Positions 1-64,000 of a stretch of 64,000 nt of DNA are shown here, piece after piece (positions within the stretch are counted from its first letter, which is position 1; each line of letters opens with the position of its first letter). Made by a program: the position numbers and the translations under genes. Source of the stretch: Archangium sp. (GTDB lineage: Bacteria; Myxococcota; Myxococcia; Myxococcales; Myxococcaceae); the NCBI GenBank assembly GCA_030695565.1, contig JAUYRZ010000047.1:1-64000 (forward strand), read 5' to 3'. Below the pieces are notes generated by a model. That model saw nothing but the letters and a program-made list of their open reading frames with translations, was not told where the DNA came from and searched no databases.

Positions 1-153
1 GCACTGCGGCAGCAGGCTTCGCCACCGGCTCAAGCTCCAGCAGCGAGCCCTGCCGCTGCTCAGGCAGCCGATGCGTCTTCGTCGACCGTCGTGATTGCTT
101 CACGCGCACCCAAGATCACGACAGGGTGCGGGTGGTCAACCACTCCCGACTAG
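1..153 (+). CDS. C-terminal tail of a protein cut by the window edge
   Basis: Frame 1 is open from the first base to a TAG at 151-153, giving about 50 residues rich in Ala, Pro and Gln and then a short Thr/Ser end. No domain is visible, so only a low-complexity tail of an upstream plus-strand gene can be claimed. The frame could also be open by chance in this GC-rich DNA. It would be supported if the sequence upstream of the window continues the frame into a recognisable domain. Confidence 0.35.
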   Translation, partial: ALRQQASPPAQAPAASPAAAQAADASSSTVVIASRAPKITTGCGWSTTPD

Positions 154-164
154 ATCAACAGCCT

Positions 165-190
165 CTCTGGGAGAGGGTTAGGGTGAGGGC
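165..190 (+). repeat. Dispersed GC-rich repeat, copy 1
   Basis: The element begins CTCTGGGAGAGGGT and continues as G-rich AGGGTGAGGG-like sequence. A second copy in the opposite orientation lies at 11946-11969, next to the end of a gene. Both sit at gene borders. This type of short GC-rich intergenic repeat is common in high-GC Proteobacteria and Myxococcota; its function is unknown. Confidence 0.5.
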
Positions 191-197
191 CTTACCC

Positions 198-596
198 ATG
201 AACATCGTCGAGGCGCTCTCCCTGCATTTGAGACTCCCAGAGAACGCCGCGCGCGGCCTTGCCGGCCAGCTGCTGGGGCTCATCGAAGACACGGTGCGCG
301 AGAAGGTCAGCTACGGCATGGCCTCGCGCATTCGCGACGCGGTGCCCGAGATGATCGACTGGCAGACCTCAGCGCCCACGCTGGCGCCGGGCTCTCTGCA
401 CATCAACGAGCTGCCGCTGCCCTCCGTGCCCGGTGAAGAAGCGGAGCTCGATGGGTTGCTCGAGCGCTTTCGCATTCCCAAACATGAGACCGCGCTGGTG
501 GCGTCGTTGGCGCTGCAGTTTCTTTCGTCGCGGCTGGAGCAGTCGACGCTGGCGGTCATCGCGCGCGCGGTTCCGGCGTTGACCCGGAGAGCCTGA
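198..596 (+). CDS. Small helical protein of unknown function (DUF2267/DUF2780-like)
   Basis: A 132-residue soluble, mostly helical protein with no signal peptide. The frame opens at 126, but the first 24 residues are read through the dispersed repeat at 165-190, so ATG 198 (MNIVEAL) is the likelier start. The N-terminal half has a helix pattern with 'LPENAARGLAGQLLGLIED', followed by a Pro-rich linker and a second helical pair. This resembles the duplicated helical DUF2267/DUF2780 type of protein, but I see no diagnostic motif. It lies 90 bp upstream of the RtcA gene on the same strand and could be co-transcribed with it. Function unknown. Confidence 0.6.
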   Translation: MNIVEALSLHLRLPENAARGLAGQLLGLIEDTVREKVSYGMASRIRDAVPEMIDWQTSAPTLAPGSLHINELPLPSVPGEEAELDGLLERFRIPKHETALVASLALQFLSSRLEQSTLAVIARAVPALTRRA

Positions 597-686
597 TCTC
601 CCTCGCCCTGCGAACCGGGGGGCCGGGGTGAGGGGCCGCTGTTCCGCAGTCAGCTTCCAGGCCAGTGCCCGTCACCCGGAGCCATG

Positions 687-1745
687 ATGTCCGACCTCGT
701 GGTGCTCGATGGACGTGAAGGTGAAGGCGGCGGCCAGGTGCTGCGGTCTGCGCTTTCGCTCTCGATGATCACCGGCAAGCCGTTCCGCCTCGAGCACGTG
801 CGCGCCAAACGCAAACCCGCCGGCCTCAAGGCGCAGCACCTCACCTGTGTCACCGGCGCCGCGGCCATCTGTGACGCACGAACCGAAGGCGCTGAGCTGG
901 GCAGCCACACCGTCGAGTTTCACCCAGGTCCGGTGTCCACCGCACCGCGCGTGCTCGATGTGGGCACCGCAGGCTCGACCCCGTTGCTGCTGCAGTGTCT
1001 GTTCTACCCGCTCGCGCTTGCCGGCGGTGCGCACCTCACGCTGCGCGGTGGCACGCATGTCACGTTCAGTCCGTCGTTCGACTACGTGGAGCGCGTCTGG
1101 ATGCCGATGCTGCGCTGCTATGGGCTCGACGCGACGCTGCACCTCGATGCCGCTGGGTTCTTTCCGCAAGGCGGTGGCTCGATTCGCGTGGAGATCCAGG
1201 GCGTGCAGAAGCGTGGTGATCAGGCGCTCGAGTTTGCTCCAGTGAAGAAGTTGGACCGCGCGGAGGTGCTGTCGATCGTGGGCGGGTTGCCGTTCGACAT
1301 CGCTCGCCGGCAAAACGACTCCGCTTCAGCGCGACTGGCGCGGCAGCGGGTGCGGGGGGACTGCGAGGTGGTCGCTCCGAAGGTGAAACACTCGAAGGGC
1401 TCGGCGACGTTGGTGTGGGCGAAGCTCGAGAACGGCCTGGTCGCGGGGGAGAGCTGGCTGGGGGATCGCGGTGTGAGCGCGGAAGATGTGGGCCGGATCG
1501 CGGCGGAGCACTTTCTTCAGTTCGTCGATTCGGGTGGGAGCTGTGATGTGCACCTGGGCGATCAGCTGCTCATGCCGGCCGCGTTGGCGGCGGCGGGGTT
1601 TCTCGGCAAGCCCCGCTCGACCACCTTCACCGCGGCGGCGGTGAGTGAACACCTCACGACGCACGTGGCGGTGTTGCAGCGCTTCTTGCCCGTGGCGGTG
1701 AGCGTGGTGGAACGGGTGGTTCGTCTGGCTCCAGCGCAGGGCTGA
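687..1745 (+). CDS. rtcA: RNA 3'-terminal phosphate cyclase
   Basis: RtcA uses ATP to convert an RNA 3'-phosphate end to a 2',3'-cyclic phosphate through a covalent enzyme-AMP. The 352-residue length fits the family (about 340). Near the N-terminus is DGREGEGGGQVLR, the family signature, and in the middle FFPQGGGSI, the PxGGG motif. Near the C-terminus SEHLTTHVAVLQRFLP contains the region of the catalytic histidine. Two ATGs stand in tandem at 684 and 687; a GGAG at about 677 is too close to the first, so 687 is preferred. No RtcB ligase or RtcR regulator is adjacent, unlike the E. coli rtc operon. It converges on the lipoprotein gene that follows. Confidence 0.93.
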   Translation: MSDLVVLDGREGEGGGQVLRSALSLSMITGKPFRLEHVRAKRKPAGLKAQHLTCVTGAAAICDARTEGAELGSHTVEFHPGPVSTAPRVLDVGTAGSTPLLLQCLFYPLALAGGAHLTLRGGTHVTFSPSFDYVERVWMPMLRCYGLDATLHLDAAGFFPQGGGSIRVEIQGVQKRGDQALEFAPVKKLDRAEVLSIVGGLPFDIARRQNDSASARLARQRVRGDCEVVAPKVKHSKGSATLVWAKLENGLVAGESWLGDRGVSAEDVGRIAAEHFLQFVDSGGSCDVHLGDQLLMPAALAAAGFLGKPRSTTFTAAAVSEHLTTHVAVLQRFLPVAVSVVERVVRLAPAQG

Positions 1746-1838
1746 TCAGAGACCCAGGCGGTCATCTCACCCGACACCACCCAGAGTTGCTCCAGCTTCG
1801 TCACTGTCGCTCACCGGTCGTGTCTACCGCCTCGTCGC

Positions 1839-4556
1839 TCAGGGTACGAGCAAGCTGAGCAGGAACTCGGCGGGCGTGCTGTGGAGGACTTGAATGGTGC
1901 ACCGGAGATCGGTGCCTTCGGAACGTCCTGCGCCCACCAGCACGAACTGACCTTCCTTCAACTCGACCCGGGTCAGCTTGCCGGTGAGGTTGGCGGAGAG
2001 GCTCCAGCTCGCCGTGTGTTCCACGCCACTCAGGCTCAGGTGATCGGCGCTCACGACTTCGCCCTGCACGACGTTCAATGCGGGAACTGCAGACTTGAAC
2101 TCCACCGAGAGGGACGCGGTGAACGGCGTGGTCGCGTAGCCGAGATCAGGCGCGGCGGCGGGGTTGGCCAGGGCTTCGATCACCGTGGCGCGGAAGGTCG
2201 ACGCTTCACACGTCCTGCGCTCCACCCGGCGCGCGCGGCGCAGCAGATCGCGCGGAATCGGCGTCGCCAACACTTCAGCAGACAATCCACGCAGGCCGGG
2301 CTCCAGCGGCCGCGCCTGCTTGAGCACGATGCGCGCAGGAAGACTGCCCGCCTTCAGCGCCGGCCAGCCGGGCGCCACCTGGCGAAACTCGAAGTCGAGA
2401 ATGAGCGCCTTCGACTGCTGCGCCAGCGGCCGGGTGGCGTTCTCTTCAGCCAGCCACCGCACCGCCACCGCGCGCGCCTTGGTGAAGGTGTCGAGCAGCT
2501 CCTCATCGGTCAGCAACAACGTGCCCGGAGGCACCACGGTCGAGCCGCGCAACCGCTCGATGATGGGCGTGGTGCCGCCTTCAGGCACTGACACGCGATC
2601 CACCTCAGGCAGCTGAGACGAGGTCGGGTTGGTCACGCTCAGCGCCCCCGCCTGCACGTTGAGCTCGAGCGTCGCCGCGCTGCCCTGCAGGGTGAGCAAG
2701 AAGACGCCGTTGCTCGTCTCATGCGGGTCATCGAAGTTCGCGTGCACCACCACGGCCATGTTTCCAGACAGGTGATCGACCTTCTCGAAGGCGCGCTCCT
2801 CGAACGCCTCGAAGCTCCAGTACGAGGCCCAGGTCTTCTTGAGCGCGTACTCCACGGTCTTCTTGCGGTCGCCGGCGTCAGGCTGGGCCGCCGCGTCGAG
2901 GTAGCCGGTGTTCGAGTCATAGAGCCCGGCGCCGTTGAAGCCTTCGACGTCTTCCGCGGTGCTGGAGGAGCGGAACCGCAGCCCCTGGGTCACCGCGTAG
3001 TGGCCGAAACGAGCCGTCAACGCAGCGGTCAGCGTGGCCAGGGTGGCCGGTGCGATGGGCGCTGCGCGCAGCTCATCTTTGAGTCCACCCGCACGCGCGA
3101 GATCGCCCAGCACGTTGCCGGCGCCGTGCGAGTTGAGGAACTCCGCCAGGAACGTCTCGTCTCGAGGGTGCGAGCTGCGAAAGCGGGTCTCGCCTTCGAG
3201 CGCGAGGTACCGGATGCGTGCGTCGGCGCCGAACTCGTACGCGAGCAACATCGCCTCGATGCGGGGGCGGAACGGCGCGAGGTGTTCGGCGTACGAACGA
3301 ATGGTGATCGCCTCGAGCTGATCAGGCGTCGCGTCGGGCGTGACGGCCAGCAGCGCGAGATACCCGGTCGCCTTGCCGCCGATGGAAGGCCGCAGGGCAC
3401 CGGCGTCCTCCAGGCGCAGCGAGCGGAGATCCTGGCTGTAGGGCAGCGTGTTCACGTCGACCTGCTGCACCGCGACCGGTGACTTCGACTGCAGCTGCAG
3501 CCACTGCGTGAGCTGCGCTTCGCTGATGGGCTTGATGATCAACTCGCCCGGCACGGTCGCCTTCAACACCACCGGCGTGCGCAGGCGCGCGAAGTCTTCC
3601 AGCTCCTGGTCTTCCAGCAGCCCGCCCCGGTACGCGTTGGGGATGCCGCGGTTGCGCGCGAGCAGGTTGAAGTGCGCCAACGGCGTCTGCGGCACGGCGG
3701 TGATCACCCCGGCGGCGGGCGGCAGAAAGTCAGGCACGTCTTCCAGCACCAAGATGTCATTGGGGTTGGTGCCTGCGAAGCTCTCCCCCGAGCGAATGAT
3801 GCGCAGCCGGCCCGCGGTGAGCCCACCGTTGTAGACCTCGAGCTCGCCGGTCACCGCCAGGTCCTTCGCGCGGAGGATGCGATCGTGAAACCGCAGCTGC
3901 TGGCCTTCCATGTCCTGGGCGAGCGCCTCCTGCTGCGGCGAACGCACCACCCAGAACACCTGGCCCTTCACTTCAGGCGGCACGCTGGCGTCGAGCACCT
4001 CGAAGAACTTCACCAGCTCGGAGTGAATGATGGCGTCGGGGAACTCGAGCTGAAAGGCCCAGCGCTCCGGGCGGGCCCCGCGCGCGGTGACGTGAATCAG
4101 CGTGCCCAGGCCCAACGCGCGCGGCCGAATGTCGAGGGAGAGCGTGTAGAAGCGGGGGCTGTAGAGACGATCGCCTTCGGCCCAGGTGAGGTCGAGCGGC
4201 AGCACGGTCTCCTGCTTCGCCCACGCGTAGATGTCGGCGATGGTCTCGAAGCGGTGCCCCTCGAACGGAGCGATGCCCTCGCGCCCGGGGATGTGGGCGC
4301 CGTTCATCAACCGGAACCAGTACCACTCGTCATGCAGCTCGTAGAACCGCGCGTCCATGTAGTGCGGCGTGGGGGTGGCCGAGGGGAAGTTGCTGAAGAC
4401 GAACTTGGTCTCGGAGCGCCCGTTCGAGGTCGCGGCAAACGTCTCGTAGGCGGCGAGGGTAGCCAGCTTCGAGACCGTGTGGTCATCGAACCCGTCAGGC
4501 CCGGGCGGGCAGGCAGCAAGGCTGATCAGCAGGGGGAGCAAGAGCAGGCGGCGCAT
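1839..4556 (-). CDS. Exported lipoprotein with a phosphohistidine-like segment and a PPDK/PEP-synthase-type ATP-grasp domain
   Basis: A 905-residue protein. The signal peptide MRRLLLLPLLISLAAC has a lipobox Cys at residue 16, so it should be acylated and exported; the frame extends upstream to 4754 but this ATG fits the signal. Residues ~290-305 (TPLAHFNLLARNRGIP) resemble the swivelling phosphohistidine domain, with His295 at the right place. Residues ~391-700 look like PPDK_N: SIGGKATGYLALL, then RFRSSSTAEDVEGFNGAGLY at ~528-546. The order His domain then ATP-binding domain is that of glucan water dikinase and the reverse of PpsA. No PEP-binding TIM barrel is visible. ATP is not expected outside the inner membrane, so its role there is unclear. 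It is a single gene with about 250 bp of free upstream sequence. Confidence 0.75.
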   Translation of the reverse strand: MRRLLLLPLLISLAACPPGPDGFDDHTVSKLATLAAYETFAATSNGRSETKFVFSNFPSATPTPHYMDARFYELHDEWYWFRLMNGAHIPGREGIAPFEGHRFETIADIYAWAKQETVLPLDLTWAEGDRLYSPRFYTLSLDIRPRALGLGTLIHVTARGARPERWAFQLEFPDAIIHSELVKFFEVLDASVPPEVKGQVFWVVRSPQQEALAQDMEGQQLRFHDRILRAKDLAVTGELEVYNGGLTAGRLRIIRSGESFAGTNPNDILVLEDVPDFLPPAAGVITAVPQTPLAHFNLLARNRGIPNAYRGGLLEDQELEDFARLRTPVVLKATVPGELIIKPISEAQLTQWLQLQSKSPVAVQQVDVNTLPYSQDLRSLRLEDAGALRPSIGGKATGYLALLAVTPDATPDQLEAITIRSYAEHLAPFRPRIEAMLLAYEFGADARIRYLALEGETRFRSSHPRDETFLAEFLNSHGAGNVLGDLARAGGLKDELRAAPIAPATLATLTAALTARFGHYAVTQGLRFRSSSTAEDVEGFNGAGLYDSNTGYLDAAAQPDAGDRKKTVEYALKKTWASYWSFEAFEERAFEKVDHLSGNMAVVVHANFDDPHETSNGVFLLTLQGSAATLELNVQAGALSVTNPTSSQLPEVDRVSVPEGGTTPIIERLRGSTVVPPGTLLLTDEELLDTFTKARAVAVRWLAEENATRPLAQQSKALILDFEFRQVAPGWPALKAGSLPARIVLKQARPLEPGLRGLSAEVLATPIPRDLLRRARRVERRTCEASTFRATVIEALANPAAAPDLGYATTPFTASLSVEFKSAVPALNVVQGEVVSADHLSLSGVEHTASWSLSANLTGKLTRVELKEGQFVLVGAGRSEGTDLRCTIQVLHSTPAEFLLSLLVP

Positions 4557-4807
4557 CGCGAAGGCCCCTGTCGCAAAAGTGACACCACCGCGTTCCAGTG
4601 TGGAGTCGCGCACTTGGCGGCCGGTTCCCCTCAGAAAACCGTGATGGTCCTGACTCTTCACGGAGAGAAGCCGTAGCAGCGGAACGGTGCGCCAGACAGC
4701 GGGGAGCGAAGCGGACGGCGGGCCGAGGCGGAACGAACAGGCAAAGAGGTCCATCCAGCCCCGGGCCGACGCTGGCCCCAGGCGGTTGAGCCCGCTATGA
4801 CAATCAG

Positions 4808-6466
4808 ATGCCAGTCGCGTGGTTGGGGAGGGTGGTCGACTGGTGGATGCCCGAGGTCAATGACCCTGAGATCCGCGCGAGCAGCCGCTTCGCCATTCAG
4901 AGCTGGCTCATCGCCTGGCCGATGGCCGTGGTGTGGACCGTCTTCTTCATGTTCACGCAGATCTGGGGCCAGGTCGCGCTCAACGGGCTGATGGTGGTGA
5001 TGGGCCCCATCTCGTTGTGGGGTGTCAAGCGCACCAAGACCCTCACGCCGTGGATCCAGCTCACCCTCGGCTCCGCGCTGCTGCTCTACGGCCCGGGCGT
5101 GCTCACCCAGACGCCCATCGACGAGACGGGGTTGTTCTTCTCGGTGATCGTGCCCCTGGTGGCCGGCTTCACCCTGGGCGCGAGGAGCGCGGCGCGCTGG
5201 GCGGTGCTGACCGCGGCCGTCTCGGTGACCGCGCTGCTGCTGGGCCATGCCGGCTACACGCTGCCGGCGAGCGACCCCGCGCCGATGGTGTCGAAGGCGT
5301 TCAACATCGTCACCACGCTGGCGATGACCGCGTTGTTCTCGGGCCGCTTCTACGTGGTGCGCCGCGAGATGCTGGAAAAGGCTGAGGCCGCCAACCGCGC
5401 CAAGAGCCTCTTTCTCGCCACCATGAGTCACGAGATCCGCACGCCGATGAACGGGGTGCTGGGCATGACCGAGCTGATGCTCACCGAGGCCAAAGACCCG
5501 AGCACGCGTGAACAGCTCGAGGTGATCCAGCGCAGCGGGCGGCTGTTGGTCTCGTTGATCGACGACCTGCTCGACGTCACCAAGCTGGAGGCCCAACGCC
5601 TCACCCTCGAGCAGACCTGGTTCGAGTTGGCGCCCCTGATGCGCGATGTCGAGCGCCTCTTCACCGCGCGCGCGCAGGAGTCGGGCGTGGCCTTCTCGGT
5701 GACCCTCGCCGAAGGCAGCCCCGCTCGCATCCGTGGCGATGCGCTGCGGCTGCGGCAGGTGCTGCTCAACCTGGTGAGCAACGCGCTCAAGTTCACCGAA
5801 GCCGGCCGTGTGGCGGTGGTGGTCAAGCCCGTCACCGGCGGCTTGTCCTTCAGCGTGGAGGACACCGGCATCGGCATCTCGCCGGAGGTGATGCCCCGGT
5901 TGTTCAACGTCTTCCAACAGGCCGACGCCTCCACCACCCGGCGCTTCGGCGGCACGGGCCTGGGCCTCGCGCTCTCACGTCAGCTGGTCACCCTGATGGG
6001 CGGCCACCTGATGGTCGATTCGCTGGAGGGCAAGGGTTCGCGATTCCACTTCAACCTGCCGGTCGGTGAAGCGCGGCAGGTGGCGCTGCCCAACGTGAAC
6101 GCGGGCGCTGCGCCCCGGGTGCTGGTGGTGGACGACAACCCCATCAACCTGCGGGTGGCCACCAGCCTGGTGCGCAAGGCGGGCTTCGAGGCCGACGGGG
6201 TGAGCACCGGCGGTGAAGCGCTCAGCGCGGCGGGTGCGGTCGCCTACGTGGCGGTGTTGATGGATTGCCACATGCCCGAGATGGATGGGTTCGAGACCAC
6301 GCAGAAGATTCGCGCGTTGCCCGCTCCGTTCGGCGGCGTGCCCATCTTCGCGTTGACCGCGTCGACCAGCGAAGAGGACCTGGTGGCCTGCCGCCGCTCG
6401 GGCATGAACGAGGTGTTGGCCAAGCCGGTGTCGCTGGAGACCTTGCAGCGGGTGCTCTCGAAGTAA
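4808..6466 (+). CDS. Membrane hybrid sensor histidine kinase with C-terminal receiver
   Basis: A 552-residue sensor kinase. The first ~185 residues hold about five or six hydrophobic segments. A dimerisation/phosphoacceptor helix follows, [19 protein letters not shown], with His208. A HATPase_c domain then has the N box ([12 protein letters not shown]), DTGIGI and [10 protein letters not shown]. The receiver domain begins [11 protein letters not shown] and has the phospho-acceptor Asp486 in [12 protein letters not shown] and a conserved Lys near the end (VLAKPVS). No separate extracellular sensor domain is visible, so the membrane segments are probably the sensor. The next gene starts 28 bp downstream on the same strand, suggesting co-transcription. 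Its target is unknown. Confidence 0.93.
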
Positions 6467-6494
6467 CCAGTGTAGCCTCGCGGTTCGGCAATCG

Positions 6495-8699
6495 ATGGGC
6501 ACCTACCGGCTCGCCAAACACCTCACCTCGCCTTCACTTCTGACGGACAGCTGGGCCGGCGTCTCTGACGCGGGCAAACCGGTCCTGGTGCTGAGGCGCA
6601 AGGACCCCTGGGCGCAACAGCCTCAATTCTTCGAGCGCTTCGCGGCCACCCAGCGGGGCTGGCAGGCGTTGCGTCAGGCCGACGGCGTGTTGCCCCTGGT
6701 GGAGGTCGGCCAGGCCGACGGGTCCATCTGCGTGGTGCAGTCGTTTCTGGAGAGCGAGCCGCTGCGCCTGGCGATGTCCGGAGCCGCGCCGCCGGGCCGC
6801 ACGCCGTTCTCCGTGGTGGAGAGCGTCGCGGTGGTGCTGCAGGCTGCGCGCGGGTTGCTCTCGCTCGAGCAACTCGACCCCTCGGTGATGCACGGCGACG
6901 TCTCTGCCAGCACGCTCTTGCTGGGCAGCGACGGCTCGGTGCGTTTCGAGGCCATCGGCATGGCGTCCGCGCATCAGGCGAATGATTCGTTGGGGCCCGC
7001 CCGCTCCGAGTTGCTCACGCTCTCCCCTGAAGAACTCGACGGCCCCGCCGCTGCCACCAGCGACGTCTTCCGCCTCGGGCTGGTGTGGCTCGAGTTGCTC
7101 ACCGGCAAACCGGCCTTCAGCGGCTCCAGCTGGGCCGAGGTGAAGGCGCGCTTCGCCAGGTTTCCCGGCGTGACGCCCGGCCACTTCACCGCCTTGCCCC
7201 AGCCCATCCCCATGGTGTTGGCGATGATGCTCTCCAGGCTGCCTTCTTCGCGGCCCGCGGTCTCCGACCTCGAGCTGATGCTCACCCAGGTCTACGGCGC
7301 CGTGGGAGGCATCGACGCTCCGGTCACGCCACTGGCCGACGCGTTCGTGCGCCTCTTCCCTTCGCGCTCGAACGTGGGCGCGCAGCTTCAGGGCGGCACG
7401 GTGTTGAACTTGAGCCCGCTCGGAGGCGCCGCGGAAGGCGCGGTGAAGCTGGCGCGCATCAACACCAAACGAATGACGGCCACCGACGTCGCCCAGTCGC
7501 GTGCCCTGCAAGCCCAGGATGCAGCGCGGGCCGTGGCCCGTGAATGGATGCTCCAGCACTCGCGTGACGAGGGCAACCCGCGTGACCTCGCGCTCGGCGC
7601 CGCGCTGCTCGAACAGCAGCGGCTCACCCGGGAGCAGGTCGACGCGGCGCTCCAGCACGCGCAGTCGTTGAGCGCGACGTTCTTCGACTCGGTGTGCGCG
7701 CTCGACGTGCTCGATGAAGATGAGGTGTTGCCCATCGCCGCGGGGCTGCTCAAGCAGCAGTACCTCACCGGCCCGCAACTGCTCGAGCTCGAGCTGGGCC
7801 CCGCGCAGGAGCAGCTGCTCGCGCGTGACGTGGCCGATGACTGGCAGATCATTCCGTTGAAGCTCGAGGCCGGCGCGCTCACCGTGGCGGTGATGGATCC
7901 GTCGCGTGTCGATGTGCTCGATGACGTGAAGATTCGTGCGAAGGCGCGCTCGGTCATTCCGGTGCGTGCGACGGAACGCACCATTCAGGAAGGGTTCTCG
8001 CGCATCTACGACGGCAAGACGGCTGCGCCGGAGTGGGCGGTGAAACGAGCGCCTTCTCCCCCGCCCGTCGCGCTCTCAGACGAGCCGTTGATCGGGTTGC
8101 CGCTCGCCTCGAGCAACTCGGGCGTGCTCGAGCTGATCGCGCCAATCGATTCTTCTCCCGGCGTGGAGGCGCCCAAGTCGGTGCCTCCGCCCATCGCGCT
8201 GGGACCTCCGCTGGCGGCCAGTGAGTTGGTGGGGTCGCTCGAGGTGTCGTCGCGGTTGTTCGACGCGCTGCTCTCGGTGGTGGGCGATCGAGGGCTCGAG
8301 GCGTCGGCGATGATCTCCCTGGTGCGTTCGGTGGCGAAGCAGGCCGGCGCCGTCGGAGCACCACTCGATCAGGTGCGGCTGTCGGTCACCGCGGTGGTGA
8401 TCGCTGCGCTGCTCGAGGGCAAACGCGGGTTCGAGGTGCCTTCACGACCCGCTGCGGCGGCGTGCCTGGGCCCGCACTGGCGTGACTTCGAAGACTTCGT
8501 GCGGCCGTTGCTCGATGGGCACGAGACGTTGCCCTCTGATCCCCGCGGGGTGGTGTTGTGCCTGTGTTTCGAGGTCGCCGATCGGATCGGCTGCGTGCCG
8601 ACCACCCTCGCTGAAGTCGGGCTCACGCTGGAGCACCTGCGCGGCCGGTATCCCCTGGCGGCCCTCGCGGCGTTGGAGATCGTTCTCGCAGGGAAGTGA
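6495..8699 (+). CDS. Pseudokinase fused to a GspE N-terminal (MshEN) domain
   Basis: 734 residues. The N-terminal ~270 residues follow a Ser/Thr kinase fold but the catalytic motifs are gone: the beta-3 Lys position reads VLVLRR, HRD reads HGDVSAST (no Arg, no catalytic Asn), and DFG is absent. Residues ~365-505 resemble the MshEN/T2SSE_N domain: LGAALLEQQRLTREQVDAAL, later WQIIPLKLEAGALTVAVMDP and DVLDDVKIRA. In GspE/PilB proteins this domain can bind c-di-GMP or contact the secretion platform. A Pro-rich linker leads to an unassigned helical C-terminus (~570-734). It is likely co-transcribed with the hybrid kinase upstream. A signalling adaptor role is inferred. Confidence 0.75.
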   Translation: MGTYRLAKHLTSPSLLTDSWAGVSDAGKPVLVLRRKDPWAQQPQFFERFAATQRGWQALRQADGVLPLVEVGQADGSICVVQSFLESEPLRLAMSGAAPPGRTPFSVVESVAVVLQAARGLLSLEQLDPSVMHGDVSASTLLLGSDGSVRFEAIGMASAHQANDSLGPARSELLTLSPEELDGPAAATSDVFRLGLVWLELLTGKPAFSGSSWAEVKARFARFPGVTPGHFTALPQPIPMVLAMMLSRLPSSRPAVSDLELMLTQVYGAVGGIDAPVTPLADAFVRLFPSRSNVGAQLQGGTVLNLSPLGGAAEGAVKLARINTKRMTATDVAQSRALQAQDAARAVAREWMLQHSRDEGNPRDLALGAALLEQQRLTREQVDAALQHAQSLSATFFDSVCALDVLDEDEVLPIAAGLLKQQYLTGPQLLELELGPAQEQLLARDVADDWQIIPLKLEAGALTVAVMDPSRVDVLDDVKIRAKARSVIPVRATERTIQEGFSRIYDGKTAAPEWAVKRAPSPPPVALSDEPLIGLPLASSNSGVLELIAPIDSSPGVEAPKSVPPPIALGPPLAASELVGSLEVSSRLFDALLSVVGDRGLEASAMISLVRSVAKQAGAVGAPLDQVRLSVTAVVIAALLEGKRGFEVPSRPAAAACLGPHWRDFEDFVRPLLDGHETLPSDPRGVVLCLCFEVADRIGCVPTTLAEVGLTLEHLRGRYPLAALAALEIVLAGK

Positions 8700-9132
8700 C
8701 TGCCAAACAGCCCCAGGGAACGCGGGGGCGCCAATGAAAGAGGGGCGCCCGTGTCGAACTTGCCCCTCACCTCGAGTGCAGCAGGTGCACGCGCTGCGAC
8801 TTGTGTGGCGCTGATGCCCTCCCGGGGGCACCGAACTCACACAAGTGGTGCACTCGCGATGGGCCGCGGCATTTCGCAAGCGAGGGCGGGCGGCCGGGCG
8901 TGATCAAACCGATGCCTTCCCTCACATGTGGGGCTCTGATGCTGTCCCAACAACACCCAACTCACACACGTGGTGCACTCGCGATGGACCGTGGCCTTGC
9001 GCAAGCGAGAGCGGGCGGCCGGCGTGATCAGAACCGACGCCTTCCCTGATGCTCTGGGCGTCGTTCTGGCAGGAAGTGGCAGGCGGCCCCTCGACTCCAC
9101 CCGAGGAGAACGGTACGCCCGCGCTGCACCTC
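8700..9132. other. Gene-free stretch carrying a tandem duplication
   Basis: About 430 bp between the pseudokinase gene and the transglutaminase-like gene. No open frame here looks like a real protein. Its main content is the two-copy tandem repeat at 8811-9047, listed separately. The promoter of the downstream gene presumably lies here but no clear -35/-10 pair could be assigned. Confidence 0.5.
8811..9047. repeat. Tandem duplication of a 112-bp unit (period 125 bp)
   Basis: Copy 1 is 8811-8922 and copy 2 is 8936-9047. Both start CTGATG, share ACTCACACA followed by GTGGTGCACTCGCGATGG, then CGCAAGCGAG and GCGGGCGGCC, and end GCCTTCCCT. By eye they are about 85 percent identical, with two single-base indels that would shift any reading frame. 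The unit therefore behaves like non-coding sequence. A third CTGATG(CTCTGGG) follows at about 9046. Possible roles are a duplicated regulatory region or a small RNA; neither is shown. Confidence 0.8.
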
Positions 9133-10995
9133 ATGCTCTTCCCCACGCTGCTGCTCGCCCTCGCCGCCACGCCGACGGCCGTCACCACGCTGCCACCCTT
9201 GACGCCGCTGGAGCGCTCGCTGGCTGCACACGCGCGCGACGGCCGGCTCGAGGGCACCACCCTGCTCGATGCCGCGCTGCTGGCCAGCGGCGTTCCCGAA
9301 GCGCAGATACCGGCCGCGGCAAAACGGGTCCGTGCGGCCCTGGCTCCGGCGATTGCGCGTGCGAAAGAGCAGACCGGCGAAGCGGCGCGTGGGCGTACGT
9401 TGCTCAGCGCGCTCCATGAGACGGTGCTGCGGCGCTACGAGCTGAGCGCGACAGAGCTGGATCACGTCGAGCGTACCGGTGAGTTCAATTGTCTTTCTTC
9501 CGCCCTGCTCTACCTGGTCGCGGCCGAAGGCGTGCTCACCACGGCGCGGGGTGTGGTGACGCCGCATCACGCGTTCGTTCACGTGACGGTCGACGGCAAG
9601 GTGCTCGATGTCGAGACCACCGCGCCGATGGGGTTCGATCCGGATCGCGCGCGGCTCACCGCGGCGCAGGTGAAGCAGCTCGCCGGTGGCGATGTGTCGC
9701 CCGAGGAGTTCAGGGCGGGGCTCAAGCAGGTGGAGGAGCTGCCGTCGCTCTCGCTCGTCGCGGCGGTGTACTCGAACCGCGCCATCTCGTTGGCCAGGCG
9801 AGGCGACTCGGCCGCGGCGGCGCTGGCGCTCGATCGCGGTGCCCGCATGGCCACGGGTGCGTTGCTGCGCCGGCTGGCCGACTGGCGCGCGAGCCTGCTG
9901 AGCAAAGGCGCGAAGGACCTGGTGGAGCTGGGCCGCTTCGATGACGCGCGGCGTTTGCTGGAGCTGGGGCTGGAGGTGACCGAAGGCACGCACCGCGCGG
10001 TGCTCAGCCGCAGTCTGTCGATCGTTCACCATCACCTCGGCGTGGCGGCGGCCGAGCGGAAAGACTGGGCACGCGCGCTGGAGCACGTGGAGTTCGCGAT
10101 GAGCCTGGGCTTCGAGCACGAGGGCCTCAGCGAGTTGAAGACGACGTGCCTGGCGCAGCTCGCCGTGCTCGAAGGTTCGGCCGCGCGCTGTCATGCCGAG
10201 GGGCTGACCGCGAAGAGCCCCGCGGCGCGCGAGGCCTCGGCGTGTCTGGCGGCGCTGGCCACGGAGTTGCTCGAGCGCGATACGCCCAATTCATTGCAGT
10301 ACGCGCGGCGGGCGCTGCAGCTGTCGCCCAACGACACGCGCGCCGAGGCGGCGATCGTCTACGCGGTCGATCGCCAGGCACGGTTGGAGTCGGAGGCGGC
10401 GCACTGTGACGCGGTAGAGGCGCTGATCGCAGAGGGCCTGCCACACGCCCACGCGCTGGCGCCGCAGAAGTGGGAAGGCCGGCGGTTGGCCGGGGTGTGC
10501 TGGTCGGAGCGATCACGCCTCGCGTTCGCGGCGGCGAAGTGGAGCGTGGCGGCGGAGGAGCTGAACCGCGCGAAGGTCTTCCTGCCGGGTGATGCGCTGA
10601 TCAACCAGAGCCTCGCGCGCGTCGAGGTCAATCGAGGCATCGATCTGGCGAACGAAGGTTCGTGTGATGAAGCGCGGCCCCACCTGGTGGCGGCGGTGCG
10701 CGGTGAAGCGGCGTTGAGTGAGAAGGTGAGCGCGACGTTGGGGAGCTGCGCGGGGCGGCGGGCGGCGAAGGCGGCCGCTTCGGGTGACTGGGTCTCGGTG
10801 ATGGCTGAGCTGCGGCGGGGCCTTCGCGATGCTCCGAAGGATGAGTTCCTGCGGCAGAACCTGGGCGTCGCCCTGCACAATCACGCGGCGAGTCTGTTGA
10901 GTGCGGGGCGCTGTGGTGAGTTGCGTGCGCTCGAGCCAGAGCTGGATCGCGCGGATCCGAAGCTGCTCGCGGCGGTGAAGCAGACCTGTCCGTGA
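9133..10995 (+). CDS. Exported transglutaminase-like protein with TPR-type helical repeats
   Basis: 620 residues from ATG 9133, chosen because MLFPTLLLALAATPTAVTTLP looks like a signal peptide; the frame stays open upstream to 9049. Residues ~110-165 hold a SirB1/transglutaminase-like core: GEFNCLSSALLYL with Cys120, TPHHAFVHV with His145/146, and VLDVETT with an Asp, a plausible Cys-His-Asp triad. The rest is helical and Ala/Leu-rich with repeating ~34-residue units typical of TPRs. Such proteins are thought to act in the periplasm, possibly as proteases or scaffolds. The stop overlaps the start of the next gene as GTGA, so the two are translationally coupled. Confidence 0.75.
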   Translation: MLFPTLLLALAATPTAVTTLPPLTPLERSLAAHARDGRLEGTTLLDAALLASGVPEAQIPAAAKRVRAALAPAIARAKEQTGEAARGRTLLSALHETVLRRYELSATELDHVERTGEFNCLSSALLYLVAAEGVLTTARGVVTPHHAFVHVTVDGKVLDVETTAPMGFDPDRARLTAAQVKQLAGGDVSPEEFRAGLKQVEELPSLSLVAAVYSNRAISLARRGDSAAAALALDRGARMATGALLRRLADWRASLLSKGAKDLVELGRFDDARRLLELGLEVTEGTHRAVLSRSLSIVHHHLGVAAAERKDWARALEHVEFAMSLGFEHEGLSELKTTCLAQLAVLEGSAARCHAEGLTAKSPAAREASACLAALATELLERDTPNSLQYARRALQLSPNDTRAEAAIVYAVDRQARLESEAAHCDAVEALIAEGLPHAHALAPQKWEGRRLAGVCWSERSRLAFAAAKWSVAAEELNRAKVFLPGDALINQSLARVEVNRGIDLANEGSCDEARPHLVAAVRGEAALSEKVSATLGSCAGRRAAKAAASGDWVSVMAELRRGLRDAPKDEFLRQNLGVALHNHAASLLSAGRCGELRALEPELDRADPKLLAAVKQTCP

Positions 10996-11912
10996 AGCCC
11001 GCTCGACTCTCGTTCTTCAATGAACAAGACCCACCCGAGCTCACCCAGTTGGTGGCCGACGCGGCGGTGCTCAGGCAACTGCACGCGCTGGGCGCTCACG
11101 TCACCATGGGCCTGCGCGAGCTCTCCGACGAACGCGCGGAGGCCATCAAACGCTTGACCGGTGAAGGCGTGCCGGTCGGTGCGTGGCTGCTGCTCCCGAA
11201 GGAGCAGGGCTACTTCGCGACCTACGACAACGTGGACGCCGTCTCAGCGCGCGTCGACGCGGTGTTGCGCTGGGTGGAGCGGCATCAGCTCACCCTGGGT
11301 TCACTCGGCTTCGACTTCGAACCCGACCTGCGCGAACTCGACACGCTCTTTCACAGCCCGGTGCGCGCACTCGCGGGGTGGGCGCGGAGGTCTGGTGATC
11401 GAACTCGCCGGGCCCGCGCGCTCGAGGCGTACGGCGCGTTGATCAGGCGCCTGCAGCGCGCGGGCTGGCGAATCGAGGCGTACCAGTTTCCCCTGCTGCT
11501 CGAGGACCGGGCCGCGGGCAGTCATTTTCTTCAGCGCTTCGCGAGCTCGTTGGATGTGCCCGTCGAGCGGGAAGTGATGATGACGTACAGCAGCCTGCTC
11601 GGTCCGCTCGGGGTCGGCTTGATGGAGGGGTGGACGCGTTCGACTCGCGCGGTGGCGGTGGGCAGCACCGGGGGCGGCGTGGATCCGTTGCCCAAGCTCT
11701 CGTTCGACGAGCTCAGCCGGGATCTGCGGTTGGCGGCGCGGGCGTGTGACGACGTGAGCATCTTCAGTCTCGAGGGGTGCGTGATGCATGGGCACCTGCC
11801 GCGGCTGATCGATCTCGACTGGGGTGCGCCGGTGCGTGTGCCGGTGCATCAGCGGCTGGGTGCTGCGGTGATCCGCTCGTCGGCGCGGGCGTTGGCGCGG
11901 TTGCTGAGATGA
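10992..11912 (+). CDS. Conserved hypothetical protein, possibly a TIM-barrel fold
   Basis: 306 residues, starting with GTG in a GTGA overlap with the stop of the upstream transglutaminase-TPR gene. No signal peptide. Short beta-strand-like stretches alternate with helices: AHVTMGLREL, VPVGAWLLLP, LGSLGFDFEPDL, WRIEAYQFPLLL, EVMMTYSSLL and DDVSIFSLEGCV. This spacing suggests a (beta/alpha)8 barrel, with acidic residues at strand ends (DFEPD, SLEG) as seen in glycoside hydrolases. I do not recognise the family and no activity is assigned. The coupling suggests it works with, or on the same substrate as, its partner. Confidence 0.65.
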   Translation: MKPARLSFFNEQDPPELTQLVADAAVLRQLHALGAHVTMGLRELSDERAEAIKRLTGEGVPVGAWLLLPKEQGYFATYDNVDAVSARVDAVLRWVERHQLTLGSLGFDFEPDLRELDTLFHSPVRALAGWARRSGDRTRRARALEAYGALIRRLQRAGWRIEAYQFPLLLEDRAAGSHFLQRFASSLDVPVEREVMMTYSSLLGPLGVGLMEGWTRSTRAVAVGSTGGGVDPLPKLSFDELSRDLRLAARACDDVSIFSLEGCVMHGHLPRLIDLDWGAPVRVPVHQRLGAAVIRSSARALARLLR

Positions 11913-11945
11913 ACAGGAAAAAGAAACGCTTTCTGCGACGGGCAC

Positions 11946-11969
11946 ACTCACCCCGACCCTCTCCCAGAG
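11946..11969 (-). repeat. Dispersed GC-rich repeat, copy 2
   Basis: On the minus strand this reads CTCTGGGAGAGGGT followed by CGGGGTGAGT, matching the element at 165-190. It lies in the 58-bp gap between two convergent genes and ends two bases before the lipoprotein stop codon region. Confidence 0.5.
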
Positions 11970-11970
11970 T

Positions 11971-12675
11971 TCAGGGAGCAACGACTGCGGGGAAGGTTCC
12001 AGCGCCTTGAATCGTGGCAGTGCAGCTCGCTGCGCCTTCGCACAAGGTGACGGCGGTGTTCACCAGCCAGGTCGCAGCGACGGTTCCTGACGCGGCGGCA
12101 AGGACCGGGGGCACCGTGACGCTGAAGTTCGAAGGCAGGTTCGCGCCTTCGCCCCAGGTGATGGGGCCGCCCCCTTCAGGCGTGAAGATGACGTTCCAGC
12201 TCGAGGTGCCGGAGCTCGGTGGCGAGGAAGTCCAGCGCAGCGTGTAGCCACTGCGCAGCGTTGCCGGGGGCGACTCAGGGTTGGCGCTGCCCACGTTGAG
12301 CGTGTCGAGGGTCATCTTCACCGAATAGACGTCATCGGTGACCACGATCTCCCGCGGCGCCGTGCTGTTGGCCACGCTCACCGAATAGTTCGGAAACTCG
12401 CAGGTCTCGGTGCCGTCCTTCTCGTTGACGATGCGCTGACCAGGCGAGCCGTTGAGCTCGACCCCGTCGAGCCGCGCGTGCAGCTTCTCGACCGCACCAC
12501 ACGGCGTCTTTTGGGTGTCGTAGCTGAGCACCACCAGCAGCTCTTTCCCCAGGCGGCGCTGCGCGGAGATCACCGGCGAGCTCAACTTTCCGAGCGTGGG
12601 AACCGGAGGCTCACACGCGGTCAAGCCGACGCACACCGCAGCTCCGAGGAAGATTTGCTGGAAGACCCTGATCAT
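11971..12675 (-). CDS. Lipoprotein of unknown function
   Basis: 234 residues. The signal peptide MIRVFQQIFLGAAVCVGLTAC ends in a lipobox Cys at residue 21, then a Pro-rich stretch. The mature part is rich in Thr, Ser, Val and Gly with beta-sheet character, and two Cys pairs (TPCGAVEK with TETCEFP; TLCEGAASCTA) could form disulphides in the periplasm or at the surface. No known domain is recognised. It converges with the hypothetical protein upstream on the plus strand and lies about 95 bp downstream of the Bor-like gene on the same strand. Confidence 0.75.
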   Translation of the reverse strand: MIRVFQQIFLGAAVCVGLTACEPPVPTLGKLSSPVISAQRRLGKELLVVLSYDTQKTPCGAVEKLHARLDGVELNGSPGQRIVNEKDGTETCEFPNYSVSVANSTAPREIVVTDDVYSVKMTLDTLNVGSANPESPPATLRSGYTLRWTSSPPSSGTSSWNVIFTPEGGGPITWGEGANLPSNFSVTVPPVLAAASGTVAATWLVNTAVTLCEGAASCTATIQGAGTFPAVVAP

Positions 12676-12770
12676 GGCCGCACGTTCTCAGCCGAAGAGA
12701 TCGAAGTCCACGCGTGACGTCACCTTCGACGAAGCGGCGGTCGCCGGCGTCCAGACCATCAAGCAGGCTT

Positions 12771-13103
12771 CTACGGCTTCGGGGCCAGCGCGGCAGGGGC
12801 GATGGGGGCTGCCTTGTCGTCGCCCATGCACTCCCACTGACTGGTGATGGGGGTGACGATGCCGATGGTGACGAGCGCGACGAGATAGGAGTACCAGGGG
12901 CGATACATCTCGACCTCTTTGAGCCCGTTGGTGCACTGCGTGGCGCCGTGGCTCGGCGTGGTGATGCCCCAGAAGAGCGACGCTCCCGCCGAGGAGTGTC
13001 GTGAGCCGTTGGGCCCGCTGGCTCGAACGACCGATGAGAAGCAGCCCTGCAACGAGAGCATGGCAAACAAGGCAACGATGACGCGGGCACGGGTGGTGAT
13101 CAT
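12771..13103 (-). CDS. Bor-like lipoprotein
   Basis: 110 residues from ATG 13103; the frame is open seven codons further but this start gives a proper lipoprotein signal, MITTRARVIVALFAMLSLQGC. The C-terminal part, YLVALVTIGIVTPITSQWEC, resembles the hydrophobic end of lambda Bor/Iss lipoproteins, which place a 'GFITLGIYTP' segment before a final Cys. Bor family members sit in the outer membrane and are linked to serum resistance in E. coli; a role here is unknown. An internal Cys (TQCTNG) precedes the hydrophobic stretch, again as in Bor. The similarity is recognised by pattern only. Confidence 0.6.
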   Translation of the reverse strand: MITTRARVIVALFAMLSLQGCFSSVVRASGPNGSRHSSAGASLFWGITTPSHGATQCTNGLKEVEMYRPWYSYLVALVTIGIVTPITSQWECMGDDKAAPIAPAALAPKP

Positions 13104-13161
13104 GGCCGCGGACCTTGCAAGCAACGCAGGCCAACTGCCAGACAGAAAACTGATGGAGCTG

Positions 13162-13632
13162 TCAGCTCACCGGTGCCCGGAAGGTGAAGGCGCCATCGAC
13201 GAGAGAGACGAGCGGTCCGATGCGCGGGCCTGCGGAATAGAAGTGCTTGTCGGCGGTGAAGGCCCACCGCACGCCGAGCTCCGTCATCAGCGAAAAAGAG
13301 CTGCAGTCGGTCAGCGACAGGCGAGGCACCTTCGGAGCGAGCTTGCGGAACTGGCGGATCGCCGCGTCGAACCGGGGCGCCGAGACGTTGAGCAACATCA
13401 ACTGGCGGGCCTTGAGCTGCGCATCGAGGTCATCGAGGAATTGCAGCACGACGCGCGGGCCCGCGAACAGATGCAGCTGCGTCACCGTCTCGTCGAGCAC
13501 CCAATCGGAGGTCGTCATCGTCCAGCCTTCGTCGGCCAGAAACTGATCCACCTCGAGCGCGACCTCGTGGCCCGCGTCGCGGCGATTGGCGAGGGCGATG
13601 TACGCCCAGGTGTCGATGAAGCACGTCTTCAC
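13162..13632 (-). CDS. vapC: PIN-domain ribonuclease toxin (VapC type)
   Basis: 156 residues with a GTG start inside the stop of the antitoxin gene (GTGA overlap at 13629-13632). PIN domains are Mg-dependent RNases. The acidic site residues are visible: Asp7 in CFIDTWAYIAL, Glu48 in VLDETVTQ, Asp109 in LSLTDCSSF and Asp128 in FTADKHF. The order antitoxin-toxin and the tight overlap are typical of VapBC modules. It should be neutralised by the upstream protein. RNA target unknown. Confidence 0.88.
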   Translation of the reverse strand: MKTCFIDTWAYIALANRRDAGHEVALEVDQFLADEGWTMTTSDWVLDETVTQLHLFAGPRVVLQFLDDLDAQLKARQLMLLNVSAPRFDAAIRQFRKLAPKVPRLSLTDCSSFSLMTELGVRWAFTADKHFYSAGPRIGPLVSLVDGAFTFRAPVS

Positions 13633-13916
13633 GGCTGGTACGGGGTGATCGGCTGGGCGGCGATGAGGAGCCGAGTCTCGTAGGTCTCGCTCAGGTCAGC
13701 GGGCCCATCGAAGTAGCCGGCGCGCAGCCGCTCACGCGCCGCCTTCGCACGCGCTGCGAGCTCCTGTTGGTCGCCCGCGCCGTCGTACCTCGCGAGGACC
13801 AGCTCGAGGCCTTCGGCCACCAGGTCGCGCGCGTTGACGCCCAGGCGGCCAGCCATCGCCTTGAGACGCGCGTGGAGCCGATGCTCGATTTCGAAGGTGG
13901 TCTTGACGGTCTTCAC
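13629..13916 (-). CDS. vapB: VapB-type antitoxin
   Basis: 95 residues, GTG start at 13916 (MKTVKTTFEIEHRLHARLK). The N-terminal strand followed by helices (EIEHRLHARLKAMAGRLGVNARDLVAEGLELVL) fits a ribbon-helix-helix DNA-binding domain. The C-terminal tail, with Ala/Arg-rich helix and PADLSETYE, would wrap the toxin. RHH antitoxins bind their own promoter, and two short inverted repeats lie just upstream (13925-13958). It overlaps the toxin gene by four bases. Confidence 0.8.
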   Translation of the reverse strand: MKTVKTTFEIEHRLHARLKAMAGRLGVNARDLVAEGLELVLARYDGAGDQQELAARAKAARERLRAGYFDGPADLSETYETRLLIAAQPITPYQP

Positions 13917-13924
13917 GCCGTCAA

Positions 13925-13958
13925 CCGTATCAACGGAAGAGAAGTTCCGTAAATACGG
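13925..13958. promoter_or_regulatory. Probable VapB operator: two inverted repeats
   Basis: CCGTATCAACGG (13925-13936) and CCGTAAATACGG (13947-13958) are two short inverted repeats with the same half-site, CCGT(A)/(T)ACGG. Their starts are 22 bp apart, about two helical turns, and they begin 9 bp upstream of the antitoxin start codon. This is the layout expected for autoregulation by an RHH antitoxin. Binding itself is inferred. Confidence 0.55.
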
Positions 13959-14212
13959 GTGACTGCGAACGCGGCTGCGGCGTCCGCTACCGGCGGCGTC
14001 ACAGACGCGTGTGATGACGACGGCTCATTCTCGCGGAGTTCGCTTCATCGACGGGAAGGGCAGATCGTCTTGCCCTCGTCGCGCCGGGGCCCAGCGTGCT
14101 CGAGCACTGCTCAAGGCGAAGGGAAGTTCCGCCGCAGGCCCCGGTCCAAACCGGCTAGGCTGGCACGCACGAGCGGGTGAGTGCGGTCAGGTGGGGAACT
14201 CACGGGGGTCTC

Positions 14213-16465
14213 ATGTCCAGCGGCGAAGAGCGTCAGGAGAAGGCTCTGCAACCAACCGTGCGCATCGGTCACGAGCGAGAGCTCTTCGACGCCACCGCGG
14301 CCTTCGAGCAGCTCACCGGCTTCTCGGCTGCCGATCTGCGAGGCCTGACCTTCGACGAGCTGCTCGGCCCCGACCGCGAGCCAGCGGTGTCGGGCCGACT
14401 CCACGCGGCGCTCGAGTTCTTCGAGCTCTTCAGCGGGGAAGTGCTGTGCCGGCGCAAAGACGCGGGGCTTTTCTGGAACGACCTCGTGCTGGTGCCGATG
14501 CCGGCCACGGACACGACGCCCCGTCACCTGCTGGCGCTCTTTCGCGACGTGACGGCCCGCAAGGTGGTGCGGGCGGTGCCGGGCGTGCGCGCTGACGAGC
14601 GACCGGTGCTCGACGCCATCGAGGCGGGCATCGTGGTGCACAAGGCGTCAACGGAGATCATCTACGCGAACCCCAAGGCCAGCGAGATGCTCGGCATCAC
14701 GCGCGACGCCTTGCGCGGCGTGCTGAACACCGACCCCCGCTGGCGCTTCTTCGGTGCCGACCTGCAGCCCTTGCCGATGAGCGACTTCCCCACCGTGCGC
14801 GCGCTCACCACGGGCCAGGTCGTGCGCGAGCTCACCATCGGTATCGCGCGGCCCAATGACGGGAAGGTGCAGTGGGGCTTGTGCAACGCACACCCCCTCC
14901 TCGACGAGGCCGGAAACGTGACCGAGGTGGTGGTCAGCTTCTCCGACATCACCGACCTCAAACAGACCGAGCTGGCGCTCCAGAAATCAGAGGAGCGCCT
15001 GCGGCTCGTGCTGCAAGGCTCCACCGACGCCCCCTGGGACTGGGACATGGTCACCGACCAGCGCTACTACTCGCCACGGTGGTGGCAGATGCTCGGCTAC
15101 GAGGTCAACGAGTTCCCCATCGACGATGGGCTCTGGCCGCGGCTGAGTCACCCCGACGATCGCGAGCGCGCAGGGCTCCAGCTCAGGGAATGGCTGGCCG
15201 GCGCCGCCACTCGGTACGAGATGGAGTTCAGGCTCCGAAGCAAGGCGGGGCCCTACGTCACCGTGCTCTCGCGCGGGTTCATCACCCGCGATGCCAACGG
15301 CAAGGCAGTGCGCCTGTCCGGCACCAACACCGACATCACCGAGCGCCGGGCGCTCGAAGAGAAGCTGCGTCAGTCGCAGAAGATGGAAGCGGTCGGTCAG
15401 CTCGCAGGCGGGGTGGCGCACGACTTCAACAACCTCCTGTCCATCGTGATGGGCAACCTCGAGGTGTTGAAGCAGCACCTCGGCGACTCGAGCGACGCGA
15501 GGGAAGCGTTCGAGGACATGCTGGGGGCCAGCCAACGCGGCGCCGAGCTGACCCGCAGGTTGCTCTCGTTCTCACGCCAACAGCCGCTGGAGGTGCGGGT
15601 GGTCGAGGTCGGCGCGGTGTTGCAGAGCCTGAGCGACGTGCTGCGTCGGTTGATTGGCGAGACGATTCGCGTCGACGTGTCGCTGGGCGGCGCAGTGCCT
15701 CGCGTCTCTGTCGACCCGGCGTTGCTCGAGAACGCGCTGCTCAACCTCGCCATCAACGCGCGTGACGCGATGCCCGGCGGTGGCGCCCTGACACTCTCAG
15801 CAGAGCGCGGCGCAGCCGGGGGTGCGCGCCTCTCGGTGCGTGACACCGGCGTGGGCATGACCCCAGAGCTGCAGGAGCGCGCGCTCGAGCCCTTCTTCAC
15901 CACCAAGCCGATCGGCAAGGGCACCGGTCTGGGCTTGAGCATGGTGTACGGCTTCGTGACGCAGTCAGGTGGCTCGCTGCGGATTCAGTCGGCGCCTGGC
16001 CAGGGCACGACCGTGGTGCTCGAGTTTCCCCCGGCGGCCGGGGCGCCTGTCGACCCCCCCGCGGCCCGCGGCGCCGCGCCGCAGATGACGAAGCGCCGCG
16101 ACGAGGTGGTGCTGGTGGTGGAAGACGAGCCCAGCGTGCAACGGCTGTGCGTGCGTGGCCTGAAGCGCCTGGGGTTCGAGACGTTGTCGGCCAGCGACGG
16201 GCCCGAGGCGCTGCAGCGGCTCGCCGAGGCCCCGCGCGTCGACCTGTTGCTCACCGACGTGGTGATGCCGGGAGGCCTGTCGGGGCTCGAGGTCGCGGCC
16301 GCCGCGCAGCGAATGCGCCCGAACCTCAAGGTGCTCTTCATGTCGGGTTACCTCCCGAGTTCGTTCGAGCCAGAGACCCGGGCGCGCATCGAGCCGCTTC
16401 TGAGCAAGCCCTTCTCGGCCAGTTTGCTGGAACAGCTGGTGCGGGCAGCGCTCGGCATTCAGTGA
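14213..16465 (+). CDS. Cytoplasmic multi-PAS hybrid histidine kinase
   Basis: 750 residues from ATG 14213; GTG 14177 in the same frame would add 12. No membrane segment. Three PAS domains come first: a divergent one ([17 protein letters not shown]), a second around ~140-250 ([22 protein letters not shown]) and a third with PAC (~260-390, [20 protein letters not shown]). The phosphoacceptor helix has His403 in [12 protein letters not shown], followed by HATPase_c with DTGVGM and [15 protein letters not shown]-terminal receiver has Asp682 in [11 protein letters not shown] and a Lys in LLSKPF. The HDFNNLL class commonly acts in phosphorelays. It stands alone, with no cognate regulator adjacent. 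Confidence 0.92.
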
Positions 16466-16590
16466 CCCCTCGACGTGGGCCGGCTCCGCGAGACGACCGA
16501 CTCGCTCGCGCTGCGCGCGCGACCTTCGCAAGCAGAGGGTTCGGAGAACTACAGCAACAAATGCCCGCGCGAGTTGGCAGACTGCGGCGC

Positions 16591-17133
16591 ATGAAACGCA
16601 CCCTGATCCTCGTCCTCGCTCTGCTGTCCGCCGGTTGCACCGTCGCGCACGTCGTCGACTCTTGGAAGGCGGCGGGCGCCAAGCCCTTCAAGCGCTCCAA
16701 CAAGCGCGTGGTGCTGGTCGTCGCCAACGACCCCGAGCGGCGCGCGCGCGCCGAGACGAAGCTCGCCGAGGAGATCAAGGCCGTGCCGCTGCGCTCACTC
16801 TTCGGTGACGACGAGCTGAAGGACGGTGTGGCGGTGAAGGCCCGCCTCCTCGAGCAGGGCTTCACGGAGCTGGTGGTGCTGCGCGTTGAAGTCGAGACGG
16901 AGCGCTCGATGCGTCGCCTCTCGGTGTGGAAGCGCTGGCTCACCGTCGGCGTGCCGTACGCCTCGAACACGCGCCTCGACCTCATCACCTCGGTCTACGA
17001 CATCGCCGAAGGTGACCTCGTGTGGCAGCTCGAGTCGTTTTCGTACGACCCGTCGAGCGTCGAATCGCTGCTCGAGGAGCACGCGAAGGCCGGCATCGAG
17101 CGCTTGAAGGCCGACGGCATGCTGGTGGACTGA
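16591..17133 (+). CDS. Lipoprotein of unknown function
   Basis: 180 residues starting at ATG 16591; the frame is open far upstream but the signal peptide MKRTLILVLALLSAGC with lipobox Cys16 fixes the start. The mature part alternates strands and helices (KRVVLVVANDPERRARAETKLAEEI; FTELVVLRVEVETER; RLDLITSVYDIAEGDLVWQLES) in a way reminiscent of DUF4136 or TolB-N-like lipoproteins that build an alpha/beta fold. It has no obvious catalytic motif. It follows the hybrid kinase by 125 bp on the same strand and converges with the gluconokinase gene. Confidence 0.75.
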   Translation: MKRTLILVLALLSAGCTVAHVVDSWKAAGAKPFKRSNKRVVLVVANDPERRARAETKLAEEIKAVPLRSLFGDDELKDGVAVKARLLEQGFTELVVLRVEVETERSMRRLSVWKRWLTVGVPYASNTRLDLITSVYDIAEGDLVWQLESFSYDPSSVESLLEEHAKAGIERLKADGMLVD

Positions 17134-17186
17134 CGATCAATTTCCATCAGGCAGCCGCGTGCGCCTTCGAGGTGTTCAAGCCTTGA

Positions 17187-17669
17187 TCACAGGGCGAGCG
17201 CGCGCCGGATCTCTGCTGCGACGGCCTCGGGCTCCGCGTCAGCGCTGATCTCGCGCGCGTCGCCCGCCTCGTCGAGGAGCTCGTACTGGGTGTCGACCAG
17301 CGCCGGGTGCATGAAGTGCCCCGTTCGCGTGCGCAGCCGTGAGCGGATCAGCGCGGGTGTCGCCACGAGGTGCACGAACACGACCTGGGGGCTCACTCTC
17401 AGGCGCTCCCGGTAGCGATGCTGTAACGCCGAGCACGAGACGACAGCGCTCTGCTGGCGCGCCACGCAGCCGGCGATCGCCTCCCGGAGGGCATCAAGCC
17501 AGGGCCTCCGGTCCTCGTCGTCGAGAGCAATGGCCCGGCTCAGCTTGGCGATGTTCCCCGGTGGATGAAGGTCATCACCCTCGATGAAGCGCCAGGCGAG
17601 CTGCGCCGCCAGGAGACGCCCCACGGTCGTCTTCCCAGACCCTGTCACCCCCATGAGCACGAGGATCAT
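17187..17669 (-). CDS. gntK: Gluconokinase
   Basis: 160 residues, the usual size for thermoresistant gluconokinases. It phosphorylates gluconate to 6-phosphogluconate. The P-loop GVTGSGKTTVG is at residues ~7-17, EGDDLHPPGN is the gluconate-binding signature, and SCSALQHRYRERLR and TGHFMHPALVDTQYELLD are family segments. ATG 17669 overlaps the stop of the G6PDH-like gene (ATGA, 17666-17669). It is the last gene of a four-gene operon, and its product is the same intermediate that G6PDH plus lactonase would give. Confidence 0.92.
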   Translation of the reverse strand: MILVLMGVTGSGKTTVGRLLAAQLAWRFIEGDDLHPPGNIAKLSRAIALDDEDRRPWLDALREAIAGCVARQQSAVVSCSALQHRYRERLRVSPQVVFVHLVATPALIRSRLRTRTGHFMHPALVDTQYELLDEAGDAREISADAEPEAVAAEIRRALAL

Positions 17670-19018
17670 CGAGAGGGTCCCGTCGAGCCCGCGGCGTACT
17701 CGAGCAGGGGCACCGCGCCCGAACGCCACGCGTCGACGACCGGCTCGACGATGCGCCACGCCTCTTCCGCCTCGTCCGCCCTGATGGAGAGCGTGGAGCG
17801 CCCCTCCAGCACGTCGAGGAGGATCCGCGCGTACGCGGGCAGCGCCTCCTGGGTGAGGTCGGCCTCGAGGGAAACGGCGCGGAGCGTCGGCGAGCGCTCG
17901 GGCCCCGTGAGGTTGAGCGTCAGCCCCACCCGCTCCCGCTCGAGCCCGATGCGCAGCACGTTCTGGGAGGCTCCCGAAACGCCGAAGATCGAAACGGGCA
18001 CGTCGCGCAACGAGAGCGAAATCTCCTGTCGTGCGTGTCCCAGCGCCTTGCCCGTGCGGAGCACGAACGGAACCCCAGCCCAGCGCCCCGAGTCGACCGC
18101 CAGCGTCAGCTGCGCAAAGGTCTCGGTCATCTTCCTGGGGTCGACCCCGGGCTCGTCTGCGTACGCCGGCAGCTCCCGGCCGTCGATCGTCCCCGCCGTG
18201 TAGCGCCCCCGCACGGAGGCCGTGGAGAGCGCCCCGGACGAGAGCTGACGCACGGAGCGCAAGAAGTCGAGCCGGCGATCACGCAGGGCGCGCGCGTCGA
18301 GGCTGAGCGGCGGCTCCATCCCCACGAGACACGCGAGCTGCAGGAGGTGATTCTGCAGCACGTCTTTGAGCGCGCCGACCCCGTCGTAGTACGACGCGCG
18401 GCCCTCGAGCCCGAGCGTCTCGTCCCACACGATGTCGACGCGCTCGATGTGAGCGCGATCCCACACCGACGCGAGCAAGCCGTTCGCGAACCGAAGCCCG
18501 AGGATGTTGCGCACCGTCTGGTAGGCCAGGAAGTGATCGACCCGGAAGAGCATGTCCTCGGCGAAGTGCTCGTGCAGCAGGCGGTTGAGCGCGCGCGCCG
18601 AGGCCAGGCTCTCGCCGAACGGCTTCTCGAGCACGATCCGGCTGCCCTCCCGCACGCCGGCTCGTGCCAGCCCCAGCGCGGCCGGCCCGAAGACGCTCGG
18701 AGGCAGCGCCAGGTACGCCGCCACGGGTTCGTCCCGAACGAGCGGCGCCAGCGCGGCGCTCTGGGTCACCTCGGCGCGCAGGTAGTCGATGCGTCGAACG
18801 AGGGCCTCGCGCGAGGAAGCCGCCAGCTTTGCGCAGTGTTTCTGCAGCCCCTCGCCGACAACGGCGCGGAAGCCTGGGGTGCGGTGCTCGCGCCGGCCCA
18901 CGGCGGTGATTCGGAGCGCCGCCGGCAGCTTCCCCTCGTCCTCCAGCCAGGCCAGCGCAGGCAGCAGGTAGCGCGAGGTGAGATCGCCCGTACCGAGGAT
19001 CAACAGGCGCTCGATCAT
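17666..19018 (-). CDS. zwf: Glucose-6-phosphate dehydrogenase-like protein with an altered substrate motif
   Basis: 450 residues, slightly short for the family (~490). G6PDH oxidises glucose 6-phosphate with NAD(P)+. Seen here: a nucleotide-binding GTGDLTSRYLLPAL near the N-terminus, EKPFGES (Lys132), and YYDGVGALKDVLQNHLLQ with the catalytic-base His224, then MEPP. The usual RIDHYLGKE reads RVDHFLAYQ (Asp161, His162): the Lys that binds the substrate phosphate is Tyr166. The substrate may therefore be a different sugar or a non-phosphorylated one; this is inference. It overlaps its neighbours by 4 bp on both sides, between the GH15 and gluconokinase genes. Confidence 0.82.
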   Translation of the reverse strand: MIERLLILGTGDLTSRYLLPALAWLEDEGKLPAALRITAVGRREHRTPGFRAVVGEGLQKHCAKLAASSREALVRRIDYLRAEVTQSAALAPLVRDEPVAAYLALPPSVFGPAALGLARAGVREGSRIVLEKPFGESLASARALNRLLHEHFAEDMLFRVDHFLAYQTVRNILGLRFANGLLASVWDRAHIERVDIVWDETLGLEGRASYYDGVGALKDVLQNHLLQLACLVGMEPPLSLDARALRDRRLDFLRSVRQLSSGALSTASVRGRYTAGTIDGRELPAYADEPGVDPRKMTETFAQLTLAVDSGRWAGVPFVLRTGKALGHARQEISLSLRDVPVSIFGVSGASQNVLRIGLERERVGLTLNLTGPERSPTLRAVSLEADLTQEALPAYARILLDVLEGRSTLSIRADEAEEAWRIVEPVVDAWRSGAVPLLEYAAGSTGPSR

Positions 19019-20835
19019 CGGCGCTCGCCTCGAAGCGCCCTGCTCAAGGTGATGCCGCTGGAGATCACGCCGACGTGGCTGAAGGCTTGTGGATAGTTGC
19101 CGAGGAAGGCCCCTGTGCCGGGATCGATCTGCTCAGGGAGCAGCCCCAGGGGCCCGGCGCGCGCGCAGAGCGAGTCGTACAGCTGGACGGCCTCGTCGAG
19201 CCGACCCTGCAGCGCCAGGTTGTCGACCAGCCAGAAGCTGCAGAGAAGAAAGGCGCCTTCGTGCCCCTCCACGCCGTCCGGAGACTCGTCCGGCAGATAG
19301 CGATAGAGCAGGCCTTGCCCCGCTCCCAGGCGGGAGACCACCGCCTGGGTGGTCGCGATCATCCGCGGGTGATCAGCCCGAACGACGCGCCGGAGCGGGA
19401 GCGCCAGCAGGCTGCCATCGAGGCCCCCTTCCGCGCTCAAGTGCTCGGTGAACGACTGCCGGCGCTCGCTCCAGGCGCGCTCGATGATCGCCTCGCGGAT
19501 GCTCGCCGCTTGCGCCGCCCAGGCCGAGACGTCCTCGTCGAGCCCCAGCTTCGTGGCGATGCGCGCGCCGCGATCGAGCGCGAGCTGACACATCGCCGCG
19601 GAGTAGGTGAAGACGCGCCCGGGCACGCGGACCTCCCAGATGCCGTGGTCCGGCTGGTCCCACTCCTTGCCGGACGCCTCGACCAGGCGCCGCAGGCTCG
19701 CCCAGAGCCGGGGCGCGAGCTGCCCTCCGCCGGCCACCCATTGATAGGCACAGTCGAGGAGCTCGCCGTAGACGTCGTGCTGGCGCTGGTCTGCTGCCGC
19801 GTTCCCCCAGCGCACGGGCTGAGAGCCGCGGTAGCCGCTGAGCTCCGGGTCTGCGAACTCTGCTTGCGGTCGTCGCCCGTTCAGATCGTACAAGACCTGC
19901 GGCCGCCCCTCGCCGACGGTGTCGAGCACCCAGGTGAGGAAGCTCCAGGCCTCACCCTGGAGCCCGATGCGGCGCAGCGCGTAGACGGAGAACGCGGCGT
20001 CGCGGATCCACGTGTAGCGGTAATCCCAGTTGCGTTCGCCGCCGATCGCCTCGGGCAGCGAAGAGGTGGGCGCGGCGACGATGGCGCCCTGCTCGAAGTA
20101 GTCGAGCAGCTTGAGGGCGATCGCAGAGCGGCGCACCAGGGCCTGCTGCGGCCCGTCGTAGCGCAGGCCGCTCATCCACTCTCGCCAGGCGCGAAGCGTG
20201 CCCTGCAGCAGCGCCTCGGGAGCGCCGTCTTGCAAGGGCTCGGGCCTCTCGGCCCAGCTGAGCTTCAAGGTGAAGGTCGCGCCCGCCCGCAGCTCGAGGT
20301 TGGTCTCGAGGCCCTCGAGGGGCACCGTCGCGAACAACCAGAGCGGCAGCTCGGGGCGCCGCGCACAGGTGATGCGAAGGCCGTCACCAGACCGCTCGCA
20401 CCGGGCCCCGCCGCGGGGGGTGAGCCTCACCTGCAAGCAGACGGAGCCCTCGAGCACCTCCACGTGACGCAGGAGCTCGTGGCGCGCGGCCCTCGCAGGC
20501 TCGGCCAGCCGTGCACCCGGCTCGACGGTGAGGCAGTCGGTCAGGCGAACGACGCCCGTCGGTGAGCGCAGCTCGGTGACGAGCACGCCAGTGTCCTCGA
20601 GGTACTCCTGGCGCGACTCGACGAGCGCGTCGATGGTGATCACCTGCTCACCACCGCGCTCCGCGTCGAGCATGCGACAGAACAGCGCGGGATCATCGAA
20701 CCTGGGCGCGCACAGCCAGGCGACAGCGCCATCGCGAGCGACCAGGGCCGCCGTCACGCCGTCGCCGATCAGCCCATGGTCCTCGATGGGCAGGTAGCCA
20801 TCGACCGCGCGGAGTGGACGGAACGGCGCCTTCAT
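19015..20835 (-). CDS. Glycoside hydrolase family 15 protein (glucoamylase/trehalase-like)
   Basis: 606 residues, no signal peptide, so probably cytoplasmic. GH15 enzymes release glucose from alpha-glucans or trehalose by inversion. An N-terminal beta-sandwich (PIEDHGLIGDGVTAALV) precedes the (alpha/alpha)6 barrel. SLPEAIGGERNWDYRYTW is the substrate-site signature; Glu401 in QPDHGIWEVR is the likely general acid and Glu568 in LLPEQIDP the likely base. Bacterial members of this length act on trehalose or maltooligosaccharides; the specificity cannot be read here. It overlaps by 4 bp with both neighbours. Together with the G6PDH-like and gluconokinase genes it suggests release and oxidation of glucose. 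Confidence 0.9.
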   Translation of the reverse strand: MKAPFRPLRAVDGYLPIEDHGLIGDGVTAALVARDGAVAWLCAPRFDDPALFCRMLDAERGGEQVITIDALVESRQEYLEDTGVLVTELRSPTGVVRLTDCLTVEPGARLAEPARAARHELLRHVEVLEGSVCLQVRLTPRGGARCERSGDGLRITCARRPELPLWLFATVPLEGLETNLELRAGATFTLKLSWAERPEPLQDGAPEALLQGTLRAWREWMSGLRYDGPQQALVRRSAIALKLLDYFEQGAIVAAPTSSLPEAIGGERNWDYRYTWIRDAAFSVYALRRIGLQGEAWSFLTWVLDTVGEGRPQVLYDLNGRRPQAEFADPELSGYRGSQPVRWGNAAADQRQHDVYGELLDCAYQWVAGGGQLAPRLWASLRRLVEASGKEWDQPDHGIWEVRVPGRVFTYSAAMCQLALDRGARIATKLGLDEDVSAWAAQAASIREAIIERAWSERRQSFTEHLSAEGGLDGSLLALPLRRVVRADHPRMIATTQAVVSRLGAGQGLLYRYLPDESPDGVEGHEGAFLLCSFWLVDNLALQGRLDEAVQLYDSLCARAGPLGLLPEQIDPGTGAFLGNYPQAFSHVGVISSGITLSRALRGERR

Positions 20836-21494
20836 GGTGCCCCCGACGTTCGCCGCCGGACCGCCGCTCGCGCTGGCGCACCATCAGCACCCTCGAGCCG
20901 CAGGGGAAGGCAGACCAGGTCGTAGCGGCCCGCCTCGACGCCAGACAGGTCGAGCCCCTCGATGATCCACACCCCGGCGTCGAGCAGCGCGCGGTGGGTG
21001 CTGTGCGCGTGGTCGTGTTCGTAGCCAGCGACCGAGAGCGCGTCGATGCCCACGCAGCGAACGCCGGTGCGCGCGAGGAGCTGCGCCGCCGCGAGAGACA
21101 GGAAGACGAAGTCCTCGATGAAGGTGTCGGTCTTCCACAGCCGCGCCGAGTTGCGGGTCTTGAGCAGCACGCGCTCACCGCGCTGCAACTGGCAGCGAAG
21201 AAGCTCGGCCTCCGTCACCACTGACGGGTCTTCGATCACGACCACCCGCGCAGGCCCGATGGTGACGTCCAACGGCATCGCGTCGATCCCCGCGGCGTTC
21301 GGGGCGAAATGCACCGGGGCGTCCATGTGCGTCCCGCTGTGGACCCCGAGCGACAGGCTCGACACGTTCGCGTCGTCGCCTCGCGCCAGGTCGAGCGTCC
21401 GCTCGAGCACGACGGGCGGATTGCCCGGCCAGGCCGCCATTCCCGTCCGGACGGGGACTGAGATGTCGATCCATTGCGGCGTCTGGTGGGGCAC
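20832..21494 (-). CDS. Cyclase family protein (arylformamidase/KynB-like metal hydrolase)
   Basis: 220 residues from GTG 21494, which has a strong GGAGGT ribosome site at about 21498-21503; the frame is open to 21740 but that part reads like non-coding DNA. The metal-binding signature HSGTHMDAPVHF is intact, with more family segments (RVLLKTRNSARLW; GIDALSVAGYE; IIEGLDLSGVEAGRYDLVCLPL). Family members are Zn- or Mn-dependent amidases/hydrolases such as KynB. No other kynurenine genes are present, so the substrate is probably not formylkynurenine. It is the first gene of the sugar operon and overlaps the GH15 gene by 4 bp. Confidence 0.85.
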   Translation of the reverse strand: MPHQTPQWIDISVPVRTGMAAWPGNPPVVLERTLDLARGDDANVSSLSLGVHSGTHMDAPVHFAPNAAGIDAMPLDVTIGPARVVVIEDPSVVTEAELLRCQLQRGERVLLKTRNSARLWKTDTFIEDFVFLSLAAAQLLARTGVRCVGIDALSVAGYEHDHAHSTHRALLDAGVWIIEGLDLSGVEAGRYDLVCLPLRLEGADGAPARAAVRRRTSGAP

Positions 21495-21654
21495 CGTACC
21501 TCCCTGACCTGATCGGACTGCAAGACTCTGACCCGACCCCGACACTGGGGACCGCTTGGGGGAGATGGGGGATGCGCGACGGCGCGCCGAGGCGATGGTG
21601 CTGCTGGTGGCGACCAACCTCGAAGACCCGACGCGCCCGGTGGTGCAGGGCCTT

Positions 21655-21742
21655 TGGTCTGTTTTACCAACGGAAGAGGTCTTTATTTCGTTATTTAATA
21701 CGGTCGCCCGAAATGAGACCTTGCGTTCAAGGAGGAGCACCC
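21655..21742 (+). promoter_or_regulatory. AT-rich promoter region and strong ribosome site for the stress protein
   Basis: The stretch at about 21655-21705 is much richer in A and T than anything nearby (TTTATTTCGTTATTTAATAC), as expected for a promoter in GC-rich DNA. A consensus-like AAGGAGGAG lies at 21729-21737, five bases before ATG 21743. The exact -35 and -10 could not be assigned. The same gap separates it from the oppositely oriented cyclase operon. Confidence 0.5.
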
Positions 21743-22486
21743 ATGAACCAACTCACTTCGACGATGACGATGACCCCTTCCGCGCTACCCCTGCAGGGGC
21801 TTCCGAGGACCTCTCAGGTCGCGAGCCGGCCCGTGGTGCTGGTGCGCGCGAAACACGAGACGCGCGCTTCCGGCGAGTGGGCCGAGGCGCTCGCTGCGGC
21901 GCTGCAGGCACAGCTGGTCACGCTCGAGCTCGAGGCGCTCGGCAACCAGGGGCTCGATGAGACGGACCGCCTCGCCCAGGCGCTGAGGTCGCTCGCGCCA
22001 CGGCTGGTGGTCCTGCCGTCGGTCGTGGGCGGGCCCGCAGAGAGCGCCGGGCGGTTGGCAGCCGCGTGCGGCGCACCGTGCCTCGTGGCCCGGTCGCGTC
22101 ATGCGCATCGCGGCGTCCTGGCGGCGACGAGCCTCGAAGATCGCCGCCACCCCGTGCTCGAGGAAGCGGCGAGGGTGGCCGGAGCGCTGGGCTGCCCGCT
22201 GACCTTCCTGCACAACACCCGCGTGCGGGTGATGGGGCCCCACCGCGACACCAGAGCGGCGAGCCTGGAGCGGCGCCTCGACCAACTCGCCACCGAGCTG
22301 GGCGCTGACGTGGTGCTGACCTGCGCCTTCGACCCGGTCTCGGCCATTCTCGCGGAGGCAGGCCGAGAGGACGCCGACCTCATCGTGGTGGGCGCCGCGA
22401 CCTCGCCGCCCGACAGCGGGCCGGTCGGCGGGCGCGTCGCAGGCCTGGCCACGCGGAGCGTGTTGGTCGTTCCACCCGCGGCCTGA
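21743..22486 (+). CDS. Universal stress protein
   Basis: 247 residues. ATG 21743 follows a near-perfect ribosome site, suggesting strong expression. USP proteins have an alpha/beta nucleotide-binding fold. The first part (RPVVLVRAKHETRASGEWAEAL) seems a degenerate USP unit. The second (HRGVLAATSLEDRRHPVLEEAARVA ... ADLIVVGAATS ... GPVGGRVAGLATRSVLVVPP) carries the C-terminal phosphate-loop region in modified form. Tandem USP proteins are linked to survival under stress. Transcribed away from the cyclase/GH15/G6PDH operon, with which it may share control. Confidence 0.8.
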   Translation: MNQLTSTMTMTPSALPLQGLPRTSQVASRPVVLVRAKHETRASGEWAEALAAALQAQLVTLELEALGNQGLDETDRLAQALRSLAPRLVVLPSVVGGPAESAGRLAAACGAPCLVARSRHAHRGVLAATSLEDRRHPVLEEAARVAGALGCPLTFLHNTRVRVMGPHRDTRAASLERRLDQLATELGADVVLTCAFDPVSAILAEAGREDADLIVVGAATSPPDSGPVGGRVAGLATRSVLVVPPAA

Positions 22487-22558
22487 GGACCGTGAAGGGC
22501 GCTCAGTCGACGTCGTCTTGCAGCTGCCTCATCAAGGGCCTCGCCGCGCGCTCGACGT

Positions 22559-22603
22559 GCTTCCGTAGCTCAGTTGCATGAGAGCGCTTCGTTGCGGACG
22601 AAG
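22559..22603 (+). pseudogene. Possible 5' fragment of a tRNA gene
   Basis: Reading from 22559: a seven-base 5' acceptor-like GCTTCCG, TA, a D-arm with stem GCTC/GAGC around AGTTGCATGA, then a perfect five-base anticodon stem CTTCG/CGAAG with the loop TTGCGGA (anticodon GCG, which would be Arg). After 22603 the expected variable loop, T-arm and 3' acceptor strand (CGGAAGC) are missing; sequence related to a transposase begins. The D-loop lacks the usual GG pair. It is read as a broken tRNA or insertion-site remnant, though chance similarity is possible. Confidence 0.4.
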
Positions 22604-22850
22604 AGGTTCGGGCGCACCGGTGGGACGACGGCGCTGGTCGGCACGCGCGACCAGGCGGCGCACCAACGCTTCGGCGGTGAGGATGAAGGCCCTGCCCTTC
22701 TTCGGCGCGGACGCATACCTGCCGTCATCGAGCGCCTCGAGTCGGGACTCGGCGACCGGTCCGCGCGCGCCGTACCCGCACAGACGCTCGAGGCCTTCCC
22801 TGGCGTGCCCGTGCACCGCAGTGTTCAACTGCCACAGCCCTGGGTGCGTG
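22604..22850 (-). pseudogene. Fragment of a Y2/IS91-type transposase
   Basis: On the minus strand the frame reads GLWQLNTAVHGHAREGLERL, then YGARGPVAESRLEALDDGRY and GRAFILTAEALVRRLVARA. This matches the pattern of IS91-like transposases (HUH-type, Y2_Tnp) just C-terminal of their catalytic part: 'ARERLERLCRYGARPPLA..RL..LPDGR' followed by 'LTPLELLRRLAAL'. Both ends are lost: upstream it runs into the inverted repeat and downstream it stops at the tRNA-like piece. A non-functional remnant. Confidence 0.5.
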
Positions 22851-22869
22851 GTGTTGTGGGGTCGGTTGC

Positions 22870-22954
22870 GTTGCCCAGCGCGAACAGGCCTCTCGGCGTC
22901 GGGCTTCCAGTGCTCGAGGGCCCGAAGCTTCGACTCTTTTAGAAAACGAGAATC
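22870..22954 (+). repeat. Outer inverted repeat, left arm
   Basis: Starts GTTGCCCAGCGCGAACAGGC and ends GAAAACGAGAATC. It is the reverse complement of 23375-23459 at 84 of 85 positions (A versus G in CTCTTTT-A/G-GAAAA). Confidence 0.9.
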
Positions 22955-22998
22955 TTTTGGCGGGTCGCTTCAGGGGGCGCGAGGCGAGTAATGGCGCG

Positions 22999-23060
22999 GG
23001 TTGCGCGTGCGGGAGGCGAGATACCCGGACAGAAAAGGGGCGCCGATAGCTCTGAAAGAG
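22999..23060 (+). repeat. Inner inverted repeat, left arm
   Basis: Includes GGGAGGCGAGATACCCGGAC and GCGCCGATAGCTCTGAAAGAG. It is complementary to 23269-23330 with a few mismatches. Confidence 0.85.
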
Positions 23061-23268
23061 AGTTCGCGAAGAGTTCTCTTTGAGAGTGATTCGTATGCGC
23101 AACGCGCGTGCAGGCACCCAGAATCACGGAACTGGAGCGAACACCAGTTCTCTAAAAGAGAAGTCTGCCGACGCAGTTCTCTTTTAGAGCGATCGAGGAG
23201 AACGCAGGTATGTGATTGCGTGGTGTTGATCAGCGAATTGCGGCCTCTTTGACTCTGAAAGAGAGTCG

Positions 23269-23330
23269 CTCTTTCAGAGCTATCGGCGCCCTTTTTCTGT
23301 CCGGGTACCTCGCCTCCCGCGCGCGCAACC
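23269..23330 (-). repeat. Inner inverted repeat, right arm
   Basis: Includes CTCTTTCAGAGCTATCGGCG and CTGTCCGGGTACCTCGCCTC. Partner of 22999-23060. Confidence 0.85.
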
Positions 23331-23374
23331 TCAGCAAATACATCCGCGAGACTGGAGCACGCGCGCACCTTCCG

Positions 23375-23459
23375 GATTCTCGTTTTCCAAAAGAGTCGAA
23401 GCTTCGGGCCCTCGAGCACTGGAAGCCCGACGCCGAGAGGCCTGTTCGCGCTGGGCAAC
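23375..23459 (-). repeat. Outer inverted repeat, right arm
   Basis: Starts GATTCTCGTTTTCCAAAAGA and ends GCGCTGGGCAAC. Partner of 22870-22954. Confidence 0.9.
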
Positions 23460-23535
23460 ACCACCAGCCCAAGAGACACCACGCCCTCCAAGAGCAGCCT
23501 GATCAGCAATGTCACACCCACCTGTCTTCACCATG

Positions 23536-23740
23536 ATCAGCAGAACCGCACGCGTCATCCTCGGCCTGTTACGCCAATCTCCAGAATCCATCTGGACTGA
23601 GTCCGACGGCCAGCTCTACCCAGCCGTCAAATCGCTCCTGGCTGTAAACCTGATCAGCGCGGGTCCACCCGAGAATCGTCGAGAGCGCACTCCACTCCGA
23701 ATCACCGAGGCAGGCCTGCGCGTCACCTCCACCTGCCCCC
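23536..23740 (+). pseudogene. Degenerate PadR-like winged-helix regulator
   Basis: The plus-strand frame reads ARVILGLLRQSP, then ESIWTESDGQLYPAVKSLL and ERTPLRITEAGLR. PadR proteins have the pattern 'ILGLL..rPmSGYdI...FW.esyGQLYPtLkrL..dGLI...rR..Y.iTpaG'. The segment 'SGYDIxxxI' between the first two motifs is missing, as is everything after the wing, where the frame continues into unrelated sequence to 24027. It starts just beyond the inverted-repeat element, which may have caused the damage. The antisense frame here is also open. Confidence 0.5.
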
Positions 23741-23838
23741 CCGTCGGTGTCGGGGTTGGCTGTTCCACACTGGCAAGCAGAGAGGATGATAGTGGCCGAG
23801 AAGAGGAGGGCTCGCAGGGCGGAAGTGGATACGCTCAC
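23569..23838 (-). pseudogene. Lipoprotein N-terminus running into antisense sequence
   Basis: From a GTG at 23838 the frame gives STSALRALLFSATIILSAC, a convincing lipoprotein signal with lipobox, followed by QCGTANPDTDGGAGGGDA, a low-complexity stretch typical of lipoproteins in this window. After about residue 35 the frame runs antisense to the PadR-like fragment until its stop. It is therefore probably a lipoprotein gene truncated by rearrangement. It follows the exonuclease/phosphatase gene by 71 bp on the same strand and may once have been the sixth gene of that operon. Confidence 0.4.
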
Positions 23839-23909
23839 TTCGGCGACTTGCTCCTCGCGTGTGACTTCCTCGAACGACGGCCCCACGCCGTCGCGCAGCC
23901 TGGGTCAGC

Positions 23910-24932
23910 TCAGAGCTTGAAGGTCGCCTCGACCGGCGCGAGATCCGACAGACCCGGGCGCCGCGCTTCGTGGTGGATGAAGACCGAACGAGCCGTCGGG
24001 GCGAGGTCAGGCGAGGCGAGAATGTGATCGAAGTCGCGGCGAAGCTCGACGCCCGGCTTCGGCCGGTAGATGTTGGTGTACCGCTGCGCCGAAGGGACGG
24101 CCTGCGTGGCGGAGCCGTAACCCTGCTTCAGCCAGTCACCGACCGAGGCGTCCGTCGACTGGTCATTGAAGTCGCCCATCACGACGACGGGGAGGCGCGG
24201 GTTTTCGGCGCGAAGCCGGTTCGCGACGTCGCGGGCGTAGCGGGCCTCGGCCTCGCGGAACGCGCGCGTCGGGTCGCCCGTCGAGCCGGGGCTGTCTGCG
24301 CGCGCGGCCTGGTGCTGCACGAGCACGACCACCGTCTGGCCGTTCACGTTCAGCTCCACCTCGAGCAGGTGGTGCTTGAAGGCAGCGTCCTTCGTGCCGG
24401 GGGCGAAGCCGAGGCTCTCGCGGCTGTGGTTGACGACGCGGAGGACCGGGTACCGGGTGAGCAGCGCGACGATGCGGCGCTCGGGAGTGCCGGAGTCCAC
24501 GAACACGCGGTGGGAGGGCGCCGGATCGATCCGGTTGGCGAGGTCGTCGAGCAGCGCCCGGGTCTCGACCTCCTGCAACGCGACGACGTCCGCGGAGATG
24601 CCCCTGAAGACGCTCGCCAGCGCGGCCGACTTGGCCGAGACGGCGGCGCCGGTCGGAATGACGCCGCCGGTGGCGCGCTCGTCGGTGCGGGAGGGGTCGT
24701 TGACCGAGTCGAAGAAGTTCTCGACGTTCCAGGTGGCGACCTTGAAGTCGATCGGAGCGCGGTTCGGAGCAGGCGGACGCCGCGCCGGAGTCCCGAGCGC
24801 CTCGTTGACGGCAGAGCGGGCGAAGCGACCGTCGAGCGCGCCGCCGGGCCCGCGGGAGTCGAGGGCGTTGAAGCCATCCTGGGTCAGCGCGACAGTCGCA
24901 GCGGCGCGGAGCTCACGAGCCCGAGCGCTCAC
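23910..24932 (-). CDS. Endonuclease/exonuclease/phosphatase family protein with altered catalytic His
   Basis: 340 residues, GTG start at 24932 in a GTGA overlap with the gene before. EEP enzymes are Mg-dependent phosphodiesterases acting on nucleic acids, lipids or nucleotides. Motifs: ATWNVENFF (Asn69), VALQEVE (Glu121), VVVMGDFNDQS and DFDHILAS. The C-terminal motif that is normally SDHxPV reads SDLAPV (residues 329-334), so the catalytic His is a Leu, which suggests loss or change of activity. The 62-residue N-terminal part is unassigned and no signal peptide is seen, although the other operon products are exported. Last intact gene of the five-gene run. Confidence 0.85.
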   Translation of the reverse strand: MSARARELRAAATVALTQDGFNALDSRGPGGALDGRFARSAVNEALGTPARRPPAPNRAPIDFKVATWNVENFFDSVNDPSRTDERATGGVIPTGAAVSAKSAALASVFRGISADVVALQEVETRALLDDLANRIDPAPSHRVFVDSGTPERRIVALLTRYPVLRVVNHSRESLGFAPGTKDAAFKHHLLEVELNVNGQTVVVLVQHQAARADSPGSTGDPTRAFREAEARYARDVANRLRAENPRLPVVVMGDFNDQSTDASVGDWLKQGYGSATQAVPSAQRYTNIYRPKPGVELRRDFDHILASPDLAPTARSVFIHHEARRPGLSDLAPVEATFKL

Positions 24933-25453
24933 GGGCCGGCGTCAGGCACCGCAGCATAGGGCGCGACGTCGAACTGCTCGCACGTGCCGCCGTCGGGGAA
25001 GGCGAAGAGGTTCACCGCCGGAGCAAGCAGGCTGTCATTCGAGGCGGGCACCGCCTCATTGATGCGGTCGACCCACACCACGCCGGCGTCGTCATCGGCC
25101 GGGTAACCGACCTCGAAGTAGTACTCGAAAGAGGCCGGGCCGACGCAGCGGGTGGCGAACCAGACGCCGGCATCGTTCGACTCCATCGGCACTCGCGAGC
25201 CGTCGATGACCAACTGCGCGGCGACCTCACCGGGTGCCGCAGACAAACCGAAGACCGTGCAACAGCCGGCATCGGCCAGCACGGCCTCTTCCACCGGGGG
25301 AGGCCGCTGCGTCGGGTCATCGGTGGGGGTGGTCTGGCCCATGACCACCCCGGGGCTCGGGGCGGGGCGTTGAATGAGGTCAGGGGCGGGCGGGATGGTG
25401 GGGCCACACGCCACCCACGCCAGGGCGCTGGCCAACAACACACGGCGCATCAT
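24929..25453 (-). CDS. Lipoprotein of unknown function
   Basis: 174 residues. The signal MMRRVLLASALAWVAC has lipobox Cys16, followed by a long Pro-rich linker. The mature domain has a Cys pair (DAGCCTVFGLS), RCVGPASFEYYFEVGYP and GTCEQFDVAPYA, compatible with a small disulphide-bonded beta domain. The segment AAQLVIDGSRVPM ... GVWFATRCVGPASFEYYFEV resembles carbohydrate- or calcium-binding beta-sandwich modules, but only loosely. ATG 25453 is preceded by GAGG and overlaps the stop of the HEAT-repeat gene; its own stop overlaps the EEP gene. Confidence 0.75.
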   Translation of the reverse strand: MMRRVLLASALAWVACGPTIPPAPDLIQRPAPSPGVVMGQTTPTDDPTQRPPPVEEAVLADAGCCTVFGLSAAPGEVAAQLVIDGSRVPMESNDAGVWFATRCVGPASFEYYFEVGYPADDDAGVVWVDRINEAVPASNDSLLAPAVNLFAFPDGGTCEQFDVAPYAAVPDAGP

Positions 25454-27342
25454 CGGAGCACCTCGGCGATCTCATCTTGCGTGAGCACGTCTTGAAACGT
25501 CTTGAGCAACGACGAGTGCTGCGAGAGCTCGACGCGGGCCTGGGCGATGAGGGCCTGCCGCATCGCGGGCTCCTGGGCGGCGGCGCTGCGCGCGATGAGC
25601 AGCACCAACGGGCGCCGCGACATGGGCGTGTTCATGAGCGGCAAATCGAGCAACGCCTGCTCGGCCAGCACCCGCTCGGCGCGCCGCTGCTGGTCGAAGT
25701 GCTGGTGTTGAATCGCGTCGTAGAGGTCTCGCTTCACCACCAGGTCGGTCTCACGGCGCAGCCACTCGAGGGCGATGGCCGCAGTGGCTTCGGGCGGCAT
25801 GCGGTTGAACAGCGCGGTGGCCGCCCGGCGCGTGCGGCGATCCTCCGAGCGCACGAAGGGCTCGGTGGACGGCAGCAGTGAAGCGTCGCCGGTGTTCCCC
25901 ACGGCCGCGAGCGCCGAGGCCAGCACCGGGTACGTGGTGTGACCGCTCAGCACTTCGGCGAGCGCGGAGGCGGCCACCTTCTGCACGGCGGCGTCTTCCG
26001 AGAGGCCCGACAGCATCGAGAGCGCCAACAACGACTCGCCGCCGAGGAAGCGGCTCTGCTTGCTCTTTTTTCCCAGGTGCTTCTTCGCGTCGTCAGCCAG
26101 CTCGAGCGCCAGCGGTACGCCGACGTCGTCGCGGGTGCCCAGCGCGAACATCGAGCGCACGCGATCCATCGGGTGGCGGGCAGGGTCGCGCTTGAGGGCC
26201 AGCAGCGCCTCACGCGCTTCGAGGTTTCGGGTCTTGCCAAGCGCGAGGAAGAAGTCGCGGGTCGCCTCGGCCGAGAAGTCACCGCCGTCGTAGCGGGCGA
26301 TCGCCGGGGCGATGCCTTCGGGGTGCACCTCGAACCACGCCGCGAGCTCGGGCCAGGTCTGCTGAATGCCTCGGCCCGAGGTGGTGCGGTCGATGAACTG
26401 CTCGACGGCCTCATTCACCGTGAGCGCGGCGACGCGGTGGCGGCGCTCGACGTCGAAGGAGCTCACCGGCCGATGCACCTGGCTGGCCGGACGCCACGGC
26501 AGCAGATCTTCGAAGACGTAGCTGGCGCGCTCACGCTCGGCCTGCGTGAAGGACACCGCTCCCGAGGGCGCCGCGACCAGCGACAGGCGCGAGTCACTGC
26601 GCGCGTCACCGAGCACCAGCGTCTCTGAGACCTGGACCTGGTCGAACCAGCCATCGGCGGCGCGCGTCAGCAACATCGTCGAGCGCGTCGGGGCGGGGGC
26701 GGTCGCCTCGGCCCACAGCCGCTCATAGCGGGTGAGGGTGCGCGTGAAGGTGCCCGCTGCATCGCGCGAGAGCGAGCCCACGGCCAGCCCATTGGCGTTC
26801 TCCATCTGGAAGTCCGCGGCAGGCGTGGCCGAGAACTGCGTTTCCCACAGCAGCGCCTGCTGGGTGCGGGCGACGGCGCGTGAGAGCGCCGGGGCGTGCC
26901 CGAAGGCGCGCAGCCGACAATCGGCGCCCACCTCGAGCATGAAGGGCGCATCGCCGAGCCGGGCATCGGCGCCCACGCCGGTCGCGTTCACTTGCGCCAG
27001 GCGGCCGACGAGCAGCGCCCCATCGGCGCGCGCTTCGACCACCTCGACGCCGAGCTGCGCCGACAGCCGCAGGCCGGTCTCGAGCATCTCGGTCGACCCC
27101 GGTACAGGCAGGCGGGTGGTCGCCTCGAGCGTCACCGCCCAGGCGTACGGCGCTCCGTGGCTGAAGGTGCAGCCGGGCGAAGGCGCGGGCACGGGCTCGG
27201 GCACGGGCGTGACCGCCGACATCGCGACTGGCTCGGGTTCGGCCACCATCGGGCTCGGCGCTGGCTCACGCGGCCAGAGCGCCATGACGGCGAGACCTGC
27301 TGCGCCGGTTCCCGCGAGGACCAGCCTGGTGGTGCGCTTCAT
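25450..27342 (-). CDS. Exported vitellogenin-like/HEAT-repeat protein
   Basis: 630 residues. The N-terminus has an uncleaved anchor or signal (LVLAGTGAAGLAVMALW) and a Pro/Glu/Val linker. Residues ~60-280 look like a large beta-barrel sheet: CTFSHGAPYAWAVTLEATTR, ALLVGRLAQVNATGVG and FQMENANGLAVGSLSRD. This recalls the N-terminal lipid-transfer domain of vitellogenin-type proteins, which is followed by a helical domain as here (~310-620, HEAT-like helical pairs with RDDVGVPLALELADDAKK, ASALAAVGNTGDASLL). A lipid- or protein-binding scaffold is inferred. ATG 27342 has AGGAG eight bases upstream; GTG 27345 is an alternative. Overlaps both neighbours. Confidence 0.7.
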   Translation of the reverse strand: MKRTTRLVLAGTGAAGLAVMALWPREPAPSPMVAEPEPVAMSAVTPVPEPVPAPSPGCTFSHGAPYAWAVTLEATTRLPVPGSTEMLETGLRLSAQLGVEVVEARADGALLVGRLAQVNATGVGADARLGDAPFMLEVGADCRLRAFGHAPALSRAVARTQQALLWETQFSATPAADFQMENANGLAVGSLSRDAAGTFTRTLTRYERLWAEATAPAPTRSTMLLTRAADGWFDQVQVSETLVLGDARSDSRLSLVAAPSGAVSFTQAERERASYVFEDLLPWRPASQVHRPVSSFDVERRHRVAALTVNEAVEQFIDRTTSGRGIQQTWPELAAWFEVHPEGIAPAIARYDGGDFSAEATRDFFLALGKTRNLEAREALLALKRDPARHPMDRVRSMFALGTRDDVGVPLALELADDAKKHLGKKSKQSRFLGGESLLALSMLSGLSEDAAVQKVAASALAEVLSGHTTYPVLASALAAVGNTGDASLLPSTEPFVRSEDRRTRRAATALFNRMPPEATAAIALEWLRRETDLVVKRDLYDAIQHQHFDQQRRAERVLAEQALLDLPLMNTPMSRRPLVLLIARSAAAQEPAMRQALIAQARVELSQHSSLLKTFQDVLTQDEIAEVLR

Positions 27343-30300
27343 CACTGAATCTCCTGTTTGAAGGCGCGCTCATCGTTCGCGAGGTTGCCCCCGGCCACCG
27401 AGAAGCCGCCGAACGAAATGAGGGCGTACGAGAAGTCGGTGAAGGGCGTGACGACCTTCACTTCGATCGACCCGGTGAGGATCTTCACTTCCCAGTCGAC
27501 GGAACGAACCATCGAGCTGTTGACCGCGGTGCGGCCCGCGTTGTCCTTCACCCGGGTGTACGTGAAAGCGATGCTGGGGAGGAGCGACGCCTCGATGATG
27601 TTCACGCTGCCACCGAGGCACAGCGCGAAGGGCGAGTCGGCGCTCGGGGTACAGAACTCGACGCCGAAGCCGGCCGCGAAGCCCAACTTCATCGCCAACT
27701 TCAGCTCGTGGGAGCTGCCGGTGGTGATGCGTGGCCGCACGCACACCGACGGGTAGAGGGCGTCGATGGAGCGGCTGCCGAACTCAGTGCCCTTGAGCGT
27801 GACGCCGCTGGCCACCGGCCGCTGGGTCGCCAGCACGGCCGCGGTCACCGAGGTGCCATCGAGGGTGGTAGGCGCCGCGATCGATTGAAAGGGTCCGAAG
27901 GTGCTCGCCTTGAGGAAGTTGGTGCCGTCCGAGAGCCAGCGCATGTACGTGGCGTGACCGTTGGCGCAGACCGCCGAGCTCCACGTGGTCAAGCAGTCGG
28001 TGTTCGGCCGGTACTCGTTGCCCACCTGCGCGCCGACCCAGGCCTCGGTCGTGGCGGGCAGCGCTGCGCGCATCAGCGCGAGGGCGGCGTCGGTGCGGGG
28101 CTCGGCGAGCTGGCCGCCGAGCGTCGCGCAGACCTCGCGGGCCTTCTTCAGCGGCATCGACGGCAGCGCGGTGTTCACGTCGGAGCAGGGCTGATCGACG
28201 ATCTCACCTGCTGCGTTGACCACCGCGCACGTGGTGCCGACGTTGCCGTTGTAGGTGTGGGTCAGCTCGAAGCCGAGCCCCACGCCGCCCGCGAGGCTGA
28301 ACGTGAGATCGCCCTGCACCGGGCCGAAGCGGAGTGGAATCGCGAACTCGAGACCGACCGCGAGCCCCTTGACGTCAGCCGAGAAGCTCCTGGCCTCGGC
28401 GTGGAAGAAGGGGATGGGCGCGCCGAGCTGCTTGGCCTTCCTGCCCAGCGTTTCGAGCTTGGGCGCGAAGGTGATGGTGTTCTCGGTCTCGCTGAAGACA
28501 TCGTCGCCTGGCAGCTTGAGCACGTTGAAGCCGAGGATCTTGAGCGACTCGCTCATGTCTTCGGTATCGCCTTCTTCATCGGCGTCGGAGGTCAGCGAGA
28601 AGATGGTGCTGCCCAGCGGCCCACCACTGCCGCCCAGCTCCTGGGTCATCGTGGTCGAGCAGACTTCAGCGCCGACCGCGCCGGTGCAGTGGCGATCGAA
28701 GCTGGGGTCGAAGTTGGCCGACATGCGCGACTCGCCGCTGGTGGTGGCGTCGCTGTCACCGTTGTCGCCGCCGCCGTTCTCGGTCTCGGCGAGCGGCAAC
28801 ACGATGTCTTCGCCGTAGAACGTGAAGAGGCCGCTTCGGGCGCAGCGGTTGACCGCTGACTCGAGGTTCCGGGTCGGCGCCCAGGCGTTGGTGCTCAGGG
28901 GCACTTGCACCTGCTCGACCACGCCGGGGTCTTCGACGCGAACCAGGTCGGTGCGGGTGGCGTTGTACTTGTAGTTCCAGTTCACCTTCGCCGAGAAGAA
29001 GCGCGGCGTGGCCTCGGTGCAGAACTGCAGCACGTAGGTGCGTCGTTCGCCCGGCTTGAGCGGGTAGCGGCCCGCGGGGTTGAACAGCGCGGTGCGCAAG
29101 GCGTTGGTGAGCGGCACCGAGAGGGTCTGGGCAGAGCCCGATTCGCTGAGGCCATCGAGCGGCGGTCGCATGGCATCGGCCGGCAGGGGAATCATCGCGC
29201 TGGTGTCGACCACCACGTTCCCGTCCCCATCTTTGAGGGTGGGGTCGGGCACGGGCACGAAGCCGGTGCCGGCGGCGCTGCCCCGCGTGACGCCTTCGAA
29301 CTGGAAGTAGATGCGGGTCCAGTCGACGCCGCCGGTGACCTGCTGCATGCCGTTGCGGCGCACGCTGCCCATGGGCCGGTAGCCCCTGAGGTAGCGACGC
29401 CAGACCTCTGATTCGGGCCCCGACATCTGCAGGATCAAGTCGACGGGGATGTCGCCGCGAACGCGCCCCTGCTTGTTGACGCGGAACTCGAGGCCGCGAA
29501 CGTTGACCTCCGAGGGGCGCAGCAGGGTCTTGGGCCGCTCGTTGATGAACAGCCCTGCGAGGTTCCCGCGCGCGCTCGTCACGGCCAGGCGGTTCTGCCG
29601 GTAGTACCCGAGCGCGTCGTGCACGCCCGCGGTGTAGTTGAAGAAGAAGTCGATGGGCTTGGTGCTGCACGAGTTCTCGGTCGCGGTGCGGAGATCTTGC
29701 AGCACGAGCGCGTGGCCCTCGAGATCGTAGGACGCCTCGAGCTGGTTGAGGTCGGAGTTGGTGGGCCGCCGCAGCGTCGGCGAGCTGACGTCGTAGCCCT
29801 GCGCGCGCCAGGCCGTGCGGGCGACGGTGGTGAACGCTTCGCCGGTGCTGCAGCTCGGAGGAATGCGCAGGGTCTCGTCGAACGCGATCTCGGTCTGGCC
29901 GTTCGATTCGCTGGGCGTGTACTTCGAGAGGTCGATCTTGCCGATCACGCAGCGCACGGCGTCGATGAGCGTCGCGCCGTTGTCGGGCAGACCCAGGCGA
30001 GTGCTCACCCAGAGCGTGAGGAGCTGCCTGGGCACGGTGCGGGTGGCCCCCACGGACCTGACACGCCCCTTGAAGCGATAGAGCTGGTCCTGATCGAGCG
30101 TCACGGCGAGGCCCTTGAGCCCGGTGTTCAAGGCGATGGCCTGACCATCGGGCTCGCCGGGAACGAGCAGCGTGCGCGCCACGCTGTCGAAGGTGACGGA
30201 GGTGGTCTCAATCGCCGTTTCGACCGGCTTCAGGAGGTCGGGCACGCACTGCATGTTGATGTCGCGCGAGGTGCGGCCGTAACAGTTCTCGGGAACGCAG

Positions 30301-30809
30301 ACGGTCTTGTCGCTCCAGGCCTGGCGCAGGGCGCAAGAGGCCGAGTAGGCGAACTCGGTGTGGACCTGGCCGTTTTCCCCAGAGCAGCGGTAGGTGATCT
30401 TCGGGCTCGTCTTCCACTCGGGGTAGCTGGCGTTCGAGCACGACACGAGGTTGCGCACCTCGTTGAGCGGGAAGCAGCTCGACTTGCCATCGCAGAGCGC
30501 CTTGGCGACCGCGAGGTCTTCGGCTTTGAGCACCGGCGCGAACCCGGAGCAGCTCAACGACTCGACTGACATCGTGTTCTCGAGCGCGTCGACGCCCGAG
30601 TCGGCCGCCGTCTTCGATTTGCGCAGCTGTTGCAGTTGCTCGCTGGTGTGGCCGTTGGGAAAGCGCCCGAAGTCCCACGGCCGTTGATCGGCGGGGCAGG
30701 TGAAGGCCGTCACGTTCTGACGAACCGACGTGGTGTCGTCGACCCCGCAGCCGACCAGCACCGTGAACACGGCGCCGCTCAGCATCCACTTCACGTTCTG
30801 GGTTCTCAT
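27342..30809 (-). CDS. Giant exported lipoprotein with a C-type-lectin-like domain
   Basis: 1155 residues. ATG 30809 is chosen because it overlaps the upstream stop (ATGA) and gives a lipoprotein signal, MRTQNVKWMLSGAVFTVLVGC. The N-terminal 200 residues are Cys-rich (about a dozen, e.g. SLSCSGF, GKSSCFPLNEVRNLVSC, VCVPENCYG). A long beta-rich middle has no recognised domain. Residues ~885-1025 resemble a C-type lectin fold: KKAREVCATLGGQLAEP, EAWVGAQVG, DCLTTWSSAVCANG and ALYPSVCVRP. The C-terminus has alternating strand segments as in surface or outer-membrane-associated sheets. A surface-exposed binding role is inferred. Confidence 0.75.
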   Translation of the reverse strand: MRTQNVKWMLSGAVFTVLVGCGVDDTTSVRQNVTAFTCPADQRPWDFGRFPNGHTSEQLQQLRKSKTAADSGVDALENTMSVESLSCSGFAPVLKAEDLAVAKALCDGKSSCFPLNEVRNLVSCSNASYPEWKTSPKITYRCSGENGQVHTEFAYSASCALRQAWSDKTVCVPENCYGRTSRDINMQCVPDLLKPVETAIETTSVTFDSVARTLLVPGEPDGQAIALNTGLKGLAVTLDQDQLYRFKGRVRSVGATRTVPRQLLTLWVSTRLGLPDNGATLIDAVRCVIGKIDLSKYTPSESNGQTEIAFDETLRIPPSCSTGEAFTTVARTAWRAQGYDVSSPTLRRPTNSDLNQLEASYDLEGHALVLQDLRTATENSCSTKPIDFFFNYTAGVHDALGYYRQNRLAVTSARGNLAGLFINERPKTLLRPSEVNVRGLEFRVNKQGRVRGDIPVDLILQMSGPESEVWRRYLRGYRPMGSVRRNGMQQVTGGVDWTRIYFQFEGVTRGSAAGTGFVPVPDPTLKDGDGNVVVDTSAMIPLPADAMRPPLDGLSESGSAQTLSVPLTNALRTALFNPAGRYPLKPGERRTYVLQFCTEATPRFFSAKVNWNYKYNATRTDLVRVEDPGVVEQVQVPLSTNAWAPTRNLESAVNRCARSGLFTFYGEDIVLPLAETENGGGDNGDSDATTSGESRMSANFDPSFDRHCTGAVGAEVCSTTMTQELGGSGGPLGSTIFSLTSDADEEGDTEDMSESLKILGFNVLKLPGDDVFSETENTITFAPKLETLGRKAKQLGAPIPFFHAEARSFSADVKGLAVGLEFAIPLRFGPVQGDLTFSLAGGVGLGFELTHTYNGNVGTTCAVVNAAGEIVDQPCSDVNTALPSMPLKKAREVCATLGGQLAEPRTDAALALMRAALPATTEAWVGAQVGNEYRPNTDCLTTWSSAVCANGHATYMRWLSDGTNFLKASTFGPFQSIAAPTTLDGTSVTAAVLATQRPVASGVTLKGTEFGSRSIDALYPSVCVRPRITTGSSHELKLAMKLGFAAGFGVEFCTPSADSPFALCLGGSVNIIEASLLPSIAFTYTRVKDNAGRTAVNSSMVRSVDWEVKILTGSIEVKVVTPFTDFSYALISFGGFSVAGGNLANDERAFKQEIQ

Positions 30810-33800
30810 GGAGACACGCACCTCAAGACGACGCAGCCGCCGTTGTTGGTGAACTGGAAGCCGTTACCGGCAGAAGGACAGAAGGTGTTCAGGTCGTTGA
30901 TGCTCTGGCCGCCCGGGCCGCTGCCGAAGCCGGCGGCCTCCGAGGTCAGCCCCGAAGGCAACGCGCCGAACGCGCCGCCCTGCCCGTCTGAGCCGAAGGT
31001 GCCAGCCAGGCCGCCGGGCTCACCCGCGCCTCCGCCACCCGAGCGCTCCGAGACGGTGGCTCTCTGCCCGCTGTTGGAGGGAGCCCCCCCCGACGAAGCG
31101 TCGCCTCCCGCGCCACCACCGGCCTGAGAGCCGCCACCACCTGCGGGCACCGAAAAGCTGGCCAGCGTCGCGCCACCCGAGCTCGCGCGCCTCACGCTCG
31201 TCAGCCCTCCGCCGCCGCCGCCTCCGCCGTTGGCGACGTTCGAGTCACCGAGCCCGCCGTTGGCCGGGGCGCCGAGGTACGAGCCAAGGTGGTCTGACGG
31301 GCCGCCCGACGACGCAGCCGCGCCGCCCGGGTTGCCGACCCACACCGTGAAGACGTCGCCCGGCGTGACGGAGAGCGTGCCGCTGACGAAGCCACCGGCG
31401 CCGCCGGGGGTGGGCGGGAGCATTTGCAGGTTGCCCCCCGCGCCCGCGCCACCGGCTGCGCCCCAGGCCGTCACCCGCATCTGGGTGCACCCCGCAGGCA
31501 CGGTGAAGGCGCCACTGGGCGTGGTGCCGTTGGTCGTCGGCACCGTGGCGACGAAGCGACCAGCGCCGCAGCGCCCCGTTCCCGCGCAGGCGCCTGAGTT
31601 GTCACCGCAATAGCAGTCGAGCGCCGGGCCGCAGTCGGTGTCGAGCGAGCAGGTCATGCCGCCATCGCCGCCGCCCGTGCCGCCGTCAGTGGAGGTGCCA
31701 GCATCAGTGCCGGCATCGGTGCCCGCATCGGTGCCCGCATCGGTGCCGGCATCGGTGCCGGCGTCGACCCTGAGCGTCACGTCGTCGCAGGTGCACGCGA
31801 GGGTGACCTGGGCCGGAGCGTCGGTCGGCAAGGGGCCGCGGTCGGCGCTGGTGATGGCGCAGCTCTGGCGGAAGCGGCGGCGCGGCACCGTCACGCTGCC
31901 GGGGTTGAGGGTGTTGTACTGGTAGGTGGCGTCGGCCTCGACGGTCGCGCCGACCGAGAGCTGCCAGGCGAGGCCTCCGTCGTAGGGGCCGGTGACGGTG
32001 AGCGAGCCGGCGTTGTAGTCGTTGCCCGAGTAGGCGACCTGCGCGTACGGCGCTGCGCTGACGTGCGGGCTCAGGCTGCTGAGCGTCACGCTCGGCCCCC
32101 AGGGGCGCAGCTCCCAGACGCGCACGCCGCCGGCGTTGGCGGGCGTGACCTCGACCCGGTCGGCGCACGAGCTCGAGTTGGTACCGAAGTGCACCTCGCT
32201 GCGAGTGCGCACGCAGGTGAGCACGTTCGATTCGGCGACGCTGACGTCGGCCATCGTCCAGTCGCCGTTCGCGTCGCGCACCTGAAACGTGCAGTTGAAC
32301 TGGTTGCTCAGCGGCTTCTGGACCTTGAGCGTGCGGAGGGCGCTGAACGAACGGGTGAACGACGACGCGCCGGTGCCGATGAGATCGTACGTGGCCCCCG
32401 TGCCGTCGAACTGCACGGGCAGGCGCACCAGCTGCGCGCCGAGGCCGACGACCGTCATGCTGCGTGAGTAGAGCTGCTGGCAGGTGCCCTGGCTGCATTG
32501 CGAGTTGGCGTTGCACACCGACGACTGCGCGCCACAGGGCTGCCCGACGGAGCAGCGGCACCGATTCGTGCCACCGCAGTCGACCGCCAGCTCGTCGCCG
32601 TTCTGCCGGCCATCGTCGCAGGTGGGGAACCGGCAGCGGCCGCTGAAGCACTCGGCCCCGGTGACGCAGTCGCTGGCGGAGTCGCAGACCTTCGTCTCAG
32701 CGCACCCACCGGAGCCGACGCGCTCGGTCTGCTGCGCGCAGAACGCGCCGCAGTCGACGTCGGTTTCCATGGGGTCTTTCGTGAGGTTCTTGCAGGTCGC
32801 GTAGTTGATGGCGGTGTTGACCGAGGTGCCGCCGTCGAGCGCGTTGATGGTGAGTTCGGCGTCGTTGCCGTTGGTGGTGCCCTGGGCGACGGTGGTCTTC
32901 GAGGTGCCGTCAGGTTGAGTGACGGTGGTCTGCACCGAGATCTGCGTGCCGCCCTGCGGGCTGGCGTCGACCGTGACCTTCACGCTCGAGGGGTCGCTGC
33001 TGTCGAGCTTGATGGTGGTGCTGGGGTTGCTCACGGTGATCGTGGTGCTGGTCTGAGAGCCGTCGGCGTTCAGGGTGACGGTGGTGAGGGTGGTGCCTGC
33101 GTCACCGGTCGAGTTGAAGGTCACCGTTTTTTGGGCGGGGTCGACGGTCATCGCGCCCTGCCCGCTCGACGAGTCGACCTTGGTCGCCATGGTCGGGCCG
33201 ACCGCGAAGATCGTGCCGCCGTCGCCCCCCACTGAGATGGTCTGCGGGCCGGTGCCCTTCACCATCACGTTGGTGATGGTGCTGGGGGCCTTGCAGAAAC
33301 AGTCAGCCGACGAGGGCAAGAAGGTGCCGCCCTGCTCGAGGATCTCGCCGTTCTTGAAGCCGACCATCGTGCCTTGCGACTCGTCTTTCACCAGCAGGGC
33401 GCCACCGCTGGCCGAGGCCGAGAGCCCTTCAGCGAAAGGCGCGGGGAGCACGCCCTGGCGCAGGCTGACGGGCGAGAAGAAGAGCTTGTTGCCGTTTTCT
33501 GGCGTGCCCTCGTAGCTGCGGGGGAAGTCGGGGTTGGTCGAGCCCTCGTACTTCCAGGTGTTGGCGTCGACGTTGAGCTCGAGGCGCCGCTCTTCCGAGG
33601 GGAAGCTGGGGTCGTAGACGCGAACGAAGTACTGGCCTGCAGCCGTACCGCGGAAGTAGCCGAAGGGCACCAGCGCGTGGCCACCCGAGAAGCCCGAGGC
33701 GTCCTTCATCGCGATGAGCAGGCGCCAGCCTTCGTCGGTCTGAGGAAGCGCCTTGGCGAGAAACGGCAGCACCTCGTTCGCGGCGAGCCGCTTGTCGTTG

Positions 33801-34264
33801 ACATGCACGGAGAGCACCTTCTGGGTCGCGGCCCAGTAGGAGATCTCGGAGCGCACGCTCGCCTGGAAGGGCACGCCTGCAGCCGAAGCGGCGCCGAGGG
33901 GCGCGGGGTCGAGCTTGCCGGTGGAGATCAACAGCGCCAGCACCGCCATGCCCTCGCTGTGGCCGTAGCGAAAGCCGGCGTTGGTGTCGTCGAGCCACGT
34001 CTGCGCGATGGCCGACGGTTGGCAGGTGTCGCCCGCGCCACGGGCGCAGACTGCGCTGTCACCGAACATGCGCGCCGCGAGGGGCGCGGTCAGCGCGCTC
34101 CCGCTCAACCCGTCATCGAAGTTCGCGAAGGTGAAGGCGTGCCGTTCGAATTGAAAGGCACCGTCCACGCGGTCGGGCGGCTTGTCGTTGCAGCCAGTGA
34201 CGGTCAGGCAGACGATGATTGCTTCCAGGCGCAGCCGCGCGCGCGCCGATTTCAAATACTGCAT
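30806..34264 (-). CDS. Giant exported lipoprotein: papain-like domain, beta region, Asp-Ala-Gly stalk, Gly-rich C-terminus
   Basis: 1152 residues. The signal is RLEAIIVCLTVTGC with lipobox Cys25. Residues ~80-235 look like a papain-fold domain: RYGHSEGMAVLALL, then GGHALVPFGYF (His196) and YFVRVYDPSFP (Asp218). Related proteins have Cys where Ser103 stands, so the nucleophile is probably lost. A Thr/Ser-rich beta stretch (~330-480) and a Cys-rich EGF/MopE-like part (~510-620) follow. A stalk of six Asp-Ala-Gly-Thr units comes next, and finally a very Gly-rich domain (~960-1120). First gene of the operon. A surface or adhesin-like protein is inferred; 490 bp of gene-free DNA lie upstream. Confidence 0.75.
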   Translation of the reverse strand: MQYLKSARARLRLEAIIVCLTVTGCNDKPPDRVDGAFQFERHAFTFANFDDGLSGSALTAPLAARMFGDSAVCARGAGDTCQPSAIAQTWLDDTNAGFRYGHSEGMAVLALLISTGKLDPAPLGAASAAGVPFQASVRSEISYWAATQKVLSVHVNDKRLAANEVLPFLAKALPQTDEGWRLLIAMKDASGFSGGHALVPFGYFRGTAAGQYFVRVYDPSFPSEERRLELNVDANTWKYEGSTNPDFPRSYEGTPENGNKLFFSPVSLRQGVLPAPFAEGLSASASGGALLVKDESQGTMVGFKNGEILEQGGTFLPSSADCFCKAPSTITNVMVKGTGPQTISVGGDGGTIFAVGPTMATKVDSSSGQGAMTVDPAQKTVTFNSTGDAGTTLTTVTLNADGSQTSTTITVSNPSTTIKLDSSDPSSVKVTVDASPQGGTQISVQTTVTQPDGTSKTTVAQGTTNGNDAELTINALDGGTSVNTAINYATCKNLTKDPMETDVDCGAFCAQQTERVGSGGCAETKVCDSASDCVTGAECFSGRCRFPTCDDGRQNGDELAVDCGGTNRCRCSVGQPCGAQSSVCNANSQCSQGTCQQLYSRSMTVVGLGAQLVRLPVQFDGTGATYDLIGTGASSFTRSFSALRTLKVQKPLSNQFNCTFQVRDANGDWTMADVSVAESNVLTCVRTRSEVHFGTNSSSCADRVEVTPANAGGVRVWELRPWGPSVTLSSLSPHVSAAPYAQVAYSGNDYNAGSLTVTGPYDGGLAWQLSVGATVEADATYQYNTLNPGSVTVPRRRFRQSCAITSADRGPLPTDAPAQVTLACTCDDVTLRVDAGTDAGTDAGTDAGTDAGTDAGTSTDGGTGGGDGGMTCSLDTDCGPALDCYCGDNSGACAGTGRCGAGRFVATVPTTNGTTPSGAFTVPAGCTQMRVTAWGAAGGAGAGGNLQMLPPTPGGAGGFVSGTLSVTPGDVFTVWVGNPGGAAASSGGPSDHLGSYLGAPANGGLGDSNVANGGGGGGGGLTSVRRASSGGATLASFSVPAGGGGSQAGGGAGGDASSGGAPSNSGQRATVSERSGGGGAGEPGGLAGTFGSDGQGGAFGALPSGLTSEAAGFGSGPGGQSINDLNTFCPSAGNGFQFTNNGGCVVLRCVSP
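31695..31767 (-). repeat. 12-bp coding tandem repeat (Asp-Ala-Gly-Thr stalk)
   Basis: About six near-identical 12-bp units (plus strand GCATCGGTGCCG or GCATCGGTGCCC) encode DAGT repeats in the giant lipoprotein. Such arrays can change in copy number by slippage without shifting the frame. Confidence 0.85.
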
Positions 34265-34754
34265 GTCGTTTCGTGCCTCTCCACTGAAGCCAGCCCACAA
34301 TGATTCTGGGGATCACGCGACACGCAAACCTTTCGACGCAGTCAACATTCTGACGCCGTGAGGCGCACTGCACCTCGAACTCACCCTGAGGCAACGATCG
34401 ATTCGCGGGGAAGATGCAGCCGCCCACTTCGAGCTGCCCCCCTCTCGTGCGCACCTTCGCCGCCGCGTGCAGCTTGAAGACGAAGCCGCGGAGCGTCGAG
34501 GACCATCACCTGGAAGGAGGCACAGGCGGCCTCCGGGCGCGGCTGAGCGTTGGGCCACGCACACTGAGCGAACCTGCCCCGCCCAGTCAGTCGGCGTGCG
34601 ACGGCGCAAGGTCCGAGCCCCCATGCCACCGCACCACCGAGGTGGGCCAGGGCGGGCACCTGGTCGGGGCACACGCGATGCACACTCGATCGTCTGGCCC
34701 GAGGACCTCATGGGTTAGCGCGGCCTCCCACGACACCGAACAATGGAGTGAACC
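34265..34754. other. Gene-free stretch between divergent genes
   Basis: About 490 bp between the start of the giant lipoprotein (minus) and the exported protein (plus). Several frames are open but none has a ribosome site, signal peptide or recognisable domain. It should contain the promoter of the five-gene operon and that of the plus-strand gene, but I could not assign either. Confidence 0.5.
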
Positions 34755-35723
34755 ATGAACAACATGCGCAACAAGTTGAAGGCCGCCGCACTGGCAGGCG
34801 GGTTGGCCACCTTCCTCAGTCCGATTCACGCCGGGGCTCAGGCGCCTGAAGACGACCAGCCCACCAGGAAGACGACGGGTTCCCAGCCCAGCTCGACGAA
34901 AGACAGCGCGAAGGATCAGGGCAAGGCCGCCGACTCGAAGCGGCCGACGCTGTTGATCGGGGTGGTGACCATCACGCCCCTGCCGGCGAAGCACGCCAAG
35001 CTCCCCACGGGGGCTCGCTACGACGCGAAGCTACCGCACGCTGACGAGCTGCGCGCGAGCCTCGCTTCGGTGACCGGCGCAGTCTTCGGCAGCGACGGAG
35101 AGCTGAACGACGTCATCGACAAGCTGGTCGACCTGGATCGGGACCGGATGGACAAACACCCGCTGATGGAGGCCGACTTCGATCAGAAGCAGCTCTCAGC
35201 GCTCAAGGCGAAGGTCTCGCAGATCAAGAAGAGCTTCGAGGACAAGTACGGGGAGCCCTTCAAGATCGCAAAGAACGAGGTGTACGCGCCGCTGCAATTC
35301 GCGGAAGGGGAAATCACCGACGCCGCGCAGTTCAGCCAGAAGTGGCCCGTCGTCCTCAGCAGCACCAAGCAGGGCAGCAGCGCGCCGAAGAGCTCGGCCG
35401 CGGCGGGCAAGGAGCAGGGCCTCTCCGAGAAGGTCCGCGAGCAGGGCAACATCGAAGCGGGCCGTGATTTCGGCATCGCCCAGTTCCCGGCCGAGGCTGG
35501 CTTGCCTGTGACCATGGTGTCCTTCATCGACGAGGCGTTCGGCTGGAAGATCGACGTGTCCGACAGCCTCACCACCTCGCAGCTTCGGGACAACCTGCTC
35601 AAGCAGCTGACCACGATGAGCCAGCAGGTCGACAGGTGGCCGGCCAACGTGAACGACGCGTACCGGCTCGCCAGCCACCATGTGGCGATCGCGCTCGTCG
35701 GCACCCCCGGCAGTCAGAGCTGA
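34755..35723 (+). CDS. Exported protein of unknown function
   Basis: 322 residues. ATG 34755 is preceded by GGAGTGAACC. A type I signal peptide (LKAAALAGGLATFLSPIHAGAQA) is followed by a low-complexity Ser/Lys/Asp linker (~25-62). The mature domain alternates helices and strands: TLLIGVVTITP, ELRASLASVTGAVFGSDGE, FDQKQLSALKAKVSQIKKSFEDKYGE, GLPVTMVSFIDEAFGWKID and LRDNLLKQLTTMSQQV. There is no Cys and no recognised motif. It stands alone on the plus strand and is followed 13 bp later by a DUF421 fragment. Confidence 0.75.
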   Translation: MNNMRNKLKAAALAGGLATFLSPIHAGAQAPEDDQPTRKTTGSQPSSTKDSAKDQGKAADSKRPTLLIGVVTITPLPAKHAKLPTGARYDAKLPHADELRASLASVTGAVFGSDGELNDVIDKLVDLDRDRMDKHPLMEADFDQKQLSALKAKVSQIKKSFEDKYGEPFKIAKNEVYAPLQFAEGEITDAAQFSQKWPVVLSSTKQGSSAPKSSAAAGKEQGLSEKVREQGNIEAGRDFGIAQFPAEAGLPVTMVSFIDEAFGWKIDVSDSLTTSQLRDNLLKQLTTMSQQVDRWPANVNDAYRLASHHVAIALVGTPGSQS

Positions 35724-35736
35724 GCCGCTCGCCGCC

Positions 35737-35913
35737 ATGAAGCGCGAACGCATCACCGAAGGAGAGATCATGGCGGCGGTGCGCGGTGCCGGCCAGCCCC
35801 GGCTGGAAGACGCCGGCGCCGTGGTGCTGGAGACCGACGGCAGCCTGCACGTGCTCAACCCGCTGCGGGGGGCCGCGAGCACGCTTGAAGGCGTTCGCAT
35901 ACCGTCGTCCTGA
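35737..35913 (+). pseudogene. Orphan C-terminal fragment of a DUF421 (YetF-type) protein
   Basis: 58 residues: KRERITEGEIMAAVRGAGQP, then LEDAGAVVLETDGSLHVL. This matches the soluble C-terminal end of DUF421 membrane proteins ('R.RITEeEi.aalR..Gi..ledV.aVvLEtdGs.sVi'). The three membrane helices and first half of the domain that should precede it are absent, since the exported protein gene ends 13 bp upstream. It may be a pseudogene left by deletion, or a small free-standing protein from ATG 35737; no good ribosome site is seen. Confidence 0.6.
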
Positions 35914-35951
35914 CAGGTGGACGGTGATGCAGGGTGACGGCAGCAAGGTCG

Positions 35952-35970
35952 CTCCGACGTGATGTCGGAG
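35952..35970 (+). terminator. Hairpin, possible terminator
   Basis: CTCCGAC and GTCGGAG are perfect seven-base arms around a five-base loop, 39 bp after the DUF421 fragment. There is no U-run, so Rho-independent termination is uncertain. Confidence 0.35.
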
Positions 35971-36196
35971 TGCGGTTCTGATCCCCTTCTCGAGCCCTGA
36001 CCGACGCCGCGAGACGCGACAGAAGTCTTCGGCGGCTTCAGCACCGGTGTGAAGCCAAGCCGGCACGGCGGTGTTGCTGCTGATCGGCGCCAACGACCTC
36101 GTCACCTCGGCGCCCGCCAAGAAGTCCGTCGAGGCGCAGGTCACCAGGTGCGCAAGGAGCGCTGCGCCGGGCGGCCGTTCCCCATAAGATGGTTCG

Positions 36197-37036
36197 GTGC
36201 ACGCGCGGCAGACAGCACGGAGGCGCTTGGCCGGCGCCGCGGTCGGCCTCCTGCTGGTCGGCTGGCTCGACTTGATCACCGGCGTGGAGGTGCGGGTGTA
36301 CCCGCTCTACTTCCTCCCGGTCGCGCTGGGCGCCTGGTCTCATGGGCGCCGCGCGGCGGTGGCCCTGTCGCTGACAGCCACGGTCATCTGGGTGATGAGC
36401 AACCGCCAGGCTGGGCTCATCTACAGCCACCCGGCCATCTGGGCGATCAACTCGCTGGCCCAGCTGATGGGCTTCAGCGTCATCGGGCTGTTGATCGCCG
36501 AGTTGCACCGGCGCCTCCAGGCCGAAGCCGCGCTCAGCCGCACCGACACCCTCACGGGGCTCGCCAACGTGCGGGCCTTCCGCGATCAGCTCGCGGTGGT
36601 GCTGGGCCTGGCCCGCCGCGGCGGCCGGAGCACCACCCTCGTGTACGTGGACCTCGATCACTTCAAGGCGGTCAACGACACGCGAGGGCACGCCGCCGGC
36701 GACCAGGTGCTGCGCGCGACTGCCGCCTGCCTGCGGGAGGCCGCCCGCGCCACCGACCTCGCAGCCCGGTTGGGCGGCGACGAGTTCGCCCTGTTGCTGC
36801 CCGAGACCAACGCCGAAGGGGCGCGGGCGGTGCTGGATCGGTTCCGGACCCGACTCGCCGAGACGATGCTGCGGGGTGGGTGGCACGTCACCGCCAGCAT
36901 CGGCGCCGTGGTTTTCCCCCTGGCGCCCGCCGAGCCAGCAGCAGCACTGGAGGCGGCCGACGCCCAGATGTACCTGGCCAAGCAAGCGGGGCGCGATCGC
37001 TGCACCATCGAGGTGCTCCACAGCCCCGCGGCCTGA
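36197..37036 (+). CDS. Membrane diguanylate cyclase
   Basis: 279 residues from GTG 36197. It makes c-di-GMP from two GTP. The N-terminal ~100 residues form about three membrane segments (LAGAAVGLLLVGWLDL; YFLPVALGAW; AVALSLTATVIWVM; AQLMGFSVIGLLIA). The GGDEF domain begins DTLTGLANVRAFRDQL and has the active-site motif GGDEF at 193-197, with metal-site DLDHFKAVND upstream. An RxxD inhibition site (RATD) lies five residues before GGDEF, so product inhibition is likely. It is the only c-di-GMP enzyme in the window; the MshEN-type domain of the protein at 6495-8699 could be a receptor, which is inference. Confidence 0.92.
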   Translation: MHARQTARRRLAGAAVGLLLVGWLDLITGVEVRVYPLYFLPVALGAWSHGRRAAVALSLTATVIWVMSNRQAGLIYSHPAIWAINSLAQLMGFSVIGLLIAELHRRLQAEAALSRTDTLTGLANVRAFRDQLAVVLGLARRGGRSTTLVYVDLDHFKAVNDTRGHAAGDQVLRATAACLREAARATDLAARLGGDEFALLLPETNAEGARAVLDRFRTRLAETMLRGGWHVTASIGAVVFPLAPAEPAAALEAADAQMYLAKQAGRDRCTIEVLHSPAA

Positions 37037-37166
37037 GGCTCTGGGCCGCTTCCGCGACGCCGGGCGCCGAGCTGCCACCGGCACCGGCGTCCCACCTCCG
37101 CCCACTGCGCCCCGGCCAGCAGCTGCTGCCAGCGCCCGCGGTCGATCGGGGACTAGAATTGAGGCC

Positions 37167-38477
37167 ATGTGGCGTTTCCCCCTGCTTCTCCTGCTCGGCC
37201 TCGCCGGGCCGGCCCGCGCCCAGGCTCCGGGCGACGACGACCTCGCCAACGCGTTTGGCCCCCCGCGTGAGCTCAAGATCTTCGAGCCTGAGCACAACGT
37301 GCCTCCGCCTCCTGCGCTCGATGATCCGAACGCGCCAGTGCGCGCCGCCTTCGAGCCCGACCTCGCCGCGGCGAAGAAGGCGCTCGACTCGGGCGACGCG
37401 GCGGCCGCGCGTGAGCAGCTCACCATGCTCGAGCTGAGCGCCTTCGTGCTGGGCGGCACCGACCGGGTGCGGGTGCACCAACTCCAGCGCGCCGCGGCGC
37501 TCGCGCTCGAGGATCTCAAGTCGCTGGGCGAGCTCGACGAGAAGTGGGTCGCGGCGTGTGGCCCGGGCGACGTCGCACCCTGCCGTCACGCCGCCCTGGC
37601 GGCGATGGCCACGCACGACAAGGCGCGCGCCGAGAAGATCCAGGCCGCCGACGCGTGCGTCGAAGCCGCGGAGAAGTCACCCGGGAAGCCGGCTCCGGCG
37701 TGCCTGAGCAGCGCGCGGGCGCTGTACCAGAAGGCCGACGACACCTTGATGATCGCGCGCGCAGATCTCGTCACCGCGCTCTCGCTGGCCGCCGACCCGA
37801 AGCAGTCGAAGGCAGCGAAAAAGGCCCTCACGAAGATCGGAGACTTCATCGATGGCCGCAATGGGGCCGTTCGGCAGCTGGCGTTCGATGCGCGGGCGAA
37901 GCTCGAGCTCTCGGAAGGCAACGTCGACGACGCCGCGAGGAGCGCGCTCCAGGGTGCAGAGGCCTGGGCCAGCACCTTGCCCCTCGAGCGGCGGCACTGG
38001 GCACGCACGCCGATGGTCGACGTCGCGTGCGCGGCCTACGACAAGCACCACGGCACCGACGCCTGCCGCCAGCTCGAGAAGACGGTGGTGGGGTTTTACG
38101 TGTTCCACGATTTCTCCGACGAGCGCCTCGGAGACCGCCAGCTCATCAGCCACGAGAAGCTGGTGCAGGTGAACGCGCACTACGGCATCTTGATGAAGGA
38201 CTGTCTGGCCGCGGAGATCCGGCAGATCGCAGACAAAGCGGCGGTCTCGTACCTGGTGAACTGGTTGGTGCTCAGCACGGGGCGCGTCGACAACTTCCAC
38301 TCAGCGAGCTCGGTGCAGGACCAGAGCCTCTTCGTCAAATGCCTGCGCGAGCAGTTCGGGTATTGGCGGTACCCCAGCCACGACGCAGACCCCCAGCGCA
38401 TTCAGCAGGGCTTCTCGGTGAAGAGCACCACGCGCAGCACCGAAGAGACTGAGCCGACCTCCACGCGCGATGAATGA
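37167..38477 (+). CDS. Exported protein with AgmX/PglI C-terminal domain
   Basis: 436 residues from ATG 37167, preceded by GAGG; the frame is open further upstream through the end of the GGDEF gene. A type I signal peptide (MWRFPLLLLLGLAGPARAQA) leads to a long helical, Ala-rich middle (~60-320, TPR-like). The C-terminus (EIRQIADKAAVSYLVNWLVL ... CLREQFGYWRYP ... QGFSV) is the AgmX/PglI domain known from myxobacterial gliding-motility (adventurous) proteins. Most such domains sit at the end of exported lipoproteins. A short related fragment occurs at 44085-44183. Confidence 0.75.
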   Translation: MWRFPLLLLLGLAGPARAQAPGDDDLANAFGPPRELKIFEPEHNVPPPPALDDPNAPVRAAFEPDLAAAKKALDSGDAAAAREQLTMLELSAFVLGGTDRVRVHQLQRAAALALEDLKSLGELDEKWVAACGPGDVAPCRHAALAAMATHDKARAEKIQAADACVEAAEKSPGKPAPACLSSARALYQKADDTLMIARADLVTALSLAADPKQSKAAKKALTKIGDFIDGRNGAVRQLAFDARAKLELSEGNVDDAARSALQGAEAWASTLPLERRHWARTPMVDVACAAYDKHHGTDACRQLEKTVVGFYVFHDFSDERLGDRQLISHEKLVQVNAHYGILMKDCLAAEIRQIADKAAVSYLVNWLVLSTGRVDNFHSASSVQDQSLFVKCLREQFGYWRYPSHDADPQRIQQGFSVKSTTRSTEETEPTSTRDE

Positions 38478-38516
38478 ACCGCCGTGGGGCTGCGCTCATC
38501 GACGGCGCGATGACCT

Positions 38517-39338
38517 TCAGGCACTGACGGTGACGACGAAGCCCTGAATCTTCCCCTCGACGGGTCCCTCGCCGAAGCGAGCCGCGATCGCCGCAGTCGC
38601 GTGATCCGTCATGGCGCTCAGCGAGGCCCCGCGCGATTCGAGCTCAGCGCGCATCGGCGTGCCCTGACACAGCGCCAACGCGGGAACTCGAGCGCTCGCA
38701 GCCCGGCTGCGCGCGGTCACCGTGTCGATCGTCGCGGGGTTGCTGAAGCCTCCGTCGCGCAGGTCCTTCGAGATCTGCGCGTGATCGAAGTAGCCGTGCG
38801 GGGTGCGGGCCATGAAGGTGAGCTTGTTCGTCGGGAAGAGAGGGTTGAGCGCCTGCAAGACGGCGTTCGCGAACTCGTTCTCTTCGATCCGATCCCACAC
38901 GTTGAAAAGGAACGTTCCGCCCGGGCGCAGCACCCGGCGCGTCTCGGCGAATGCCTTGCCTTTATCGGGGAAGAACATTGCGCCGAACTGGCACAGCACC
39001 AGGTCGAACGAGCTGTCGTCGAACGGCAACTTCATCGCATCGGCCTGGCGCCACTCGACGGGGCGGCTGGTGCCGACTGCGGCTGCGCGCTCCAGCATGC
39101 CGGGGTTCAGATCGGTCGCGATGATCGGCGCGGTGATCGCGCTCGCCAGCCGTCTCGTCACGACGCCGGTTCCTGCGGCCAGCTCGAGCACCCGCGTCGG
39201 ATTGCGGCCCACGGCGCGCTTCACGAGATCGTCCGCGTAGACCTCGAAGATCAGCGGGACCATGTACTCGTCGTAGAGCTGAGGAATCGACCCGGCGAAG
39301 ACGGCGTCGGAAGTGAGCATTTGCGCAGTGAGCGCCAT
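38517..39338 (-). CDS. SAM-dependent class I methyltransferase
   Basis: 273 residues from ATG 39338; the frame extends further but the upstream part does not resemble the family. Motif I is VLELAAGTGVVTRRLA (SAM-binding), the acidic end of strand 2 is IIATDLNPGML, then ADAMKLPFDDSSFDLVLCQFG, a ubiE/methyltransf_11 pattern, and RVLRPGGTFLFNVWD (post-III). The C-terminal half would bind the substrate and is not diagnostic. Substrate unknown. It is separated from the cNMP-binding gene by 165 bp on the same strand and converges with the AgmX/PglI gene. Confidence 0.88.
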   Translation of the reverse strand: MALTAQMLTSDAVFAGSIPQLYDEYMVPLIFEVYADDLVKRAVGRNPTRVLELAAGTGVVTRRLASAITAPIIATDLNPGMLERAAAVGTSRPVEWRQADAMKLPFDDSSFDLVLCQFGAMFFPDKGKAFAETRRVLRPGGTFLFNVWDRIEENEFANAVLQALNPLFPTNKLTFMARTPHGYFDHAQISKDLRDGGFSNPATIDTVTARSRAASARVPALALCQGTPMRAELESRGASLSAMTDHATAAIAARFGEGPVEGKIQGFVVTVSA

Positions 39339-39503
39339 TCGCGTCGACGGTTCAAGGGGCTCGGTCTTGAAGGCACTCAACGGCTCGGCCAGCCCCGAGC
39401 CACGCAGGTGCTTCCAGCGAATCGACGCCGTCGCCGACCTCGTGCTCGCCGGCAACCACGAGAAAGAAGCCGCGCTGCCCATGCATGACGAGCGGGCCTG
39501 GGC

Positions 39504-40031
39504 TCAGCCGACCGCGCGCCGCAGCTCTGAGCGTGCGACGGCCAGTCCCTTCTTGCCACCGCTGATCAAGCGCTCGTTGAGGGCTGCGAGGCGATCGGCC
39601 ATCTGGTGAGCGAGGTTGTTGACGACCTTGAGGGCCGCGAGGTCGTGAAGCACGAGGCGCTTCTGAAACTGCGGGCCGGAGATCCGCAGGACGGTCACAG
39701 CGCAGATCGCGGTCACCGTGGCCGAGCGCCGGGGCACTGCGCGAAAGAGGGAAAGCTCGCCCAGCGCGCTCCCCGGACCCACCTCAGCGAGGAGCTGCCC
39801 CTCGCTCGAAATCTCGACGTCTCCGCTGAGCACGATGAACAGCGCGTCTGCGGGCTGCTTCTCCCGAAAGAGGCACGCCCCCGCTTCGAGCTGGCGTACT
39901 TCGCAGAGCGCAAAGAGCGACTCGACTTCCTCGGGGCTGAGGCCCTTGCAGAGGGTGCTCTCGGCGAAGCGCTTGAGCAAAGAGGCGGCCACCATCAACG
40001 CTAACTGGCTGTCGGCGTCGGCGCTCTCCAC
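39504..40031 (-). CDS. Cyclic-nucleotide-binding domain protein
   Basis: 175 residues, GTG start at 40031 (ATG 39995 is an alternative). A single cNMP-binding beta-roll occupies ~25-150: CLFREKQPADALFIVLSGDVEI, then the phosphate-binding cassette GSALGELSLFRAVPRRSATV, with the Glu and Arg that contact the ribose-phosphate. There is no helix-turn-helix, so it is not a CRP-type transcription factor. The C-terminal helix is basic. In myxobacteria such small cNMP proteins are numerous and mostly uncharacterised. Possibly co-transcribed with the methyltransferase. Confidence 0.85.
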   Translation of the reverse strand: MESADADSQLALMVAASLLKRFAESTLCKGLSPEEVESLFALCEVRQLEAGACLFREKQPADALFIVLSGDVEISSEGQLLAEVGPGSALGELSLFRAVPRRSATVTAICAVTVLRISGPQFQKRLVLHDLAALKVVNNLAHQMADRLAALNERLISGGKKGLAVARSELRRAVG

Positions 40032-40213
40032 TCGACTCGCACCGGCTGCTGCTCCCGGCGCACTCGCCGGTGGTCGTGCGTGCTGCTCTCACGCATGGCC
40101 TCACTCATCCACGGTCGCGGCCCCGATGCAGCCCCGCGTGGTGGCGCGCCGGCAGGTGTTCGCCCGTCGTTGATGACGGGGCGCGCGCCAGCGGCCAACG
40201 TTAGGTCGAGCCC

Positions 40214-40636
40214 ATGGCCCGCTACGCCACCACCGTCTCGACTCGCCTGTCACCCGCTGACGCTTTTGCCTTCATGGCCGACGTGCGTCGCTTCGCCGAC
40301 TGGGACCCCGGCGTCTCGAAGGCGGTCCGCGTCTCGGGCGATGGCCCAGCAGGGTCGGTCTACGAGCTGACCATCGCGCCCGGGGGCACGGTCATGCGCT
40401 ACGAGGTGACTGCCCTCGAGGCGCCGCGGTTGTTGCGAATGGTGGCCAGGACGCGCTTCCTCTCCTCGACCGACGAGGTTCGCGTCGAGCCCTCGAAAGC
40501 CGGGTCGGTGGTGACGTATGACGCGGTGCTCACGCTCAACGGCGCCCTCGGCCTGGTGGACCCGCTGCTGCAACTGGCGTTCAACCGCCTGGGCGACCGC
40601 GCCGCTGCGGGCCTCAAGCGTGCGCTCAGCACCTGA
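40214..40636 (+). CDS. SRPBCC (START-like) family protein
   Basis: 140 residues. The helix-grip fold pattern is clear: RYATTVSTRLSPADAFAFMAD, VRRFADWDPGVSKAVRV, VMRYEVTALEAPRLLRMVAR and a long C-terminal helix ([26 protein letters not shown]). This is the polyketide cyclase/dehydrase-like group that binds hydrophobic ligands in a deep pocket. No catalytic residues can be inferred. It is a single plus-strand gene that converges with the hybrid kinase 34 bp downstream. Confidence 0.85.
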   Translation: MARYATTVSTRLSPADAFAFMADVRRFADWDPGVSKAVRVSGDGPAGSVYELTIAPGGTVMRYEVTALEAPRLLRMVARTRFLSSTDEVRVEPSKAGSVVTYDAVLTLNGALGLVDPLLQLAFNRLGDRAAAGLKRALST

Positions 40637-40670
40637 GGCAGAGAGCGGCTGGCAGACGCCAGCGCGGGGC

Positions 40671-42218
40671 TCAACCGGTGGGGCCGCCGAACGTGTCGTG
40701 CATGAAGGCGAAGAGCTCTGCGGGTGCCAGGGGCTTGGTGAAGTGGGCGTCGAACCCCGCCTCTTCGCTCAATCGTTTGTCCTCGGCGGCGCCCCAGCCC
40801 GTCAGGGCGACCAGAGTGCACCCGGCGGTGTGGGGGTCGGCGCGCAAGGAGCGTGCGACCTCGTAGCCTTCGAGGTCGGGCAGGCCGATGTCGAGGAGGA
40901 TCAAGTCGGGCCTCCACGACGCAGCGCGTTCGAGGCCTGCGCGCCCCGAATGAGCGATGCGCACCGCGTGCCCGCCGAGCTCCATCAGCATGCACATCGT
41001 CTCGGCGTTGTCCTGGTTGTCTTCGACGATCAGCACGTTGAGCGGCCGCACCGGGCGCTCGCCCTCCTGCCACGAGGGCGACGCATCACGACGGGCGGCA
41101 GCCACCGTGGGCAGGTGGATGGTGAAGGTGCTGCCGGCGCCCAGCCCGGGGCTCTGGGCCTCGATGCGGCCGCCGTGCATCTTGGTCAAGGTGCGGGCGA
41201 GCGCGAGCCCGATGCCCAGGCCCCCCTGGGCCTTGTTCAGGGTGCCGGCCACCTGGCCGAACATCTCGAAGATCGAGGCCTGCCGCTGCGGCTCGATGCC
41301 GGCGCCGGTGTCGCGCACCCGAATGGCCACCGCGTCGCGCAGCGGCTCGACCTCCAGCTCGACGCGGCCGCCGCGCGGAGTGTATTTCGCCGCGTTGTTG
41401 AGCACGTTGGACAAGACCTGCGAGAGCCGCGTGAGGTCAGCCTCGAGGAAGAGGGCGCCGGAGCCCTCGGGGAGGATCAGCCGAAACGTGTGGCCGGCGG
41501 CTTCGATCACCGGCCGGCTCGCTTCGAGCGCCGAGTCGATGAGCTGGCGCAGCTCGATCCGCGCCAGGGTGAGCTCGATCTTCCCGCTCTCGATGCGGGC
41601 GACGTCCATCAGGTCGTCGATGAGACGGACCATGTGCGCCACCTGCCGCTCCATCATCGCCCGAGCACGGCCCCCCTCGGTGGGCAGCTCGACCTGCTTC
41701 ATGATCTCCAGGCCTGTGCGGATCGGCGCCAGGGGGTTGCGCAGCTCGTGCGCGAGGGTGGCAAGGAACTCCGTCTTGCGCCGGTCGGCCCCATGCAGCC
41801 GCTCGTTGGCCGCCTCGAGCTGGGAGCGCGTCGCGAGCAGCTCGGCCTCGTACTTGTGCCGATCGTTCACCACCATCACCGCCAGCTCGTCGAACACCTG
41901 CGCGCCATGCCGGCGGCGTACTGCATTGAAGAGGATGGGCACGATGGCGCCGCTGCGGTGCACCACGTCGAGCTTCACCTCGGCCACCGAGCCCTGCATC
42001 TCCATCAAGGGCGCCCAGTGCGTCTGGTGGAAGATGCGCCCGCCCATGGTGAGCAGCTCTTGAACGCGGCGGCCGACCAACTCGACCGCTGTGAAGCCCG
42101 TCCAGGAGCAGAAGGTCGCGTTGACGCGCACGATGGTGCCGTCGGGGTTGGTGAGCACGAGACCGCAGGCCGCGTTCTCGAACAACGACTCGCCATCAGG
42201 CGTCACCCCCCCGCCCAC
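40671..42218 (-). CDS. PAS-containing hybrid histidine kinase, partner of an RsbQ-like hydrolase
   Basis: 515 residues, GTG start at 42218, one base after the stop of the RsbQ-like gene. The N-terminal PAS domain (FENAACGLVLTNPDGTIVRVNATFCSWTGF) is of the type found in RsbP and phosphodiesterase-like sensors. The phosphoacceptor His157 is in FLATLAHELRNPLAPI; the HATPase_c domain has NVLNNAAKYT, DTGAGI and GGLGIGLALA; the receiver has Asp443 in LILLDIGLPDLEG. In Bacillus, RsbQ activates the PAS domain of the phosphatase RsbP. Here the output is a kinase/receiver, so a similar ligand-relay is inferred. Confidence 0.9.
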   Translation of the reverse strand: MGGGVTPDGESLFENAACGLVLTNPDGTIVRVNATFCSWTGFTAVELVGRRVQELLTMGGRIFHQTHWAPLMEMQGSVAEVKLDVVHRSGAIVPILFNAVRRRHGAQVFDELAVMVVNDRHKYEAELLATRSQLEAANERLHGADRRKTEFLATLAHELRNPLAPIRTGLEIMKQVELPTEGGRARAMMERQVAHMVRLIDDLMDVARIESGKIELTLARIELRQLIDSALEASRPVIEAAGHTFRLILPEGSGALFLEADLTRLSQVLSNVLNNAAKYTPRGGRVELEVEPLRDAVAIRVRDTGAGIEPQRQASIFEMFGQVAGTLNKAQGGLGIGLALARTLTKMHGGRIEAQSPGLGAGSTFTIHLPTVAAARRDASPSWQEGERPVRPLNVLIVEDNQDNAETMCMLMELGGHAVRIAHSGRAGLERAASWRPDLILLDIGLPDLEGYEVARSLRADPHTAGCTLVALTGWGAAEDKRLSEEAGFDAHFTKPLAPAELFAFMHDTFGGPTG

Positions 42219-42219
42219 G

Positions 42220-43023
42220 TCAAAGATCCAGCTCGGTCAGGAAGCCCCGCATCGCGTCGAAGGTGGACCCCGGCGAGCTCAGATGCGGGCAGTGCCCGAC
42301 GTTCTCCACCACACGCAACGAGCTGTGCCGAATCGCCTTGTGCATGAACTCGCCGACCGGGCGCGGCGCGATCGAGTCTTCACTGCACTGAACGATCAGC
42401 GAAGGGGTGGTCACCAGGGGCAGGTCTTTGCGGTGGTCGGCGGTGAAGGTGACGCGGGCGAAGTGTTTGGCGATGTCGGGGTTGGTGCGGCAGAAGCTGT
42501 TGGTGAGCTCGACGCCCAGCTCAGGCTTGTGGGGCGCGCCCATGATCGCCGGCGCCATGTTGCTCGACCAGCCCAGGTAGTTGCTCTCCAGGGCCTGCAG
42601 GAGCCCCTCGATGTCCCCGCGGGAGAAGCCCCCGATGTAGTCGCCGTCGTTGATGTAGCTGGGCGACGGGCCGACCATCAGGTTCGCGGCGAAGCGGTGC
42701 GGCTCCTTGATCGCCGCCAGCATGCCGATGATCGCGCTGACCGAGTGCCCCACGAAGATGAGCGGGCCCACGGCAAACTGATCGGCGATCTCCAGCACGT
42801 CGTCGGCGTAGCCGTGCAGCGTGGAGTACTTCCGGTAGTCGTAGGCCGAGAGATCCGACTTCCCGCTGCCCACCAGGTCGAAGAGGATCAGTCGGTAACG
42901 CGCTCCGAAGGAAGGCGTCAGGTTGCGCCACATGGTCTGATCACAGCCAAACCCGTGTGCGAACAGCATCGTGGCAGGCCCATCCCCGTGGACTGTGATG
43001 TTGTTGCGCTGCTGAAGCTTCAT
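42220..43023 (-). CDS. rsbQ: RsbQ-like alpha/beta hydrolase
   Basis: 267 residues from ATG 43023, with GGAGG ideally spaced upstream. It closely follows Bacillus RsbQ: FAHGFGCDQTMWRNLTPSF, LFDLVGSGKSDLSAYD, YSTLHGYADDVLEIAD, VGHSVSAIIGMLAAI, MVGPSPSYINDGDYIGGF and VENVGHCPHLSSPG. The triad is Ser94 (GHSVS), an Asp in CSEDSIAP and His in GHCPH. RsbQ is thought to make or deliver a small ligand to its partner PAS domain under energy stress. The kinase gene starts one base downstream, so the pair is a two-gene module. Confidence 0.93.
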   Translation of the reverse strand: MKLQQRNNITVHGDGPATMLFAHGFGCDQTMWRNLTPSFGARYRLILFDLVGSGKSDLSAYDYRKYSTLHGYADDVLEIADQFAVGPLIFVGHSVSAIIGMLAAIKEPHRFAANLMVGPSPSYINDGDYIGGFSRGDIEGLLQALESNYLGWSSNMAPAIMGAPHKPELGVELTNSFCRTNPDIAKHFARVTFTADHRKDLPLVTTPSLIVQCSEDSIAPRPVGEFMHKAIRHSSLRVVENVGHCPHLSSPGSTFDAMRGFLTELDL

Positions 43024-43182
43024 GACGCCTCCATTGCTCACAGTAAGAGCGAGTGCCTACTGCGGCCGCGCTCATCCCCGGCAGCGCCATCAATGGGGGG
43101 GCGTCGGGTCCCCTTTTCCTCCCCGGAAGGTCAGCAGTCGTGGGCCTGGTTTTCCCGGTTCGTTCTTCTTCTTTTTTGAAAT

Positions 43183-43208
43183 GAAGCGCTGATCTACGAA
43201 GCGCTGAT
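43183..43208 (+). repeat. 11-bp direct repeat at a start codon
   Basis: GAAGCGCTGAT occurs at 43183-43193 and 43198-43208; the ATG of the following gene lies in the second copy. A T-rich stretch (TTCTTCTTCTTTTTT) is just upstream. No ribosome site is visible before this start. Possible regulatory role. Confidence 0.4.
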
Positions 43209-43968
43209 GGCCACGAAGAAACCGGAGACCCGAACGAAGGCGAAGCAGACTCCGGGCAAGGCGTCTGCCGCTCCGCTGAAGGTGCTCAACGCCGCGCTCG
43301 AGACGTTCAACGACAAGTCGGCGATGACCTTCGATGGCCCCGGAAAGTGGCACGACTGGCTCGTCGACGCCGTCGAGTCGAGCAGGGGCCTTCAGGTCGT
43401 GAAGCTGCGGGCTGGTAAGGACAAGACGACGGTGAAGTTCGCGGCGTCGATCGCGCTCGTCGAACGCGGGCAGGCCTCGCAGGCGTTCGTGTCGGCGGTG
43501 AGCGACCGGTTGATGGACTTCATGGACGGTGTCGAGGCGTCTGATGACTTCGTCGTCGAGGAGGACCCCAACGCCGGCAGGCTGGCCCCGCAGCGGGCGC
43601 CCAAACTCACCGATGCGCAAAGGGCGGCGTTCAAGCTGGAGGAAGCACGCGCACTCGCCGAACGCATCGCCGCGCTGGAGCGAGCCGAGACAGCAGCAGA
43701 CGAGGCGCCGACGCGCGCCGACTTCGAGAAGGCGCTCAAGAAAGACTGGGCCGACGACTTCGTGTCGCTCCTCGAGCGCAGCGACGGCACGGCAACCAGG
43801 CTCGGCATCGCCATGCTGTTCGAGAAGAAGAAGACCGCCGACTTCGTCGCGGAAGCCATTCGCCCGTTCCTGCAGAGCGTGCAGTTGACGCGCAAGCAGT
43901 GGGCCTTCGTGGCCCGTGCGCAAGGCGCCTCGAGCGTGGTGGTTGCCTACGCGACCGCTCGGTCGTGA
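43207..43968 (+). CDS. Hypothetical protein
   Basis: 253 residues; no signal peptide or membrane segment, and a basic Lys/Thr-rich first 25 residues. Residues ~25-110 form an alpha/beta unit (VLNAALETFNDKSAMTFDG, WHDWLVDAVESSRGLQVVKL, TTVKFAASIALVERGQASQAF). A helical Ala/Glu-rich middle (~135-165) and a helical end (EKALKKDWADDFVSLLERSD, LTRKQWAFVARAQG) follow. No family is recognised. There is no clear ribosome site and an 11-bp direct repeat covers the start region. Divergent from the RsbQ-like gene, which begins 184 bp away. Confidence 0.6.
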   Translation: MATKKPETRTKAKQTPGKASAAPLKVLNAALETFNDKSAMTFDGPGKWHDWLVDAVESSRGLQVVKLRAGKDKTTVKFAASIALVERGQASQAFVSAVSDRLMDFMDGVEASDDFVVEEDPNAGRLAPQRAPKLTDAQRAAFKLEEARALAERIAALERAETAADEAPTRADFEKALKKDWADDFVSLLERSDGTATRLGIAMLFEKKKTADFVAEAIRPFLQSVQLTRKQWAFVARAQGASSVVVAYATARS

Positions 43969-44084
43969 GCGTCTTTCGCACAGACGAGCCTCCTCGAGAT
44001 CGCGGCGCTGAACCCCACGCCCATGAGCACAAGGCAGCTGGTGGGAATGGACGCGAACTCCTTCTCGATCTCGAACAGGCGGCC

Positions 44085-44183
44085 TCGCCGCACAGATTCA
44101 GCAGATCGCAGACAAGGCGGCGGTCTCGTATCTGGTGAACTGCCTGGCCATCACCACCGGGCGCGTCGACGGAGGCGACGCCT
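44085..44183 (+). pseudogene. Fragment of an AgmX/PglI C-terminal domain
   Basis: The plus strand reads AAQIQQIADKAAVSYLVNCL, then AITTGRVDGGDAF. The same stretch in the intact protein at 37167-38477 is EIRQIADKAAVSYLVNWLVL followed by STGRVDNFHSA; the DNA is also near-identical over CAGATCGCAGACAA and GCGGCGGTCTCGTA. The frame has no start or continuation, and upstream about 100 bp are non-homologous. It is a remnant of a paralogue or of a duplication. Confidence 0.6.
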
Positions 44184-44660
44184 TCACGGCGCTCGGTTGG
44201 TCGCGAACAGGTAGCGGTGAATGCGCCACGCGCCCGCTTCCCGACGAAGCACGAAGAGCTCGTTGTTGCCCTCTTCTTTGACCTGCCCCGTCGCGAGCAG
44301 CGTCTGCTGACCGGCCGAGCTGGTCCGTGCCCACGCCTGGTCTCCCAGCACCTCGACCTCGTGCACCTCGAAGCGCACCGCGAGCCGAAGCGTGGCGAAG
44401 ACGTGATCGTACGCGGCGTGCACCGCGTCACGCCCCACCATGGCGGGCGCGTGTTGCGGCATGAAGACCGGCTCGCGGCCGTAAAGCGCCATGACGGCCT
44501 TCGCGTCGCTCTGGTTCAGGGCCTGCTGGTACTGCAAAAGCAGCTCTTTGATTTCCACGGGGTCCTCGGTTCGGGTGGGTGAAGCGCGCGTCGCTGACGC
44601 TGCGGTCTGGCAACCGGCGATGAGCCACATGGAAGAAGCCAGCAGAAGAAGTCGAGACAT
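44184..44660 (-). CDS. Lipoprotein with NTF2-like (SnoaL/DUF4440) domain
   Basis: 158 residues from ATG 44660, selected by the lipoprotein signal MSRLLLLASSMWLIAGC (lipobox Cys17). The domain is the cone-shaped NTF2-like fold: EIKELLLQYQQALNQSDAKAVMALYG, GRDAVHAAYDHVFATLRLAVRFEV, AWARTSSAGQQTLLATG and ELFVLRREAGAWRIHRYLF, as in DUF4440/SnoaL-like proteins. These often serve as binding or structural domains without catalysis. It lies divergent to the LysR regulator, 115 bp away, and is the likely target of that regulator. Confidence 0.85.
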   Translation of the reverse strand: MSRLLLLASSMWLIAGCQTAASATRASPTRTEDPVEIKELLLQYQQALNQSDAKAVMALYGREPVFMPQHAPAMVGRDAVHAAYDHVFATLRLAVRFEVHEVEVLGDQAWARTSSAGQQTLLATGQVKEEGNNELFVLRREAGAWRIHRYLFATNRAP

Positions 44661-44709
44661 CGCACGCTCCGGGGCAGGCCGGCATGAACGCCGACGCCCA
44701 ACGGATACC

Positions 44710-44768
44710 ATCTCGTATTTGAGCACGCATCACGCTGATTCTGGAGTCTGCCTCTCGAATACGAGAGG
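44710..44768. promoter_or_regulatory. Likely LysR operator with repeated CTCGTATT/AATACGAG sites
   Basis: Between the divergent NTF2-like and LysR genes, CTCGTATT at 44712-44719 is matched by its reverse complement AATACGAG at 44758-44765. The second lies in an inverted repeat, CCTCTCG (44751-44757) and CGAGAGG (44762-44768), with a four-base gap. The right arm GAGAGG is also the ribosome site of the LysR gene (ATG 44776), so RNA folding or protein binding there could limit its translation. Confidence 0.5.
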
Positions 44769-44775
44769 CTGTCGC

Positions 44776-45633
44776 ATGGACCTGAACGACCTGTCGATGT
44801 TCATCGAGGCGGTGCGCGCGGGGAGCCTGTCGGCCGCGGCACGACGGCTGGGCGCGCCACTGGCAACCGTGAGCCGCCGGGTGCGCGCGTTGGAGGCGCA
44901 GCTGGACATTCGGTTGGTCGAGCGGGGGCGCCTCGGGCTCAAGACGACGCCGGCCGGGCAGCGGCTCTTCGAGCAGGCCTCACCCGGTCTCGCGCAAGCG
45001 CAGGACAGCGCGCGCGCCGTTCGGGACGCGAGCGGCATCGCGGGGTGGCTCCGGGTGTCGTTGCCGCCGACGTTCGAGCCGTGGTGGCGGTTGGTGAGCG
45101 AATTCCGGGCAGTACACCCGTTGGTGAAGTTCGACATCTTCACTTCGGAGCGCCGGGTGGATCTGGTGGCCGATGGCATCGACGTGGCGTTGCGCATCGG
45201 CGACGTGGCGCGCGCCGATTATGTGGGGCGCCGGTTGGCGAGCTACCGACACCAGCTCGTCGCCACGCCTGCTTTTCTGGCGCGGCACCGCGTCGCCCGG
45301 GTGAACGACGTGCTGGAGGTTCCGTGTGCGGGGTTTCGGTCGGGCCCCGACGCAGTGCTGGCGTGGCGGCTGGGAGACCGGGTGGTGCAGCCGACGCCGG
45401 TGCTGCTCGCGAACGACTACGCGCACCTCAGAGCGGCTGCGCTGGCCGGCGAAGTGCTCACCGAGCTGCCCCCTTTTCTCGTCGACGCGCGGTTGGTGCG
45501 CGTGCTGCCGCGCTCCCCGTTTCCGGAGGTGACGGTGATGGCGGTCGTGCCTGAGCGGCGACACACGTCGGCGCTCGTGCGCGCGTACATCGACTTCTGC
45601 GTGACGCGCGCGCCCGCCTTGCTGGGGCAGTGA
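44776..45633 (+). CDS. LysR-family transcriptional regulator
   Basis: 285 residues from ATG 44776; the frame extends upstream, but MDLNDLSMFIEAVRAGSLSA is the standard LysR start. The winged helix occupies residues ~1-60 (AAARRLGAPLATVSRRVRALEAQLDIRLVERG). The effector domain (~90-285) is of the type that senses small molecules, most like the subgroup with DGIDVALRIGD and RLASYRHQLVATPAFL (DNA-binding/periplasmic-binding-like). Divergent from the NTF2-like lipoprotein. The target and ligand are not known. Confidence 0.92.
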   Translation: MDLNDLSMFIEAVRAGSLSAAARRLGAPLATVSRRVRALEAQLDIRLVERGRLGLKTTPAGQRLFEQASPGLAQAQDSARAVRDASGIAGWLRVSLPPTFEPWWRLVSEFRAVHPLVKFDIFTSERRVDLVADGIDVALRIGDVARADYVGRRLASYRHQLVATPAFLARHRVARVNDVLEVPCAGFRSGPDAVLAWRLGDRVVQPTPVLLANDYAHLRAAALAGEVLTELPPFLVDARLVRVLPRSPFPEVTVMAVVPERRHTSALVRAYIDFCVTRAPALLGQ

Positions 45634-46189
45634 CTCACCGCGAACTCACCTCGGGTCAGCGGCGCGTTCGGCCTCGAGGGTGTGACTGCCATGAAGAGCG
45701 ACTGCTGGCCGTCTGCGGCGAGCGTGGCTCGAGCCAGGCGAAGCCAGCGAGCACGAAGTAGTGGGCGGTCGAAGGCCTTCGGGTGGCGCGCACCCTCCTC
45801 GGGTCGGTGCGGCGTCAGCGCCCTGACCTCCCCCAGGCGGTCTGCAGCGACCCCGGGTGTGTCAATGACCTCGGCCGGGCTCGCTCACGTTCGTCAAGAC
45901 GCTGATCCGACTCGGCTGATCGACCTCCCGTGAGCGACCGCTGATCGGTGCGCTCTGTGCAATCGGGGTCCTGGACTTCGACGGTCGCAGCGAGAGAGCC
46001 ATGGCCCTTCTTCAGCCTACAGACCTGGTCGAACATCTCGCGGGCCTCGTGCTCAGCGTCGATTCCGACGACTCGGGGCTCACGTCACTCGCGTCGGCCA
46101 GGAGCGCGACAGGTCGTGATCGAAGCGCCCTCTCGTACAAAATCACGCGCCGCATCGGGTGGCGCGCCGCAGCCGGAGGCACGACCCTG
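45634..46189. other. Gene-free stretch upstream of the chemotaxis pair
   Basis: About 550 bp between LysR and CheW, both on the plus strand. Frames across it, including an in-frame extension of CheW to 46001, lack family resemblance and a ribosome site. It should contain the cheW-mcp promoter. A TACAAAAT at about 46135 could be a -10 box, but this is weak. Confidence 0.4.
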
Positions 46190-46699
46190 ATGGAAGCAGC
46201 CACGACCGATACCCCTGATCCCGGCGCGAGCCACACCTCGTCGCTGGTCGGCAAGTACATGACCTTCAAGGTGGGAGGCGAGGAGTACGGCCTCGAGATC
46301 CTGAAGGTCCGTGAGCTCATCGGGCTCATGGAGATCACCCGGGTACCCCACGCGCCCCACGGCGTGCGGGGCGTGGTCAACCTGCGGGGGAAGATCATCC
46401 CCGTGGTCGACCTGCGCACGCACCTCGGCATCAGCGAGGCGAGCGCGGTCGAGAAGCCGGTGATCATCGTGGCGCAGCTGCAGACCGCGTCGGGGCCGGT
46501 CACCACCGGCGTGCTCGTGGATCAGGTGCTCGAGGTGCGCACCATCGCCTCGGCGCAGATCGAGCCGCCCCCCAGCTTCGGGCGCGACGACGAAGCGACG
46601 CGCTTCATCCTCGGCATCGCCAAGACCGAGAAGCGCGTCGTGCTGCTGATCGACATCGACCTCGCGCTCGCTGACACCAACCTCTCACTCGCTGCCTGA
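46190..46699 (+). CDS. cheW: Chemotaxis adaptor CheW
   Basis: 169 residues from ATG 46190, after a GGAGG at 46174-46178. CheW links receptors to the kinase CheA. The domain is complete: [51 protein letters not shown] (the conserved GVVNLRG...PVVDLR core) and [10 protein letters not shown]. The 21-residue N-terminal tail is Thr/Ser-rich. Followed 13 bp later by the MCP gene, with which it must be co-transcribed. No CheA, CheR, CheB or CheY is in the window. Confidence 0.95.
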
Positions 46700-46712
46700 A
46701 GGAAAGCTCACC

Positions 46713-48686
46713 ATGTTCAACGAAATGAAACTCGGAACGAAGATTGCGGCCGGCTACGCCGGGGTGTTGTTGATCACCTCGCTGGTGACCGCGTTCACGC
46801 TGTACCAGGTCCACCACAACGCCATCTCAGGGGACTACCTCTCGTCGCAGGTGGTGCCTCAGGCCGTCACCGCGAACGAAGTCGAGCGCAATGTGCTCGC
46901 CAGCCGTCGGCTCTTCACCATGTACGAGCTGACCAGAGACAGGCGGTACTACGATCAGGGTCTCGAGACGCTTGGAAAGGTGGACAGCGTGATTGCCCGT
47001 GGGCAAGCGCATGTCAAACAGTACCCGGGGCTGGTTTCGTTCGGTGCATCGATCGAGAAGGCCAGGGGCTTCTCCGGTGAGTATCGCGAGGCCTCCGAGG
47101 GTACAAAAGAAGCCACGGAGAGACTGTTGGCCGCGCAGGAGCGGATGAGCGCGACCGCGGCCGCGTATGCCGAAGCGGCTGAGTCATTTCGTCGAGCGCA
47201 GCCGGCGTCCGCAGAGATCCACGCTGCCACGGCGGTGCTCATGCAGGCGCGCGCAGAGACGTGGAAGGCGTATGCCCTGATGAAGCCGCAGATGATGGAT
47301 GAAGCGCCTCGGCTGGTCGCCACCCTCGGGCCGATCTTCGATCGAATGTCGGCCGGCGCCAGGACGGCCGAGCAGGAGCGGCTCGTGGAGACCTTGCGGA
47401 CTTCTTCGCGTGAATACGGCGCACAGGTGAAGGCGCTGCAGAATGCCTGGTATGCATCGGACGCCGTCTCGGACAAGCGGCGGGCGGCGGCGATTGGTTT
47501 GGCGGACGCGGCGAAGGACGTCTCAGAGGGCGCTCTGGAGTCGACGGTCAAGCAGTCAGGTGACATTTCCACCCAGCTCGGCAGCCTGCGCGCGGTGGTC
47601 TTCTTCGGTCTGCTCGTTGCGGCAGTGTTGAGCGTCATCATGGCGCTGACGATCACCCGCAGCATCACCGGCCCCATCAACCGCATCATCAGCGGCCTCT
47701 CTGCCGCCGGTGAGCAGGTCGCTTCGGCCTCGAGCCAGGTCTCGAGCTCGAGCCAGCAGCTCGCCAACGGCGCCAGCCAGCAGGCCTCGAACCTCGAAGA
47801 GGTCTCGAGCTCGCTCGAAGAGGTGACCTCGATGACGCGCCAGAACGCCGAGAACGCGCGCAAAGCCAACAGCAGCGCGCAGGAATCGGCCGACGCGGCG
47901 AACCGCGGCGCGGCGAGCATGAACAAGATGAACGACGCGATGCAGAAGATCGGTAGCAGCGCGACGGAGACCGCGAAGATCGTCAAGACCATCGACGAGA
48001 TCGCCTTCCAGACGAACCTCCTCGCCCTCAACGCCGCGGTCGAGGCAGCGCGCGCCGGTGAAGCGGGCAAGGGCTTCGCGGTGGTCGCCGAAGAGGTCCG
48101 CAACCTCGCGCAGCGCAGCGCCGAGGCGGCCAAGAACACCGCGGCGCTCATCGAGGAGGCCTCGCGCAACGCGGCGAGCGGAAACGCCATCAGCGAGCAG
48201 GTCGGCGGCGTCTTGAAGGAGATCGTCGGCGGCGCGCAGAGAGTGACGTCGCTGGTGGCCGAGGTGGCCACGGCGAGCGAGCAGCAGACCAGCGGCGTCG
48301 GGCAGATCAACACCTCCGTCAGCCAGATGGACCGCATCACCCAGTCGAACGCGGCCAACGCGGAGGAGTCGGCCTCGGCCAGCGAAGAGCTCTCGGCGCA
48401 GGCCATCGAGCTCAACGAGATGGTCGAGCAGCTCAGCCGCCTGGTGAACGGCGCCGGCGCGGGCAGCCACGTCCAGGCCGAGGTGAAGAAGCCGGCGAAG
48501 AGGGCGGTCTCGCACGCCCCCTCGGCGGGAGCCCCGGCGCAGGCGCGCAAGCCGGCCGGCGCTTCGGCGGTCCGTCCGCCCCCTCGTGCGGCGGCCCCGG
48601 CGGCGGGCTTCGAGGCGTTGCCTTCGCACCCCGTCGACCCGAAGGACCTCATCCCGCTCGATGACAGCGAGCTGAAGCAGTTCTGA
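46713..48686 (+). CDS. Methyl-accepting chemotaxis protein
   Basis: 657 residues. TM1 is at ~10-30 ([20 protein letters not shown]) and TM2 at ~290-315 ([20 protein letters not shown]), with a helical periplasmic domain of ~260 residues between them. The first part of that domain ([20 protein letters not shown]) recalls a HBM/4HB-type helical bundle. A short HAMP-like start ([11 protein letters not shown]) leads to a long coiled coil with the conserved receptor tip [20 protein letters not shown] and [13 protein letters not shown] at ~430-470. The C-terminal tail (~580-657) is Ala/Pro-rich with no methyl-pentapeptide. Ribosome site AAGGAAAG. Confidence 0.93.
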
Positions 48687-48697
48687 AGCGGACCTCG

Positions 48698-48734
48698 GCT
48701 GGCCACTGGAAGCAGGACTTCGTGAGTGGCCAGC
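48698..48734 (+). terminator. Strong hairpin after the MCP gene
   Basis: GCTGGCCACT (48698-48707) and AGTGGCCAGC (48725-48734) form a perfect ten-base stem around a 17-base loop, 12 bp after the MCP stop. No U-run follows, so it would be a Rho-dependent or roadblock-type terminator. Confidence 0.5.
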
Positions 48735-48782
48735 TGGGGGTGTGACTGTCATCGAGGGGGCGCTGTGGGCTATGGGGCGGCG

Positions 48783-49625
48783 ATGCGCGCGCCTTCGTCT
48801 GCATGGCTGAGCCTCCTGCTCCTCGTCGCGGCCTGTGGTCGCGAGCCCGTCGGTACCGAAGCCGACGCGGGCGCGGAACAAGCTGACGCCGGCAGCGCGC
48901 TGGAGCGGGACGCAGGCACCGCCGTCGACGCAGGGGTCGACGCGGGAATCGACGCCGGGTTTGACGCGGCAATTGACGCCGGGTTTGACGCGGGAATCGA
49001 CGCAGGCTCGATGTCCGTGGACGCCGGGCTGGGCATCGACGGCATCGTCTTCGTGCACGGCATCAACGGCTCGGCCGACGACTGGAACACGATGGTCGAT
49101 CGTTTTCGAAACGACGGGTGGCCTGCAGACCGGCTGATCGCCCGCGCGTACTCCGACCCGAGATGGGGCTGTAACGGCACCAACGCCAACCAGCTCTCGG
49201 GGTGGGTGCAGGAGCTCTCGGGCCGGGGGGCCACGCGCATCGCCATCGTCGCCCACAGCATGGGTGGCCTGAGTTCTCGCTACTACCTGCAGCGCCTCGG
49301 CGGCACCTCATCGGTCGCGCTCCTCGTGACGTTGGGCACGATGCACCACGGCCTGAGCAACTCCTGTCTCTCGCCGCTGCCGGTCTGCGTGTGGCAGGAG
49401 CTCTGCCAGTCCGGCGCGTTCATCACCGATCTCAACACCGCGCCGGCGACGCCCGGACCCACGAAGTGGGTATCGATCTTCAGTACGGGGGACCAGACCG
49501 TTCCCGTGGCCAGCTCGCAGCTGACCGGCGCGCAGAACATTCAGCTCACCGGCCTGGCCCACGACGGAGTCAATGGCCTGCAGAATTCGCCCCTCGTGTA
49601 CCAGCACGTGAAGGACTCGATGTAA
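48783..49625 (+). CDS. Exported lipase/esterase lipoprotein with Asp-Ala-Gly stalk
   Basis: 280 residues from ATG 48783, chosen for the signal MRAPSSAWLSLLLLVAAC (lipobox Cys18). A 60-residue stalk of Asp-Ala-Gly repeats follows. The alpha/beta hydrolase domain starts GIVFVHGINGSADDWNTM (oxyanion-hole HG). The nucleophile Ser159 is in IVAHSMGGLSSRYYLQ, then LGTMHHG, with an Asp in FSTGDQTVPV and His in GLAHDGVNG. It resembles the class 2 lipases (EstA/LipA-like) that act on triacylglycerols. Anchored on the cell surface or periplasmic face. Confidence 0.88.
   Translation: MRAPSSAWLSLLLLVAACGREPVGTEADAGAEQADAGSALERDAGTAVDAGVDAGIDAGFDAAIDAGFDAGIDAGSMSVDAGLGIDGIVFVHGINGSADDWNTMVDRFRNDGWPADRLIARAYSDPRWGCNGTNANQLSGWVQELSGRGATRIAIVAHSMGGLSSRYYLQRLGGTSSVALLVTLGTMHHGLSNSCLSPLPVCVWQELCQSGAFITDLNTAPATPGPTKWVSIFSTGDQTVPVASSQLTGAQNIQLTGLAHDGVNGLQNSPLVYQHVKDSM
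48924..49007 (+). repeat. 12-bp coding tandem repeat (Asp-Ala-Gly stalk)
   Basis: Seven near-identical 12-bp units of the form GTCGACGCAGGG / ATCGACGCCGGG encode the DAG(V/I/F) stalk between the lipobox and the catalytic domain. Similar arrays occur at 31695-31767 and 57601-57672. Confidence 0.85.
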
Positions 49626-49718
49626 GTCCTGATCAACTCGAGGGCCGTCTCTGTCTCTCTCGCGTCGAGGAAGAGGCTGATGGCGATGGCCGCCTCCGCA
49701 ACCCCTCCCCTTCGGTTG

Positions 49719-51695
49719 TTACCGGTCGGCGAGCGGGTCGTGCTCGGGCGCAACCTCCACTGAAGTGCGCACGGCGCGTCGCCTTCGCGCAACGCCCAGG
49801 ATCGCCACCCACCACAAAGAAGCGGGCAACGTGCGACAGCCGCAGCCACCCGTGGCGTCCTCGCCGCCTCCTCCCGCGCCGCCGTCGGGCGCCCCCCCTC
49901 CCTCGCCGCCGCCGGTCGAGCCGCCTCCGACCGAGCCGCCGCCACCTCCGACCGAGCCGCCGCCACCTCCGGTCGAGCCGCCGCCACCGCCCGTTCCAGG
50001 AGACCGCGGGCCGTAGCTCTCGACCGGGCTTCCCAACTCGAACGCGCCCAGGTCAGGCGCCGCTCCGGCGTAGCCGTCGTTCACGTTGTCGAGGGGGGTG
50101 CCCACGTCGACCGCTGCGCCGGTGACCGAAAGGCGGAGATCTTGCGGGGCCGCGGCGGGAAACGGGGCGCTGGGGAACGTCGGCGCCATCGCGAACGTGG
50201 ACAGGTCGAGCTGCACCGCGTTGGCTTCGCTGGTGTTGGCGCGCAGCGCAGTCAGGCTCGTGAAGGACGTCGCCCCGATACGCCCCGCGAAGGTGCCCGT
50301 GCCGATCGACCCGAAGCCGTCGTAGTCGAAGCTGCAGCTCACGTCGGCGTCGGCCAGGTGCGCCACCCGCCCAGCGCCATTGAAGTAGGGGGCGTCGACG
50401 CCGTTGTCGACCGTCACTCCCGGGCCTCCGATGAAGAGGTTGTTGCGGAAGAGCGCGCGCGAGAACGGGAAGCTCGAACCCGCGTACACGCTCAACGCGT
50501 CGCCGCTCTTGAGGACCGTGTTGTGGAAGGCCACGTCTCCCACGCTGCCCCGGTTCAGCTTGAACGCGTTGTAGACGACGTTCTGCATCACGTTGCGGAT
50601 CAGGTACAGCGGGCCACCGAGCGTGGGCTGGCCGCTGATGCCCATGAAGGCGTTTCGAATGCGGTTCCGCATCACCCGCACGTTGCCCGTCGTGAAGTCA
50701 GCCTCGATGCCATCGTCGGCGCCGACGTCGAGGTCGTTGTGGCAGATGTCGATCGACTGTTGATCGATCGCGTCCGCTCCCTCCATCGTCGAGATGGCGT
50801 CGCGAAAGCCCGTCACCCTGTTCCAGCAGATGACGTGCCCGGGGCCGGTGAGCACGATGCCTTCGCCGCCATTGTCACCGCCCACCGCCACGGATGAGGG
50901 GACCCACGGCGTGTCGCCGTTGATCACGTTGTCCACGATGATGAGGCCCTTCGGGTACGAGCTGGCCCGGAAGCCGTTGATGCCGTCGTCTCCATGGGTG
51001 ACCACGTTCACCTCGTTGCGGCGAATCGTGAGGTACTCGGCGTCGTTGCACCGGATGACGCCGTTGACCCGAAGCCCTTCGAGGATCACGTGCTTGCGCG
51101 AGCTCAGAAAGAGCCGGCCGGTGACGGTCGCCGCCAACGGCGTGGCGCTGCGAAAAGTGATCGGCTGCGCGGCCGTGCCGTCCGTCGGAACCGTGAAGGA
51201 GGCATAGGTGCCAGCGCCCAGCTCGACGATGTCGCCCGGCAGCAGACTGCTCAGGATCGGGCCGAGCGTGCTGGGCGTCGCGGGGCGCAGTCGACCCGTC
51301 GCGGGGGTCTGAGGCTCGACCCTCGTCGTGGCGGTGACGACCTGCGTGGTGCTCCCGCCATCGGGATCGACGAGGCTCAGCTCGAGCTCGTAGGTGGTGC
51401 CAGGGGTGAGGTCGAAGACGCTGCCCGCGTGGCGGTTCACCCAGCCGTAGCCCTCGGGCGTCATGCCAGCAGGCACCCGGCGCAGCGGCAGGCCCTGGCG
51501 CCAGGTGGCCGTGCCCTGCTGGCGATACCGCACCGTCACCACTCCGTCGGCGTCGGCATCACCGGTGATGGGCCAGCTGACCGAGAGGTTCTGCAGCGTC
51601 GGCCACGGAGAGACGGCTGTTCCTGCCGTGGTCGCGTTCTGCGCGAAGGCGCCCGTCGCGAGGAGCAGCGAACTCAACCACCAGTGCCGACTCAT
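49719..51695 (-). CDS. Secreted right-handed beta-helix protein with MYXO-CTERM-like tail
   Basis: 658 residues from ATG 51695. The signal peptide is MSRHWWLSSLLLATGAFAQN. A fibronectin-like/beta domain comes first (~35-130: VSWPITGDADADGVVTVRYR, PGTTYELELSLVDPDGG). A parallel beta-helix follows (~155-480) with repeating turns (HVILEGLRVNGVIRCNDAEY; NRIRNAFMGI; VYNAFKLNRGSVGDV; SRALFRNNLFIGG), as in pectate-lyase-like and polysaccharide-binding proteins. A Gly/Ser linker ends in GGCGCRTLPASLWWVAILG followed by ARRRRA: Cys, hydrophobic stretch, Arg cluster, the MYXO-CTERM sorting layout. Surface display is inferred. Confidence 0.8.
   Translation of the reverse strand: MSRHWWLSSLLLATGAFAQNATTAGTAVSPWPTLQNLSVSWPITGDADADGVVTVRYRQQGTATWRQGLPLRRVPAGMTPEGYGWVNRHAGSVFDLTPGTTYELELSLVDPDGGSTTQVVTATTRVEPQTPATGRLRPATPSTLGPILSSLLPGDIVELGAGTYASFTVPTDGTAAQPITFRSATPLAATVTGRLFLSSRKHVILEGLRVNGVIRCNDAEYLTIRRNEVNVVTHGDDGINGFRASSYPKGLIIVDNVINGDTPWVPSSVAVGGDNGGEGIVLTGPGHVICWNRVTGFRDAISTMEGADAIDQQSIDICHNDLDVGADDGIEADFTTGNVRVMRNRIRNAFMGISGQPTLGGPLYLIRNVMQNVVYNAFKLNRGSVGDVAFHNTVLKSGDALSVYAGSSFPFSRALFRNNLFIGGPGVTVDNGVDAPYFNGAGRVAHLADADVSCSFDYDGFGSIGTGTFAGRIGATSFTSLTALRANTSEANAVQLDLSTFAMAPTFPSAPFPAAAPQDLRLSVTGAAVDVGTPLDNVNDGYAGAAPDLGAFELGSPVESYGPRSPGTGGGGGSTGGGGGSVGGGGGSVGGGSTGGGEGGGAPDGGAGGGGEDATGGCGCRTLPASLWWVAILGVARRRRAVRTSVEVAPEHDPLADR
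49925..49990 (-). repeat. Gly-rich linker repeat
   Basis: About three 18-21-bp units encode GGGGGSV-type repeats between the beta-helix domain and the sorting tail. The repeat is within the coding sequence of 49719-51695. Confidence 0.8.
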
Positions 51696-51833
51696 GCAGG
51701 TCTCCCAGGACAGTGTTCCGCGCACACCAGACACGGAGCACCAGTGGTGTTGCAAGCGTGCCGTCTGGCAAATGCTTCGCGGGTTCGCTCGCGTGCCTGC
51801 TGATGGAAGTTCACGGGCCCGGGTTGGTTGGCC

Positions 51834-53036
51834 TCAGGGCTCGAAGCTCGATGGCTGCGGCAGCTCGACAAAGAAACAGTTGCCGCCGTCAATCCCGGGT
51901 TCCACCCCGATGGTGCCGCCATGCGCCTCGATCGTCATGCGGCAAAAGCTCAGGCCCAGGCCATGGCTGCGGTGGTGCTCCGAGCTGGTCGAGGTCTGGG
52001 TCTCGAAGGCGCGGAAGATCTGCCCTCTCTGCTCGGGAGGAATGACCTCGCCCCGGTCGCGCACCTCGATGCGAACGACGGCCCCCTCCGTCTTGAGCGC
52101 CACCGCGATGGGTCGATTCGCAGGACCGTGGTGCATGGCGTTGGTGATGAGGTTCTCGAGCACCCTCTTGGCCAGGTCAGGGTCGACGTCCATCGGGCAA
52201 GGGTTGGTGGGCAGGTCGAGCGTCAGCCGTTGCCCGCGGGCTCTGCCGTGGCGCTCCAGACGCCGGACCGCCTCGCCCACCAGCCTCCTTCCGTCCAGTT
52301 TCAGGCGGCGCAAGCGCAGGCTGCCCATGCCCTGGAGGCACAGATCGAGGACGTCGGTCATCATCCGTCGCGCCCGGTCAGCCTCGTCTTGCATTTCCTC
52401 GAGGTCGAGCTGGACTTGTGGATCGGGGTGTCGAATCGACGCAGCGAGGAGCGTGATGGACGTCAACGGCCCCCGCAGGTCGTGGATGAGCATCGAGGCG
52501 AGCAGCTCTTTCGCCTTCTGCTGTTGCTGCTGCGCGGCCAGTGCCTCCTCGAGGAGGATCATCCGCCGCCTGATCTCGAGCTCCGACTCGACTTGCCGCG
52601 CGAGCGCCTCGAGCGCCGCGCGCTCCGCGGCTGAGATGGTGCGCGGTGTGCGGTCGATGAGACACAGCGTGCCCAGCCCGTGCCCGTCACTGCTGTGAAT
52701 GGGGACCCCACAATAGAAGCGCACGAACGGCGCGCTCGTCACCAGGGGGTTGGCGAGAAACCGGGCGTCGAGCGTCGTGTCTTCCACCACGAGGGTCTCG
52801 TCGGCCCGAATGGCGTGCTCGCAGAACGCGTGCTCGCGGGGCGCTTGCGTCAGGTCCAGGCCATGGTTCGACTTGAACCACTGCCGGGTTTCATCGACCA
52901 GCGAGACCAGGGCAATCGGCGTGGAGAAGATGGCCGCCGCCAGGCGGGTGATGTTGTCGAAGACCTCCTCAGCCGGGGTGTCGATCACCCGGTAGTCGGC
53001 CAGTGCTCGCAAGCGTCGTGCGTCGTCGAAGTTCAT
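51834..53036 (-). CDS. GAF-domain sensor histidine kinase
   Basis: 400 residues, soluble. The GAF domain is at ~20-165: AEEVFDNITRLAAAIFSTPIALVSLVDETRQWFKS and the signature EHAFCEHAIR and FYCGVPIHSSDGHGLGTLC, of the type common in cyanobacterial and myxobacterial kinases. His185 is in SMLIHDLRGPLTSI. The HATPase_c domain has NLITNAMHHGP, DRGEVIPPEQRGQIFRAFE and HGLGLSFCRM. It has no receiver; a partner regulator is not adjacent. The upstream sequence GGGGGGGCG directly before ATG 53036 could act as ribosome site. Confidence 0.92.
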   Translation of the reverse strand: MNFDDARRLRALADYRVIDTPAEEVFDNITRLAAAIFSTPIALVSLVDETRQWFKSNHGLDLTQAPREHAFCEHAIRADETLVVEDTTLDARFLANPLVTSAPFVRFYCGVPIHSSDGHGLGTLCLIDRTPRTISAAERAALEALARQVESELEIRRRMILLEEALAAQQQQQKAKELLASMLIHDLRGPLTSITLLAASIRHPDPQVQLDLEEMQDEADRARRMMTDVLDLCLQGMGSLRLRRLKLDGRRLVGEAVRRLERHGRARGQRLTLDLPTNPCPMDVDPDLAKRVLENLITNAMHHGPANRPIAVALKTEGAVVRIEVRDRGEVIPPEQRGQIFRAFETQTSTSSEHHRSHGLGLSFCRMTIEAHGGTIGVEPGIDGGNCFFVELPQPSSFEP

Positions 53037-53311
53037 CGCCCCCCCCTAAACCAGCATGCGAACGGTAGCCGGTGAGGTGGTGCTTGGCCAGACAGGGCTC
53101 GAAGGCGGCGAGGTTCAACGGCGCTTCGAGAGCGATCGTCTGATGGCGCAGCCCCCGGCACCTCGCGATGGTCTGTATCGGCATCGTTTGGCAGGTTCGG
53201 GGTGATCGCCTCCTGGTGTTGCCACGGCTGTGGTTCGCCGTGATCGAACGCGGTCAAGAGGGACAGTGGTTCTTGCGCTCGCGGCCAGGCCCGCTGAGGC
53301 ATGCTGTGCGC

Positions 53312-54088
53312 ATGTCAGCTCGCCTGCTTGCCGTGATCAACGCGCTCGTGGCCATCGGGGTGATCGCCTGGAACGGCTGGACAGGCGCGAAGGGCCTCGC
53401 GGGCAACACGGTCGGTGGGCTGAGCGATCGCTACGACACGCTCTTCACCCCAGCCGGCTACGCGTTCTCGATCTGGGGGATCATCTTTCTGGGGCTGATC
53501 CTCAACGCGGGCTACCAGCTGTGGCTTGCCTTCACCTCGCAGGAGCCCGACTTCTTCCGCCGCCTCGGGCCGTGGTTGATCCTCACCAACCTTTGCAACG
53601 GGTTGTGGATCTGGCTGTGGCTCACCGAGCAGACGGCGGCGAGCGTGCTGACCCTCGCGGCGATGTTCGTCTTCATTCAGCTCGCCATGGTGCGGCTCGA
53701 CATGGAGCTCTGGGACGCGCCGCTTCGGGTGATCGCCCTGGTGTGGTGGCCAATCGTCGTCTACGCCGGGTGGATCACCGTGGCGGTGCTGGCGAACCTC
53801 GCGTCCTATCTGGCCAAAGAGGGCGTGGTGCCGGGCACGTCGGCGCCGTGGGCGATCGGCATGATTGCATTGGCGACGCTGGTGAACCTGGGGCTGATCT
53901 GGAAGCGCAACCTGCGCGAGCACGCCGGGGTCGCCGTGTGGGCGTTCATCGCGATCGCGGTCAAACAATGGGGCGAGGTGCCTTCCGTGCAGTGGACCGC
54001 GGTCGGGTGCGCCGCGCTCCTCTCGGGTGTGATCAGCGCGCACGCGTTTCGCAACCGCGCCACGCTCCCGTTCGTTCGGCGCTCATGA
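53312..54088 (+). CDS. TspO/MBR-related tryptophan-rich membrane protein
   Basis: 258 residues from ATG 53312; the frame extends upstream but the start is where the hydrophobic part begins. About seven to eight membrane segments. TPAGYAFSIWGIIFLGLIL is the TspO family signature, followed by Trp-rich GLWIWLWLTEQTAAS, VIALVWWPIVVYAGWITVAV and AVWAFIAIAVKQWGE. The usual TspO is ~160 residues with five helices; this longer form belongs to a group often annotated TspO/MBR-related. TspO binds porphyrins and cholesterol; the ligand is unknown here. Confidence 0.78.
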   Translation: MSARLLAVINALVAIGVIAWNGWTGAKGLAGNTVGGLSDRYDTLFTPAGYAFSIWGIIFLGLILNAGYQLWLAFTSQEPDFFRRLGPWLILTNLCNGLWIWLWLTEQTAASVLTLAAMFVFIQLAMVRLDMELWDAPLRVIALVWWPIVVYAGWITVAVLANLASYLAKEGVVPGTSAPWAIGMIALATLVNLGLIWKRNLREHAGVAVWAFIAIAVKQWGEVPSVQWTAVGCAALLSGVISAHAFRNRATLPFVRRS

Positions 54089-54255
54089 CGCCTCCACCGC
54101 TTGCCCAGCCAAAAAGGAGAGGTGCGGCCCCGCGCCTCCCTCCCCCGAACGCGGAGCGGCTCCGCATTGCAGGGCCAGGGACGATAGGTAATAGAATCTC
54201 TTACCGTCGCGTAATGCTCCCCCGCTGAACCCTGATGCGGGGGTTGGAGAACGTC

Positions 54256-54777
54256 ATGCCGCCAAAAGACCTCTCGCTTCTGCCGATCCCCCTCGAGCGC
54301 GACGTCTTCATGCGCACCCTCATCCGCGAACTCTCCGGGACACTCCAGGATGTCATCGGCGTGAAAGAGGCCTCTGGCTTCATCAGCGTGGTCGGTCAGA
54401 GGGTGGGTGACGCAATCAATGGCGAGTATCGCCAGGCGCTGGGGGTCTCTCATTTGTCGCGCGAAGAGGTCGCCAGCGTGCTGGTGGATCTCAAGCGCCG
54501 CATTCAGGGCGACTTCTACGTCGTCGAGGAAACGGACGAGAAGATCGTCTTCGGAAATCGAAGGTGCCCCTTTGGGGAGAAGGTCCTTGGTCGCCCCGCC
54601 TTGTGCATGATGACCTCCAACGTCTTTGGAAGCATCGCCGCTGAGAACCTGGGCTATGCCAAGGTCGAATTGAACGAGACCATCGCCACCGGTTCGCCTG
54701 GTTGTCTCGTCACCGTCTACATCAAGCAGACGGGCGCGTCGGAGGCCGCATCAGGGCGTGAATACGTGAAGGCGTGA
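54256..54777 (+). CDS. Sensor protein with a MetOD1-like (methanogen output) domain
   Basis: 173 residues from ATG 54256 (GGAG ideally spaced; ATG 54235 adds seven residues). The C-terminal half, [40 protein letters not shown], and [11 protein letters not shown], matches the methanogen output domain 1/V4R-like pattern with three conserved Cys that could bind a metal, cluster or ligand. The N-terminal half is helical ([36 protein letters not shown]). Its GTGA overlap with the hybrid kinase means the two are made together and the pair is probably a sensor-kinase system. Confidence 0.75.
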
Positions 54778-56441
54778 GGGCGATGAACGATGCTTTTTCG
54801 CAGTTTCTGCATGTCTTGCCAGAGCCCTCCGCGCTGGTCAGAGGCAGTGGCGAGATCGTCAAGGTCAACTCGGCCCTGGCAGAGCTCCTCGGGGTGGCCC
54901 CCGCGTCGCTGGCTGGTGGGTCGTTGACCGAGTTCGTGACCGACGGGCCGGCTCGCGTCACGGATTATTTGAGGCTCTGTTCGCGGAGCCGACAGCTGGT
55001 GCCGGGCGCGTTCAACTGGAGACGCCCGGGCGGCGCGCCCGTGGAGACGCGTTGTGATGGGACGGTGCTGGTTCCTGCGGCCCCCACCGAACCTGCGCTG
55101 CTCTTCATTTGCTGCCGGCCCAAAGCGGAGGCCACCGATCATTTCGGGCTCCTGAATCAGAAGATCGAGGCGCTGTCCCACGAGATCATCGAGCGCAGAA
55201 AGCTGCAGCAACAGCGCGACGAGTTGTTCCAGAGCGAAAAAGCGGCACGGCTCGACGCAGAGAAGAACAGCCGGATGAAGGATGAGTTCCTGGCCACCTT
55301 GTCGCACGAGCTGCGCACGCCGCTCAATTCGATCATGGGCTGGTCTCAGATCTTGAAGCGGGTGCGAGACCCAGAGACGGTCGATAAGGGGATCGCTGTC
55401 ATCGAACGCAACGCCCAGTTGCAAAAGCAACTCATCGAAGACCTGCTCGACATGAGCCGCATCATCTCAGGCAAGGTTCGCCTCGATGTGCAGTTGGTCG
55501 ACCTCGCGGCCGTCATCGAGGCCGCGCTCCAGTCCGTGCAGCCCGCCGCCGACGCCAAGAACATCCGGTTGCAGCCCACCCTCGACCGAATGACCAACCC
55601 CGTCAAAGGTGACCCCAGCCGACTCCAGCAGATCGTGTGGAACCTGGTGTCCAACGCCATCAAGTTCACGCCGAAGGGCGGGCGCGTCCAGGTGGTGCTG
55701 GAGCGGGTCAATTCTCACGTCGAGATCTCCGTCAGCGACACCGGCGAGGGGATCAAGCCTGAGTTTCTGCCCCACGTGTTCGATCGCTTCCGTCAGGCCG
55801 ACGAATCGACCACCCGCCGGCACGGTGGGTTGGGGTTGGGCCTGTCGATCGTGAAGCAGTTGACGGAACTTCACGGCGGCTCTGTCCGCGCGGCGAGCCC
55901 GGGCGAACGACAGGGCGCCACCTTCGTCGTCATGCTGCCGGTGCTGGTCTTACACGCAGAGCCGCAGGGCCCAGAGCGCCCCCCCGTGGAGCATCCCGCC
56001 CTGCCCCGCGCGAACGGCGGCTTTCTCGAGGGGGTGTCGCTCCAGGGCGTCTCCGTCCTGGTCGTCGACGACGAGCCTGATGCCCGCGACCTGGTGAAAC
56101 GATTCCTCGAAGGCTGCGAGGCGACCGTCATCACCGCCGGATCAGCCGCGGAAGGGCTCGATGCGCTGACGCGACATCGCCCCCAGGTGATCGTCAGCGA
56201 CATCGGAATGCCGGGCGTCGATGGCTACCAGTTCATCAAGAACGTGCGTTCACTCCCGAAAGATCGGGGGGCCCGTACGCCCGCGCTCGCGCTGACTGCT
56301 TTCGCGCGCACCGAAGACCGGACCCGCGCGCTGCACGCGGGGTTCAACCTGCATCTTTCCAAGCCAATCGACGGCCAGGAGCTGGTCGCGATCATCGGCA
56401 GCCTGTCGGGGCGCATCGGCGGTGCCGGAGAAGACGACTAG
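54774..56441 (+). CDS. PAS-containing hybrid histidine kinase coupled to the MetOD1 protein
   Basis: 555 residues; GTG 54774 overlaps the preceding stop (GTGA) and ATG 54783 is an alternative. A PAS-like N-terminus ([21 protein letters not shown]) is followed by a coiled coil ([20 protein letters not shown]). His178 is in [18 protein letters not shown]. HATPase_c has [16 protein letters not shown] and [10 protein letters not shown]. The receiver has Asp476 in [15 protein letters not shown] and a C-terminal Lys in LSKPIDG. No membrane segment. The partner's cysteine-containing domain may supply the input. Confidence 0.92.
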
Positions 56442-56503
56442 GGCGCAAGCCGGGGAGTTGACCCTGCCACCTTCGCACCTGACGAACGCCACGCTCGCGC
56501 TCT

Positions 56504-58078
56504 TCAAGGAGCCCTCGGCCCGTTGATGATCACCTCGTCATCACCCACCAACCAGAAGTGCTCTTCGTCGAACGCGGTGAGATCGCGCACGGGCACCTGA
56601 TCCGTGTAGCGAAGTGACCAGGTGCCGTTCCACTGCCGCAGGTACCCGAACACGGTAGAGAGAGAGAAGCGCCCGATGCTGAACGCGCGCACCGTCGTGT
56701 AGTCCGCCATGCTGGGCGGAGCGATGCGTTGCCAGGCGCCTTGCACGCGGCGCAGCACGAGGCCGCGATCTCCGACCGCGACGACCTCCGTCGGTGAGAG
56801 CACCCACACACCGTGCAGCTGACCGTCTTGCAGGCTCGAGGGCAGCACTTCGGCCACCAGGCCTCCGCCTGCTTGCAGCCGGAACACCGCGGGGCGTGCA
56901 GGCGTGCCGGTGGTGCCCCCCACCGCGTACATCGCGTCGGGCGACGAGCCATGCGCGTCGTGCAGCACGAAACCCGCAGGCAACTGGTTGCCAAAGACCT
57001 GCACCTGGCCCACGCCGTCCCACGACGCGCGGCGGCCGTCGCGGAGCACCATTTCGGCGCGCACGCCGCCGTCAGCCGAGGTGAAGCCCGTCATGCCCAC
57101 CACCGGCTCGGGGATCATCTGGCTGGAGGAGCAGCCCGCTGCGCGAGTCGCGGTCGCGAGGCGGCCCACGCCGTTGTTGCCGCCTCCGACGAAGGCGCGA
57201 CCATTCGGATCAGCCCACACCGACTTCATGTTGCTGGGGCAGTTGCTGCTGGAGTCGATCAACCCGGCATCACCATCGACCACCAACAGACGGTTGCCAC
57301 CGGCGACCCAGAGCCGCTCAGGCGCCCACGCGCTGGCGGAGAGATAGTCAGCGGCCCCAGCGTCTCGCAGGCGCAGGAAGCCGGCGTCGGCGCAGCCTTC
57401 ATCGGTGGTGCCGTCACAATCGTCGTCCAGTTCGTTGCAGACCTCGAGACCTGCGGGCGAGGTCAACGAGTCGACGTCATTGCAGTCACCCATGACCAGC
57501 GCACGGCCTGGACCACAGAGCAGCGCTCCGGAGTCAGGCACGCCGAAGCCGTCACCATCGTCATCGAGGAAGGTCAACGTGGTGCAAGGCATCGGGCCGG
57601 CATCCACTTCGCCCGCATCGGGATCACCTGCGTCCATTTCACCTGCGTCCGGCGGCCCCGCATCGAAACCAGCGTCACCGGCTTCTTCCAGCCGCAGCGC
57701 GTCTTCCAGCGTGAGCTCGACCCCTCGCGGCGTGATCAGGTGCACCGACCACACGCCCGGCGAGAGCCCCGCGGGAACGTTGGCGGACACGCGCGTCGAG
57801 TCGACCAACGTGACGTCGATCAACACCCCCCTCAGCTCACCTTGCACCAGCTCGGCGCTCAGCGCGGTGTCGAGCGGCGAACGCTGGGGGCGATCGAAGT
57901 CGAACGTGCCCGCGGGGAGGAAACCTTCTCCGCGCAGCTCGAGCGAACCACCGACTCGAGGATCCAGAACGGTGGGCTCGACCTCGCGCAACTGCGGCTC
58001 CCCGGGCCGGGAGACGCAGCCGGAGATCAGGCCGAAGACGAGCAACGAAAAGAAACGCACCGGGAGAAAGGGTACCAC
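56504..58078 (-). CDS. MopE-like lipoprotein with an IPT-like N-domain and beta-propeller-like C-domain
   Basis: 524 residues, GTG start at 58078. The signal is RFFSLLVFGLISGC with a lipobox Cys at residue 21. N-domain ~30-130 (VGGSLELRGEGFLPAGTFDF) resembles an IPT/TIG fold. A DAG-type linker follows. Residues ~170-235 carry a MopE-type metal-binding motif: DDDGDGFGVP, GDCNDVDSLTSP and CNELDDDCDGTTDEGC, known in myxobacterial and methanotroph surface proteins to bind Ca or Cu. The remaining ~290 residues repeat short strand units (LWVAGGNRLLVVDGD, VWADPNGRAFVGGG, HGVWVLSPTEVVAVGDRGLV), a propeller-like pattern. Confidence 0.85.
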   Translation of the reverse strand: MVPFLPVRFFSLLVFGLISGCVSRPGEPQLREVEPTVLDPRVGGSLELRGEGFLPAGTFDFDRPQRSPLDTALSAELVQGELRGVLIDVTLVDSTRVSANVPAGLSPGVWSVHLITPRGVELTLEDALRLEEAGDAGFDAGPPDAGEMDAGDPDAGEVDAGPMPCTTLTFLDDDGDGFGVPDSGALLCGPGRALVMGDCNDVDSLTSPAGLEVCNELDDDCDGTTDEGCADAGFLRLRDAGAADYLSASAWAPERLWVAGGNRLLVVDGDAGLIDSSSNCPSNMKSVWADPNGRAFVGGGNNGVGRLATATRAAGCSSSQMIPEPVVGMTGFTSADGGVRAEMVLRDGRRASWDGVGQVQVFGNQLPAGFVLHDAHGSSPDAMYAVGGTTGTPARPAVFRLQAGGGLVAEVLPSSLQDGQLHGVWVLSPTEVVAVGDRGLVLRRVQGAWQRIAPPSMADYTTVRAFSIGRFSLSTVFGYLRQWNGTWSLRYTDQVPVRDLTAFDEEHFWLVGDDEVIINGPRAP

Positions 58079-58348
58079 CCCGCCAGTCGGGCTGCTTCTG
58101 CAAGGCCAGAAAACAGGGAGCCTCGGTGACGGTGATCCATCGGGAGCGGATTCAGAAATGGCTCACTGGCCGATTTGCCGAAATTTCAGACAGGGGCGGG
58201 ATGACAGCGCGTGCACATGAGCGTTTGATCGCCTCGCGTCTGCACCCGGGGGTCTTCCATGCTGCAAACCGAATCCGTCGCCGAAGGCAACCGGTCGCGT
58301 CATGCGCGCCGTGCGGTGAAGGCTGATCACCGCGCTGAGGAGAACACC

Positions 58349-58726
58349 ATGGGCGATGACCTCTGCGGCGAGCTGATCAGCGAAGAGTTGCGGACGCTCG
58401 AGTGTGACCTCGAGATCTCCAAGGGACTGGAGGCGCTCGACTCCGCAGGCGTCACGTCGGCGCCGGTGGTCGATGACAACGGTGTGCTCGTCGGCGTGGT
58501 GTTCCTCACCGCGCTCGCCCGGCTGCGTGAAGCAGAAGAACTCGAAGTGGAAGACGCGATGATCACCGACATGGTGACCGTCCCTCAACGCGCGACGGTG
58601 GCCGAGGTGGCGCGTCTGATGGCGCAACACGGTCTGGAGCGCGTGCCGGTGGTGACCGCCGACGGTCACGTGGTGGGCGTGGTGTCGTCGATGGACATCG
58701 TTCGTTGGCTCGCCGACCGGCTGTAA
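58349..58726 (+). CDS. CBS-domain protein
   Basis: 125 residues from ATG 58349 (GAGGAG upstream). Two CBS motifs form one Bateman module: ISKGLEALDSAGVTSAPVVDD and VGVVFLTALARL, then VPQRATVAEVARLMAQHGLERVPVV and VGVVSSMDIVRWL. CBS pairs bind adenosine nucleotides such as AMP or ATP and regulate partner proteins. Here it is a stand-alone sensor with no attached enzyme. A target cannot be inferred. An IR follows the stop. Confidence 0.9.
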   Translation: MGDDLCGELISEELRTLECDLEISKGLEALDSAGVTSAPVVDDNGVLVGVVFLTALARLREAEELEVEDAMITDMVTVPQRATVAEVARLMAQHGLERVPVVTADGHVVGVVSSMDIVRWLADRL

Positions 58727-58756
58727 GAACCGAAGGAAACAGGAACAATCGGTTCT
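58726..58756 (+). terminator. Hairpin after the CBS gene
   Basis: AGAACCGA (58726-58733) and TCGGTTCT (58749-58756) form a perfect eight-base stem around a 15-base loop, beginning on the last base of the CBS stop codon. No U-run follows. Confidence 0.4.
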
Positions 58757-58888
58757 CCACCGAGCGCCCCGAGCCGCTTGCAGTGCGAAGCAGAGGTCAT
58801 CCCCTCTTTGCTCGGGATGCCCAGACCCCTCCGCTTCGTGCGGTCAAAAGCCCGTCGCCTGCTCGCGGGGCGCACGGCTGTCCTTGCG

Positions 58889-61615
58889 TCACTGCCGCCG
58901 GGCAGGGGCGGTCGCCGCTTCTACCGAACGCGTGGCCTCTTCACTGCGCGGCTTGAGTTCACCTACGTCGGCCAGCAACCCCTGCACCCAGGCCGCCACT
59001 TCCGCTTCACTCGCCGGAGTGACGCCCGCCGCCCGGGTCAACTCCACGGAGAACGCTTCAGCGGAAGCAGGGCGCTGCGCCTTGTCCAACGCGAAGCCGC
59101 GGTCGAAGGCCTCGTCGAGCGCCGCGGGAACGCCGGCACGCACCTTCGAGACCTTCTCCGGCCGCGGCCCCACGTACGGCCCTTCGGGGAACGCACGCGC
59201 CAGGGTGAGCAGCTCGTAGAGACTCGCGGTGGCCGAGTAGATGTCGGAGCGGCAGTCGACCAGCTCTCCTGCCGCCTGCTCCGGTGACATGTACGGCAAG
59301 GTGCCGCGCGCGATGCCCGTCTGGGTGCGGAACAGACGGGTGTTCGCCAGCACCAGGCCGAAGTCGACCAGCTTCGCTTCGCCGGTCTTCGCCACCAACA
59401 CGTTGGCTGGCGTCACGTCGCGATGCACCACGCCCATCGGCTTTCCCTGCGCGTCTTTCACGGTGTGCGCGTGTTCGAGCGCGCTGAGCAGGGCCTGGCT
59501 CAGCTGCAACCAGATCGGCAACGGCACGTGCGCGCTGCGCTTTCGACTGGCCGCCATCAATGAGCGCAGGGGCGGCCCGTCGACGAACTCCATGGCGATG
59601 AAGTGTTGCCCCTGCTCGAGACCGACCTCGAACACCTGCGCCACGTTGCGATGCGAGAGCCGCGCGGCGATGCGCGCTTCATCGAGCAGTGACGCCGCGT
59701 GTTGCGGATCCTCCGCGAGCTCGGGCAGCAACCGCTTGAGCGCCACCTTGCGCTCGAACCCACCGGGCCCCAGCTGCCAGGCGATGAACACCTCGGCCAT
59801 GCCACCGGTGGCCAGCCGGCGCTCCACCCGGTAGCGGCCGATGTTGGTCACCACGTCGCCGCGCTCGAGCGCCAGGCCCAGCTGCGAGGCGAGCGCCTCG
59901 AGGAACATCTGATCCTCCGCGCGGAAGGAGAACCCCGAAGGCCGCCGGCCCAACCCGAAGAAACCCACCGCCACGCCGTGCGCGCGCACCGGAGCCGAGA
60001 GCGCCAGCCCCAACGACCAGAGCGTCTGCTGCGCGAGCGGCACCAGCGGGTGCACCGAGAGCCCCGCCACCCCGCCCGCCTTCTCCAGCAACACCAGCGC
60101 CGAACCTTCTCGCGCCAGGGTGGTCAACGGCGGCGTCACGCCCGAGGCCCGCGACAGATGGAGGCTCTTGCCGGTGGCATCGAGTTGCCAGAACGCGACC
60201 GCTTCTCCGCCGAGCACCCGGGCGGCCTCGACGATGGCGGCCAGCGCTTCGCCCTGCGACTTCTGCTGCACGGCGTCGACCACCGAACGCAGCACCGCCG
60301 CGGTCTGCATCAGGTTGGCCTGCTCTTCGGAGAAGAAGCGATCGATGCGCCCCCGCAACCGCCGGTACACCGGGCCCACCGAGATGGAGAGCGAAGCGGT
60401 CACCAGCACCAGCGCCTCCGATGACTGCGTGAGGCCGAAGCGGTTGAGCACCAGCGGCAGCGCCAGCAAGGTGAAGCCGAACACCAGCCCGAGCCCTCCG
60501 ACGGTGATGACGTAGCCGACCACCGAGGTGGCGTAGCGATCGATGGCCAGCGGGTTGTGGCGCACCAGCACCACCGCGGTCAGCACGGCGAAGATGAGCA
60601 CCGCGGTGGAGGAGAACTCCATCACCACGCTGCCGTCGAGCTTGAGCGCGCGGTTGATGCCTGAGAGCACCACCGGCGCGAACAGGCCCAGACCCGAAGC
60701 GAGCACCAGCGTGCGGTAGAGCGCGGCGAGGCGCGGCTCACCCCTCTTGCGCGCCCGGCGTGCGTGTACGGCCTGACCCACCACCAGCACCAGCGAAGCG
60801 AGCGCAGCCCACGCGCGGGTGGCCAGCTCGAACGGCAACGAGGGTGACTCCGAGCCCAGCACCACGGCGCGGAACAGGTGACTGAGCGCGAAGAGCACCG
60901 CCAGGCCCGCCACCGCCACCAGCGCCGCACGCGGCACGGCGAGCGGGCGGGGAAAGACCGAGAGCAGCAGGAGCCCCACGCCGGGAGTGAGGGCCAGCAG
61001 CGAGTAGATGATGAGGTACAGCACGTTGCTCTGCTCGATGAAGCCGGCGGTCATCATGGTGAGGTGACCCACGCCGAAGAGGAAGAGCAGGAACAGCCAG
61101 TTCACCGCGCCCCCGGGCCGCAGCAGGAACGCGCCCAGGGCGATCAGCAACAACAACGCGCCGGTCATCAACCGGGTGACGTAGGCGAAGCCCAGCCCCG
61201 CACTGGGAGCGCGCGTCGGCGCAGAGGCTTCGAAGCGCACGCCCGCGTGCAGGAAGGTGCCGCGCACGAGGCCCGGCGCGACCGCGACCCGGTGTGTCCA
61301 GAAGTTCTGGGTGTTCACCGGCTCCCCGTTGAGCGTCTCGATGGCGTCGCCGGGATGCACGGTGGGCCAGCGGGTCGCGTCGAACGCGGCCACCAGGGCG
61401 ACGCGCTGGGCGTTGCGTTGAATGTCGAGGCCGATGTCGGGTGCGTTCATCTCGGCGCGCACCACGCGCCACTGCAGCCAGGTCGAGACGGGCGCGATGG
61501 CGGCGAGCAGCACGAAGAGCCACAGGCCCCGGGTGCCTCGCAGACGACCGAGCAGAGTGGCGGTCTCGAGCGAGACGCTGGCAGACGACGAAGTGAGGGG
61601 GTCCGGCACGCGCAT
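58889..61615 (-). CDS. Membrane Ser/Thr protein kinase with PDZ, multi-helix and GAF domains
   Basis: 908 residues from ATG 61615. After one membrane helix (~30-50), a PDZ-like segment (~75-130; HPGDAIETLNGEPV) precedes about eight membrane helices (~145-400). A GAF-like domain (~450-570: GEALAAIVEAARVLGGEAVAFWQLD; SAPVRAHGVAVGFFGLGRR) leads to a complete kinase at ~593-850: ATGGMAEVFIAW, VALKRLLPE, VVHRDVTPANVLV (catalytic Asp about 727), LVDFGLVL and PYMSPEQAAGE. Most bacterial kinases have the kinase domain at the N-terminus; here it is C-terminal after an unusual membrane sensor. No substrate is visible nearby. Confidence 0.88.
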   Translation of the reverse strand: MRVPDPLTSSSASVSLETATLLGRLRGTRGLWLFVLLAAIAPVSTWLQWRVVRAEMNAPDIGLDIQRNAQRVALVAAFDATRWPTVHPGDAIETLNGEPVNTQNFWTHRVAVAPGLVRGTFLHAGVRFEASAPTRAPSAGLGFAYVTRLMTGALLLLIALGAFLLRPGGAVNWLFLLFLFGVGHLTMMTAGFIEQSNVLYLIIYSLLALTPGVGLLLLSVFPRPLAVPRAALVAVAGLAVLFALSHLFRAVVLGSESPSLPFELATRAWAALASLVLVVGQAVHARRARKRGEPRLAALYRTLVLASGLGLFAPVVLSGINRALKLDGSVVMEFSSTAVLIFAVLTAVVLVRHNPLAIDRYATSVVGYVITVGGLGLVFGFTLLALPLVLNRFGLTQSSEALVLVTASLSISVGPVYRRLRGRIDRFFSEEQANLMQTAAVLRSVVDAVQQKSQGEALAAIVEAARVLGGEAVAFWQLDATGKSLHLSRASGVTPPLTTLAREGSALVLLEKAGGVAGLSVHPLVPLAQQTLWSLGLALSAPVRAHGVAVGFFGLGRRPSGFSFRAEDQMFLEALASQLGLALERGDVVTNIGRYRVERRLATGGMAEVFIAWQLGPGGFERKVALKRLLPELAEDPQHAASLLDEARIAARLSHRNVAQVFEVGLEQGQHFIAMEFVDGPPLRSLMAASRKRSAHVPLPIWLQLSQALLSALEHAHTVKDAQGKPMGVVHRDVTPANVLVAKTGEAKLVDFGLVLANTRLFRTQTGIARGTLPYMSPEQAAGELVDCRSDIYSATASLYELLTLARAFPEGPYVGPRPEKVSKVRAGVPAALDEAFDRGFALDKAQRPASAEAFSVELTRAAGVTPASEAEVAAWVQGLLADVGELKPRSEEATRSVEAATAPARRQ

Positions 61616-61682
61616 GCAGTGTGACAGGTATCTGGTTGGTCGTTCGGTCGCGAGGCGGCAGTGGGCGGGGTACAGTTGACCC

Positions 61683-62588
61683 GTGCCGATGCTCACGCGA
61701 ATCAAAGTTCAGAATTTCCGGTCGATCCGCGAACTCGACATGCGGCTGTCGCCGTTCACCGCGCTGGTGGGGCCGAATGGCTCGGGCAAATCGACGGTGC
61801 TCGCGGCACTCGACCCTCGAACCGACCTACGTCCGACTTGGCGGCACGCAGCAGGCGAAGTCCGAATTGAACGATTGAACGCACAAGGAAACGGCAGCCT
61901 CTCCATTTGTAACGTGGATCAATCACACAGCGGCCACTTGGCCATCGGCGTTCAGCACCTCCGATTGAACCTCGACCTTATGCGACAGGCCATTCAGCTG
62001 AATCCTGCGACGAGCTTGGATGAAGACGGAAGCAACCTTGCAAACCTGATCTCGACGATGTCCCGCACGGATCAAGGTCTTTTGGCAAAGCAGTTGAGCG
62101 CTCGGGTTGCTGGGATCGCAGACGTCGACGTCGTCCCAAGTGGCAGGGGCTCTCATCGACTTCGATTTCATGACCGTTGGTCGAAGACGGTGTTTTCTCC
62201 CGACGAAGTTTCCGATGGCACCATCCTGATGCTGGCGTTCCTGGCCCTGCGGTTCCAGCCAGATCCACCAGACCTCATCACCATCGAAGAGCCAGAGCGG
62301 GGGCTGCACCCGTATCTCCTTGGCGAGCTGGTCTCGTTCCTTCGGAGCCTCACCGAGGGCCCGAAGCCGACGCAAATCGTCGTCGCCACGCACTCGGCTG
62401 AGTTTCTCGAGCACATGAAGCCCGATGAAGTTCGTTTCCTGTCTCGCTCGCCAGATGACGGCAACGTCCTGGTCAAGGAGGTCGACCCCGCCGACCCCGA
62501 CTGGGTTCGCGTCTATCGCGAGTTCGACGACTCGCTGGGAAGCGCGTGGCTGTCGGGTGGTCTCGGTGGAGTGCCCTCCTCGAACTGA
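61683..62588 (+). CDS. AAA (RecF/OLD-like) ATPase of a two-gene putative defence module
   Basis: 301 residues from GTG 61683 (ATG 61689 possible). Fold of the ABC/SMC type found in AAA15/AAA21 and OLD proteins: LTRIKVQNFRSIRELDM, Walker A GPNGSGKST, the signature-like SDGTILMLAFLALRF and Walker B ITIEEPERGLHP, then a His-switch VVATHSAEFLE. No nuclease domain follows, unlike single-chain OLD. The partner gene begins in the TGATG stop/start overlap. Base composition of the middle part is slightly less GC-rich than neighbours, which would fit horizontal transfer. Similar ATPase+TOPRIM pairs act in phage defence (PARIS, Gabija, OLD). Confidence 0.85.
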   Translation: MPMLTRIKVQNFRSIRELDMRLSPFTALVGPNGSGKSTVLAALDPRTDLRPTWRHAAGEVRIERLNAQGNGSLSICNVDQSHSGHLAIGVQHLRLNLDLMRQAIQLNPATSLDEDGSNLANLISTMSRTDQGLLAKQLSARVAGIADVDVVPSGRGSHRLRFHDRWSKTVFSPDEVSDGTILMLAFLALRFQPDPPDLITIEEPERGLHPYLLGELVSFLRSLTEGPKPTQIVVATHSAEFLEHMKPDEVRFLSRSPDDGNVLVKEVDPADPDWVRVYREFDDSLGSAWLSGGLGGVPSSN

Positions 62589-63235
62589 TGAGCGCTCTCC
62601 GGGTCGTCTTGCTCGCAGAAGGCAATGGTGAAGTTGGCCCCAACGCCCAGCGGGGTCCAGGCTCACTGATCGCGCCTGTGGACTGGGCGCCAGCCCATGC
62701 GCTCTTCGCGAGAGCGATCGCCGCAAAGAGCACAGTCCCCGAAGCGGCCGTTCAGTTTCTCGAACCGTTGCGCACCGGTCGAGGCGCAGTCGCCAAGGGG
62801 AGCAACCTTCTTCACCAGAGAACACTTCGGCAGCTCCTGAGCTACCTGCCCGCGAGTCGGCCGGACTTGCTCATCCTGCTCGTGGATGCCGATGGCGTGC
62901 CGTCCCGAAAGCGCGAACTCGACGCAGTGGTCAGTGACCTCCCGGGCACGAAGCTCATCGCGGTCGCCGTCAATGAGTTCGAGTCGTGGCTGGTGAGCGA
63001 TGGAGCCGCACTGGCCACCGTTCTCGGCGTGGAGTCATCGAAGGCACCGCACCATCCCGAAAGCCTGGCGCCGTCGGTCGCGAAGGCGCGCCTTCAGGAA
63101 TTGACCGACACGGTGCAGGACGCACGACGTGCTCGCTTGAGCCTCGCGCAGAACGTCGACCTCGCGACGCTCATCGCCCGCTGCCCCGCCTTCGCGAAGT
63201 GTCTTGATGAACTCCAGACGCTGCTGAAGCGCTAA
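62588..63235 (+). CDS. TOPRIM-like (DUF4276-type) partner of the AAA ATPase
   Basis: 215 residues; ATG 62588 shares its A with the ATPase stop. The N-terminal strand ALRVVLLAEGNGEVG has Glu11; PDLLILLVDADGVPSRKREL has the Asp100-x-Asp102 pair; AVAVNEFESWLVSD has Glu130/Glu132. A Glu plus DxD layout is the TOPRIM metal site, and the FESWL segment fits the DUF4276/TOPRIM-like proteins that accompany AAA ATPases. Nuclease activity is inferred. Both genes overlap and are isolated from the rest; its stop overlaps the convergent methyltransferase gene. Confidence 0.75.
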   Translation: MSALRVVLLAEGNGEVGPNAQRGPGSLIAPVDWAPAHALFARAIAAKSTVPEAAVQFLEPLRTGRGAVAKGSNLLHQRTLRQLLSYLPASRPDLLILLVDADGVPSRKRELDAVVSDLPGTKLIAVAVNEFESWLVSDGAALATVLGVESSKAPHHPESLAPSVAKARLQELTDTVQDARRARLSLAQNVDLATLIARCPAFAKCLDELQTLLKR

Positions 63236-64000
63236 CGCCGCCGCGCCACGTAGTGAAAGCTGTGCCAGTCGTCACCGGCCGACTGATCGACCGCCACGCG
63301 CAGCACCTCGAAGCCCGCCCGCTGGAGCAGGTGCTCCACCTGGTCGCGCCGCAGGCCGTACATCTCGAGCGGCAGCTCACCCTTGCGCCACTTCCACAAC
63401 CCCCGCGCGAAGGGCAGCTTGAACACCACCCGCCGCGCCACCGTGCGCAACCGGAGCGCAGACATCGGAGCGACCGGCCCGTGAGGCACCTGCAACCAGG
63501 CCAACGCCCCCGGCTTGAGCACCCGGCCCAGCTCGGCCACGTACTGCTTCATCAGACCCGGCGGCATGTGCTGCAGGGTCATCACGCTGAGCGCGAAGTC
63601 GAAACACGCGTCACCGAACAACTTGAGGTGCGGGTACGGGTTCTCGTGGAAGGTGGTGTTGGAGAACGGGCTCTGCCGCGCCAGCGCCACCATGCCGGCC
63701 GACACGTCGACGCCGTCGACCTGCACGAAGTGAGGGCTGAGCGCGCGGCTGAGGCGGCCCACGCCACACCCGAAGTCGAACGCACGGCCGAACTTCAGGC
63801 CGTGGGGGGCACATTCCGCGAGCGCGCCCGACACGTCAGCTGCGCCGGTGGCCCAGAAGGCCTCGTCGTCCCAGCGGTTGCCTTTGCGTTCGGCGGCCGA
63901 CAGGACCGCCCACCTCGCGTCGAGCGAGAGGGCGTTCCAGTGGTTGGCCAGCCGGGTGAGTCGACCGGAGCTCAGGGGATGCAGGCGGTCTGGTACGTGA
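63232..64000 (-). CDS. SAM-dependent methyltransferase, 5' end outside the window
   Basis: The frame is open from TAG at 63232-63234 to the window edge with no start, so at least 256 residues are present and the N-terminus is missing. GRAFDFGCGVGRLSRAL is the SAM-binding motif I; VDGVDVSAGMVALARQ contains the acidic residue after strand 2; DFALSVMTLQHMPPGLMKQY and GRVLKPGALAWLQVPHG are motifs II/III. The N-terminal part in view (LSLDARWAVLSAAERKGNRWD) is like that of SAM methyltransferases acting on small molecules. Its 3' end overlaps that of the TOPRIM-like gene by three bases. Confidence 0.88.
   Translation of the reverse strand, partial: HVPDRLHPLSSGRLTRLANHWNALSLDARWAVLSAAERKGNRWDDEAFWATGAADVSGALAECAPHGLKFGRAFDFGCGVGRLSRALSPHFVQVDGVDVSAGMVALARQSPFSNTTFHENPYPHLKLFGDACFDFALSVMTLQHMPPGLMKQYVAELGRVLKPGALAWLQVPHGPVAPMSALRLRTVARRVVFKLPFARGLWKWRKGELPLEMYGLRRDQVEHLLQRAGFEVLRVAVDQSAGDDWHSFHYVARRR

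Follow-up and report, generated by a model that had tools for sequence, protein, structure and literature searches.

Fusions of the MshEN domain with Ser/Thr protein kinase domains and with HD-GYP domains, as well as up to 22 MshEN-encoding genes in Myxococcus xanthus, are reported in the part of Wang et al. (2016; PMC5013675) drawn on here. In that part of the paper the fusions were taken as signs of regulation by c-di-GMP, and dead kinases are not mentioned. The authors also found that mutating conserved MshEN residues markedly reduces c-di-GMP binding, and that binding was lost in Xanthomonas XpsE through changes in several of these residues (PMC5013675). The protein analyzed here carries the same domain pair, MshEN and Ser/Thr kinase, as the 2016 fusions; however, both functions look lost in it. 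It is encoded within a 64,000-nucleotide stretch of DNA from Archangium sp. (GenBank assembly GCA_030695565.1, contig JAUYRZ010000047.1, positions 1 to 64,000), referred to below as the window.

Seven families of bacterial Ser/Thr pseudokinases (ActPs1-3, GLW, DLHK, CP1 and DYD) are distinguished in a 2025 review, in the part of which drawn on here several are described as fully motif-degraded, their functions as mostly unknown and bacterial pseudokinases as largely unexplored experimentally (PMC12599244). Although these are Ser/Thr pseudokinases as well, their descriptions set some of them apart from the window protein: the GLW family has GLW in place of HRD, where the window protein has HGD, DLHK is helicase-linked, and ActPs1 is mainly actinobacterial and PQQ-linked. 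The same part of the review contains no mention of "myxo", "MshEN" or "c-di-GMP" (PMC12599244). In the open-access literature, no paper was found that combines "MshEN" with "pseudokinase" or "MshEN domain" with "threonine protein kinase", and nothing was found there on the family of kinase–MshEN proteins described below. The kinase–MshEN fusion as such has been known since 2016, whereas a version that appears dead as a kinase and blind to c-di-GMP was not found in the open-access literature. Pkn1 of Myxococcus xanthus is a kinase. In the part of the report on it drawn on here, Pkn1 resembles the window protein as a myxobacterial protein with a degenerate c-di-GMP receptor domain; however, that domain is a PilZ domain without c-di-GMP motifs rather than MshEN, and the architecture is unrelated (PMC8844925).

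Domain organization and genomic setting

A full-length AlphaFold2 model of the 734-residue protein was built from 14 sequences (mean pLDDT 81.9; pTM 0.47, with uncertain relative placement of the domains). The model shows, in order, a kinase fold (matched over residues 1–292), a low-confidence segment (311–326), a long helix, the MshEN domain up to about residue 510, a second low-confidence segment (519–582) and a helical C-terminal domain (CTD), with a block pLDDT of 28–37 over most of the linker (Table 1). The sequence-only reading, which had described a pseudokinase fused to an MshEN domain, is borne out by Pfam, by the model and by the residue losses aligned to intact relatives; its domain order was right for the kinase fold and MshEN, but the third domain was overlooked.

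Table 1. Positions of the features discussed, in window coordinates unless a locus is named
Feature	Residues	Position	Strand	Remark
Hybrid histidine kinase gene (HisKA-HATPase-REC)		4808..6466	+	ends 28 nt upstream of the gene; possible operon partner
Whole gene, ATG start	1-734	6495..8699	+	predicted pseudokinase, degenerate MshEN, Pro-rich linker, dead HD-GYP-like domain
Protein-kinase-fold domain	1-270	6495..7304	+	Pfam and VIA-align
Beta-3 Lys position	Leu33	6591..6593	+	Lys in 36/36 intact, 7/24 HGD relatives
HGD for HRD	133-135	6891..6899	+	HRD Arg replaced by G134; HGD invariant in 24/24 HGD relatives
Catalytic-loop Asn position	Thr140	6912..6914	+	Asn in 36/36 intact, 2/24 HGD relatives
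DFG position	A153-I-G155	6951..6959	+	Asp in 36/36 intact, 8/24 HGD relatives
Activation-segment GPxRxE	G167-P-A-R-S-E172	6993..7010	+	G, P, R, E invariant in 24/24 HGD relatives
Predicted long helix before MshEN	329-354	7479..7556	+	AlphaFold2 model
MshEN domain	361-510	7575..8024	+	Pfam match 433-509 and model
c-di-GMP half-motif I position	366-389	7590..7661	+	eroded
c-di-GMP half-motif II position	395-418	7677..7748	+	all key residues changed
Pro-rich linker	513-575	8031..8219	+	low model confidence, fast-evolving
C-terminal HD-GYP-like all-helical domain	576-734	8220..8696	+	no HDxGK or GYP
Lipoprotein-like gene beside HGD-clade paralogs (L031, L032-L037, L039, L043, L127)		e.g. L031:10170-10874	+	divergent from paralog
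MshEN-HD-GYP-REC protein (G000:C117)		L151:1306-3213	+	
Second pseudokinase-MshEN protein, L138 (G026)		L138:2-1594	-	

The kinase part matches the Pfam family PK_Tyr_Ser-Thr above its cut-off (residues 61–260, E 1.3e-8) and Pkinase below its cut-off (E 1.9e-5). When the full-length model was compared with the PDB, the list of matches was filled by kinases, and VIA-align superposed the kinase part on MST3 (Z 28.6, 268 aligned, 2.5 Å) and on Mycobacterium tuberculosis PknA (Z 28.2, 259 aligned, 2.7 Å). The landmarks of the bilobal kinase fold, P178-E179 (the APE Glu), D190 (alpha-F Asp) and R253 (alpha-I Arg), are present and conserved in both clades of relatives described below. The MshEN domain, which matches PF05157 with E 1.1e-11 (45 bits, cut-off 23.1), is modelled as four helices followed by an alpha/beta part with a block pLDDT of 82–92. 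Matches to profiles of anti-phage kinases (MAD6, PD-T4-6) in PADLOC and NCBIfam, the best PADLOC match being 3.6e-19 and the NCBIfam MAD6 match 44 bits against a cut-off of 460, were read as generic kinase similarity; the anti-phage reading was dropped because the matches fall in the kinase part, except for one that reaches residue 349.

The CTD, for which no Pfam family was matched, was modelled alone as seven helices with a pLDDT of 92.4. A Foldseek search returned chains of the HD-GYP protein DvhD in the first five rows (best E 0.47, probability 0.94), and in VIA-align HD-GYP domains and the related PgpH HD domain took ranks 1–8 (Z 9.8 to 7.7), the best of them (Z 9.8, 151 aligned, 4.2 Å) lying below the value of about 13 advised for helical folds. 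At the sequence level, the match to HD-GYP domains alone is weak, with hhalign E values of 0.008–0.06 (0.026 against six HD-GYPs of the same genome, where the target alignment is ragged), and a profile search of PDB sequences placed a "CHD_buttress" chain first (E 0.006, 0.010) and DvhD at E 0.11. Because sequence alone failed to prove the relationship, the HD-GYP-like assignment rests on fold rank together with colinearity with an MshEN-HD-GYP-REC protein. Neither HDxGK nor GYP, the motifs of active HD-GYP phosphodiesterases, is present in this domain or in any of the 60 CTDs compared, of which 58 are 100 aa or longer; three of the 60 contain an HD pair, never as part of HDxGK.

Among the eight window-subclade loci examined, no neighbour is conserved throughout. 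Elsewhere in the HGD clade defined below, 10 of 12 paralog loci carry a divergent lipoprotein-like gene of 207–254 aa, whose product gave no Pfam match in the one case scanned, and at several of these loci relatives of a PpiC/SurA-type isomerase gene, on the other side of the paralog, or of a universal-stress protein gene are found. One paralog of this kind (G000:C78, at L031) is encoded in the window genome, while the lipoprotein-like gene is found at none of the eight window-subclade loci. The active-looking GGDEF protein noted earlier is indeed present in the window (36197–37036, + strand, GGDEF intact, Pfam E 2.2e-39); as a partner it was set aside, being about 27.5 kb away with no link to the gene found. 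Two 99-nt direct repeats, 83% identical and spaced 125 nt start to start, lie just downstream of the gene (8799–9022). The − strand at 1839–4754 encodes a protein of 971 aa whose sole Pfam match, to PPDK_N, is weak and falls below the cut-off (E 2.8e-5); its gene adjoins an RNA 3'-phosphate cyclase gene (684–1745), and relatives of both lie near the gene in genome G003. Two neighbouring genes at 27345–34300 (− strand) each encode a protein of about 1160 aa, one without a Pfam match and the other with a borderline Gly_rich_2 match only.

Catalytic and c-di-GMP-binding residues in two clades of relatives

A profile of 17 relatives, searched against 96 family genomes, separated full-length members (best E 1e-272) from kinase-only matches, and 49 of 195 phylum genomes had a match with an E value no higher than 1e-95, 48 of them in the family of the window genome and one (G037) in another. 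Alignment of close relatives matched 14 named loci from Archangium sp., Myxococcaceae and Myxococcales metagenome assemblies. The 106 ORF matches were reduced to 64 distinct relatives, in all of which residues were tabulated and 60 of which were counted, the incomplete L024, L013, L058 and L112 being left out (L112 was re-examined as L138); within the 60, L003 and L084 have incomplete CTDs. These rows fall into 36 with an intact kinase and 24, including the window protein, with HGD in place of HRD. There are no mixtures, and none of the genomes that yielded the rows contains both kinds. All 36 intact relatives have the beta-3 Lys, HRD, Asn and DFG Asp together with 6 or 7 of the 7 positions in both MshEN half-motifs. 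In contrast, the 24 HGD relatives keep 2–5 of 7 positions in motif I and 1–5 in motif II, and all of them lack the HRD Arg, the motif-I Gln and the motif-II Arg. The beta-3 Lys, Asn and DFG Asp were lost piecemeal, 23 of the 24 lacking at least one. The exception, L060, is the sole HGD member with the beta-3 Lys, Asp, Asn and DFG Asp (as DAG), suggesting that early HGD members may have been active.

In the window protein, the losses of the beta-3 Lys, HRD Arg, catalytic Asn and DFG named by the sequence-only reading proved exact in all four cases on alignment to the intact relatives. His133 and Asp135 of the HRD motif are retained, and D135 is the only one present of the four residues expected of an active Ser/Thr kinase (beta-3 Lys, HRD Asp, Asn and DFG Asp). 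Loss of the HRD Arg alone does not make a pseudokinase, as is known from non-RD kinases. The combined losses suggest that Mg-ATP phosphotransfer would be lost in this protein.

The c-di-GMP-binding MshEN standard used for comparison consists of two 24-residue motifs with Arg, Leu, Gly and LxxxLxxQ. Motif I of the window protein reads ALG...Q...V...L..A in register: Leu2, Gly3 and the second Leu remain, whereas Arg, Gly10 and Gln are altered and the first Leu is Val. Motif II (TFF...D...V...A..L) retains none of the six key residues, nor Gly10; thus 3 of 6 key positions are left in motif I and 0 of 6 in motif II. Aligned to c-di-GMP-binding motifs, the window protein therefore largely lacks the contacts in both halves, and binding of c-di-GMP is probably lost. 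The same loss is common to the whole HGD clade: the motif-I Gln is present in 36/36 intact and 0/24 HGD relatives, the motif-II Gln in 36/36 and 1/24 (L065), and the motif-II Arg/Lys in 36/36 and 0/24. The earlier proposal of a c-di-GMP-controlled scaffold consequently holds up as to the scaffold, but not as to control by c-di-GMP. Two patterns count against a simple story of messenger-site loss, in that motif-I position 1 is Arg/Lys in just 18 of the 36 intact members and the motif-II Gly10 is kept in only 19 of these 36 (17 lack it) while being kept in 19 of the 24 HGD members. Furthermore, MshEN erosion alone is not rare, because 6 of the 14 MshEN domains of the genome, including those of the window protein and its paralog, are clearly eroded when the motif stretches are read; two more lack one Gln.

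On a tree of all 60 rows, one branch with 100/100 support separates the 36 intact from the 24 HGD relatives, so that the joint loss is essentially one event. A 48-row tree, from which 16 near-identical intact rows had been thinned out, was rooted on two generic kinases. On it L135, a relative from another taxonomic family with an intact kinase and an MshEN intact but for the motif-II Gly10, falls outside the family of the window protein, indicating that the intact state is ancestral. With no regain allowed, this tree requires one loss each of the HRD Arg, the motif-I Gln and the motif-II Arg, and 9 losses of the catalytic Asn, 3 of the beta-3 Lys, 2 of the DFG Asp, 6 of the motif-II Gln and 5 of the motif-II Gly3; the motif-II Gln needs 6 because L065 keeps it, which shows that not every messenger-site change was early. 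The HRD Arg and part of the messenger site (motif-I Gln, motif-II Arg) would thus have been lost first, together on the HGD stem, and the beta-3 Lys, Asn and DFG Asp, repeatedly, along with the remainder of the messenger site, later. L138 is a pseudokinase without HGD that sits beside the HGD clade at 100/100 on a branch of 1.44 in a midpoint-rooted drawing; its HRD and DFG have been substituted completely, neither MshEN Gln survives, and the residues in their place differ from those of the HGD clade; it may be a second, independent case of loss.

The intact clade (e.g., L070, L075, L098) is homologous to the window protein over its full length, with the order kinase, MshEN and dead HD-GYP-like domain, and many members extend further at the C-terminus, where a REC profile matches (E 1.1e-12); L116, the single intact relative scanned, ends in a receiver (Response_reg, E 8.9e-6). 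Its members are candidate c-di-GMP-regulated Ser/Thr kinases, and no published study of this clade was found. Its C-terminal half is colinear over 495 columns (E 6.5e-25; profile alignment leaving out L003 and L084) with a standalone protein of the window genome that comprises MshEN, HD-GYP and, from its sequence, a receiver; taken separately, MshEN matches at E 6e-18 and REC at E 1e-11, with HD-GYP in register. This position is stronger evidence for an HD-GYP origin of the CTD than the sequence match. Unlike the window protein, the standalone protein has no kinase, keeps HDLGK and has largely intact MshEN motifs (motif-II Gln to Glu), and of 39 family genomes sampled, 36 contain some match to it with an E value no higher than 1e-50, in a few cases a partial one. 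About 90 aa follow its REC domain, which presumably resemble DUF4388. Because of this homology, the fusion probably arose by addition of a kinase N-terminal to an MshEN-HD-GYP-REC-like protein.

Selection on the gene was gauged by Nei-Gojobori dN/dS over six pairs, without a codon-bias model or significance test, with values of 0.28–0.50 for the kinase, 0.32–0.67 for residues 271–360, 0.16–0.49 for MshEN, 0.18–0.38 for the CTD and 0.30–0.81 for the linker (window against L040 of G003: kinase 0.28, MshEN motifs 0.34, MshEN_C 0.24, CTD 0.22, linker 0.62). All three domains look to be under purifying selection. Six residues, L124, G134, P168, R170, E172 and R491, occur in every one of the 24 HGD rows and in none of the 36 intact ones; A112 is likewise absent from the intact rows and present in 23 of 24, whereas P254 and L455 are shared by some intact relatives and are not HGD-specific. 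Where the HGD clade has GPxRxE, the intact relatives mostly have GVxKxK, with Lys at the position of R170 in 36/36 and at that of E172 in 33/36. Judged from the sequences, the new invariants are constraint on something new.

Explanations for the conserved but degenerate protein

With a probability of roughly 0.6, the window protein neither catalyzes phosphotransfer nor senses c-di-GMP and serves as a signalling scaffold (or decoy), its ancestor having been a Ser/Thr kinase that presumably responded to c-di-GMP. Most likely it works by binding other proteins, through contacts that its pseudokinase activation segment, MshEN bundle and HD-GYP-like domain would make; candidate partners are the clade-B paralog, a further Ser/Thr kinase and, within this genus, the hybrid histidine kinase encoded by the neighbouring gene. 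Such a protein-binding role is preferred over decay mainly because of the new HGD-clade invariants. A decaying pseudogene with neutral losses would account for three domains without catalytic or ligand residues; however, these new residues are shared by all 24 HGD members, dN/dS is low in the kinase, MshEN and CTD over the six pairs, and the full-length matches listed in the profile search of 96 family genomes contain no internal stop codon, all of which makes decay scarcely credible. For an MshEN that still binds c-di-GMP and switches the pseudokinase, one can cite the kept fold and the Leu2, Gly3 and second Leu of motif I in register. Both Gln, Arg and Gly10 are changed, however, as are the motif-II Leu2, Gly3 and second Leu, the loss is clade-wide, and mutation of such residues cuts binding, as XpsE illustrates (PMC5013675), so this reading is very unlikely.

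One point against the scaffold reading is Asp135, whose invariance in 24/24 HGD rows would be unusual in a purely structural cleft. The same residue speaks for an atypical active kinase, in which Asp135 would be the base and Lys36, Arg34/35 or Glu152 would replace the lost Lys and DFG Asp; WNK and other non-canonical kinases are precedents for substitute catalytic residues. Lys36 is found in the window protein and three same-genus orthologs and Glu152 in the window protein, L059, L113 and L003, but across the clade Lys36 occurs in only 7 of the 23 rows with a residue there and Glu152 in 4 of 24. In addition, two Gly of the glycine-rich loop, invariant in the intact relatives, are Ser and Leu in the window protein, and with nearly every member missing at least one of Lys, Asn and DFG Asp, an active kinase is unlikely. 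Alternatively, H133-G134-D135 together with R170 and E172 may form a different active or ligand site in a re-tooled cleft, with MshEN as a docking surface; other pseudokinases with new chemistry are known (SelO, SidJ), and we regard this as improbable for the HGD clade. Finally, the protein may be an adaptor of the adjacent hybrid histidine kinase, encoded in the same operon and scaffolding or inhibiting its phosphorelay in place of the cis receiver of the intact relatives. The 28-nt spacing on the same strand, the conservation of the pair with two further upstream genes in G003 (L040), and the C-terminal receiver that intact relatives can carry (L116; REC profile) are consistent with this role. 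However, only 2 of the 8 window-subclade loci have the histidine kinase next to the gene; the other 6 do not, although in L041 a related gene lies at a greater distance. Histidine kinases are, moreover, very common in myxobacterial genomes of this group, which leaves the adaptor role doubtful.

Implications for c-di-GMP signalling and bacterial pseudokinases

An MshEN match should not by itself be annotated as a c-di-GMP receptor. Within one family, these proteins would form a stepwise natural series, from a presumed c-di-GMP-responsive kinase through L060, in which the messenger site is broken and the catalytic residues are kept, to proteins with both losses and the fold retained. At its intact end the series poses the question of whether c-di-GMP acts on Ser/Thr kinases through MshEN, and at its other end, what role a bacterial pseudokinase may play once its input and its output chemistry have both been lost.

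Follow-up and report, generated by a model that had tools for sequence, protein, structure and literature searches.

The operon at positions 23910-34264 of the Archangium sp. window (the whole stretch of 64,000 nucleotides that was analysed, from contig JAUYRZ010000047.1) contains a conserved four-gene cassette, A-B-C-D. Computational comparison of its predicted structure shows protein C to be a homologue of the N-terminal module of the large lipid transfer proteins (LLTPs), with a beta-barrel followed by a helical superhelix in one chain. In animals, LLTPs are the carriers of yolk lipid, LDL and chylomicrons. By profile comparison, the end of the neighboring protein B is in turn computed to be homologous to a partner domain encoded next to bacterial C-like genes.

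All genes of the operon lie on the minus strand. Gene A (30806..34264) encodes a 1152-residue lipoprotein with a papain-like domain, a Thr-rich stalk, a Cys-rich region, a DAGTDAG linker and a Gly-rich end. It is followed by gene B (27342..30809), encoding a 1155-residue lipoprotein with a Cys-rich, lectin-like N-terminus and a C-terminal beta domain into which a C-type lectin domain (CTLD) is inserted, and by gene C (25450..27345), whose LLTP N-module protein begins with a membrane or signal segment and a Pro/Ala-rich linker. Gene D (24929..25453), which is kept 3' of C, encodes a small lipoprotein of 174 residues with a conserved CC motif, and is overlapped in the window by gene E (23910..24932), encoding a 340-residue protein of the EEP family. 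C is 630 residues long from an ATG start at 27342 and 631 residues long from a GTG start. The junctions read ATGA (A/B), TGATG (B/C, with the ATG start of C), ATGATG (C/D) and GTGA (D/E), with overlaps of 4, 1, 4 and 4 bases, and the five ORFs of the original prediction, their sizes and their overlapping junctions are all in place. Lipoboxes are present at Cys25 of A, Cys21 of B and Cys16 of D; C has a hydrophobic N-terminal segment and no lipobox, and inspection of the E sequence reveals neither a lipobox nor an export signal. Downstream of the operon, on the same strand (17666-21740), lie overlapping glucose-6-phosphate dehydrogenase, GH15 trehalase-like and cyclase-family genes.

Genes A to D recur in the same order in 18 distinct loci, including the window. 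A search of relatives with C gave matches in 11 of 60 genomes, the best of which have A to D in the same order and orientation; named genome contigs were also scanned, and further loci were gained from Myxococcaceae, Archangium-like and Labilithrix genomes, as well as from MAGs labelled Deltaproteobacteria and Bdellovibrionales. For the cassette on the contig labelled Bdellovibrionales (L039), a real transfer and a binning error are both possible. Five genomes carry two cassettes each. Pairwise distances between loci correlate between every two of A to D (r = 0.85-0.93, with 0 of 2000 permutations as high), and, given this co-divergence and the recurrence in order, the arrangement is not due to chance. 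The E protein matches PF03372 (EEP) with an E value of 6.3e-20 and 72.3 bits, above the Pfam cut-off of 24.5. A search of the same loci, however, finds no E homologue adjoining any of the other 17 cassettes, which rules out the five-gene unit that had been predicted: the conserved unit should be described as a four-gene one, and the EEP gene is a bystander outside it. What stands of the earlier proposal is that A to D form one conserved exported system; non-conservation of the set and housekeeping folds were both looked for, and neither was encountered.

The cassettes belong to two types, and all genes of a given locus are of the same type. In type 1, which includes the window, the end of A is a Gly-rich domain; in type 2 (G000:C82, L027-L030 and L046), it is a DUF5122 propeller, and B has ~1600 residues. 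The genome from which the window is taken has both types, one at 30806-34264 of the window (type 1) and the other at 1541-5233 of L030 (type 2).

Protein C was modelled with AlphaFold2 from an alignment of 21 homologues. The model (pLDDT 86) has an 11-strand beta domain followed by a HEAT superhelix, with strands within residues 65-257, a helix at 155-166 and about 20 helices across 295-630. The predicted beta domain (residues 55-290; 26473..27180), with one main helix in addition to its strands, is N-sheet-like and mostly has pLDDT values of 75-95, and the superhelix (residues 295-630; 25453..26460) is delimited by the model together with structure and profile matches. When the model is compared with the PDB by Foldseek, ranks 1-5 are all LLTPs, namely MTP (E 2.6e-12 and 4.4e-10), honey-bee vitellogenin (2.8e-8 and 3.1e-8) and apoB-100 (1.3e-7), and the first non-LLTP is an engineered repeat protein (5.9e-4). 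VIA aligns C with lipovitellin over 502 residues (Z 16.9; model residues 59-612, covering both domains), with apoB over 420 (Z 16.4), with MTP over 506 (Z 15.8) and with bee vitellogenin (Z 15.6); among the 50 matches listed, only the LLTPs span from residue 55-59 to past 610, and the rest cover helices only. The rigid rmsd to the LLTPs is large, at 10-16 Å over both domains, as expected from a flexible superhelix.

At the sequence level, a profile built from 40 C-like proteins aligns with lipovitellin (6.5e-10), MTP (5.3e-6) and apoB (0.0056) in one shared register, with profile positions 398-570 on chain positions 342-555, i.e. the helical part; large HEAT proteins of eukaryotes, importins among them, match at 0.03 or worse. 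The same profile also matches deoxyhypusine hydroxylase, bilin lyase and designed alphaReps, all of which are HEAT proteins, so sequence alone would not decide, and the LLTP assignment of C rests on the two-domain fold. In a Pfam search, the window's own C has no match to PF01347 (Vitellogenin_N) above the curated cut-off. The C- and A-sheets (PF09172) that line the lipid cavity are absent from the modelled C chain, which ends after the helical domain, and C is consequently filed as an LLTP N-module homologue and not as a full LLTP. With that restriction, the vitellogenin/HEAT-like character originally suggested for C is supported by the structure and profile searches.

The dominance of HEAT matches in sequence searches with C is also what would be expected if the LLTP likeness were a convergence of a beta domain and HEAT repeats, with C serving as a mere structural scaffold in a lectin-studded complex for adhesion or prey contact. 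The C-type lectin fold and lectin-like repeats of B would suit such a complex, as would the stalk and exchangeable tip of A. We nevertheless consider it improbable, since LLTPs take all of the first five Foldseek ranks and are, among the matches listed, the only chains that align across both domains, and since simple pairs of C-like and partner proteins without any lectin are common.

Among 193 Myxococcota genomes, 53 have PF01347 matches over the cut-off, as against none of the 14 controls at E 0.001. At E values of up to 10, matches appear in two of the control genomes, one of them over the cut-off, which shows that PF01347 also picks up other HEAT proteins. With an E of 0.01 or better, it matches 30 of the 40 C-like proteins, always within their helical (HEAT) half, and the beta domain of C is found independently in several PF01347-matching proteins. 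A 2341-residue open frame with HEAT repeats and a weak match to the vitellogenin model was also observed (G000:C57:32880-33275).

The C-like genes usually adjoin genes for secreted beta-rich proteins. Two groups of these proteins (families I and II), of 400-470 and 800-1400 residues, have a common C-terminal domain of ~250 residues (hhalign E 1.3e-18), which is modelled with long amphipathic strands and for which there is no Pfam family. With its lectin cut out, the C-terminus of B matches the family I partners with an hhalign E of 1e-7; among the controls for this match, the best of 80 column-shuffled profiles reaches 0.03, reversed profiles 0.05-0.07 and unrelated regions 0.3-0.8. The partner domain is present in an ORF adjoining the C-like gene at 15 of 20 further loci, which had been left out when the partner profile was built but come from related genomes and are not fully independent. 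Four of the five loci without an adjacent partner adjoin dnaA. A C-like gene directly beside dnaA, near the putative replication origin, is seen in several Myxococcaceae (L140, L145, L170, L172, L179 and L180). No single ORF fuses C and partner at any of the 63 loci where a C-like ORF is present. C, which the original prediction had taken for one of five parts, is half of a widespread two-protein module, the other half of which, the C-terminal domain of B, had been invisible to that first reading.

One member of the partner domain family matches PF09172, the LLTP open beta-sheet domain, weakly (E 0.099). PF09172 was tried and rejected as an independent marker for partners: a search of the phylum gave sub-threshold matches only, of which two inspected by eye are low-complexity, and only those at G095:C22 adjoin a C-like gene.

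The pairing of C-like genes with such partners can also be explained by a role of C in the periplasm, as a chaperone or assembly factor dedicated to its beta-rich partner, with no lipid involved and with the exported partner doing the work, for example lectin adhesion to neighbors or prey. C is always exported and never a lipoprotein, and its length is steady at ~630-680 residues, while the secreted, beta-rich partners vary from 400 to 1400. Animal MTP, moreover, acts as an assembly factor for apoB. The resemblance of C is specifically to the LLTP scaffold and not to known periplasmic chaperones, and yet a scaffold without sheets could itself be a chaperone. Altogether we regard this explanation as rather unlikely, although it is the main rival to an LLTP-like role for C and its partner.

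The CTLD of B (residues 858-1027; 27729..28238) is inserted within the beta domain. Its Foldseek probability to CTLDs is 1.00, its VIA Z is 12.5 and its profile matches the PLA2 receptor with E 4.5e-11, so that the C-type-lectin-like fold claimed for B is borne out by Foldseek and VIA. Neither the EPN/QPD nor the WND motif of Ca-dependent sugar binding is present in the window's B sequence. The candidate partner domain lies on either side, with a first part at residues 690-857 (28239..28742), placed by hhalign with the lectin excised, and a second at 1028-1155 (27345..27728), where the longest modelled strands have 27 residues. The model of B is weak overall (mean pLDDT 67.7, pTM 0.45) and sets the CTLD between very long strands at 813-854 and 1030-1152. 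No confident PDB match was found for this beta domain, though the CTLD fills the match lists. At the other end of the protein, the Cys-rich N-terminal repeats of type 2 B sequences match the SUEL-lectin family (PF02140) with E 0.0016-0.0056, below the Pfam cut-off, and the window's B has no match to PF02140.

A more distant, two-gene version is found at L031 and L032, where a B-like protein (Bprime) precedes a C homologue. Bprime combines an EGF-like stretch and a beta-rich end with a canonical CTLD (E 4.6e-12), in which the EPN and WDD motifs are present. A direct profile match between the end of B and these lectin-bearing relatives is significant in the lectin only; the family I partners match Bprime with E 1.6e-4. 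A diversity-generating retroelement acting on the lectin domain was considered and rejected, as the genome holds no second DNA copy of the CTLD beyond a 28-base match.

The papain-like domain of A (residues ~40-290; 33395..34147) features the motifs GHSEGMAV, with Ser in place of Cys, GGHALVPFGYF and RVYDPSFP. A comparison of motifs finds Ser at the Cys position in every type 1 A, including that of the window, whereas type 2 A and all stand-alone relatives keep the Cys, as G(R/H)CEG(F/M); within the cassettes this is a clean subtype-wide switch. The window's A also reads YDPS where others have YDxN, i.e. Ser at the Asn position, and with Cys and Asn both replaced an active protease is ruled out here. 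Lacking the catalytic Cys, type 1 A is probably a binding or structural protein. No Pfam protease family is matched by the A proteins, and tblastn finds relatives of the papain-like domain in other phyla. A stand-alone exported papain-like family related to the A N-terminus (L047-L060), with the motifs GGHCEGM, GGHAITPY and YDNNYP, occurs in Cyanobacteria, Chloroflexota, Actinobacteria and others. The middle of A carries myxobacterial Cys-rich repeats, and the Gly-rich domain (residues 915-1122; PF21722; 30899..31522) is replaced by the DUF5122 propeller in type 2, the C-terminal end being exchangeable between types. The papain-like domain, stalk and Gly-rich end predicted for A are therefore present, the stalk being Cys-rich, but the catalytic Cys is lost in the window.

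That the Cys-His-Asn motifs are kept in type 2 and in the stand-alone relatives could point to a proteolytic system, with B, or proteins belonging to other cells, as the substrates of A and with the remaining genes as delivery parts. The Ser found for Cys in all type 1 A proteins, the additional Ser at the Asn position in the window and the existence of C-like/partner pairs without A make this highly improbable.

In our judgement, the chances are about even that A-B-C-D forms a complex in the cell envelope that acts as a two-chain version of an animal LLTP. In such a complex C would be exported, probably tethered via its N-terminal segment, and would act as the scaffold. B would be a lipoprotein of the outer membrane or cell surface, and its C-terminal beta domain, cradled by C, would stand in for the LLTP lipid sheets that C lacks, the amphipathic sheets of the partner lining a hydrophobic cavity. 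This replacement is proposed because the helical subdomain of vitellogenin covers and scaffolds exactly those sheets (PMC9219001), an analogy that is suggestive. The CTLD in the beta domain and the lectin-like repeats at the N-terminus of B may bind glycans, and A (a dead protease in the window's type, with a long stalk and an exchangeable tip) and D would be accessory lipoproteins. The lectins of B and the stalked A would place the complex at the cell surface for contact with cells or glycans, where it might retain or hand over lipid, or some other hydrophobic cargo, with kin or prey as possible counterparts. We infer the physical pairing of B with C, the lipid cargo, the topology and the role in kin or prey contact. 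The lipid role that the original prediction had allowed for the operon is plausible.

More tentatively, Myxococcota may have two-chain LLTP-like machines, made of a C-like scaffold and a secreted beta partner, that move lipid across or between envelopes, are ancestral to the lectin-bearing surface versions and were either the source of animal vitellogenin, apoB and MTP or were acquired from them by transfer. If the complex of C does carry lipid, bacteria own a lipid-handling system that was thought to be animal. A bacterial LLTP N-module homologue that is common among social predatory bacteria and encoded beside a conserved beta partner would supply the superfamily with an outgroup, and possibly with a two-chain ancestor; the module of C-like protein and partner would point to an unstudied system for lipid or other hydrophobic cargo in Gram-negative envelopes. 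The system is testable in culturable relatives, because the simple two-gene form occurs in complete genomes from the same family.

Avarre and co-workers treat the LLTPs as an animal superfamily, with bacteria unmentioned (PMC1783640), and a survey that covers bacterial homologues of lipid transfer proteins from eukaryotes mentions neither LLTPs nor vitellogenin (PMC6791001). A literature search whose scope left subscription journals and preprints outside found no papers on bacterial vitellogenin, LLTPs or lipovitellin, myxobacteria included, or on an A-B-C-D operon; automatic database labels for bacterial PF01347 matches may exist.

Compared with known systems, A resembles the papain-like (clan CA) proteases in the His and YDxN motif contexts of its family and in the Cys of type 2, but differs from them in the change of Cys to Ser in the window's type and in matching no Pfam family. 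B shares the CTLD fold with C-type lectin domains; its own, however, is inserted inside another domain, and the EPN/WND-type motif that is present in L031 and L032 is missing from the window's B. The family I and II partners beside bacterial PF01347 genes are like B in the C-terminal domain and in the adjacent C-like gene, but are smaller or lectin-free, and have no lipobox and no A or D gene nearby. The AsmA/TamB lipid transfer proteins are likewise bacterial relatives of eukaryotic lipid transfer proteins in the cell envelope, although their repeating-groove fold is unrelated to that of C (PMC6791001). With the LLTP superfamily (vitellogenin/lipovitellin, apoB and MTP; PF01347), which gives its best structural matches, C shares a beta-barrel and a helical superhelix in the same order. 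Unlike these proteins, C is without lipid sheets, their candidate replacement being a separate protein with a domain unrecognised by Pfam, and C is bacterial and linked to the membrane or envelope.
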